30,570 nt of DNA, from positions 1-30,570 of IMG/VR virus record IMGVR_UViG_3300042691_007090. One strand, given 5' to 3'. This document shows, in pieces, positions 1 through 30,570 of the stretch (positions within the stretch are counted from its first letter, which is position 1; every line of letters begins with the position of its first letter). The notes beneath the pieces are model-generated. The model did no database searches, had not been told where the DNA came from, and saw nothing but the letters and a program-made list of their open reading frames with translations. The position numbers and the translations under genes were made by a program. The DNA is from a virus.

Positions 1-143
1 CGCAAGGCGCTGGCGAGATCCCCGGCAAAGTGTCTGTACCAATGCCCGGCACCAACACCACACAGCCCGAGTTCAAGAAAGAAGGCGGCGCGGTCAAGGC
101 ACCCGTTGGCTTCAACAACGGCATCATCAACGGAATGATCTAA
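1..143 (+). CDS. 3' end of an unrecognised small phage protein (partial)
   Basis: An open frame enters from the left edge and stops at TAA 141-143, giving 46 visible residues from base 3. The segment is rich in Gly, Pro, Asn and Lys, includes KKEGGAVKAPVG and ends in NGIINGMI. It has no recognisable domain. Its stop overlaps the ATG of the next gene (TAATG), so it belongs to the same transcript as the genes that follow. The start and total length lie outside the window. Function is unknown; the position upstream of the terminase suggests an accessory late protein. Confidence 0.6.
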   Translation, partial: QGAGEIPGKVSVPMPGTNTTQPEFKKEGGAVKAPVGFNNGIINGMI

Positions 144-322
144 TGGCCAAGCCCGGCTTGTACGCCAACATCCAAGCCAAGAGGGCACGCATAGCCTCTG
201 GCTCGGGTGAACGTATGCGCCAGCCCGGCGAAAAGGGCGCACCTACCAAGGCTGACTTTGTCGAGTCGGCCAAGACGGCCAAGCCGGCCAAGGCCGGCAT
301 TATCCGAGGGGCGATGAAGTGA
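143..322 (+). CDS. Small basic conserved phage protein (59 aa)
   Basis: ATG at 143 overlaps the previous stop; the stop is TGA 320-322. The 59-residue product begins MAKPGLYANIQAKR and continues with a Gly/Ser/Arg-rich stretch (IASGSGERMRQPG) and KGAPT. This arrangement resembles a short basic protein often seen near phage terminase or portal genes; I recognise the pattern but know no experimentally assigned role. It is highly basic with no hydrophobic segment, so it is likely soluble and might bind nucleic acid (inference). Its last codons (RGAMK) contain the AGGGG ribosome-binding site for the next gene, whose GTG start overlaps this stop. Confidence 0.75.
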   Translation: MAKPGLYANIQAKRARIASGSGERMRQPGEKGAPTKADFVESAKTAKPAKAGIIRGAMK

Positions 323-639
323 AGAGCCCCGCTTGGCAACGCAAAGAAGGCAAGGCGCCATCAGGCGGCCTCAATGCCAAAGGCCGCGCCAGCGCGAAGG
401 CTGAGGGGATGAACCTCAAGGCCCCAGTCAAAGCCGGCGACAACCCTCGCCGCGCTTCCTTTTTGGCGCGCATGGGCAACATGCCCGGCCCTGAACGCAA
501 GGACGGTGAGCCCACGCGATTGCTGCTGAGTCTCAATGCTTGGGGCGCCAGCAGCAAAGCTGACGCCAAGGCAAAGGCCAAAGCGATCAGCGCGCGCAAT
601 GAAGGCCTTGTGCGGGGAGCAATGAAGAATGGCAAGTAA
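319..639 (+). CDS. Small basic conserved phage protein, DUF6321-like
   Basis: A GTG start at 319 overlaps the preceding stop, with AGGGG about 8 nt upstream, and gives a 106-residue basic protein. The order of motifs is PAWQRKEGK, GGLNAKGRASA, NLKAPVKAGDNPRRASFLARM and a basic C-terminus. The pattern 'GGLnaKGR... NLKAPV... RRaSFlARM' matches my memory of the DUF6321 group of small phage proteins, which have no established function. It ends RGAMKNGK, echoing the RGAMK terminus of the preceding gene. It overlaps the next gene by 11 nt, consistent with translational coupling. The DUF name is from memory and should be treated as tentative. Confidence 0.7.
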   Translation: MKSPAWQRKEGKAPSGGLNAKGRASAKAEGMNLKAPVKAGDNPRRASFLARMGNMPGPERKDGEPTRLLLSLNAWGASSKADAKAKAKAISARNEGLVRGAMKNGK

Positions 640-1093
640 ACGAAATCCAAGTCGCAACGCCGACTTAGCCGGGGCGCCACCAAAGCTGGCGACCATGGAC
701 GATCTGGCGATTCCGACAGCGGCCAAGACAGGCCGTGCGCACCCAGTGAGCAAGAGCGCCAGCACGAGCCGCGCGCCGCACCGGATCAACCTTCGAGCTG
801 TTGCAGAAGCCTGCATCGAAGAGGGGCTCGATCCAGCCGTCGAGATCGCCAAGGCCCTGAAGGCCACGATCCCGATGATGCGCAGTGGCCAGCCAGTGCT
901 TGACGACAAAGGCAAGAACATCATGGTTCCTCTGCTTGACGTTGACACGCGCATGCGGACGCTCAATGAGTTTCTGCAATACACGCAACCAAAGCTGAAA
1001 AGCGTTGAGCTCAAGATGTCCGGCACGTTGGACCTGACCAGCGAACAGCTGGACAATCGGCTAAACATGTTGCTTGCAAAGGCTGCTAGATGA
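629..1093 (+). CDS. Probable terminase small subunit
   Basis: The ATG at 629 follows GGGGAG. The 154-residue product ends at TGA 1093, which overlaps the terminase large subunit start (ATGA). The N-terminal 60 residues are basic and low complexity. Residues 52-95 look alpha-helical (INLRAVAEACIEEGLDPAVE...). A loop with DDKGKNIMVPLLDVDTRMRTLNEFLQY follows, then the C-terminus DLTSEQLDNRLNMLLAKA. Size, position and coupling to TerL fit a small terminase, which would recognise phage DNA and regulate the TerL motor. I see no diagnostic helix-turn-helix motif, so the call rests mainly on synteny. An unrelated small DNA-binding protein is the main alternative. Confidence 0.55.
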   Translation: MASKRNPSRNADLAGAPPKLATMDDLAIPTAAKTGRAHPVSKSASTSRAPHRINLRAVAEACIEEGLDPAVEIAKALKATIPMMRSGQPVLDDKGKNIMVPLLDVDTRMRTLNEFLQYTQPKLKSVELKMSGTLDLTSEQLDNRLNMLLAKAAR

Positions 1094-2559
1094 TCCAGCT
1101 TGACCGTATCAACACTGCGCTGCTAGACGACGACGAGAAGCGAGAGTTGTACGAGCTGCTGCGCATGAAAGACATTCGGGCCAAGCGCAATCGACTGGCG
1201 ACCTATGCGCCGTACAAAAAGCAGATCGAGTTTCACAATGCCGGCCTTGACTTTCGTGAGCGCTTGTTCATGGCAGGCAACCAGCTTGGCAAGACGTGGG
1301 CCGGGGCCTTTGAGGTCGCGATGCACGCAACAGGCCGCTACCCATCGTGGTGGACGGGCAAGCGATACAACTACGCTATCCGCTGCATGGTTGGATCCGA
1401 ATCGGCCGAGCTGACCCGCAAGGGTATTCAGCGCTTGCTGCTTGGGCCGCCAGAGATGCGCGAGGAGTGGGGCACAGGCGCCATTCCGTTTGCCTGTGTG
1501 CGCGACACCAGCATGAAGCAGGGCGTGCCCGATGCGGTCTCAAGCATTGTCGTGCGGCACGAATGCGGTGAAGACAGCGTGATCCAGTTCAACAGCTACG
1601 ACCAAGGCCGCACCAAGTGGCAGGCCGACACCGTGGATCTGGTGTGGTTCGACGAGGAGCCACCGCTGCCAATTTATTCTGAGGGCTTGACCCGTACGCA
1701 GGCAACAGCCGGTCAGGTCTTCGTGACCTTTACGCCGTTGCTTGGCATGTCCGAAGTGGTCAAGCGATTCCTGCTGGAGAAGCCGGCGTCATCGACCGTC
1801 ACCAACATGACGATCAGCGACGCCGAGCACTACACACCCGAGCAGGCTGCGGCGATCATTGCCAGCTACCCGGAGCACGAGCGTGAAGCCCGTGCCAAAG
1901 GCATTCCCATTTTGGGATCTGGCCGTGTGTTTCCTGTGGTCGAGGAGGCGATCAAGATCCGGGCCTTCCCGATCCCGCCACACTGGGCGCGCATTGCGGC
2001 GATTGACTTCGGTGTCGACCACCCTACCGCCGTCGTGTGGATGGCTTGGGACAAGGACAGCGACACGCTCTACGTGACCGACTGCTACAGACGCAGTGAG
2101 CCCGGCATTGCTGGCCACTCGATGGCTGTGCGTGCACGGGGCGAATGGGTGCCAATGGCTTGGCCGCATGACGGCTTGCAGCGCGACAAGGGCGGCAGCG
2201 GTGAGCAGCTGGCCAAGCAGTACAAGGACCAAGGCTTGAACATGATGGCCAACCGGGCTACGTTCGAGGACGGCAGCAACGGCGTCGAGGCCGGCCTGTC
2301 CGAGATGCTGACACGCATGCAGACCATGCGCTTGCGCGTGTTCTCACATCTGGAAGACTGGTTTGAAGAATTCAGGCTGTACCACCGCAAAGACGGTATG
2401 GTCGTTAAAATCAGCGATGACTTGATGTCGGCAACGCGATACGCCATGATGATGAGGCGCTTTGCCAAGACACAAGAAGAAGCCGAGGGCCGCATGCGTT
2501 CTAGCCGCATGGCCCCGACGCTTGAGTTCAACGTATTCGACCCGGTCACCGGGTATTGA
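1090..2559 (+). CDS. terL: Terminase large subunit (ATPase/nuclease)
   Basis: This 489-residue protein is the DNA-packaging motor and headful/end-cutting nuclease that docks on the portal. The Walker A motif GNQLGKT lies at residues 63-69. A hydrophobic strand plus acidic pair (VDLVWFDEE, about 183-190) forms Walker B with the catalytic Glu. The C-terminal RNase H-like nuclease shows three acidic clusters: AAIDFG (Asp306), WPHDG (Asp361) and ISDDLMSATRYAM (Asp443/444). Length and motif order match P22/T4-type large terminases. The start overlaps the upstream stop as ATGA. No frameshift or missing catalytic residue is apparent. Confidence 0.97.
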   Translation: MIQLDRINTALLDDDEKRELYELLRMKDIRAKRNRLATYAPYKKQIEFHNAGLDFRERLFMAGNQLGKTWAGAFEVAMHATGRYPSWWTGKRYNYAIRCMVGSESAELTRKGIQRLLLGPPEMREEWGTGAIPFACVRDTSMKQGVPDAVSSIVVRHECGEDSVIQFNSYDQGRTKWQADTVDLVWFDEEPPLPIYSEGLTRTQATAGQVFVTFTPLLGMSEVVKRFLLEKPASSTVTNMTISDAEHYTPEQAAAIIASYPEHEREARAKGIPILGSGRVFPVVEEAIKIRAFPIPPHWARIAAIDFGVDHPTAVVWMAWDKDSDTLYVTDCYRRSEPGIAGHSMAVRARGEWVPMAWPHDGLQRDKGGSGEQLAKQYKDQGLNMMANRATFEDGSNGVEAGLSEMLTRMQTMRLRVFSHLEDWFEEFRLYHRKDGMVVKISDDLMSATRYAMMMRRFAKTQEEAEGRMRSSRMAPTLEFNVFDPVTGY

Positions 2560-2583
2560 TTAACCTTAACAGAGGAAACTTTT

Positions 2584-2949
2584 ATGGCTACTATCACACC
2601 AACAATCGATCGCGACTCAATCCCCGGCGTGGTCCTTGCCTCATGGGCTGCCATGGCTACCAACGACGTGGGCGCCGGCGTGCCCATTGCCTATGCAGCT
2701 GACCTAACTACCCAAGCGACCGGCACCTTTGGCGGCGGCACGATTACGTGGCAAGGATCCAACGACAACACCAATTGGAGCTCGCTAACCCAGAGAAGCG
2801 GCACCACGGCCATGGCTTTTACGGCGGCTGGAATGGGTACCGCCAATGAGAACCCGGCGTGGATTCGTCCCGCAGTTACCAGCGGCACCAGCGTTGTAAT
2901 CAAAGGCGTTGTAGCCATCCACGCACGCTACGCCAAAGCACCTTACTGA
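2584..2949 (+). CDS. Small beta-rich phage structural protein
   Basis: The ATG at 2584 is preceded by a good AGAGGAAAC ribosome-binding site. The 121-residue product contains GTFGGGTITWQGSNDNTNW followed by FTAAGMGTANENPAWIRPAV and SGTSVVIKGVVAIHA. This arrangement, a strand with 'QGSNDGTNW' and later 'IRP.VTSG', recurs in small phage proteins found beside head genes and looks like a beta-sandwich. Between terL and portal, a virion decoration or neck-associated role is plausible but inferred. There is no signal peptide or membrane segment. Confidence 0.75.
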   Translation: MATITPTIDRDSIPGVVLASWAAMATNDVGAGVPIAYAADLTTQATGTFGGGTITWQGSNDNTNWSSLTQRSGTTAMAFTAAGMGTANENPAWIRPAVTSGTSVVIKGVVAIHARYAKAPY

Positions 2950-2966
2950 GCTGAGGACTGAACCCC

Positions 2967-5195
2967 ATGCAAATCCAACCACAACAAATCGACGTCGAGG
3001 TCGAGTACGAAGATCCAGAAGAGCGGATGCGCAAGAAGGCGGAGAAGCTGCAATCTTTCGGCTCTTCGCTCAGTGGCCAACGTGACGAATGGATTCGTTC
3101 GCGCGGCTCCTACGGCGTCGACAAGCGTTGGATTGAGGACGAGGACCAGTACAACGGCAAGGACAACATCAACAAGGCAGCCAGCCAGATGATGACCAGC
3201 GTGGAGCAGGGCTACCCTGTGACCACGCAGGGCGCCAAGCCCCACCGCTCGACGGTGTTTATCGGCATGACGCGTCAAAAGACCAATGCTGCCGAGGCCC
3301 GCCTTGCAGACATTCTGCTGCCGACCGACGACCGCAACTGGGGCATACAGCCCACGCCAAGCCCCGAGTTGATGGGCATGAGCAAAGACAACAAGATGGC
3401 CATGGACCCACAAGGCCAGCCAGTCATGGGTGAGGACGGGCAACCAGTCCGCGTTCGTGACGTTGTCAAGGCTGTGCTTGAGATGGCCAACAAGAAGGCC
3501 TTGGCCATGCAGACCGAGATCGAAGATCAGCTGGTCGAATGCAACTACAACGGCGAGTTGCGCAAAATGATTCACGACGCCGCCGTGCTTGGCACAGGCG
3601 TGGTCAAGGGTCCGATCGTCACCAACCGCACACGCAAGGCGTGGCAGCCCATGACAGACAGCATGGGCCAAACGGTCCACCAGATCGAGATCGTGCAAGA
3701 GATCAGCCCTGCTTCGTTCCGCGTTGACCCGCGCAACGTCTGGCCAGATCCCGGCTGCGGCGAAAACATTCACAACGGCAAAGGCATCTACGAGCGCGAA
3801 CAGGTCACGGCCAAACAGATCCGCGACCTTGCCAAGCAGCCCGGCTTCATGAAAGACCAGCTGCGCAAAGTATTGGAAGAGGGGCCTAAGCAGTCCGCCA
3901 CATTGCGCGAGATGACCGACGAAGACCAGCGCGACATGGCCCGTTTGACCTACGAGATGTGGACCTATTGGGGCGAAGTGGACCACGACGACCTTGAGTC
4001 TGCGGGAGTATCCATGGGCGAGAAAGACGAGCTGCGCAGCATCAGCGCGTGCGTCGTCATGATCAACAACACCGTGGTCAAGGCGTTCCTGAACCCACTG
4101 GAAGGCGGCGACATACCCTACGACTTCTATGTCTGGGAAAAGGTTGCGGGCTCAATGTGGGGCTACGGCATCCCGTACCTCATGCGTTCACAGCAGAAGG
4201 TCTTGAACGCTGCATGGCGCCAGATGATGGACAACGCCGGCGTGTCCAGCGGTCCACAGATCGTCATCAAGCCGGGTGCGATCCAGCCAGCCGACAAGCA
4301 GTGGCAGCTGTCTGCCCGCAAGATCTGGTACGCAACCGACGACATCGACGACGTGCGCAAGGCGTTCTCGACCTTTGAATTCAATTCACACCAAGCCGAG
4401 CTGGCAGGCATCATCAAGATGGCCACCGAGCTGGCAGACGCTGAGACCGGCGTGCCTACTATCATGCAAGGCGAGAAGGGAGCAGCGCCAGACACTGTCG
4501 GTGGCATGCAAATGTTGATGAACAGCGCCAACGTGGTTTTGCGCAGGCTCGTCAAACAGTTCGACGACATGGTCACCAAGTCGCACATCCGTCGTTACTA
4601 CGACTACAACATGATGTACAACGACGACGAAGAGATCAAGGGCGACTTCACAATCGACGCCCGTGGCTCAAGCGCGTTGGTGGTCCGTGACATCCAGAAC
4701 CAATCGTTCTTGAACCTGCTTGCCGCTGGGGCCAACCCGGTTTACGGCATGTACCTTGACACACAGAAGTTATTTGAGAAGGCCTTGCAGGCCCAGCACA
4801 TCGACCCGGCCGAGGTGTTCAAGCCAGAGGAAGAGATTGAGCAAATCAAGGAAATGCAGAAGCAGGCGGCAGCCGCAGGGCCACCGCCCGACCCAGCCAT
4901 GGCCGTGGCCCAAGTTCGCGCGCAGGCCGAGATGCAGAAAGTCCAATTGCAGAATCAAGGCGACTTGCAAGAACTGCAAGTGCGTCAGGCAATCTCTGCG
5001 CAAGAGGCCGACCTGCACATCATGCAGCTGGAGATGACGCGTGAGATCGAGATGCTGAAGTTGTCCAACTCGCAGAACATTAGCCTTGAGAAGATCAAGG
5101 CCCAATTGGCCGACACCGCTATGAAAGAGCGCAGCCGTAAAGAGCTGTTTGCTGCTGAGCGCGACTTGGCTTTACAGACTGGCTCAGGAATTTAA
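2967..5195 (+). CDS. Portal (head-tail connector) protein
   Basis: This 742-residue protein would form the dodecameric portal ring through which TerL pumps DNA and on which the tail assembles. It starts at ATG 2967 with GAGGA upstream. The N-terminal part contains MTRQKTNAAEARLADILLP, typical of large podovirus portals, then residues such as FRVDPRNVWPDPGC and EAGVPT-like segments (DAETGVPTIMQGEKG) before the stem/clip region. Residues about 600-742 are Gln/Glu/Lys/Ala-rich and strongly predicted coiled coil, matching the long C-terminal barrel of P22-type portals. Position directly after terL supports the call. Sequence alone does not separate P22-like from N4-like subgroups. Confidence 0.9.
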   Translation: MQIQPQQIDVEVEYEDPEERMRKKAEKLQSFGSSLSGQRDEWIRSRGSYGVDKRWIEDEDQYNGKDNINKAASQMMTSVEQGYPVTTQGAKPHRSTVFIGMTRQKTNAAEARLADILLPTDDRNWGIQPTPSPELMGMSKDNKMAMDPQGQPVMGEDGQPVRVRDVVKAVLEMANKKALAMQTEIEDQLVECNYNGELRKMIHDAAVLGTGVVKGPIVTNRTRKAWQPMTDSMGQTVHQIEIVQEISPASFRVDPRNVWPDPGCGENIHNGKGIYEREQVTAKQIRDLAKQPGFMKDQLRKVLEEGPKQSATLREMTDEDQRDMARLTYEMWTYWGEVDHDDLESAGVSMGEKDELRSISACVVMINNTVVKAFLNPLEGGDIPYDFYVWEKVAGSMWGYGIPYLMRSQQKVLNAAWRQMMDNAGVSSGPQIVIKPGAIQPADKQWQLSARKIWYATDDIDDVRKAFSTFEFNSHQAELAGIIKMATELADAETGVPTIMQGEKGAAPDTVGGMQMLMNSANVVLRRLVKQFDDMVTKSHIRRYYDYNMMYNDDEEIKGDFTIDARGSSALVVRDIQNQSFLNLLAAGANPVYGMYLDTQKLFEKALQAQHIDPAEVFKPEEEIEQIKEMQKQAAAAGPPPDPAMAVAQVRAQAEMQKVQLQNQGDLQELQVRQAISAQEADLHIMQLEMTREIEMLKLSNSQNISLEKIKAQLADTAMKERSRKELFAAERDLALQTGSGI

Positions 5196-5207
5196 GGAAG
5201 AACAATT

Positions 5208-6077
5208 ATGGCTACAAGCGGTTACTCGGGCTTAGATAAGGCAACGCCTAAAAGCGGCGTGGATCTGCGAACGTTGGTGGAGGCAACTACGGGCCGCCCT
5301 CTCGACTACAGCCAACCCGGAGAGCAAGAATTGGTTCAAAGGGTTTCAAACGCAATGTACGGTAACGTCGGCGCCAACCTAGACGCCCGCGACTGGAAAA
5401 CCATTATGGCTTCCAGCAACCCGCTTGAGGCTGCTGAAAAAGCGCTTAAAGACATGTACAGCGACAAGGCTTATTTGGTTGCCAACGCCAGCCACGTAAT
5501 GGGGCAAGGCTATTTGCCTGAACAAGCGGACTACACGTATCAACAAATGCAGGGTCGGGTTGGTTCAACGTACGACTCAAACTGGTCGTCAGGTTCGCAA
5601 TTTGCAGGCAAGATTGACACGCCGGGTTATTTAGCCGGTGTTACTAAAGCAGCCAACGACCCCGTTGCTACAGACACGTTTACCGCTTCCTATTGGAAAA
5701 AGTACGGCGGCAACCCAACACTTACCAGCGGTGGCACAACCGTAAACACGGGCAGCACAAACATCAACACTGGCGCCAGCACCCCTACTACCGGCGCAGT
5801 CTATGGTCCAGATGGCAGATCATATGTCTCCCCAGCAGCAGCTATTGCTGCTGGCGTTACCAATTACACCCTTACAAAACCCGCAGGTTTGATTGCCAAT
5901 GCGGACTTGATGGGTTCTGGCGGCGGCGGCACAGAGGCTAGGGGCTTCATGGCTGACGCTATCAGCACCGGCAATGTCAATCCCGGGGGTTTGATTGCCA
6001 GCCAAAACTCGCAATTGTTTAATCCGGTTACCCAAATCAATTTGCCCACCGGCGTCCCCAACCCTTTTAGGACTTAA
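5208..6077 (+). CDS. Unrecognised protein with C-terminal module shared with its neighbour (A copy)
   Basis: This 289-residue protein begins at ATG 5208 after GGAAGAA. I do not recognise the family. Residues 1-165 are a soluble mixed-composition domain (DLRTLVEATTGRP, NPLEAAEKALKDMY). A Thr/Gly/Asn-rich linker (about 170-195) follows, then the 92-residue module beginning VYGPDGRSY and ending GVPNPF. This module is repeated without gaps in the next gene. The low-complexity linker suggests a flexible tether. Lying between portal and scaffold genes, it could be a virion or assembly protein, but no function can be assigned. A 3-nt gap to the next gene indicates co-translation. Confidence 0.85.
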   Translation: MATSGYSGLDKATPKSGVDLRTLVEATTGRPLDYSQPGEQELVQRVSNAMYGNVGANLDARDWKTIMASSNPLEAAEKALKDMYSDKAYLVANASHVMGQGYLPEQADYTYQQMQGRVGSTYDSNWSSGSQFAGKIDTPGYLAGVTKAANDPVATDTFTASYWKKYGGNPTLTSGGTTVNTGSTNINTGASTPTTGAVYGPDGRSYVSPAAAIAAGVTNYTLTKPAGLIANADLMGSGGGGTEARGFMADAISTGNVNPGGLIASQNSQLFNPVTQINLPTGVPNPFRT

Positions 6078-6833
6078 ATCATGGCGACACTAACCCCAGC
6101 ACAAGCGCAAGAGATGATCTACCGGTCAATGCTGACCGGCGTCCCAACCTCAGAATTTAATGCGGCCGGCGGCTACGACGCCGTGTACAGTTTGGCCAAA
6201 TCGGCCGGCGGTAATATGGGCGCCCCAAGCGACGAAGCCATTAAAAAATATGGGCCAACTATTGCAGCTCAGGGCTACGGCAACATGTCGTACGCACCGG
6301 GCAACACAGTCAATGACTCTGCCTTGGCAGCTGCTGGGTACGATAACTACTACGACCAAGCGCTTAAGAAGCCGTCTACAAGCTACTTGCAAAAACAAAT
6401 ACTTGAGCTGCAAAACAGTTACAAAGACTTGTTGGCAAAAAGTAAAACTCCCGGCACCACTACGAGCACCGGCACCACTACCGGCGGCGCAACAGTAGAT
6501 GCCGGCGGTACAAGCATTGATACAAGCAACTCGGGCGCCGGCACTTCTGGCGTGGTCTATGGCCCTGATGGCAAAATGTACAGCTCGGCTGCGTCTGCCA
6601 TTGCTGCCGGCGTGACCAACTACACCCGCACAAAACCTGTGGGCGCAATTGCTGGCGCTGACACTTTGGGCGCAGGGGGCGGTGGCACAACGGCTAGGGG
6701 CTTTATGGCCAACGACTCTCAAGTTGGTAACGTCAACACCGGCGGTTTAATTGCCAATCAGAGCCAGCAGCTGTTTAACACCAACCCCAACGTCAAACTA
6801 CCTCCCGGCGTGGCCAACCCTTTTAACGTCTAA
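5799..6833 (+). repeat. Duplicated 92-codon C-terminal module (5799-6077 and 6555-6833)
   Basis: Two 279-nt segments, each running from a VYGPDG codon to the stop of its gene, encode 92-residue modules that align end to end without gaps. Conserved anchors are VYGPDG, AIAAGVTNYT, TKP.G, GGGGT.ARGFMA, GNVN.GGLIA.Q, QLFN, LP.GV.NPF. The DNA differs mostly at third positions, so this is an old, selected duplication and not recent unequal recombination. Confidence 0.9.
6081..6833 (+). CDS. Unrecognised protein with C-terminal module shared with its neighbour (B copy)
   Basis: This 250-residue protein starts 3 nt after the preceding stop. The N-terminal 125 residues (TPAQAQEMIYRSMLTG, a Gly/Ala/Tyr-rich middle, then a helical LQKQILELQNSYKDLLAKS) do not resemble the neighbour's N-terminus. 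After a Thr/Gly/Ser linker (about 123-158), residues 159-250 form the module VYGPDGKMY...GVANPF. About 60 of 92 positions are identical to the A copy by hand count, with no gap. The arrangement indicates either duplication followed by N-terminal replacement or a shared docking tag attached to two different heads. The function is unknown. Confidence 0.85.
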   Translation: MATLTPAQAQEMIYRSMLTGVPTSEFNAAGGYDAVYSLAKSAGGNMGAPSDEAIKKYGPTIAAQGYGNMSYAPGNTVNDSALAAAGYDNYYDQALKKPSTSYLQKQILELQNSYKDLLAKSKTPGTTTSTGTTTGGATVDAGGTSIDTSNSGAGTSGVVYGPDGKMYSSAASAIAAGVTNYTRTKPVGAIAGADTLGAGGGGTTARGFMANDSQVGNVNTGGLIANQSQQLFNTNPNVKLPPGVANPFNV

Positions 6834-6836
6834 CCT

Positions 6837-7601
6837 ATGTCAGTACTCGCCCGAGACATTGACGCTTACAACCGCGCCCTAGCCGCCTACCAGCGCAGAG
6901 CGGGCAGCTACAACAGCGGCGTGGGTAAGTACAACGAGAGCTTTGTAAGGGACCCTAGTGGAAACCCCTACGTCTATAGCGGCGAGTACGACCCTGCGGG
7001 GTTTAACACCGGACAGTTTTACACGGCTGATAAAGCGTCGGGCCAATTAACTGACACTTCAGCGCCAGCGCAATATGCTGGGATGACGGCTAACACTGAT
7101 AGCCCCGGGTACTCAATGCTTAGGCAAAACCCGACTGGCAAAGAAACAAAAACTTTTACCGGTGCTACCAAGGGCGGCGGTGGGACTGACGGGTGGGGTA
7201 GGCCACGCCCTGAGTATTTCTACCTACCCGGAGAACGGAACCCGGGAAACCCGATGGGTACGCCAACCTCAAGGCAGCTTGACGCCAGCAAAGTTCGCGT
7301 GGTTGCTGTAACGGAGGGCGCAAGAAGCGGGATGGGCGCCAGCATTCCAACGTACACGATTGAGTACGACGTAAACAGTTTTATAGACAAGCCGGGTGAG
7401 TTTACCGAAACCTTTGACAAGAAGGCGCCAGATCCAACCAAGGCCCAGTTGGACCGAGCCGGGCAACCATCACTGGCCCAACAAGAAATGGGCCTCATAG
7501 GCGAGGTGCTTCAAAGTAGAGGGTTGAAAACCGGGCTCAAAGGAATTGTTCGCAAAAAACTGGACGAAAAGCCGGTTCCGGCCACAGAAGAACCAACTTA
7601 A
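6837..7601 (+). CDS. Unrecognised phage protein (254 aa)
   Basis: ATG 6837 lies 3 nt after the previous stop, without a strong ribosome-binding site, suggesting coupling. The N-terminus has a spaced Tyr-Asn pattern (DAYNRALAAYQRRAGSYN..VGKYNESF) typical of amphipathic helices. The centre is Gly/Pro/Thr rich (GATKGGGGTDGWGRPRPEYF) and a beta-like segment follows (VRVVAVTEG, PTYTIEYDVN). The C-terminus (AQQEMGLIGEVLQSRGLKTGLKG) is helical and ends in a charged tail. I do not recognise a family. It is the last gene before the 7621 promoter and may be the end of one transcriptional unit. Confidence 0.8.
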   Translation: MSVLARDIDAYNRALAAYQRRAGSYNSGVGKYNESFVRDPSGNPYVYSGEYDPAGFNTGQFYTADKASGQLTDTSAPAQYAGMTANTDSPGYSMLRQNPTGKETKTFTGATKGGGGTDGWGRPRPEYFYLPGERNPGNPMGTPTSRQLDASKVRVVAVTEGARSGMGASIPTYTIEYDVNSFIDKPGEFTETFDKKAPDPTKAQLDRAGQPSLAQQEMGLIGEVLQSRGLKTGLKGIVRKKLDEKPVPATEEPT

Positions 7602-7620
7602 AAATGACCAAAGATAACTG

Positions 7621-7650
7621 TTGCATAAGCGCCACGATCTGTTATAAAAT
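7621..7650 (+). promoter_or_regulatory. Sigma70-like promoter upstream of scaffold/capsid block
   Basis: A TTGCAT element (7621-7626) is separated by 16 nt from TATAAA (7643-7648, in TATAAAAT). The -10 is near consensus; the -35 matches only its TTG core. It lies in the 108-nt gap after a gene end and directly precedes a two-hairpin leader with the same layout as at 24143. Confidence 0.55.
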
Positions 7651-7656
7651 TTCTTC

Positions 7657-7671
7657 GGGCGAGTTGCGCCC
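7657..7671 (+). promoter_or_regulatory. Leader hairpin 1 (GGGCG/CGCCC)
   Basis: A 5-bp GC-only stem (7657-7661 with 7667-7671) closes an AGTTG loop. It begins about 9 nt after the -10 element, hence at or near the predicted 5' end of the transcript. A GC hairpin at this position could protect RNA from 5' decay or take part in control of the terminator-like hairpin downstream. The counterpart at 24175 has the same position but a different sequence. Confidence 0.5.
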
Positions 7672-7682
7672 AAAATTTACCG

Positions 7683-7707
7683 AAGCCAGCCACCGAGCTG
7701 GCTTTTT
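7683..7707 (+). terminator. Terminator-like hairpin directly before the 7710 start codon
   Basis: An 8-bp stem AAGCCAGC/GCTGGCTT (7683-7690 with 7697-7704) with loop CACCGA runs into TTTTT (7703-7707), three bases before the ATG at 7710. It has all the marks of an intrinsic terminator. Because the promoter at 7621 lies upstream, it may also act as an attenuator producing a roughly 50-nt RNA. Confidence 0.7.
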
Positions 7708-7709
7708 CT

Positions 7710-7910
7710 ATGACTGATTACTCATCAAGCACATGGCATGTTTTGCGCAAGTGGGCGGAAGCCCAGCTTGAGCAAGCCAGAATCAAGAACGACGCTGTTG
7801 CCCTCTCCGATGTTGAGACAGCGGCGATGCGGGGTGAGATACGCATGCTAAAAAGATTTCTCGACTTGCCAAATGCGGCAACTCGGGGTGTGGTGGTCGA
7901 GCCGGATTAA
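7710..7910 (+). CDS. Small conserved phage protein (66 aa)
   Basis: ATG 7710 follows the U-tract of a terminator-like hairpin, with no clear ribosome-binding site. The 66-residue product (STWHVLRKWAEAQLEQAR, then VETAAMRGEIRMLKRFLDLP) is almost entirely helical. The pattern 'W..L..wae..L...R......ta..RGeI..Lk..L.LP' is common to small phage proteins next to portal/scaffold genes, with no assigned function that I know. The absence of a Shine-Dalgarno and the closeness to the hairpin suggest translation is tied to RNA structure. Confidence 0.7.
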   Translation: MTDYSSSTWHVLRKWAEAQLEQARIKNDAVALSDVETAAMRGEIRMLKRFLDLPNAATRGVVVEPD

Positions 7911-7933
7911 CGTCCCGCTTGGCCTTTTTAGTG

Positions 7934-7957
7934 GGCCGTTGAAAGACGGCCTTTATT
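7934..7957 (+). terminator. Hairpin with U-rich tail before the scaffold gene
   Basis: A 6-bp GC-rich stem GGCCGT/ACGGCC (7934-7939 with 7946-7951) encloses TGAAAG and is followed by TTTATTT. It sits between the 66-aa gene and the scaffold. The imperfect U-run suggests a weak terminator that lets part of the transcription through. It could also be a processing or stability element. Confidence 0.5.
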
Positions 7958-7970
7958 TGGAGAGCAAAAA

Positions 7971-8861
7971 GTGGAAGAAAACCAACTGTCTTCGGAAGAA
8001 GTGCAAAACTTGTGGGATGAAGAGGCGTCAAAATTAAATGCCGACGGTGATACGTTCGCATCTGATTCTTTAGCCGCTGCGCCGGAAACGCCGCAGGACC
8101 TTGATCTTGAGCAAGCGCAAACCGAACCCGAACAGCCGGAAGATCCCTTAGCTGGGCTATCCCTGACGGTCCGTGCCAAGCTGGCACAGATTGATGATTT
8201 AGCACAGGCAAATGCTCAACTGCTGCACCATGTCAAAACGACTGAGGGTCGCGTGGCAGCGATGCAAAGAGAAGCTCAGCAGGCACGTCAAGCAGCAATG
8301 CAAGAAGCGCCTACGCAGACAGCTATCAGCAGCGCAGCCAAGAACCCGGAGAAGTGGGAGCAGCTCAAGCAAGATTTCCCGGAGTGGGCCGGGGCGATGG
8401 AGGAATACGTCACATCCAAAATTGGAGTGCCTTCTCAGCAACAAAGTTTGTCACCGGAAGCGGTGGCTCAGTTTGTACAGCAGGAAGTTGCTAACACCAA
8501 GGCTGAGATGGGTCGCCTCATGGAAGAAGCACGAATCGAAGGTAAGTACGAAAACTGGCGCGAGACGATCAACACGACCGAATTCGCGCAATGGTTTACT
8601 GTACAAAACCCGCAGACCAGAGCTTTGGCCGACAGCCCTATTGCCAGAGACGCGATCAAGATGTTGGATTTATTTTCAACAGCTCAAACGCGATCAGCCG
8701 GTGACATCAAGCAAGAGCGCGGAGCACGTCTCGCTGCCGCCGCGACAACTCGAACTGGCCAGACACCGCCGCCTAAAACACTTGGCGACATGTCACCAGC
8801 GGAACTGTGGAACTATGAAGCCAAGAAACGCGAGCGAGAGCTCAAAGAACGCGGCTATTAA
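7971..8861 (+). CDS. Capsid scaffolding protein
   Basis: A GTG start at 7971 follows GGAG (7959-7962, about 8 nt). The 296-residue protein is acidic at its N-terminus (Glu/Asp/Gln/Pro-rich to residue 65). It then becomes a long Gln/Ala/Glu helix (about 68-110) and ends in a basic, charged C-terminus (LWNYEAKKRERELKERG). This is the usual scaffold plan: acidic, largely helical, with a basic C-terminal helix that binds the capsid shell. Its place immediately upstream of the major capsid gene supports a role in procapsid assembly. No protease domain is visible, so it would be released or recycled and not self-cleaved (inference). Confidence 0.8.
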   Translation: MEENQLSSEEVQNLWDEEASKLNADGDTFASDSLAAAPETPQDLDLEQAQTEPEQPEDPLAGLSLTVRAKLAQIDDLAQANAQLLHHVKTTEGRVAAMQREAQQARQAAMQEAPTQTAISSAAKNPEKWEQLKQDFPEWAGAMEEYVTSKIGVPSQQQSLSPEAVAQFVQQEVANTKAEMGRLMEEARIEGKYENWRETINTTEFAQWFTVQNPQTRALADSPIARDAIKMLDLFSTAQTRSAGDIKQERGARLAAAATTRTGQTPPPKTLGDMSPAELWNYEAKKRERELKERGY

Positions 8862-8889
8862 ATCAATTTTCAGAAAAGGAAACTAGACC

Positions 8890-9948
8890 ATGTCTATTCA
8901 AAATTACGGCACCGTAGCATCGCGAAATCTAATCCGCGCCGCCCAAGGTATGCTTGAACACGCACAGCCCATCACTGTTTTGGGCGACTTCGGTACTCAA
9001 CGTGAGATGCCACAGAACTCGACAGACACCTTGGTGTTCCGTCGTACTCTGCCTTTCGGCGCATCTACCGCAGGTACAACAATCGAGAACTCTTCTCGCT
9101 ACGTTGGCACTCCTGACATCACCGCTTCCAACTTCGTGTTGGCTGAAGGTGTGACACCCAACGCAAACACGATCTCTTTCCAAGACGTGTCTGTTCAGTT
9201 GCAACAATATGGCGTGCTGTTCAAGTACTCCAGCAAAGTTGAGCAGCTGTACGAAGATGACATCCCCGGCGAAATGGTCAAGCTCACAGGCGAGACTTTG
9301 GCTGAGGTGATGGAGATGGTTCGTTACGGTGTGCTGAAAGCCGGTTCTACTGTGATCTATGCAAACGGTTCTAGCCGCTCTGCAATCAACACAGCAATCA
9401 GCTTGAACGCAATTCGTAAAGCAGCTCGTACGCTTGAGTCCAACCGTTCACGCCGTGTGACCAGCCGTCTGGCTCCCGGTGTCAACTTCGGCACTCGCGC
9501 TGTGCAGCCCGCATACGTTATCTTCTGCCACACTGACGCTGTCAGCGACATCCGTAACTTGCCCGGCTTCACCCGTGTGGAAGAGTACGGTTCATTCAAG
9601 CCAATCCATGACCGCGAAATCGGCGCTTGCGAAGACTTCCGTTTCATCAGCTCACCCCTGTTGAAATCCTTTGCTGCTGCTGGTTCTGCAACCTTGAACG
9701 GCATGTTGTCTGTTGGCGCTGCTAACGTTGACGTGTATCCCTTCATCATCATCGGTGAAGACTGCTGGGGCCAAGTCGCTCTTAAGGGCATGTCTGCCAT
9801 CAAGCCTGTGGTCCTCAAAGCCTCACAGACCAACCACGCCAACCCATTGGGCCAATTCGGCTACGTGGGTGCTTCTACATGGTTCGCGACTGTGCGTCTC
9901 AACGACGCCTTCATGGCCCGTATCGAAGCCGGTGTGACCGCTCTGTAA
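8890..9948 (+). CDS. Major capsid protein, N4-gp56 family
   Basis: This 352-residue protein begins at ATG 8890 with AAGGAAA upstream. It reads as an HK97-fold capsid of the N4 gp56 type. The N-terminal arm contains YGTVASRNLIRAAQGMLEHA; the block FRRTLPFGAS follows. The helix KLTGETLAEVMEMVRYGVLKAG precedes an Ile/Asn-rich spine, and the characteristic FCHTDAVSDIRNLPGFTRVEEYG and KPIHDREIGACEDFRFISSP come next. The C-terminus VGASTWFATVRLNDAFMARIE is typical. It forms the icosahedral shell. Expression is expected to be the highest in the window, and a GNRA-capped hairpin lies just past its stop. Confidence 0.93.
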   Translation: MSIQNYGTVASRNLIRAAQGMLEHAQPITVLGDFGTQREMPQNSTDTLVFRRTLPFGASTAGTTIENSSRYVGTPDITASNFVLAEGVTPNANTISFQDVSVQLQQYGVLFKYSSKVEQLYEDDIPGEMVKLTGETLAEVMEMVRYGVLKAGSTVIYANGSSRSAINTAISLNAIRKAARTLESNRSRRVTSRLAPGVNFGTRAVQPAYVIFCHTDAVSDIRNLPGFTRVEEYGSFKPIHDREIGACEDFRFISSPLLKSFAAAGSATLNGMLSVGAANVDVYPFIIIGEDCWGQVALKGMSAIKPVVLKASQTNHANPLGQFGYVGASTWFATVRLNDAFMARIEAGVTAL

Positions 9949-9955
9949 TGGACTA

Positions 9956-9975
9956 GCTGGGACGCAAGTCCCAGC
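9956..9975 (+). promoter_or_regulatory. GNRA-capped perfect hairpin after the capsid gene
   Basis: An 8-bp perfect stem GCTGGGAC/GTCCCAGC (9956-9963 with 9968-9975) is closed by a GCAA tetraloop, 8 nt past the capsid stop. The following bases (GTCTTAACTT) lack a proper U-run. This fits an mRNA-stabilising or processing hairpin, or a weak terminator that lowers transcription of the downstream genes relative to the capsid gene. Confidence 0.7.
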
Positions 9976-9998
9976 GTCTTAACTTAAAGGACACTACC

Positions 9999-10469
9999 AT
10001 GCAATCAAACTACTGGAAACTTCTAAACGAAGACCGTTTGAACGATGTATCCGCGCTGTCTGTTACGGCTCCCATCTTGGGTCCCGTTGCAAACGCTACG
10101 CTTGCTGCTGCGTCATCACTGACGGCGGCGGACAGCGGTGAGACATATTTCTTGTCTTCGGCTACTGAATTCGCAACTACTCTGCCCTTGCCTGCTGCGG
10201 GTTTGACATACACCTTCATTGTGGCTGCGGCACCTTCTGGCGCCAGCTACACGATCGTGACCAACGGCAGTGCCAACATCATTAAGGGCCAAGCGTATCC
10301 CGCTTCTGGCGCCGCTGGTGATACAGGCACAGCCGATGACACCATCTCTTTTGTAGATGGCTCGTCAGTTGCAGGCGATCGCGTAACTGTCATCAGTGAC
10401 GGTACAAGCTGGTTTGCTTATGCGCATTGCGCCGTGGCTGCTGGCGTGACTTTCACAACAGCTTCTTAA
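9999..10469 (+). CDS. Probable capsid decoration/structural protein
   Basis: ATG 9999 follows AAAGGACA. The 156-residue product has a helical N-terminus (YWKLLNEDRLNDVSAL), then an Ala/Ser/Thr-rich beta protein: ADSGETYFLSS, TTLPLPAAGLTYTFIV, YTIVTNGSANIIKG, GTADDTISFVDGSSVAGDRV and ISDGTSWFAYAH. The order 'tLP.p.aGl.ftfv... yTI.t.g.nii.G... DTi.f.....GD...i.sDGt.W' is shared by many phage proteins beside capsid genes. A decoration or virion surface role is the best inference; none is proven here. Confidence 0.7.
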   Translation: MQSNYWKLLNEDRLNDVSALSVTAPILGPVANATLAAASSLTAADSGETYFLSSATEFATTLPLPAAGLTYTFIVAAAPSGASYTIVTNGSANIIKGQAYPASGAAGDTGTADDTISFVDGSSVAGDRVTVISDGTSWFAYAHCAVAAGVTFTTAS

Positions 10470-10495
10470 TAATCTTTTTCCTAAAGGAATAAATC

Positions 10496-10933
10496 ATGTC
10501 ATACAACATCGAACAAGCCAATAGTGGCTATCTCTCGCTGACCGCTGCCGGCCTAGCCGAAGGCACAAACGCCAACACTTTTAAGACTACAAACACCTTG
10601 ACTTACACAAGCAATGGTATTTTTAAGTCTAAGGCTGCTACTGACAACTTGACCTTTACGGCCGGCACAGCTCTGGGTAATTCTCAGGCTTGCTTGTTTG
10701 CGGTGTGGATCACATCTGGCGGCACGGTATCGACCACACAAGGTCCTATCGTTGCTGCTGACGATCCATGTCCAGTGCCCGGCCAAGTTACAGCCGGTAC
10801 AACTTTGGTCGGTTTGATCAAAGTAGTTACCAGCTCTTCTGCTACCTTTACTCCCGGCTCGACTGACCTCAGCGCTACCGGTATCACTGATACCTTTAGC
10901 GACTGCATGGACATGCCCGGTAGCGCCCAGTAA
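10496..10933 (+). CDS. Capsid-region beta-rich protein of unknown function
   Basis: ATG 10496 follows AAAGGAATA. The 145-residue product is Thr/Ser/Gly-rich, beta-strand dominated and without a membrane segment. Visible parts include YLSLTAAGLAEGTNANTF, LTYTSNGIFKSKAATDNLTF, ACLFAVWITSGGTV and VGLIKVVTSSSATFTPGST. Proteins of this style commonly sit directly after decoration proteins in environmental phages. I know no established role. It is followed by the strong terminator at 10962, so it closes the capsid transcription unit. Confidence 0.65.
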   Translation: MSYNIEQANSGYLSLTAAGLAEGTNANTFKTTNTLTYTSNGIFKSKAATDNLTFTAGTALGNSQACLFAVWITSGGTVSTTQGPIVAADDPCPVPGQVTAGTTLVGLIKVVTSSSATFTPGSTDLSATGITDTFSDCMDMPGSAQ

Positions 10934-10945
10934 GTTGCCATCTCT

Positions 10946-11020
10946 CCTAACGGAGGGTTTTGCAGGTTGCCTTCGGGCAACCTGCTTTTTGGCAAACCGA
11001 TTTTTTTAAACCTAACGGAG
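10946..11020 (+). repeat. 10-bp direct repeats (CCTAACGGAG) flanking a terminator
   Basis: CCTAACGGAG occurs at 10946-10955 and again at 11011-11020, on either side of the hairpin at 10962-10990. The second copy supplies the ribosome-binding site for the 11029 gene. The first has the same GGAG but is followed by no start codon, so it looks like a relic or a duplicated leader. Confidence 0.75.
10962..10990 (+). terminator. Strong intrinsic terminator after the capsid block
   Basis: A perfect 10-bp stem GCAGGTTGCC/GGCAACCTGC (10962-10971 with 10976-10985) is closed by a TTCG tetraloop and followed by TTTTT. This is the clearest terminator in the window and separates the capsid genes from the neck/tail genes. 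No promoter is obvious between it and 11029, so tail genes must depend on read-through, antitermination or an unrecognised promoter. Confidence 0.93.
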
Positions 11021-11028
11021 AATAGAAG

Positions 11029-11451
11029 ATGGCAAAAAAAGAAGTAGTCGCAGGCATCGAGATCCTAGACGACACACCAACAATCGATCCAGTTTCCCAA
11101 GTTGCGGATCTTCGTGAGCTTGCAGCAAGCGAAGCATTCATGAACGAGATGGTTGAAGTTATGGTGCATTCCAGCACCGACGAAAACCAAGCTCCTCACG
11201 TAATCCTCAATTGCAACGGAACCAACCAGCCTATCCTGCGCGGCGTGCCAACACGCGTTCGCCGCAAGTACGTTGAGATCTTGGCACGTATGAAGGAAAC
11301 TAAATACAGCCAAGTAACTCGCAACCCAGCAGCGCCTGATCAGATCGACATGATCGCGCGCCATGGCTTGGCCTATCCTTTTGAAATGCTGAGCGACGAG
11401 AATCCTCGTGGCCGCGCATGGCTTCAAAACGTATTGGCTGAACCCGCTTAA
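11029..11451 (+). CDS. Conserved phage protein of unknown function (140 aa)
   Basis: ATG 11029 has CGGAG upstream. The 140-residue protein contains VILNCNGTNQPILRGVPTRVRRKYVEILARMKETKY and a C-terminal AYPFEMLSDENPRGRAWLQNVL. The pairing of 'G.nQpi.RG.p..v.rkyve.Lar' with 'yPFev..D.NPrG..Wl' recurs in podovirus genomes between capsid and adaptor genes. Location suggests a virion or neck-assembly protein. No catalytic motif, signal or membrane segment is visible. Confidence 0.7.
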   Translation: MAKKEVVAGIEILDDTPTIDPVSQVADLRELAASEAFMNEMVEVMVHSSTDENQAPHVILNCNGTNQPILRGVPTRVRRKYVEILARMKETKYSQVTRNPAAPDQIDMIARHGLAYPFEMLSDENPRGRAWLQNVLAEPA

Positions 11452-11466
11452 ACACAGGGCGACCCA

Positions 11467-12159
11467 GTGAACTATCTCCAGCTTATCAACCGATTGCGTG
11501 TGGAGTGCGGCGTCTCTGGCGCCAGCACGCCGCTGATCACCGTCACTGGTTTGACCGGCGAGTCCTACCGGATGGCAAGTTGGATCAATAGTGCTTGGGT
11601 CGATGTGCAAACGGCCAAGGAAGATTGGCAGTGGATGCGTAATCCAGTGGAATTTAACACGGTTACGCAACAGCAAATTTACACCCCCACCCAAGCCGGT
11701 GTGGGGTCTACTTTTGGAAACTGGAAACGTGATAGCTGGCGCGCTTCGTCTGTAGGACAAAACTACAAAGACGAGCAGCTGATGAACTACATGGACTACA
11801 CGACGTTCCGCAACCTGTACATGTACGGGAATATGCGCACAACGTACGCGCGCCCTGTGGTTGTCACGGTTGACCCAGATAAGAACTTGGGTTTTGGCTC
11901 AATACCGGACCAGCCTTACGTCATTGTGGGTGAGTACTATGTTCAGCCAACAGAGTTTGCATTGGCCACTGATGCGCCGCCTACTGTGTTTCCTGACCGC
12001 TTTCAGATGATGATTGTTTACAGGGCCATGATGTTCTATGGCGGCTATGAATCAGCGCCGGAAGTCTATCAACGTGGTGAATTTGAATTTAAGAGGTTGA
12101 TGAACCGATTGGACATCGACCAACTGCCAACAGTTGTCAGCGGCCCGCCGCTTGCATAA
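11467..12159 (+). CDS. Head-to-tail adaptor protein
   Basis: A GTG start at 11467 gives 230 residues. The N-terminus NYLQLINRLRVECGVSG and RMASWINSAWVDVQTAKEDWQWMRNP fits phage adaptor/tail-tubular-A-type proteins. These are mostly helical, start with a helix like 'LinrlR.e.G..g', and carry the W.W motif. Later FPDRFQMMIVYRAMMFYGGYESAPEVYQRGEFEFKRLMNRL is a C-terminal helical bundle. Such proteins form a ring under the portal and receive the nozzle. The following gene looks like that nozzle. The ribosome-binding site (CAGGG) is weak, so coupling to the upstream gene is likely. Confidence 0.75.
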   Translation: MNYLQLINRLRVECGVSGASTPLITVTGLTGESYRMASWINSAWVDVQTAKEDWQWMRNPVEFNTVTQQQIYTPTQAGVGSTFGNWKRDSWRASSVGQNYKDEQLMNYMDYTTFRNLYMYGNMRTTYARPVVVTVDPDKNLGFGSIPDQPYVIVGEYYVQPTEFALATDAPPTVFPDRFQMMIVYRAMMFYGGYESAPEVYQRGEFEFKRLMNRLDIDQLPTVVSGPPLA

Positions 12160-12168
12160 GGCGCACAA

Positions 12169-14214
12169 ATGCAGCTGACCACGCCCAAAGTTAACTACGA
12201 TCTAATTCGCCTTGGTGGCGGTTTGGATCAGGTAACTCCTACGCTTTCTTTGCCTCCGGGTGTTGCCCGTCGAGCTGCTAATTTTGAGTGTTCAATTACA
12301 GGCGGCTACACCCGTATTGCTGGCTATGAGCGTTTTGACGGCAGGCCCAGCCCGTCCGCTGCCAACTACAACATTTTAGTTTTGACGTTTACGGCCACGG
12401 TTACTGTTGGTCAAACAGTTACCGGCAGTGTGTCGGGGGCAACCGGTCGCGTCATTGTGGTGAATACGGCCTCTTTGGTTATTACCCGAGAGACCGGAAC
12501 CTTTGCTGCCGGAGATGTTTTAAACAATGGCTCTGGTTTTGTGGGCACTATTACATCGGTAGAAGGTGTGGCGGCCGATGGTCTGCTTGACGCCCAATAC
12601 CAAAACCTTGCGGCCGACAACTACCGCGCTGACATTACTGTTGTGCCCGGATCAGGGTCTGTTCTTGGCGTAGCCTATTACAACGGCACGGTTTACGCAT
12701 GGCGCAATAACGCAGGCGGCACTGCTGCCGTGATGCACAAATCAACCAGCGCAGGCTGGGTTGCTATTACGCTTGGCAAAGAGTTGAGCTTTGGCACGGG
12801 TACAGCTGCAATCGTAGATGGGAACACGGTCACGGGAGCCACCAGCGGCGCAACCGGCGTAGTGGCTAGGGTTGTATTGCAGTCGGGCACTTTTGCTTCG
12901 GGCAATGCGGCTGGCCGGCTTATTCTTTCATCTTCTACTGGCGTTTTTACAAATGGTGAAAATCTTACAGTTGCGGCAGCGGTAAAAGCCATAGCGGGTG
13001 GTGCGGCCACACAAATCACGCTTACAACGGGCGGCCGTTATGAGACCGTGGTTGCCAACTTTGGCGGCGGTACGGCCAACTACAAGCTCTACGGATGTGA
13101 CGGTGTTAACCGAGCATTTGAGTTTGATGGCACGACCTTTGTTCCTATTGTCACCGGCATGACCGTGGACACGCCTTCACATATTTGCTTTCACAAACAA
13201 CATTTGTTTTTGAGCTTTAACGCTTCTGTGCAATTTTCAGCCCTTGGTTTTCCTTACCAGTGGACCCCCTTGCTGGGCGCCGGCGAGATTGCGATGAACG
13301 CGGAAGTTACCAACTTGCTGGTGTTGCCGGGCGACCAGTCAAGTGGCGCTCTAGGCGTTTACACCCGCAGCGATACATCGGTGCTGTACGGCACAAGTTC
13401 AGCTAACTTCAGCTTATCGACATTTAACTCCGGCACCGGGGCTTTCCCTTACACCGCGCAAAACATGGACCAAGCCTATGTGCTTGACGATCGCGGCATC
13501 ATGAGCTTGGGAACGTCTTTGAACTTTGGTAACTTCGTGCCAGCGGCGTTGACCATGAACATCCCTAAATTTATCGAGCAACACCGTGGGCTGTCTGTTG
13601 GCAGTACGGTCAACCGAGACAAGGGCCAGTACCGTGTGTTCTTTTCAGATGGATCAGCCCTTTACCTGACAATCCTAAACGGCCGGGTCTTGGGCAGCAT
13701 GCCGATGCAGTTTCAGCACAACATCAACTGTGCAATCGACAGCGAAGCGCCTACCGGTGGCACGGTCCAATTCTTCGGTTCAACCAACGGCTACGTGTAT
13801 CAAATGGATTTGGGCACGAGCTTTGACGGGGAGCAGATTCCGGCCAACATGAACTTGGTCTATAACTCTATAAAATCGCCACGAATTTTGAAACGGTATC
13901 GCAAAGCTGCCGTAGAATTGTCAGGGGATTCCTACGCCGAAATTCAGTTTGGCTATGACCTTGGCTACCGTACAACAGCATTGACTCAGGCCGAAGACGC
14001 TTCATACCAAAACGATTTGCGTTCTAGCTACTGGGATGAAATGGTTTGGGACAATTTTGTGTGGGACGGGTCTGACATATCTCCGTCTGAGATTGAAGTT
14101 TCGGGAACTGCTGAAAACATAGCTATCCGCATTTCTTCAAACTCTGACCTTTTTTCGTCTTTCACGGTGAATAACATCATCGTGCACTACACCTTACGTC
14201 GAGGACTCCGATGA
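12169..14214 (+). CDS. Tail nozzle/stabilisation-type protein with two inserted repeat modules
   Basis: This 681-residue protein lies directly after the adaptor. Its opening (YDLIRLGGGLDQVTPTLSLPPGVARRAANFECS, with GYTRIAGYERFDGRPS) is the usual start of beta-propeller tail nozzle proteins. Late blocks such as YKLYGCDGVNRAFEFDG, GALGVYTRSDTSVLYG and WDEMVWDNFVWDG support this. Two SGATG-containing modules at about residues 74-132 and 213-268 interrupt the expected core. It would extend the tail channel below the adaptor. The stop overlaps the tail fibre start (ATGA), so nozzle and fibre are co-translated. Confidence 0.75.
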   Translation: MQLTTPKVNYDLIRLGGGLDQVTPTLSLPPGVARRAANFECSITGGYTRIAGYERFDGRPSPSAANYNILVLTFTATVTVGQTVTGSVSGATGRVIVVNTASLVITRETGTFAAGDVLNNGSGFVGTITSVEGVAADGLLDAQYQNLAADNYRADITVVPGSGSVLGVAYYNGTVYAWRNNAGGTAAVMHKSTSAGWVAITLGKELSFGTGTAAIVDGNTVTGATSGATGVVARVVLQSGTFASGNAAGRLILSSSTGVFTNGENLTVAAAVKAIAGGAATQITLTTGGRYETVVANFGGGTANYKLYGCDGVNRAFEFDGTTFVPIVTGMTVDTPSHICFHKQHLFLSFNASVQFSALGFPYQWTPLLGAGEIAMNAEVTNLLVLPGDQSSGALGVYTRSDTSVLYGTSSANFSLSTFNSGTGAFPYTAQNMDQAYVLDDRGIMSLGTSLNFGNFVPAALTMNIPKFIEQHRGLSVGSTVNRDKGQYRVFFSDGSALYLTILNGRVLGSMPMQFQHNINCAIDSEAPTGGTVQFFGSTNGYVYQMDLGTSFDGEQIPANMNLVYNSIKSPRILKRYRKAAVELSGDSYAEIQFGYDLGYRTTALTQAEDASYQNDLRSSYWDEMVWDNFVWDGSDISPSEIEVSGTAENIAIRISSNSDLFSSFTVNNIIVHYTLRRGLR

Positions 14215-16748
14215 GCAATCCGTACTATACCCACACCACCTACCCGACGCCCAACTCGCCCGGCTCATCGGCGACGATGCGCAATGAGTTGGAGAATGTC
14301 ACCCTTGGTTTTGATCTGTTGCCGACTTTGTCCGGCAATGGGTACAAGGTGGCTATGGTTAATTCTGCGGGTACAGCTTTAATTGCTTCAGCTGCTTTGC
14401 AAGCCTTGGCCATCACAGCTTCGACAATCAACAGCACAACGATCGGCGCAACTACGGCATCATCTGGTGCGTTTACTACGGTCTCAGCAAGCAGCGGTTT
14501 TACCGGCAACATCACCGGCAACATCACCGGCAACGTGACCGGTAACGTGACCGGCAACTTAGTCGGCAACGTGACTTCGTCCGGCTCCAACAGCTTTGCC
14601 AGCGTGACCATTTCTGGCGGCACAATTAACGGTACAACGATTGGCGCAACAACAGCTACCACGATTCAAGGTACAACGGTTACAGCAACGGTTGGTTTTG
14701 TTGGCGGGTTAACGGGCGCCGTGGTTGGTAATGTGACCGGCAATTTGACGGGTAACGTTACCGCAGCAAGCGGTACGTCAACTTTTAACAACGTGACGGT
14801 TTCCGGCACTTTAGCCGGCACTTTGACCGGCAACGTAACCGCGTCTTCGGGCACGTCCACATTTAACGACGTAACCATCAACGGTTCGTTAGACATGAAC
14901 TCGGCTACGGGCAGCACGATCTCGGGATTGAGCACGCCAACAAACGCGACAGACGCAGCCAATAAAGGCTATGTCGACACAGCAGACGCGCTTAAGCTAA
15001 ACCTAGCTGGCGGCACAATGTCTGGCGCCATTGCAATGGGCACCGCCAAGATCACAGGCTTGGGCGATCCAACAGCTGCGCAAGACGCGGCGACTAAAAA
15101 CTACGTTGACAACACGGTCCAAGGTTTAGACGCTAAAGCATCTTGCCGCGCCGGAACAACAGCCAACATTACCCTAAGCGGCACTCAAACAATTGACGGC
15201 GTGGCCGTGATTGCGGGCGACCGGGTGTTGGTTAAGGACCAAACCACTACGGCCAACAACGGTATTTACGTTGCGGCTGCAAGTACGTGGGCTCGGTCTA
15301 CCGACGCCGATACTTGGGATGAATTGGTTCACGCTTACGTGTTTGTGGAGTCCGGCACGGTCAATGCCAACAACGGCTTTGTTTGCACGATAGCTGCGGG
15401 CGGCACGCTTGGCAGCACGTCGGTAACTTGGGTCCAGTTCTCCGGAGCTGGCCAGATCACAGCTGGCGCGGGTTTGACAAAGACCGGCAACACGCTGGAT
15501 GTCGGCACCGCATCAAGCTCACGTATTGTTGTCAACTCCGACAACATTGACTTGGCCACAACGGCAGTAACTGCCGGCACGTATCAATCAATGACAGTCG
15601 ACGCCTACGGGCGCGTGACTGCCGGGACAAACCCAACGACTATTGCCGGGTACAACATCACCAACGCCTACACCAAAACTGAGGTAGACACCACGGTGTC
15701 TGGCTTGTTGGCTAAGACCGGCGGCACAATGTCCGGCGCGATTGCGATGGGCACAAACAAGATCACCGGTGTCGGCGATCCAACAAGCGCACAAGACGCC
15801 GCGACCAAGAACTACATTGACGTGTTGTTTGGCACCACAGCGTCTGCGGCAGCCTCAGCGGCTGCGGCGTCTACAAGTGCGGCCAATGCCTTAACCAGCG
15901 AGAACAACGCGTCTAGCAGCGCTTCTGCTGCGTCTGGCAGTGCTTCTGCTGCGGCAGGTAGCGCGGCAGCTGCGGCTGCCAGCTACGACAGCTTTGATGA
16001 CCGCTACCTAGGCCCCAAGGCTACGCCGCCTACGCTTGACAACGACGGCAACGCTTTGCTGACCGGGGCGTTGTACTTTGACACAACCGGCAACCTGATG
16101 AAGGTGTACACCGGCACGGCTTGGGTCAACGCAGGCTCCTCGGTCAACGGCACGTCTCAGCGGGTGGTCTACACGGCTACCGCAGCCCAAACAACCTTTG
16201 CCGCTATTTACGACGTTGGCTATGTTGACGTTTACTTGAACGGTGTAAAGCAGCAAGTCAGCGTCGACTTCGTGGCTACCAACGGCACAAGCGTGGTGTT
16301 TGGCACGGGCTTGACGTCCGGTGACATCGTTGACATCGTGGCCTACGGCGCGTTCGATATTGCCAACGTGTTGCTGCTGTCCGGCGGCACGATGACGGGC
16401 GCAATCACTTTTGCTGGTGGCCAGACTTTCCCGGGCGCGGTAACCAGTGTTGCGGCAACAGTGCCCTCGTTTTTGTCTGTTGCGGGTTCACCAATTACAA
16501 GTAGTGGTACTTTAGCAATTACCTTGTCTGGTACGGCGCTGCCTGTTGCAAATGGTGGCACAAGCCTGACCACTCTTACAGCCGACAATGTCATCTTGGG
16601 CAACGGCACATCGGCACCAACATTTGTTGCGCCAAGCACAGCTGGAAATGTGTTAACAAGTAACGGCACAACTTGGCAATCAACCGCACCTGCGGCCCCT
16701 TTTACAACCGGCAAAGCCATTGCAATGGCAATTGTCTTTGGAGGATAA
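14211..16748 (+). CDS. Mosaic tail fibre protein
   Basis: This 845-residue protein is assembled from several fibre modules and is probably trimeric. Residues 1-60 (including NSPGSSATMRNELENVTLGFDLLP) look like the virion-attachment part. From about 98 and 173 there are GNITGNVTGN-type repeats, typical of beta-helical shafts. Two 34-codon copies of GGTMSGAIAMGT.KITG..DP follow. Residues about 540-592 are almost pure Ala/Ser and probably a coiled coil, followed by YDSFDDRYLGPKA and a strand-rich YVDVYLNGVKQQV domain near 675. The C-terminus is Gly/Thr rich. It should contact the host surface. Confidence 0.9.
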   Translation: MSNPYYTHTTYPTPNSPGSSATMRNELENVTLGFDLLPTLSGNGYKVAMVNSAGTALIASAALQALAITASTINSTTIGATTASSGAFTTVSASSGFTGNITGNITGNVTGNVTGNLVGNVTSSGSNSFASVTISGGTINGTTIGATTATTIQGTTVTATVGFVGGLTGAVVGNVTGNLTGNVTAASGTSTFNNVTVSGTLAGTLTGNVTASSGTSTFNDVTINGSLDMNSATGSTISGLSTPTNATDAANKGYVDTADALKLNLAGGTMSGAIAMGTAKITGLGDPTAAQDAATKNYVDNTVQGLDAKASCRAGTTANITLSGTQTIDGVAVIAGDRVLVKDQTTTANNGIYVAAASTWARSTDADTWDELVHAYVFVESGTVNANNGFVCTIAAGGTLGSTSVTWVQFSGAGQITAGAGLTKTGNTLDVGTASSSRIVVNSDNIDLATTAVTAGTYQSMTVDAYGRVTAGTNPTTIAGYNITNAYTKTEVDTTVSGLLAKTGGTMSGAIAMGTNKITGVGDPTSAQDAATKNYIDVLFGTTASAAASAAAASTSAANALTSENNASSSASAASGSASAAAGSAAAAAASYDSFDDRYLGPKATPPTLDNDGNALLTGALYFDTTGNLMKVYTGTAWVNAGSSVNGTSQRVVYTATAAQTTFAAIYDVGYVDVYLNGVKQQVSVDFVATNGTSVVFGTGLTSGDIVDIVAYGAFDIANVLLLSGGTMTGAITFAGGQTFPGAVTSVAATVPSFLSVAGSPITSSGTLAITLSGTALPVANGGTSLTTLTADNVILGNGTSAPTFVAPSTAGNVLTSNGTTWQSTAPAAPFTTGKAIAMAIVFGG
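14502..14573 (+). repeat. Tandem 12-bp repeats in the fibre gene
   Basis: Six consecutive 12-nt units of the form ACCGGCAACRTS (Thr-Gly-Asn-Ile/Val) occupy 14502-14573; the last unit has Val in place of Thr. Units differ mainly by synonymous changes (GGC/GGT) and ATC/GTG swaps. In-frame gain or loss of whole units would shorten or lengthen the fibre shaft by four residues per unit. Confidence 0.9.
15009..15821 (+). repeat. Pair of 102-bp imperfect direct repeats (15009-15110, 15720-15821)
   Basis: Two 34-codon units encode GGTMSGAIAMGTAKITGLGD...NYVD and GGTMSGAIAMGTNKITGVGD...NYID, both ending QDAATKNY(V/I)D. A third partial relative (GGTMTGAITFAGG) begins near 16384. They look like repeated structural modules of the fibre shaft and are possible sites for recombination that deletes the 711-nt interval between them. 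Confidence 0.85.
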
Positions 16749-16751
16749 ATC

Positions 16752-17102
16752 ATGACAGCACCCAATATCGTTAACGTCACGACCATTACTGGTAAGACCT
16801 CTGTTCAAGCTATTGGAACTTCTGCCACGGCAATTGTTTCAAATGCTGGCAGCAGCAATCAAGTCTTTAAAATTAACGCCTTGTACATAGCCTCATTAGT
16901 CGGAACTAACGTAACGGTAACGGTTGATTTGTTTCGATCAAGCACTGCTTATGAAATTGCTTTTGGACTACTTGTTCCTCCGGGGGCCACGGTGGATGTG
17001 CTGACCAAATCGATATATCTGGAAGAGGGAGATTCGTTGCGCTTAACGGCTAGCGCTGGTGCGTCATTAGATGGCGTTTGCTCTTATGAGGTGCTCAGCT
17101 AA
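16752..17102 (+). CDS. Small beta-rich virion-associated protein (116 aa)
   Basis: ATG 16752 is only 3 nt past the fibre stop, and the GGAGGA ribosome-binding site lies inside the end of the fibre gene. The 116 residues read as a single beta-sandwich (QVFKINALYIASLVG, NVTVTVDLFRSS, GLLVPPGATVDVLTKSIYLEEGDSLRLTAS). Similar small proteins occur among phage fibre genes with no firm function. Its last codon overlaps the next gene as TAATG. Confidence 0.65.
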   Translation: MTAPNIVNVTTITGKTSVQAIGTSATAIVSNAGSSNQVFKINALYIASLVGTNVTVTVDLFRSSTAYEIAFGLLVPPGATVDVLTKSIYLEEGDSLRLTASAGASLDGVCSYEVLS

Positions 17103-17980
17103 TGGCTACTACTTCTGCAATTTATAGTCTTAAAGACATCCGCAATTTTAAGGCAGAAACCGCTTACTTGACTGCAATGACGGCTGAGTACCTTGTCATT
17201 GGTGGCGGCGGCGGGACGGCCAGCATGTCTCCGGGTACTGGCGGTTCTGGTGGTGGCGGTGCTGGAGGATACAGAACAAACGTGGTAGGTCAAACCTCGG
17301 GCCGAAACTCAACAGCGGAAGCTACGCTTACCCTGTACGTAGGTAACTCCTATTCGGTGGTTGTCGGCGCCGGCGGCGGCTTAAATGCTGAAGGGTCAAG
17401 TTCAGTTTTTGCAAGCATTACATCGCTTGGTGGCGGACGCGGTAGCGGCAGCAGAACCGGCGGCGGCGGCGGAGCTGGCGCAAATTCACAAACTGGCACC
17501 ACAGCTCAGGGCTTTGACGGCGGCAACGGTAGTAGCGGCGGTGGAGGTGGTGGCGGTGCTGGAGCCAACGGTGTTGCTTCTGGCGGCGCTAACGGCGGCA
17601 ACGGTGGTGCCGGTATTTCAAACAATATAACCGGCAGCGGAGTAACGCGAGGCGGTGCTGGAGGTGGCGGTGGTTGGTCTGGCTCTGCTGGCGGATCAGG
17701 TGGATCAGGCGGCGGCGGTACTGGCGGCAATGGCCCCGGTAACGGTGTGGCAGGCACAGCAAACACTGGCGGCGGCGGCGGCGCCGCTGGCACTGATGGT
17801 AGTACTTCTGGTACTGGCGCTGCTGGCGGGTCTGGTCTAGTAATTATTCGCGTCCCAGACACCTTAACCGCAACATTTTCTGCTGGCGTTACTTCTTCGC
17901 TTAGCACCTCAGTTTCTGGTTTTAAGGTATACACCGTTACTGCAACATCAACTACATCCGAAACGGTTCTATTCTCTTAA
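17102..17980 (+). CDS. Glycine-rich adhesin-like tail protein
   Basis: This 292-residue protein has a short N-terminal part (IYSLKDIRNFKAETAYLT, AEYLVIGGGG). A Gly-dominated body follows from about residue 35 to 248, broken by a strand-like insert (AEATLTLYVGNSYSVVVGAGGG). The closing motif SGLVIIRVPD and a 35-residue C-terminal beta tail end the protein. Long GG-rich runs interrupted by Ala/Ser/Asn resemble polyglycine type-II helix adhesins of phage tail tips, such as the gp38 class of T-even-like phages; that analogy is structural, not homology shown here. It probably contributes to receptor recognition. The complementary strand gives a long spurious Pro-rich frame. Confidence 0.75.
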   Translation: MATTSAIYSLKDIRNFKAETAYLTAMTAEYLVIGGGGGTASMSPGTGGSGGGGAGGYRTNVVGQTSGRNSTAEATLTLYVGNSYSVVVGAGGGLNAEGSSSVFASITSLGGGRGSGSRTGGGGGAGANSQTGTTAQGFDGGNGSSGGGGGGGAGANGVASGGANGGNGGAGISNNITGSGVTRGGAGGGGGWSGSAGGSGGSGGGGTGGNGPGNGVAGTANTGGGGGAAGTDGSTSGTGAAGGSGLVIIRVPDTLTATFSAGVTSSLSTSVSGFKVYTVTATSTTSETVLFS

Positions 17981-17989
17981 GGACAAAAC

Positions 17990-18358
17990 ATGGCGCACTT
18001 TGCAAAACTCGACGCAAACAACATTGTTGTCTTTGTGACTGTTGGACGGCAAGAGGACGACGGCAAGGAAACAGAACTTACTGAAAGAACCGGCGACGTC
18101 TATAAACAAACAAGCTACAACACTCTTGGTGGCGTTCATCTTCTTGGCGGCACGCCGTTTCGTAAAAACTTTGCAGGCATTGGTTTTACCTATGACGGTC
18201 AGCGTGACGCGTTTATCTCGCCTAAGCCATACGCAAGCTGGTTGTTAAACGAGAACACCTGCTGTTGGGAAGCACCAATTGCGGCTCCTAACGACGGTAA
18301 AAGTTACGCATGGGACGAAGCAACAACTTCATGGATCGAGGTGACACCAAATGTCTAA
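17990..18358 (+). CDS. Conserved phage fibre-region protein (122 aa)
   Basis: ATG 17990 follows AAGGACAAA. The 122-residue product starts MAHFAKLDANNIVVFVTVG and contains KQTSYNTLGG, then FRKNFAGIGFTYDGQRDAF, ISPKPYASWLLNENTCCWEAPI and the ending YAWDEATTSWIEV. The string 'R+.faGiGytYD...DAFi.PkPY.SW.Lne....W.pP...P' is one I recognise from many cyanophage and freshwater-phage proteins found with tail fibres. Its function is not established; an association with the fibre or assembly help is plausible. It overlaps the next gene by 8 nt. Confidence 0.8.
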   Translation: MAHFAKLDANNIVVFVTVGRQEDDGKETELTERTGDVYKQTSYNTLGGVHLLGGTPFRKNFAGIGFTYDGQRDAFISPKPYASWLLNENTCCWEAPIAAPNDGKSYAWDEATTSWIEVTPNV

Positions 18359-18791
18359 AGCAAAAACACTAGCAACGACGGTCTCGACCGGTGGGGTCCT
18401 TGACAACCCATCGGCCATCCCGGCGGCAAACATTAGCGGAGCCGTGGGTAGCGCAACCAACATTGCTGGTGGTTCCAACGGCACGATTCCTTATCAGTCA
18501 GCAAGCGGCACAACGCAGATGTTGGCTGTTGGTACAGCTGGCCAAGTGTTGCAAACAAACGGGGTTGGTGCACCTTCGTGGGCTACTCCTGCTTCAGCCA
18601 CTACAGCAACTAATTTGGCCGGCGGTTCTGCTGGCACGATCCCTTACCAATCAGCCGCAGGCACAACACAGATGCTGGCTGCGGGTACGTCGGGCCAAGT
18701 GCTTACTTCTGCGGGCGCGGCTGCGCCAACTTGGGCTGACGCGGCCGTTAGTTTTTCTAACGCAAAAGGTTATTTCTTTTCTGGCTTTTAA
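18351..18791 (+). CDS. Short fibre-like protein with an internal duplication
   Basis: This 146-residue protein is Ala/Ser/Gly/Thr-rich. It carries two copies of a roughly 45-residue unit with NIAGGSNGTIPYQSASGTTQML and NLAGGSAGTIPYQSAAGTTQML, each followed by AVGTAGQVL or AAGTSGQVL and a PSW/PTW. The unit resembles C-terminal segments of fibre proteins, including the end of the large fibre (STAGNVLTSNGTTW). The gene may be a cassette derived from fibre C-termini, or an accessory fibre subunit. The start overlaps the preceding gene. Confidence 0.7.
   Translation: MSKAKTLATTVSTGGVLDNPSAIPAANISGAVGSATNIAGGSNGTIPYQSASGTTQMLAVGTAGQVLQTNGVGAPSWATPASATTATNLAGGSAGTIPYQSAAGTTQMLAAGTSGQVLTSAGAAAPTWADAAVSFSNAKGYFFSGF
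18448..18737 (+). repeat. Two tandem ~135-bp units in the 18351 gene
   Basis: Units at about 18448-18584 and 18599-18737 encode the same order of motifs (AGGS.GTIPYQSA.GTTQMLA.GT.GQVL......APSW/APTW). The DNA has diverged mostly at third positions, so both copies appear to be retained by selection on the protein. Confidence 0.75.
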
Positions 18792-18805
18792 TAGGAGCTC
18801 TTACC

Positions 18806-19117
18806 ATGGCATCAGGAACACTAGGTCAATCAGCTTTGGCCGCAACGACAAACACCACGGTTTACACCGTGCCTGTTGCGAAGATTGGAACATTCAATGT
18901 GAGTGTGTGCAATCGCAGTTCAACACAAGCCACAATTAGATTGGCTGTGGCCGCTTCTGGAACACCAACTAACGCTGAGTACATTGAGTACGACACCGTG
19001 CTTGAAGGCAATGGTGTGATTGAGCGAACAGGCGTTGTTGCTTCTGCAACAAAGAATTTGGTGGCATTTGCTAGTACAGCAGATGTTTCTGTCAATGTTT
19101 ACGGATACGAGGACTAA
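18806..19117 (+). CDS. Small conserved tail-region beta protein (103 aa)
   Basis: ATG 18806 follows TAGGAGCTC. The product contains VYTVPVAKIGTFNVSVCNRS, ATIRLAVAASGTPTNAEYIEYDTVLEGNGVIERTGVV and ADVSVNVYG. The order 'VYTVP.gk..t.nv.vcNR... p.....YieYd..l...gvlerTgiv' occurs in small phage proteins near fibres in many environmental genomes. It is probably a compact beta-sandwich; its role is unknown. It is 2 nt upstream of the next gene. Confidence 0.7.
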   Translation: MASGTLGQSALAATTNTTVYTVPVAKIGTFNVSVCNRSSTQATIRLAVAASGTPTNAEYIEYDTVLEGNGVIERTGVVASATKNLVAFASTADVSVNVYGYED

Positions 19118-19119
19118 TC

Positions 19120-20727
19120 ATGGGACGCATAGCATCAACACAAACGGACGATTTAGGTGTCGTCACAATGACTGCCGGAGCAACGATTGCGGCCGGGGAT
19201 CTTGTCATCAATACTGATGGTGGCCGGGCGGTAAAAGCAAACGTAGATCTTGCTTTTAGTACAAACAATTCAACCACTGCGGGCGCAACGACTATTTCTG
19301 CTTCTTCAAATTTTGAGTCTAGCGGAAGTTACGGACCCAATACCGGCTATCGATATAGGTCCTCTTGTGAGTTAAGTAATGGAAATATTGTTCACACTTA
19401 TGCCGGCGACGGAACTACTCAAAGCAGTGATGTAAATTTTGTAGTTCGCAATATTGGTAACGGCACAGTTATTTCCAGAGTTAAAGTTTCTACGGATGCA
19501 AGCGTAGCTTGCACAAGAGTTTCTTCACTGCCCGGACAAAACAAATTTGTTGTCGCTTGGGCTTTTAGCACTACAGTCAAAGCTAGAATTTACAACAATG
19601 ATGGCACACCAGTAGCTGCGGAATTTGAGGTTTTTACAGACTCTCAAAGCAGCACCCCTGAGTACTGGACGCTTTCACATTTAAGCAATGGCGAATTTGT
19701 CATTTTGAGAAACGGGTCTGTTAATCCTTACCCTTTGAGTTTTCGGCGATACAACTCATCAGGCACGCTGCAAGGATCTACAACAGCTGTCGAAGCCAGT
19801 AGCAATGCCTTTTACTTTTCTGTTTGTCCTTTGGCGGCTGGCGGTTTTGTGGTGGGTTGGTACAGCGCTCAAAACAACAGAAGTTCAATATCTAAATACG
19901 ACTCTAGTGGTGTCAGAGTTGGTTCACAAGTCAACATAGCCAGCTCCGGAACTAACCTTGCTAGAGGAAATTTTGATGACAATAATGTCATAGAGTTGTC
20001 TGGCGGAAAAATAGTAAAAATCTACGCGAACAACAGCACATCATATCTTCACGCTTATTTGTGCAATTCTGATTTGTCTCTGATTAGTAACATCAATTTG
20101 ACTTCAAACGCTCCAAATTCGTCAACAACTTGGCCCGGTTTGTGTCGCTTTGGTTCTGGTTTTGCCACTGTAATTTGGAGTAGCGGCAGCATTAGGCTTT
20201 TGACTTTTTCAGACGCGGGTGGAAATATTTCAAACAACGCCGTTTCAGGGGGGAATTCAGCAGGCAGTAACTCAGTAGCTATGTGCGGACCAGATGCAAC
20301 TTATTTTGGTGGTGGTTTTTTTGGTGTCTTTAATGTGGGCAACAATGATGACAGCACATCTTATGATCAAAAATATTTGGTTTGCGACATGTCAGGCGCA
20401 ACATCCGGCAGTGTAATCGTAGTACAAACGTCTAATAGTCAAACCAGTATTTATAGCTTTTTTACAAGCGGAAATATACATGTCTCGCGCAAGGTTATGT
20501 CGTCCCAACCTAGTTCGTACACGATCAACAATTTGCGCAAGTCTGTTGTGGGTGTGGCCTTGAATTCTGTAAGTGCTGATGGATCTGTGCGGCTTACTAC
20601 AAAGGGCACTTATCAATTAACTTCTAACTACTCATCGGGCGGCAACTTTGACAATCGCGCAACAGTGGTGCCCGGGACAAAAGGCAATGTGATTGGTTCG
20701 ACGGCAAATCTTTTTGGGATGACTTGA
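19120..20727 (+). CDS. Probable beta-propeller adsorption/tail protein
   Basis: This 535-residue protein opens with a small domain (DDLGVVTMTAGATIAAGDLV). It then shows seven motifs of the form L.nG.fVv.w: LSNGNIVHTY, GQNKFVVAWAF, LSNGEFVIL, LAAGGFVVGWY, LSGGKIVKIY, GSGFATVIW, GGGFFGVF. They start about 50-55 residues apart (roughly residues 85 to 400), as expected for blades of a seven-bladed propeller. The C-terminal domain (VVGVALNSVSADGSVRLTTKG) resembles a virion-attachment or trimer tail. It is visibly more AT-rich than the terminase-portal region, compatible with recent exchange. A receptor-binding role is inferred. Confidence 0.7.
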   Translation: MGRIASTQTDDLGVVTMTAGATIAAGDLVINTDGGRAVKANVDLAFSTNNSTTAGATTISASSNFESSGSYGPNTGYRYRSSCELSNGNIVHTYAGDGTTQSSDVNFVVRNIGNGTVISRVKVSTDASVACTRVSSLPGQNKFVVAWAFSTTVKARIYNNDGTPVAAEFEVFTDSQSSTPEYWTLSHLSNGEFVILRNGSVNPYPLSFRRYNSSGTLQGSTTAVEASSNAFYFSVCPLAAGGFVVGWYSAQNNRSSISKYDSSGVRVGSQVNIASSGTNLARGNFDDNNVIELSGGKIVKIYANNSTSYLHAYLCNSDLSLISNINLTSNAPNSSTTWPGLCRFGSGFATVIWSSGSIRLLTFSDAGGNISNNAVSGGNSAGSNSVAMCGPDATYFGGGFFGVFNVGNNDDSTSYDQKYLVCDMSGATSGSVIVVQTSNSQTSIYSFFTSGNIHVSRKVMSSQPSSYTINNLRKSVVGVALNSVSADGSVRLTTKGTYQLTSNYSSGGNFDNRATVVPGTKGNVIGSTANLFGMT

Positions 20728-20728
20728 A

Positions 20729-21058
20729 ATGTCTAACTATCAACTCTTAACGCCTGAAGGCGATGTGATTGAAGAGTCGCTGACGGAGATTGTTTACAAC
20801 GAGTCTCAACGTTGTTGGGTTGGCACAGGCTGGGTTGTTGCTGATGTTGACAAAGAATTTACAGCCAAGGCCTCTCAGCAATTCCAAAGCAACTTAATGC
20901 GCTTTGAGCGCAACAAATTGCTTGCTGATACTGACTGGCGTTTTCGCAGTGACCTGACACCCTCACAAGAGTGGAAGGATTACTGTCAAGCGCTGCGCGA
21001 CGTGCCAACACAAGTGGGCTTCCCTTGGACAATCACTTGGCCAACTAAACCGGAATGA
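20729..21058 (+). CDS. Tail assembly chaperone-like protein
   Basis: ATG 20729 follows the previous stop by one base. The 109-residue product has a strand-rich N-terminus (YQLLTPEGDVIEESL). Its C-terminal half contains RNKLLADTDWRFRSDLTPSQEWKDYCQALRDVPTQVGFPWTITWP, shown here in its distinctive order: 'RN.LL..TDW', 'W..Y.qaLRDvp.Q.GFP', 'WP.kP'. That order is the hallmark of the phage tail assembly chaperone family often placed directly after fibres. It probably helps fibre folding or attachment. Confidence 0.85.
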   Translation: MSNYQLLTPEGDVIEESLTEIVYNESQRCWVGTGWVVADVDKEFTAKASQQFQSNLMRFERNKLLADTDWRFRSDLTPSQEWKDYCQALRDVPTQVGFPWTITWPTKPE

Positions 21059-21061
21059 TAA

Positions 21062-21259
21062 ATGGAAGCCGACATCGATAAGAGGGTAGCCGTGCACGAA
21101 GCCATTTGCGCAGAACGATACAACGCTATATCAATGTCCCTGAAAAAAGGGGACCAGCGTATGACCAAGATTGAGTACCTTTTGTACGCAGTGATCTTGG
21201 CCGTCTTGCTTGGACCCGGTGTTGCAGCCGAGTTTGTGAAAAAACTTTTAGGGCTGTAA
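21062..21259 (+). CDS. Small single-TM phage membrane protein
   Basis: ATG 21062 is 3 nt past the previous stop. The 65-residue protein has a charged N-terminus (DKRVAVHEAICAERYNAISMSLKKGDQR) and one hydrophobic segment at about 39-57 (YLLYAVILAVLLGPGVAA). The layout resembles small XhlA/hemolysin-type phage membrane proteins found before lysis genes; some family members are thought to assist lysis, but I cannot confirm homology. It opens a run of small membrane proteins ending at the holin/lysozyme genes. Confidence 0.7.
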   Translation: MEADIDKRVAVHEAICAERYNAISMSLKKGDQRMTKIEYLLYAVILAVLLGPGVAAEFVKKLLGL

Positions 21260-21263
21260 CGAT

Positions 21264-21935
21264 GTGGATCCGCTCAGCATCCTTCTGGCAGCCAATACCT
21301 GTGTTGCCGCAATTAAGCAGGGATGCAAGCTGTATAAAGACGCCAAAACGTCTTTCATGGAAATTAAGAAAACGGTTGATGAAGTTGCTTCAGATGTCAA
21401 AGCAGTCAGAGGGTTCTGGTCAAAGCTCTTCGGAACAACGCCCACCGCAAGCCCCAAGTCTGTGGCGAAAAAGAAAGAGGCTTACGTTGCCGTCGACGAA
21501 ACGCAAGTCCTATCAGACATCGTCACCCAACTTTCCCATTTCTTCAAATTGCAAGAACAGCTTGCTGAGCACATAAGGGCCGAAGAAGAACGATCAAAAA
21601 ACGTTTACGATCCTGACGCAAATTTAATGGAGGCCGCCTTAAAGCGGCTCATGGTTCAAGATCAGTTTACGGCGCTGGAAGTGGAAATACGAGAGGCGAT
21701 GGTATACGGCGCTCCTAAAGAGATGGGGGCCCTGTACAGCCGAACGTTCGAGATGCGTGACATTATTAAGGCCGAGCAAGACAAGGCAAGAAAGAAGCGA
21801 GATGCTGAATCATGGCAACGCAAAGAAAAGGAGCGGCTCCTAAACGAACGGCAGGTATATCTACTGGTGACTATCCTAGGCCTCCTGTATATGTGGATAC
21901 TCCTCGGCCTCTTGAGCAAGACTGGTGGACAGTGA
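21264..21935 (+). CDS. Membrane-anchored coiled-coil protein (paralogue of the 22257 gene)
   Basis: A GTG start at 21264 is in frame with MDPLSILLAANTCVAAIKQGCKLYKDAK; the ATG at 21262 belongs to another frame and gives an unrelated product. The 223-residue protein has an N-terminal helical pair and a charged middle rich in Glu/Lys (about 70-195). A C-terminal transmembrane segment runs from about 198 to 217 (VYLLVTILGLLYMWILLGLL). It shares this plan with the 22257 product. Its last 124 nt are overlapped by the next gene in another frame. No enzymatic motif is seen. A membrane-associated role late in infection is inferred from context. Confidence 0.75.
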   Translation: MDPLSILLAANTCVAAIKQGCKLYKDAKTSFMEIKKTVDEVASDVKAVRGFWSKLFGTTPTASPKSVAKKKEAYVAVDETQVLSDIVTQLSHFFKLQEQLAEHIRAEEERSKNVYDPDANLMEAALKRLMVQDQFTALEVEIREAMVYGAPKEMGALYSRTFEMRDIIKAEQDKARKKRDAESWQRKEKERLLNERQVYLLVTILGLLYMWILLGLLSKTGGQ

Positions 21936-22111
21936 TGGGTTGGATAGCGGCGTTGGTTTTGGCGGGTCTGTTGCTCCCGCTTCTCGGGCTGTTGTACATG
22001 GACGTGCTGCAAACAAAGCACGAGGCCAAGCAGCAGATTGAGAAGATGGAAAAACTACGTAAAGAAATCCAACAACAGAACCGTAAAGAAGACAAGGCCG
22101 TTGAGCCGTGA
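21812..22111 (+). CDS. Overlapping single-TM protein with C-terminal coiled coil
   Basis: ATG 21812 lies inside the previous gene in a different frame, and the two overlap for 124 nt. The 99-residue product has a basic start (ATQRKGAAPKRT) and a Pro-rich segment (YPRPPVYVDTPRPLE). A strong TM helix follows at about 41-62 (VMGWIAALVLAGLLLPLLGLL), then a charged coiled coil (KHEAKQQIEKMEKLRKEI). A TM helix plus C-terminal coil is the plan of inner-membrane spanins, but the long N-terminal region and short coil are unusual. It could also be a separate membrane protein. The Pro-rich and TM segments look like real protein, unlike a typical shadow frame. Confidence 0.6.
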   Translation: MATQRKGAAPKRTAGISTGDYPRPPVYVDTPRPLEQDWWTVMGWIAALVLAGLLLPLLGLLYMDVLQTKHEAKQQIEKMEKLRKEIQQQNRKEDKAVEP

Positions 22112-22140
22112 GATGTTTAATCCTCACGGCTTTTCTTTTT
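22105..22140 (+). terminator. Terminator-like hairpin within the overlapping start of the 22108 gene
   Basis: Stem GCCGTGAG/CTCACGGC (22105-22112 with 22123-22130), 8 bp, loop ATGTTTAATC, is followed by TTTTCTTTTT. It resembles an intrinsic terminator at the end of the 21812 gene. It also covers the GTG start at 22108, and its T-run encodes part of the hydrophobic signal segment, so it may instead modulate translation or be coincidental coding. Confidence 0.65.
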
Positions 22141-22260
22141 CTACCGATAGCTGTTAGCAAAGACAAGGCTGAATACCGTTGTGTCCGATGGTCGTGGACC
22201 GGTGATGTTTATAACCGCAAAGTAATTTGCCTTGAATGGAAAAAGGTTGAAAGAAAATGA
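22108..22260 (+). CDS. Small exported protein with signal peptide (50 aa)
   Basis: A GTG start at 22108 overlaps the previous stop (GTGA), and the stop at 22258-22260 overlaps the next ATG (ATGA). It therefore fills an otherwise unexplained gap. The 50-residue product starts RCLILTAFLFLPIAVS, a typical short signal segment with no lipobox Cys after it. A periplasmic part follows with YRCVRWSWTGDVYNRKVICLEW. Cys25 and Cys41 could pair in the periplasm. I recall similar small 'CVRW.WTGDVYNRKV.CLEW' proteins in environmental phages, without known function. The location within the lysis-associated cluster makes a cell-envelope role likely. Confidence 0.75.
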   Translation: MRCLILTAFLFLPIAVSKDKAEYRCVRWSWTGDVYNRKVICLEWKKVERK

Positions 22261-22751
22261 TTGATCCGATCACCGCGCTTGCGGGCATACAGTCGGCTAT
22301 CTCGTTGGTCAAGAAGGCGGCGAAGGTCGCCAACGATTTATCAAGTTTGGCGCCCATGATTGGGAAGCTGTTTGACGCAAAAAGTGTGGCCACAAAATCC
22401 ATGCTTGAGGCCAAGCGTTCCAAAAATAAATCGAACATGGGGACGGCTCTCCAGATCGAGATGGCTTTGGAGCAAGCCCGTGCTTTTGAGGAAGAGCTAA
22501 AAATGCTTTTCATGCAGACCGGCAAGATAGACGTGTGGAACAAGATCAAAGCGCGCGAAGCTGAAATGAACTTAGCTGATGCCAAAGAGATTAGTGCGCT
22601 GAAAGCCGAGGAAAAGAAAGCCAAACAAAAAGAGGAAGAGGTGACCGAGATTGCTTTGGCAATAGGTTTTCTTTTCTTTGTGGCGTTCTTTGCTTTTGTT
22701 GGCGTAAGCGAACTCATAGACTTCTGCGAAAAAACAAGAAGATGCGGCTGA
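22257..22751 (+). CDS. Membrane-anchored coiled-coil protein (paralogue of the 21264 gene)
   Basis: The ATG at 22257 overlaps the preceding stop. The 164-residue protein begins MIDPITALAGIQSAISLVKKAAKVANDL, parallel to MDPLSILLAANTCVAAIKQGCKLYKDAK of the 21264 product. The middle is charged and helical (ALQIEMALEQARAFEEELK) and includes TGKIDVWNKIKAREAEM. A TM segment at about 132-150 (IALAIGFLFFVAFFAFVG) is near the C-terminus. This family is frequent in environmental phages near lysis genes with no assigned function. The shared plan with 21264 suggests two copies of one membrane-protein type. Confidence 0.75.
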   Translation: MIDPITALAGIQSAISLVKKAAKVANDLSSLAPMIGKLFDAKSVATKSMLEAKRSKNKSNMGTALQIEMALEQARAFEEELKMLFMQTGKIDVWNKIKAREAEMNLADAKEISALKAEEKKAKQKEEEVTEIALAIGFLFFVAFFAFVGVSELIDFCEKTRRCG

Positions 22752-22752
22752 T

Positions 22753-22935
22753 GTGTTTGAGATATTTAAATGGTTTGATGTTGGCGCTGACTGGCGACTT
22801 GGGATTGATCGTTTCATCAAGTGCTGCGCTGTTGTTCTTGCAATCGATTGGTTGCTAGGCTTGTTGTATATTTTGCCCGCCGATGATTCCAAACAAATCA
22901 TCAATTTTCTGATCTCTAAAAAGGAAGGTAAATGA
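22753..22935 (+). CDS. Small single-TM protein, GTG start
   Basis: GTG 22753 begins a 60-residue frame immediately after the preceding stop (TGATGTG). It contains a hydrophobic segment at about 20-41 (RFIKCCAVVLAIDWLLGLLYI) and a charged tail ending KKEGK. The stop overlaps the next ATG (ATGA), favouring this frame over the 35-residue product of the ATG at 22751. No family is recognised. It is AT-rich, like its downstream neighbour. Confidence 0.55.
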   Translation: MFEIFKWFDVGADWRLGIDRFIKCCAVVLAIDWLLGLLYILPADDSKQIINFLISKKEGK

Positions 22936-23198
22936 TAATTTATATTCCCGTCCTATACATTTGCATCGGAATGGAGTGTGCCTTTTTTCAATCAGAGAGT
23001 TACACGTTAAACGAGAAAAAATGTGAGCAAGAAATTGCACAACAGAAAAATGAACTTATCAAGCAAAACAAAACGGTTGAAGCAATTTGTGTAGATGTAA
23101 AAATTAACTTGGAGAAAAATAATGCTTTCACTATTCTCAACTCTTGGCGGTCTGTTGATTTCAGGCTTGCCCAAACTGCTGGAGTATTTCCAGAATAA
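22932..23198 (+). CDS. Small protein with hydrophobic N-terminus (88 aa)
   Basis: ATG 22932 overlaps the previous stop, with AAGGAAGG before it. The start (IIYIPVLYICIGMECAFFQS) is hydrophobic and could be a signal peptide or anchor. It is followed by a charged segment, NEKKCEQEIAQQKNELIKQNKTVEAICVDVKI, with three or four Cys in total. Similar small phage proteins occur near lysis genes. The last 77 nt overlap the holin gene in another frame, so the C-terminus beyond LEKNN may be unconserved filler. The role is unknown. Confidence 0.55.
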   Translation: MIIYIPVLYICIGMECAFFQSESYTLNEKKCEQEIAQQKNELIKQNKTVEAICVDVKINLEKNNAFTILNSWRSVDFRLAQTAGVFPE

Positions 23199-23646
23199 AG
23201 CTGACCAAAAGCACGAGCTGGCTTTGGCTGCTGTCCAAACCGAGCGAGAGCTTCAGCTGGCCGCTGCGGGGTTTGCCGCTCAAGCCCGAGTGGAAGAGAT
23301 CCGCACCGAGCAGGTGGCTTTGCAGACCCAAGCACAGATGGCCGAGGCTGAGGCTGAGATGGTGCAAGGCGCCCAAGAGCACGACAAGGCAGTGTTGGCA
23401 AAAGCGTCAACATGGGTGGCCAGCTACGTGGGCACGGTTCGCCCCACAATAACCTACATTTTTGTGCTTGAGCTGGTGTGCATCAATACCTTCTTGTGCT
23501 ACTACCTGTACTCAAACCCAAACCTTATCCAGAACATGGACGACGTTCTGCGATACACCGACATCATCTTTAGCCCCGATGAGATGGCCATGCTTGGCGG
23601 CATCATTGGATTCTGGTTTGGCTCACGCGGATGGAGCAAGAAATGA
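23122..23646 (+). CDS. Holin-like membrane protein
   Basis: ATG 23122 has GGAG about 7 nt upstream. The 174-residue protein has a hydrophobic or amphipathic first 20 residues and a long Gln/Glu/Ala-rich coiled coil (about 25-92). Two TM segments follow near 105-131 (VRPTITYIFVLELVCINTFLCYYLY) and 154-168, and it ends FWFGSRGWSKK. That ending and the layout resemble the holin family with three TM segments found with GTA and phage lysozymes (GTA_holin_3TM-type). A holin would form pores that let the adjacent signal-less lysozyme reach the wall. The stop overlaps the lysozyme start as ATGA. Confidence 0.65.
   Translation: MLSLFSTLGGLLISGLPKLLEYFQNKADQKHELALAAVQTERELQLAAAGFAAQARVEEIRTEQVALQTQAQMAEAEAEMVQGAQEHDKAVLAKASTWVASYVGTVRPTITYIFVLELVCINTFLCYYLYSNPNLIQNMDDVLRYTDIIFSPDEMAMLGGIIGFWFGSRGWSKK
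23633..23636 (+). promoter_or_regulatory. Ribosome-binding site deciding the lysozyme start
   Basis: GGAG at 23633-23636 is 6 nt upstream of ATG 23643, whereas the in-frame ATG at 23631 has no Shine-Dalgarno. The 23643 ATG also overlaps the holin stop as ATGA, so it is the favoured start. Confidence 0.7.
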
Positions 23647-24146
23647 AATTGAGCAAAGCCGGTGCTGATTTGATGCACCGCTTTGAAGGGTGTAGGAGTA
23701 AACCCTACCTATGCCCGGCCAACATTTGGACAATTGGTTTTGGGCATGTGTTGTACCAAGACCAGATCAAGCTGCCCATGGTGCGCAAGGAGGGTTACGC
23801 TGGCGTGATCCGCAGTGAGCACCCTTTGCAATCGGAGGACAACCGTGTTTGGACAAAAGAAGAAATCAACAAACTATTCGCTGATGACGTTGCGTCTTTT
23901 GAACGTGGTGTTCTACGACTTGTTCCCGGCTGTGCTGGGCATCAAGGTCGCTTTGACGCTTTGGTATCTATATCCTTTAATTTTGGATTAGGTAACCTCC
24001 AGCGCAGCACAATCCGGATGAAGGCCAACCGGGGGGATTGGGAGGGCGCAGCAGAGGCTTTCATGGTTTGGACCAAGGGCGGGGGCAAAGTACTGCCCGG
24101 GCTTGTCAAGCGGCGGGTGGCCGAAAGGGAGTTATTTTTATCTTGA
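23643..24146 (+). CDS. Endolysin, GH24 lysozyme
   Basis: Starting at 23643 the product is 167 residues, a peptidoglycan-cleaving muramidase. The active-site region reads RFEGCRSKPYLCPANIWTIGFGH: Glu15 catalytic, Cys24 in the usual Asp position and Thr30, i.e. the E-8-D/C-5-T pattern with Cys. The C-terminal half has FDALVSISFNFGLGNLQRST and GGGKVLPGLVKRRVAEREL, standard for the family. Between GFGH and VWTKEEIN is a roughly 35-residue insert (YQDQIKLPMVRKEGY...) not usual for the family. There is no signal or anchor, so access to the wall depends on the holin. Confidence 0.95.
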   Translation: MKLSKAGADLMHRFEGCRSKPYLCPANIWTIGFGHVLYQDQIKLPMVRKEGYAGVIRSEHPLQSEDNRVWTKEEINKLFADDVASFERGVLRLVPGCAGHQGRFDALVSISFNFGLGNLQRSTIRMKANRGDWEGAAEAFMVWTKGGGKVLPGLVKRRVAERELFLS

Positions 24147-24170
24147 CCAACCCGGTTATTAAAGTAAAAT
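24143..24170 (+). promoter_or_regulatory. Sigma70-like promoter for the internal-virion genes
   Basis: TTGACC (24143-24148), 5/6 match to the -35 consensus, is separated by 16 nt from TAAAAT (24165-24170), 5/6 match to the -10 consensus. It overlaps the lysozyme stop and precedes a two-hairpin leader like the one at 7621. Confidence 0.7.
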
Positions 24171-24174
24171 CTGT

Positions 24175-24193
24175 GCGGGGCTCGTGCGCCCGC
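24175..24193 (+). promoter_or_regulatory. Leader hairpin 1 (GCGGG/CCCGC)
   Basis: A 5-bp GC stem (24175-24179 with 24189-24193) with a 9-nt loop begins 5 nt after the -10 element. It occupies the same slot as the 7657 hairpin but has an unrelated stem sequence; the shared part is position and GC-only pairing. Confidence 0.5.
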
Positions 24194-24196
24194 AAG

Positions 24197-24219
24197 AAGC
24201 CGCGTCACGCGGCTTTCTC
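24197..24219 (+). terminator. Terminator-like hairpin before the 24235 gene
   Basis: A perfect 8-bp stem AAGCCGCG/CGCGGCTT (24197-24204 with 24208-24215) with a 3-nt loop TCA runs into TTTCTC. It parallels the 7683 hairpin (AAGCC...GGCTT). The U-run is short, so termination may be partial. Confidence 0.6.
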
Positions 24220-24234
24220 ATTTGTGGAGCAAAT

Positions 24235-25239
24235 ATGGCTATAGCAAACAATCCATTCGATCTAAACACCAACACCGGGTCTAACCTGCTTACTGCGGCC
24301 ACAAAGGCTATGTCGGCACCGCAGGCGACCGGGTATAACGCCGCGACAGCTGGCGCTTCGGGTTACGACGCCTCAAACGCAGCGGCTACCGGGTACACCG
24401 CTGGTAACGCGGCCCTAACTTCATTGACTCCCCAAAGCAATGAAACCGTTCAGGGTCAGTTAACCGGAATTCTTGCAGCTAACTCGCCCTTGCTTCAACA
24501 GGCTCGGGCAGCTTCTTTAGCCCAGATGAACCAACGCGGTTTGACCAATTCAAGCATGGCCATAGGCGCTGGTCAAGAGGCCGTTATCAAACAAGCTCTG
24601 CCAATTGCGTCGCAGGACGCTACGACTTTTGCCAACGCTGGTCAGCTCAACACTAATTTGGCCAACCAGAACGCCCAGTTCAACACCGGCCAAACAAACA
24701 CCGGTTTGCAGTTTGGCGCGGCCGCTGCAAATCAAGCGGCTTTGGCCAATGCGGGCGCGCAGAACCAAGCGTCTCAATTTACTGCTGGCGCCAAGAACCA
24801 AGCGGCCTTAAACAACGCGGCCAATCAAAACCAAGCCGCCCAGTTTACGGCCGGCGTGCAGACCGATGTGTCTAAGCAATACTCCACGGCTTTGAACAGC
24901 ACTGTTCAAAACATGATGGACCAGTCAATGAAAATTGCTTTGGCTAACGCTGATTCAAATACCAAGATTGAGTTGCAAAACATTGATGCCTCGACCCGTA
25001 AAGACTTGGCCGCAACTGAAGCTAGGTACAAGAACCAAATGCAGGCGTCACAAAGCGCAAACGATATTTTCCAGCAAGTGTCTAAGAACATTGCGGATCT
25101 TATGGCCAACCCTGACTTAGATACGACCCAAGTAACCGCAGCGGTCAACGATCAAAAAGCGCAATTAAAAACTGCGCTTGGAATTTTGAGCGCAACGTCT
25201 GGCATCCCCGGGCTTAAAGACTTGTTGGTCTTTACATGA
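24235..25239 (+). CDS. Probable internal virion/ejection protein with Asn/Gln/Ala repeats
   Basis: ATG 24235 follows GGAGC with 5 nt spacing. An upstream in-frame start would run through the leader hairpins and is rejected. The 334-residue protein opens with Gly/Ala/Tyr repeats (ATGYNAATAGASGYDASNA). It has the segment ARAASLAQMNQRGLTNSSMAIGAGQE, then Asn/Gln/Ala repeats of the form NQA.QFTAG, and a helical C-terminus (SANDIFQQVSKNIADLM). The 'LaQMNQRGL.NSSMA..AGQ' pattern is common to proteins preceding polyvalent internal virion genes. A capsid-internal or ejection role is inferred. It couples to the next gene (ATGA). Confidence 0.65.
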   Translation: MAIANNPFDLNTNTGSNLLTAATKAMSAPQATGYNAATAGASGYDASNAAATGYTAGNAALTSLTPQSNETVQGQLTGILAANSPLLQQARAASLAQMNQRGLTNSSMAIGAGQEAVIKQALPIASQDATTFANAGQLNTNLANQNAQFNTGQTNTGLQFGAAAANQAALANAGAQNQASQFTAGAKNQAALNNAANQNQAAQFTAGVQTDVSKQYSTALNSTVQNMMDQSMKIALANADSNTKIELQNIDASTRKDLAATEARYKNQMQASQSANDIFQQVSKNIADLMANPDLDTTQVTAAVNDQKAQLKTALGILSATSGIPGLKDLLVFT

Positions 25240-25625
25240 CACGCGAAGCTTTTCTCGAACCGATTATCTCTTCGATTCGTAAGGGCACAGCGCTGTCTCG
25301 TTATGAGATCCTTGAGTATTTTGCTGATTGGGAAATCGTCCCGTTTGATTTTGAAGGGCGCCATGTTTGTACGATGGTGGCTAAGGGGACCGAGGTGCAC
25401 TTTGCGCTTGTTCCTGACTGGCGGCCCAAGGGCAGCATGCGTGGGTCAATCAGGTCTTTTCTCAAACCAATGTTTGAAAGACATGGCTTTTTGACTACGC
25501 GCATAGCGCACGGGCACGCGGATCAAAAAATGTTTGTAACACGACTTGGGTTCAAACCCACTTGGAAAGACGGGAACGTTGAGTACTACCTGCTTGGCAG
25601 CCTACCATTTGAGAGGAAACTATGA
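25236..25625 (+). CDS. GNAT-like phage protein
   Basis: The start overlaps the previous stop and the stop overlaps the next start. The 129-residue protein has ALVPDWRPKGSMRGSIRSFLKPMFERHGFLTTRIAHGHADQKMFVTRLGFKPTW followed by VEYYLL. The helix plus HGF.TTRI strand, the late MFVTRLGF and a final strand fit a GNAT acyltransferase fold. The usual acetyl-CoA loop (R/Q-x-x-G-x-G/A) is only loosely present (RPKGSMRGS), so catalytic activity is doubtful. Phages place such proteins among internal virion genes. A structural or packaging-related role is more likely than acetylation. Confidence 0.6.
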   Translation: MTREAFLEPIISSIRKGTALSRYEILEYFADWEIVPFDFEGRHVCTMVAKGTEVHFALVPDWRPKGSMRGSIRSFLKPMFERHGFLTTRIAHGHADQKMFVTRLGFKPTWKDGNVEYYLLGSLPFERKL

Positions 25626-26683
25626 TTAAGAAATTTTATTTGACCCGGACACAAACCCGGGCAATGGCGGCTGACCATCCTATCGGTGACCCCACCGGCG
25701 GGGCAGCTTACGGCGAAAAGAACGAACCAATCAGCGCGATCATTGCGATCTCGACAATGGCGGGCACTTACGCGGCTGCCGGCACGTTTGCTGCAATGAC
25801 TTTGATGCAAGGCATCACCTTTGCTGGCGCGGCCCTGAGCCTAATTGGCAACGTGACGGGCAATAAGACCTTATCAAAGATTGGCATGATCGCGGGTATC
25901 GCCGGCGGTGTAGGCATGGCTGCTGAAAGCGCAGGCTTGTTTAAATCCGGCACTGTTGGCGAGACTTTTGGTATGGACGCCGCTAAAACAGGTGCTGAGG
26001 CTACTTTATCTCAGACTCCAACCGGCGCGCCCGAAGTTAAACCAGTTGCTGAGGTTCCCTCAAGCGCGGCAGACATCAAGCTCCAATCTAATGACGCTGC
26101 TTTAAATACTAAGAACCTTGACGTTAACGTTCCCGGTGGCGGTGGCGGTGGCGCGGATGTCCCCGTTGCCGGCGGCGGCACCCGGTCTTTGAACATGAAC
26201 CCCGCTGTCGATCCGCTTGCTAAACCCGGTATGGACATACTTGGCAATAAACTTCCCGAAATGTCTTACGCCCCCGGCGTTAAACCCCCCACCTCTTATG
26301 GGCCATATAAAGACACGTTTGCGGAATCTTTGAAAAAGGGCAACTTAATAGACGCCGCCGGCGCTGTTGGTTCAGGCGCCATGGACATGTTGAAGAACAA
26401 TCCAACAGGTGCCTATGTTGCGGCTCAAGCAATCGGTGGTCTAACTGATTACTTAAGCGGCAAGACCGACTCTGAGATTGCAGCGCTGGAAGCCAACACT
26501 GGTTATGCTGACGCAAAAGCGCAAGAAATTCAGTTGGCTATTGCAAAAGAAAAGCAACGCCGCCTTAACATGACTAATCGCTATACGTCAGTAAGCCCGC
26601 AATCCAACATAGCAGTTAACCCCAACGCCAACGCACAAGCCCCCGGGCTTGTGGCCAGCAACATGCAAACACGCCCAGCATAA
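25622..26683 (+). CDS. Hydrophobic-segment structural/ejection protein
   Basis: This 353-residue protein has two hydrophobic, Ala/Gly-rich stretches at about 37-77 and 86-105 (ISAIIAISTMAGTYAAAG, GMIAGIAGGVGMAAE). A flexible Pro/Gly-rich middle (GGGGGGADVPVAGGGTRSLNMNP) follows, then a helical C-terminal half with AYVAAQAIGGLTDYL and NTGYADAKAQEIQLAIAKEKQRRLN. Hydrophobic stretches in a virion gene block suggest insertion in the host membrane during ejection. I do not recognise the family; the role is inferred from position. Confidence 0.6.
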   Translation: MIKKFYLTRTQTRAMAADHPIGDPTGGAAYGEKNEPISAIIAISTMAGTYAAAGTFAAMTLMQGITFAGAALSLIGNVTGNKTLSKIGMIAGIAGGVGMAAESAGLFKSGTVGETFGMDAAKTGAEATLSQTPTGAPEVKPVAEVPSSAADIKLQSNDAALNTKNLDVNVPGGGGGGADVPVAGGGTRSLNMNPAVDPLAKPGMDILGNKLPEMSYAPGVKPPTSYGPYKDTFAESLKKGNLIDAAGAVGSGAMDMLKNNPTGAYVAAQAIGGLTDYLSGKTDSEIAALEANTGYADAKAQEIQLAIAKEKQRRLNMTNRYTSVSPQSNIAVNPNANAQAPGLVASNMQTRPA

Positions 26684-26693
26684 GGAGAACACC

Positions 26694-27194
26694 ATGGCAA
26701 CAGGAATTATTCAAGACGGCATGGGCCGACCAGATGGCGACGACCTTTCAACGAAAGACGTATCCGACAACATCCAAATGCCGCCTGAGTTACAGGAGGC
26801 TTACGACCGCGTGGTCGTTGCCGGCATGAAGGTGATGTACTCCAAAGAGAGTCACCGCATGATGTTGAAAGAATTGCAAAAGGAAGGCCCTATAGATCAA
26901 CGCCTTGGCCAAGGCGTCGCTGGTTTAATGCTGTTGCTTTTCAAAGAATCAAACGAAACGATGCCGCCCGAGGTGATCATCCCGGCCGGCGTTAAGTTGC
27001 TTATGGAAGCGGTTGACTTCATGCGAAATACTAAGCTGGCCAACCCAACCAACGGTGATATTGGAAACGCCATACAAATCATGATGGCCATCATCTTAGA
27101 AAAGTTTGGCGTTGCGCCGGACAAGATGGAACAGATGTTGAACCAATACAGCGACGAGAACATTCCGGCTGCACCGCAGCAGATGGGGGCTTGA
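26694..27194 (+). CDS. Conserved phage protein (166 aa), function unknown
   Basis: ATG 26694 follows AAGGAGAAC; an upstream ATG in the same frame at 26649 lies inside the previous gene and lacks a site. The helical protein contains ELQEAYDRVVVAGMKVMYSKESHRMMLKEL, GVAGLMLLLFKESNETMPPEVIIPAGVKLLMEAVDFM and a C-terminal IMMAIILEKFGVAPDKMEQML. The pattern 'YdrvV.AGm.vm... qGvagLm.lL...s..tmP..iipag..Ll.ea.dF' recurs in environmental phages between ejection-type genes. No function is known to me. Confidence 0.7.
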   Translation: MATGIIQDGMGRPDGDDLSTKDVSDNIQMPPELQEAYDRVVVAGMKVMYSKESHRMMLKELQKEGPIDQRLGQGVAGLMLLLFKESNETMPPEVIIPAGVKLLMEAVDFMRNTKLANPTNGDIGNAIQIMMAIILEKFGVAPDKMEQMLNQYSDENIPAAPQQMGA

Positions 27195-27195
27195 T

Positions 27196-28056
27196 ATGGC
27201 TAGTTTTGGTGGCTTGATTAGCAGCGTCATGGGCCGCACAGCTGAAGGCTACGGCAAGGCAGCTGACATGGAAATGAAAAAGCAGGGCGAGCTGGATTTA
27301 AGGAAACAGCTCTTGGAGGCTGAAACCGAAAAGCAATTGCGCATCGATGAGATCAAGCGCGGGCGTGATGTTTCGGATCGTCTTACCGAAGAAGCCCGCG
27401 TCCAGACCCCTGCGTATTTGGAAGCAACGGCTAAAGCAGAGGCCGATAAATTTGACGCTTTGATAAAAGCCGGTGTGCCAGAAGCCAAGGCTAGGGCGCT
27501 GGTTGCAGAAGGCACAGCCGCAGCTAAAACTAGAGAAACTCTGGCTCCTATTAACGCCAAAGCCGGGGACGTTGAGTTTGAACAAAACAAGGCTTTGGAA
27601 GGTAAGAAAGCAACGGCCGCCACGGCAGCCAAAATTACAGAAACAAAAACGCTGTCAGAGAGCGACGACTATCTCGAAGGCACGGGCAAATTGTCGAAAG
27701 CCGCTAAAGCGGGTGACATTAAGATAGCTGAAATTAAGGCTGACGCTGTCAAAGACAAACCATCCGGTGGCGCTGGCAAAATTACAGTACGCAGCACCTA
27801 CACCAACAGCGACGGTAACAAAGTTGCAATCATGTCTGACAGCAGTGAGAGGGTGCTTGGTAAAGCGGCGGACTACGACAAGACCGTGTCCAACTTGGTT
27901 ACCAAGATGGCCAAAGATGATTACAAGTTTGCCAAACTGCCGGAAGCTGAAAAGCGCAAACAAGCAGAAGCGCGTTTACGCGGCCAGCTTGTTGTGCCTA
28001 GCAGCGGTCCCAAAGACCTGACGAAATACGAACGCGACAAAGCAGTAAACGACTAA
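27196..28056 (+). CDS. Long helical/coiled-coil virion protein
   Basis: This 286-residue protein begins 2 nt after the previous stop. The N-terminus (SFGGLISSVMGRTAEGYGKA) is followed by a charged Ala/Glu/Lys/Arg helix from about residue 25 to 190, interrupted only by small gaps. A strand-rich insert follows (KITVRSTYTNSDGNKVAIMSD), then a helical C-terminus. It has the composition of internal-core or ejection proteins, and lies between two genes of that type. No enzymatic motif is visible. Confidence 0.65.
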   Translation: MASFGGLISSVMGRTAEGYGKAADMEMKKQGELDLRKQLLEAETEKQLRIDEIKRGRDVSDRLTEEARVQTPAYLEATAKAEADKFDALIKAGVPEAKARALVAEGTAAAKTRETLAPINAKAGDVEFEQNKALEGKKATAATAAKITETKTLSESDDYLEGTGKLSKAAKAGDIKIAEIKADAVKDKPSGGAGKITVRSTYTNSDGNKVAIMSDSSERVLGKAADYDKTVSNLVTKMAKDDYKFAKLPEAEKRKQAEARLRGQLVVPSSGPKDLTKYERDKAVND

Positions 28057-28064
28057 GGACCCTC

Positions 28065-30570
28065 ATGGCATTTGACGTTCAAGGTGCTTTAAAGGACGGA
28101 TACAGCCCGGCCGAGATTGCTGACTACCTTGCCAGCAAAAGAAACTTCGACGTTGATAGCGCTCGTAAGGACGGCGTTAGCGACGACGAAATCATAAGCC
28201 ACCTGACGAGTCGGGTTGCTGCCCCCAAAGCGGCGCCAGTGGAGGAAGCCCCTGCACCCGCGCCTGCACCCGCGCCTGCACCTGTTAAACCAAAAGAGCC
28301 ACCGGGCGTGCTGTCGCGCGCGGCCGAGGCTATCAAAGGCACGGTTAGTGGGATCGTTCCCGCCTTTGTGGAAAAAGTCACGCCCTACAAAAGCGTGTTG
28401 GAGACAGCGCCTGCGTTAACAGCTCAACAGCAACAGGCCGAAATTGACAAGCGCTTGGGCTATGGCGCAGGACCTATCAGTCGCGAGACTGTGGCCAAGG
28501 CCGACCAAATGCGCATGGGGCGCGTACCGGTTGAGCCGGGCCCCGCGCTTACTGTTGCCAAAGCTCGCGAAGCCCAAGGCGCCGAAACTTTTGACCAACT
28601 GGTTCAACGGTTAAAGAGCGACGAGCTGTTACAGCAAGATGTTGAAACTGCGCGTCGCCAACGCTCTGCTGAAGAAAGCCCTTTGCTTGCCAGCGCTGCT
28701 GCCGGTTCAGCGGGTTTGCTTAGCGGCACCTTAAACATTCCAAGCGTAGCGGCCGACTTTATCAACCAAAGTGTTGTCAACCCCGTTTTGCAATTGGCCG
28801 GTCTAAAACCTTTGGCCAGAGCGCCTACCGCGTTTGGTACTGAATACCTTGCCAAAAGCACTCAAGATTACATGCCTAAGATTGGCACCCGCAGCATGGA
28901 AGGCGCGTGGAAAAACGAAGAGTTTGGCCCGTGGCTTATGTCCAAGCTGGCGGCTAACTCCCCTCAAATGGCACAGCAATTGGCTGCGGCTTTTGTACCT
29001 CCGCTTCGCGTAGCCTTGCTGGGCAGCATGGGCGGCACAGCGGCTGGCCAAAGCTACGCGCAGGGCGATGACTCTCGGGTAGCTGTAACCAAGGGCGCAA
29101 TTGAAATCGGCACAGAGATGTTGCCGTTAAAAGTTTTTGACAAATTGGGCGACACGTTTAAAGGCCTATCGGTTGCAAAGCAAAACGCCATCTGGGCAAT
29201 TACTGGACAGAGACTGGCGCAGTCAGGTGTTGCAATCACAGCCAACGGCATTACCAACGCCGTTGAAGAAACGGTTGCCCAATTTGGCGGCAACGTGCTT
29301 GACAAGTTTTTCCAAGGCAAAGACATTGAGCTAAGCAAAGATCTTGGTGAGGCCGCTGTGATTGGCGCAGCTACGGGCACGGTCATGTCAACGCCGCAAG
29401 TTGCCGGCATTGCTACGGGCGCCTACGACCCCAACGCGCAGATTGCCCGGGCTATTGAACAGAACGTTGCCAATACCCAGTTTACAGGTATTGACCAAAC
29501 TGCCCGTAACCTATTAAGTCCCCAGACATACGACGCCCGGTTGATCAGCCCGCTGCAAACGTCAGACCCATCACGCGTTTTGCAATCAACCTCGGTTGAC
29601 GACGCGGTCACCTCGGCAAATGAATTGGCCGGATCGCTGGAGATCACACCCAAGCCGCTTGCGCCTGTTGCAATTGAACCCCCGCCGTTGCCGGCCGTAG
29701 ATACCCTTGGCCGGATCGAGCCAACGTTTGATCCCAACGAGCCGTTGCCTGCCCTTGACACAATGCAGGCCCTAACGTTGCCCGAACCAAGCGTTGCTAC
29801 AGAACAACAGTTTGGTTTGGACAAGTTGCGTTTGACTGCACCGCGTCCACAAAAGATCCAAGGTGTTGCGGTTTCGCAACTGTCCAACGACCAGCTTCAG
29901 GCCATCACTACTGACGAGACCATCCCTGCAATTACCCGCAGAGGCGCGTCAGTTGAGCTCACAGCGCGTCAAGCGGAAGTGGCTGGTACTACCCCAGCCA
30001 CTGGACTTACAAACGTCCCTGCCGTACTATCAGCCGATGCAGCAACCCAAACCATCACCGCCGACAAAACCCTTACCCTCCCAGAATCGGAAGTGTCTGG
30101 TGCCGCAATTGCGCCAGTGGGAGGAGAGTCTGCCGCAGCAGGAGCGAGAGCAACTGCACAAGATGTTATCGACAGGTGGGCTACTTCCAACGGTGTAGAA
30201 AGCCCAGCGGTTTTCAATGCGTCTCCAGTAGCACTGGACAGCGCAGTCAATGAAATCGCTCAAGCGCTGAATAGCCAGTTTGGTGCTAGGGTTTACGCTT
30301 ATAACGACGACCGAGCCAACGCCATAAACGGCGTGGCCATTGGCGGCGCGGCCTTCATTAACACAGCCAACGTTGACACCAACGTTGCGCGCACAGGCCT
30401 ACACGAATTCCATCACACGGTTGAACAGCTTGCAAAACTGGAAGCCAAGCAAGGCCAAACCAACACGGCCGCTCAGCAATACGTGGCCAGCATGGACGGC
30501 ATCTTTGACGAGATGACCGATGCGGGTAAACGCGCATACCTTGAAAACTTCCTGATGAAGGAAGAGCTGG
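28065..30570 (+). CDS. Giant polyvalent/internal virion protein with HEFHH metalloprotease-like motif (3' end missing)
   Basis: ATG 28065 follows AAGGAC. The frame stays open for 835 codons to the window edge and continues beyond. Residues 1-50 contain two units of 'FDV..A.kDG.s..EI..yL' type (DVQGALKDGYSPAEIADYL; DVDSARKDGVSDDEIISHL). A Pro-Ala run at about 61-73 looks like a flexible hinge, and a hydrophobic/helical region near 215-335 suggests membrane contact. The HEFHH motif is at residues 780-784, preceded by VARTG and followed by TVEQLAKLEAK; HExxH is the zinc-protease signature. Large phage proteins often combine such enzymatic domains and are ejected with the DNA. The third zinc ligand is not visible in the part present. 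Confidence 0.8.
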   Translation, partial: MAFDVQGALKDGYSPAEIADYLASKRNFDVDSARKDGVSDDEIISHLTSRVAAPKAAPVEEAPAPAPAPAPAPVKPKEPPGVLSRAAEAIKGTVSGIVPAFVEKVTPYKSVLETAPALTAQQQQAEIDKRLGYGAGPISRETVAKADQMRMGRVPVEPGPALTVAKAREAQGAETFDQLVQRLKSDELLQQDVETARRQRSAEESPLLASAAAGSAGLLSGTLNIPSVAADFINQSVVNPVLQLAGLKPLARAPTAFGTEYLAKSTQDYMPKIGTRSMEGAWKNEEFGPWLMSKLAANSPQMAQQLAAAFVPPLRVALLGSMGGTAAGQSYAQGDDSRVAVTKGAIEIGTEMLPLKVFDKLGDTFKGLSVAKQNAIWAITGQRLAQSGVAITANGITNAVEETVAQFGGNVLDKFFQGKDIELSKDLGEAAVIGAATGTVMSTPQVAGIATGAYDPNAQIARAIEQNVANTQFTGIDQTARNLLSPQTYDARLISPLQTSDPSRVLQSTSVDDAVTSANELAGSLEITPKPLAPVAIEPPPLPAVDTLGRIEPTFDPNEPLPALDTMQALTLPEPSVATEQQFGLDKLRLTAPRPQKIQGVAVSQLSNDQLQAITTDETIPAITRRGASVELTARQAEVAGTTPATGLTNVPAVLSADAATQTITADKTLTLPESEVSGAAIAPVGGESAAAGARATAQDVIDRWATSNGVESPAVFNASPVALDSAVNEIAQALNSQFGARVYAYNDDRANAINGVAIGGAAFINTANVDTNVARTGLHEFHHTVEQLAKLEAKQGQTNTAAQQYVASMDGIFDEMTDAGKRAYLENFLMKEEL

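Follow-up and report, generated by a model that had tools for sequence, protein, structure and literature searches.

Genes and leaders at the locus

The DNA analysed here, hereafter the window, is a 30.6-kb viral fragment from IMG/VR (30,570 nucleotides). It carries two leaders of similar organisation, leader A (7621-7709) upstream of the capsid operon and leader B (24143-24234) upstream of an operon beginning with a predicted internal-virion gene (Table 1). Over 30,569 of its 30,570 bases, the window is identical to a longer contig of 51,999 bp (G001).

Table 1. Elements of leaders A and B and genes located behind them (window positions)
Feature	Position	Strand	Description
Promoter A	7621..7650	+	Predicted late promoter, TTGCAT-18-TAAAAT
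Hairpin 1 of leader A	7657..7671	+	GGGCG AGTTG CGCCC; contains the predicted pause motif, Y-1 at 7667, 17 nt past the -10
Hairpin 2 of leader A	7683..7707	+	AAGCCAGC/GCTGGCTT followed by TTTTT; intrinsic-terminator-like
First gene of operon A	7710..7910	+	66 aa; followed by a scaffold-like gene, then the major capsid gene
Major capsid gene	8890..9948	+	Downstream of leader A
Promoter B	24143..24170	+	Predicted sigma70-like late promoter; -35 TTGACC (24143-24148), 16-nt spacer, -10 TAAAAT (24165-24170)
Hairpin 1 of leader B	24174..24194	+	TGCGGGGCTCGTGCGCCCGCA; kept in homologous leaders
Predicted pause site of leader B	24177..24188	+	G-11 G-10 ... T-3 G-2 C-1 G+1; Y-1 at 24187, 17 nt past the -10
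Hairpin 2 of leader B and short T tract	24197..24216	+	Putative intrinsic-terminator-like attenuator, tR' analogue; covariation
SD-like TGGAG	24225..24229	+	Precedes the ATG; kept in relatives
First gene of operon B	24235..25239	+	Predicted internal-virion protein; ATG at 24235

The order of elements initially claimed for leader B was borne out: the promoter TTGACC-16-TAAAAT is followed by a GC hairpin, by a second hairpin with a perfect stem (AAGCCGCG, 24197-24204; loop TCA; CGCGGCTT, 24208-24215), by a short T tract and by the ATG. This T tract is weak (TTTCTCATTT), its Ts at 24214-24216 being followed by CTCATTT. The folded RNA of leader B reaches -29.6 kcal/mol (z -2.55), and hairpin 2 by itself has a z of -4.5. 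A strict joint scan for promoter, hairpin and terminator found leader B once in the 52-kb near-identical relative, the background being one match in 15 Markov shuffles of this whole genome. The product of the gene behind leader B has no match in PHROG or Pfam; in relatives, it has a GYNAA-type repeat-rich variable region flanked by conserved ends.

Leader A shows the same element order, as had been claimed. The spacing, also claimed to be equal, is about the same between the -10 and hairpin 1 but not between the two hairpins, which are separated by about 11 nt in leader A and by 2 nt in leader B. Their T tracts also differ, TTTTT in leader A and weak in leader B. The conserved 66-aa gene that follows leader A lacks an SD, and its ATG lies 2 nt past the T tract. 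At the threshold of the scan, no sigma70-like promoter was found on the + strand between 7710 and 8890. Joined to the position of this ATG, this implies that transcripts of the capsid operon must traverse hairpin 2, the sole transcription route found into this operon. Capsid transcripts, initiated at promoter A or upstream, being obliged to pass this hairpin, a regulated read-through is called for. A strong ordinary terminator (GCAGGTTGCC TTCG GGCAACCTGC TTTTT) is located at 10962-10985, slightly past the capsid gene.

Conservation of the leaders and a third copy

With the capsid protein and two virion proteins as queries, more than 100 loci were gathered from relatives; these phages are uncultured, mostly aquatic, and form a family. 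Counting canonical leaders, a homologous leader precedes the homologous gene at site A in 46 distinct relatives and at site B in about 20. Furthermore, a third copy, leader C, was found in 17 distinct relatives upstream of a small gene preceding the terminase genes. Its expected position is just outside the window, both the window and the 51,999-bp contig starting just downstream. Complete relatives carry three modules, at the terminase, capsid and internal-virion operons, and at each of these sites the leader is kept in many relatives from IMG/VR. The leader repeat reported as a second copy is real but was undercounted, as the search for further copies gave three in relatives.

Covariance models built from one site recover other sites (the A model finds B and the B model finds A). 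In Rfam, no family came near its gathering score for the leaders, at gathering or relaxed thresholds. Weak model matches in the named phages MW202426 and vB_Pun_Y3 were inspected and are not leaders. Of the 82 leaders, 68 have a TTG located 16-18 nt before the -10 (38/46, 18/20 for group B and 12/16 in the three groups), the full -35 hexamer not being strictly kept. Neither the bases between -35 and -10 nor the distance between hairpins are common to the three sites; no Q binding element (QBE) motif common to the three sites was found between -35 and -10, where group-specific conserved bases exist. In the same way, the initially transcribed region holds no -10-like (TANNNT-like) hexamer conserved across the three sites. 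Some relatives have no hairpin 2, the distant L108 and L110 at site B and L030/L031 at site A.

Selection for pairing is strongly supported for hairpin 2. In 71 distinct leaders, whose alignment was fitted to the structure, 98.1% of its cells are paired and six of its seven pairs show changes on both sides. For both hairpins together, the covariation score of this alignment is 0.292; shuffles give 0.105 +/- 0.009, none of them reaching 0.292, and slid controls 0.052 or less. An alignment-free stem search, which itself selects for pairing and some of whose stems (a few) are hairpin 1, recovers the same stems with 677 Watson-Crick, 9 G-U and 2 other pairs. The loop of hairpin 2 has 3 nt in leader B and 3-10 nt in relatives, and the uninterrupted run in the T tail has a mean of 4.2-4.8 T. 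This usual T tract suggests that hairpin 2 is an intrinsic-terminator-like attenuator, at which transcripts would end. The original prediction took changed sequence within a kept layout as a sign of selection on structure and proposed to look for compensatory changes in relatives. For hairpin 2 the idea holds, pairing being kept and not broken.

For hairpin 1, the evidence for structural selection is mixed. Its core occurs as GGGC..GCCC in 47 leaders, GGAC..GTCC in 12, G-U in five and A-C in five. These versions were counted separately from the 71-leader alignment, in which pair counts understate the pairing of hairpin 1 because its register differs between subgroups. When the 82 leaders from the three groups are aligned on the -10, 78 show G-10, [TC]-3, G-2, Y-1 and G+1 in this core, a count that is not a probability since related leaders are not independent, although the three sites are different places of the genome. 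The Y-1 is located 17 nt past the -10 at sites A (42/46) and B (17/17 matching) and 16 nt past it at site C (15/15 matching). By chance, the rule matches 0.37% of window positions. T-3 and G-2 are part of the elemental pause consensus. The published consensus comprises G-10, Y-1 and G+1 (PMC12288461, PMC7876045). Much of the conservation of hairpin 1 is accounted for by this predicted pause motif, whose distance from the -10 is fixed.

A lambda-Q-like protein at the end of the early operon

In the 51,999-bp contig, the rightward early operon encodes successively a Cro/YdaS-like regulator, a primase-helicase, a VRR nuclease and a SNF2 helicase, and ends with P0001, a zinc-motif protein of 153 aa with two CxxCxGxG halves. 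Another relative (G003) shows the same early-gene order, followed by accessory genes and then by leader C. Four cysteines, corresponding to two CxxC zinc-finger halves, are invariant in the 29 sequences of the P0001 family.

Searched against the whole PDB, the profile of this family has lambda Q as its best match (7ubm, E 1.2e-4). Its alignment to lambda Q with hhalign gives a probability of 90 and an E of 1.4e-6 over 116 collinear columns, and PHROG 127 "anti-termination protein Q-like" matches P0001 in its N- and C-terminal parts. The four best Foldseek matches of the AlphaFold model (pLDDT 80) are lambda Q three times, then AlpA; the best, lambda Q, has a probability of 1.00 but an E of only 0.038. 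The family does not reach the cut-off of PF03589 (no match in G001 and 10.5 bits in G010, the lambda control giving 106.7 bits). In Pfam, neither Q21 (PF06530) nor Q82 (PF06323) matches, the control being silent for the latter. On the basis of profiles and of the predicted structure, P0001 is a distant homologue of lambda Q. In Pseudoalteromonas phage vB_Pun_Y3 (OR779980.1), a gene annotated as "molecular chaperone DnaJ" (L134, 552-1136) is matched both by the PHROG of Q-like antiterminators (E 3e-11) and by the P0001 family profile; it is probably a misannotated Q protein.

Of the 15 relatives examined first, 13 encode a relative of P0001. In an independent set of 13 contigs recruited by P0001 alone and searched with the leader model, 11 carry a leader, four of these having three copies, and the two others encode the most divergent Q homologues. 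Three relatives with divergent B leaders (G014, G032 and G033, the last two being fragments) have no P0001 homologue. Leader B is also present without a Q homologue in G004 (IMGVR_UViG_3300044591_001148). This genome shares only the lysis to giant-protein genes with the window phage, its left half being different. Since it has no homologues of the capsid, portal and terminase genes of the window phage, it is a recombinant phage or a chimeric contig. With only part of the genome in common, it was set aside as a counterexample to the pairing of leader and Q.

A candidate Q-type switch and competing explanations

The conservation, the covariation, the fixed position of the pause motif, the Q homology and the co-occurrence observed make it likely that the leaders are Q-type late promoters with built-in terminators, three per genome. 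Termination, pausing, Q binding and antitermination themselves are inferred from these observations. One module would control each of the terminase/portal (C), capsid (A) and internal-virion (B) operons. Host RNA polymerase would initiate at the sigma70 promoter of each module and meet, about 11 nt into the transcript, a strong pause sequence corresponding to the core of hairpin 1. Like tR' in lambda, hairpin 2 would then stop most transcripts ahead of the first gene. P0001, produced from the last gene of the early operon, would load on the paused polymerase, which could then transcribe past hairpin 2 and the terminators beyond it; in the capsid operon, the Q-modified polymerase would need to read past the terminator at 10962-10985. 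Built-in stop signals thus probably keep the late genes off as long as the Q-like protein does not let polymerase through. A more detailed version is put forward only tentatively, as possible rather than probable: Q loading would use an elemental pause about 11 nt in, with a nascent hairpin just behind it and no -10-like sigma-dependent pause, and one Q would drive three dispersed late operons in trans.

This organisation is comparable to that of lambda pR'-tR', where a sigma70-type promoter, a promoter-proximal pause signal and a terminator also lie upstream of the late genes. Lambda Q (PF03589), like P0001, has a zinc motif and is the product of the final early-operon gene, and the order Cro, primase, helicase, then the Q-like gene is as in lambda. 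However, lambda has one module of pR' type instead of three per genome, and its tR' lies about 190 nt from the start, whereas the terminator of the leaders is at about 30-90 nt. Its pause is at +16/17 and uses a -10-like element, while the one predicted in the leaders is at about +11 with an elemental-pause consensus; moreover, P0001, unlike lambda Q, scores below the PF03589 cut-off. Known Q promoters carry a -10-like element and a QBE, neither of which is recognisable in the leaders, and also differ in module number (PMC6606751, PMC9371919). In the PalpB-tB system of Pseudomonas aeruginosa, the antiterminator AlpA enables polymerase to bypass an intrinsic terminator just downstream of the promoter (PMC9371919). 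This terminator is promoter-adjacent, as in the leaders, and AlpA is the fourth Foldseek match of P0001, but neither of the two elements known from AlpA, a binding element in the -35/-10 spacer and a -10-like pause element, was found in the leaders.

Other explanations of the leaders have to be weighed against this switch. They could be unregulated: hairpin 2 would terminate poorly or stabilise the 5' end of the mRNA, its role being limited to tuning expression or to insulating adjacent operons. The weak T tract of leader B and the four relatives lacking hairpin 2 would fit this explanation, which we nevertheless regard as unlikely: in most genomes, a U tract and a GC stem with covariation are found at the three sites, pure insulation would place the terminator before the promoter and not after it, and the fixed pause motif and the Q homologue would be left unexplained. 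Antitermination by RNA only, with hairpin 1, alone or together with hairpin 2, modifying the polymerase like put and the Q-like protein acting elsewhere or just helping, appears somewhat less plausible still. As in HK022, the transcript begins with two hairpins, putL being just downstream of PL (PMC9378689), and the sequence of hairpin 1 is kept and partly covaries. However, put, about 70 nt long, is made of two long stem-loops and suppresses, independently of protein, terminators located downstream of it, whereas hairpin 1 has only 4-8 pairs, hairpin 2 is itself terminator-like with a T tract and freely changes sequence, and a Q homologue exists.

It seems very improbable that hairpin 1 serves as an operator in the DNA or as the binding site of a regulator, for example a Cro-like protein, rather than as a site of pausing and Q loading. 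The palindrome GGGC..GCCC does lie at about +1 to +15, a usual position for operators, and a Cro/YdaS-like gene is present; but versions with G-U occur, the central TGCG is kept together with G-10, and groups B and C lack perfect symmetry. The original prediction also raised the possibility of a recognition site for a phage polymerase. In N4, the promoters of the virion RNA polymerase have a small hairpin near the start site. A capsid of the N4-gp56 kind, so annotated in one relative, the virion RNA polymerase annotated in the distant relative StenR_269 and the 3-nt loop of hairpin 2 in leader B could point in this direction. Against it, the leaders keep sigma70 -35/-10 hexamers and the hairpin loop length and stem are not kept. 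Two giant proteins (1752 and 1588 aa) are encoded after the internal-virion genes (28065-30569 in the window, 10001-20531 in L096); the former gave no noteworthy match to a family or to the PDB, and the latter only weak matches to Zeta-toxin and small domains. No RNA polymerase was recognised in these giant ORFs with Pfam, PHROGs or PDB sequences, and a whole-genome Pfam search (PF00940) gave no polymerase match, its silent control leaving absence unproven. This reading thus appears extremely improbable, and the lambda-Q-like antiterminator gene explains the layout of the leaders better than a phage polymerase does.

The Q-type switch would provide a testable circuit of late-gene control for abundant, uncultured aquatic phages with an N4-type capsid, in which no RNA polymerase was recognised, and would widen Q-type antitermination to a regulon of three operons. 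Furthermore, more than 80 natural promoter-pause-terminator modules with matched Q proteins could be a resource on what a Q loading site requires.
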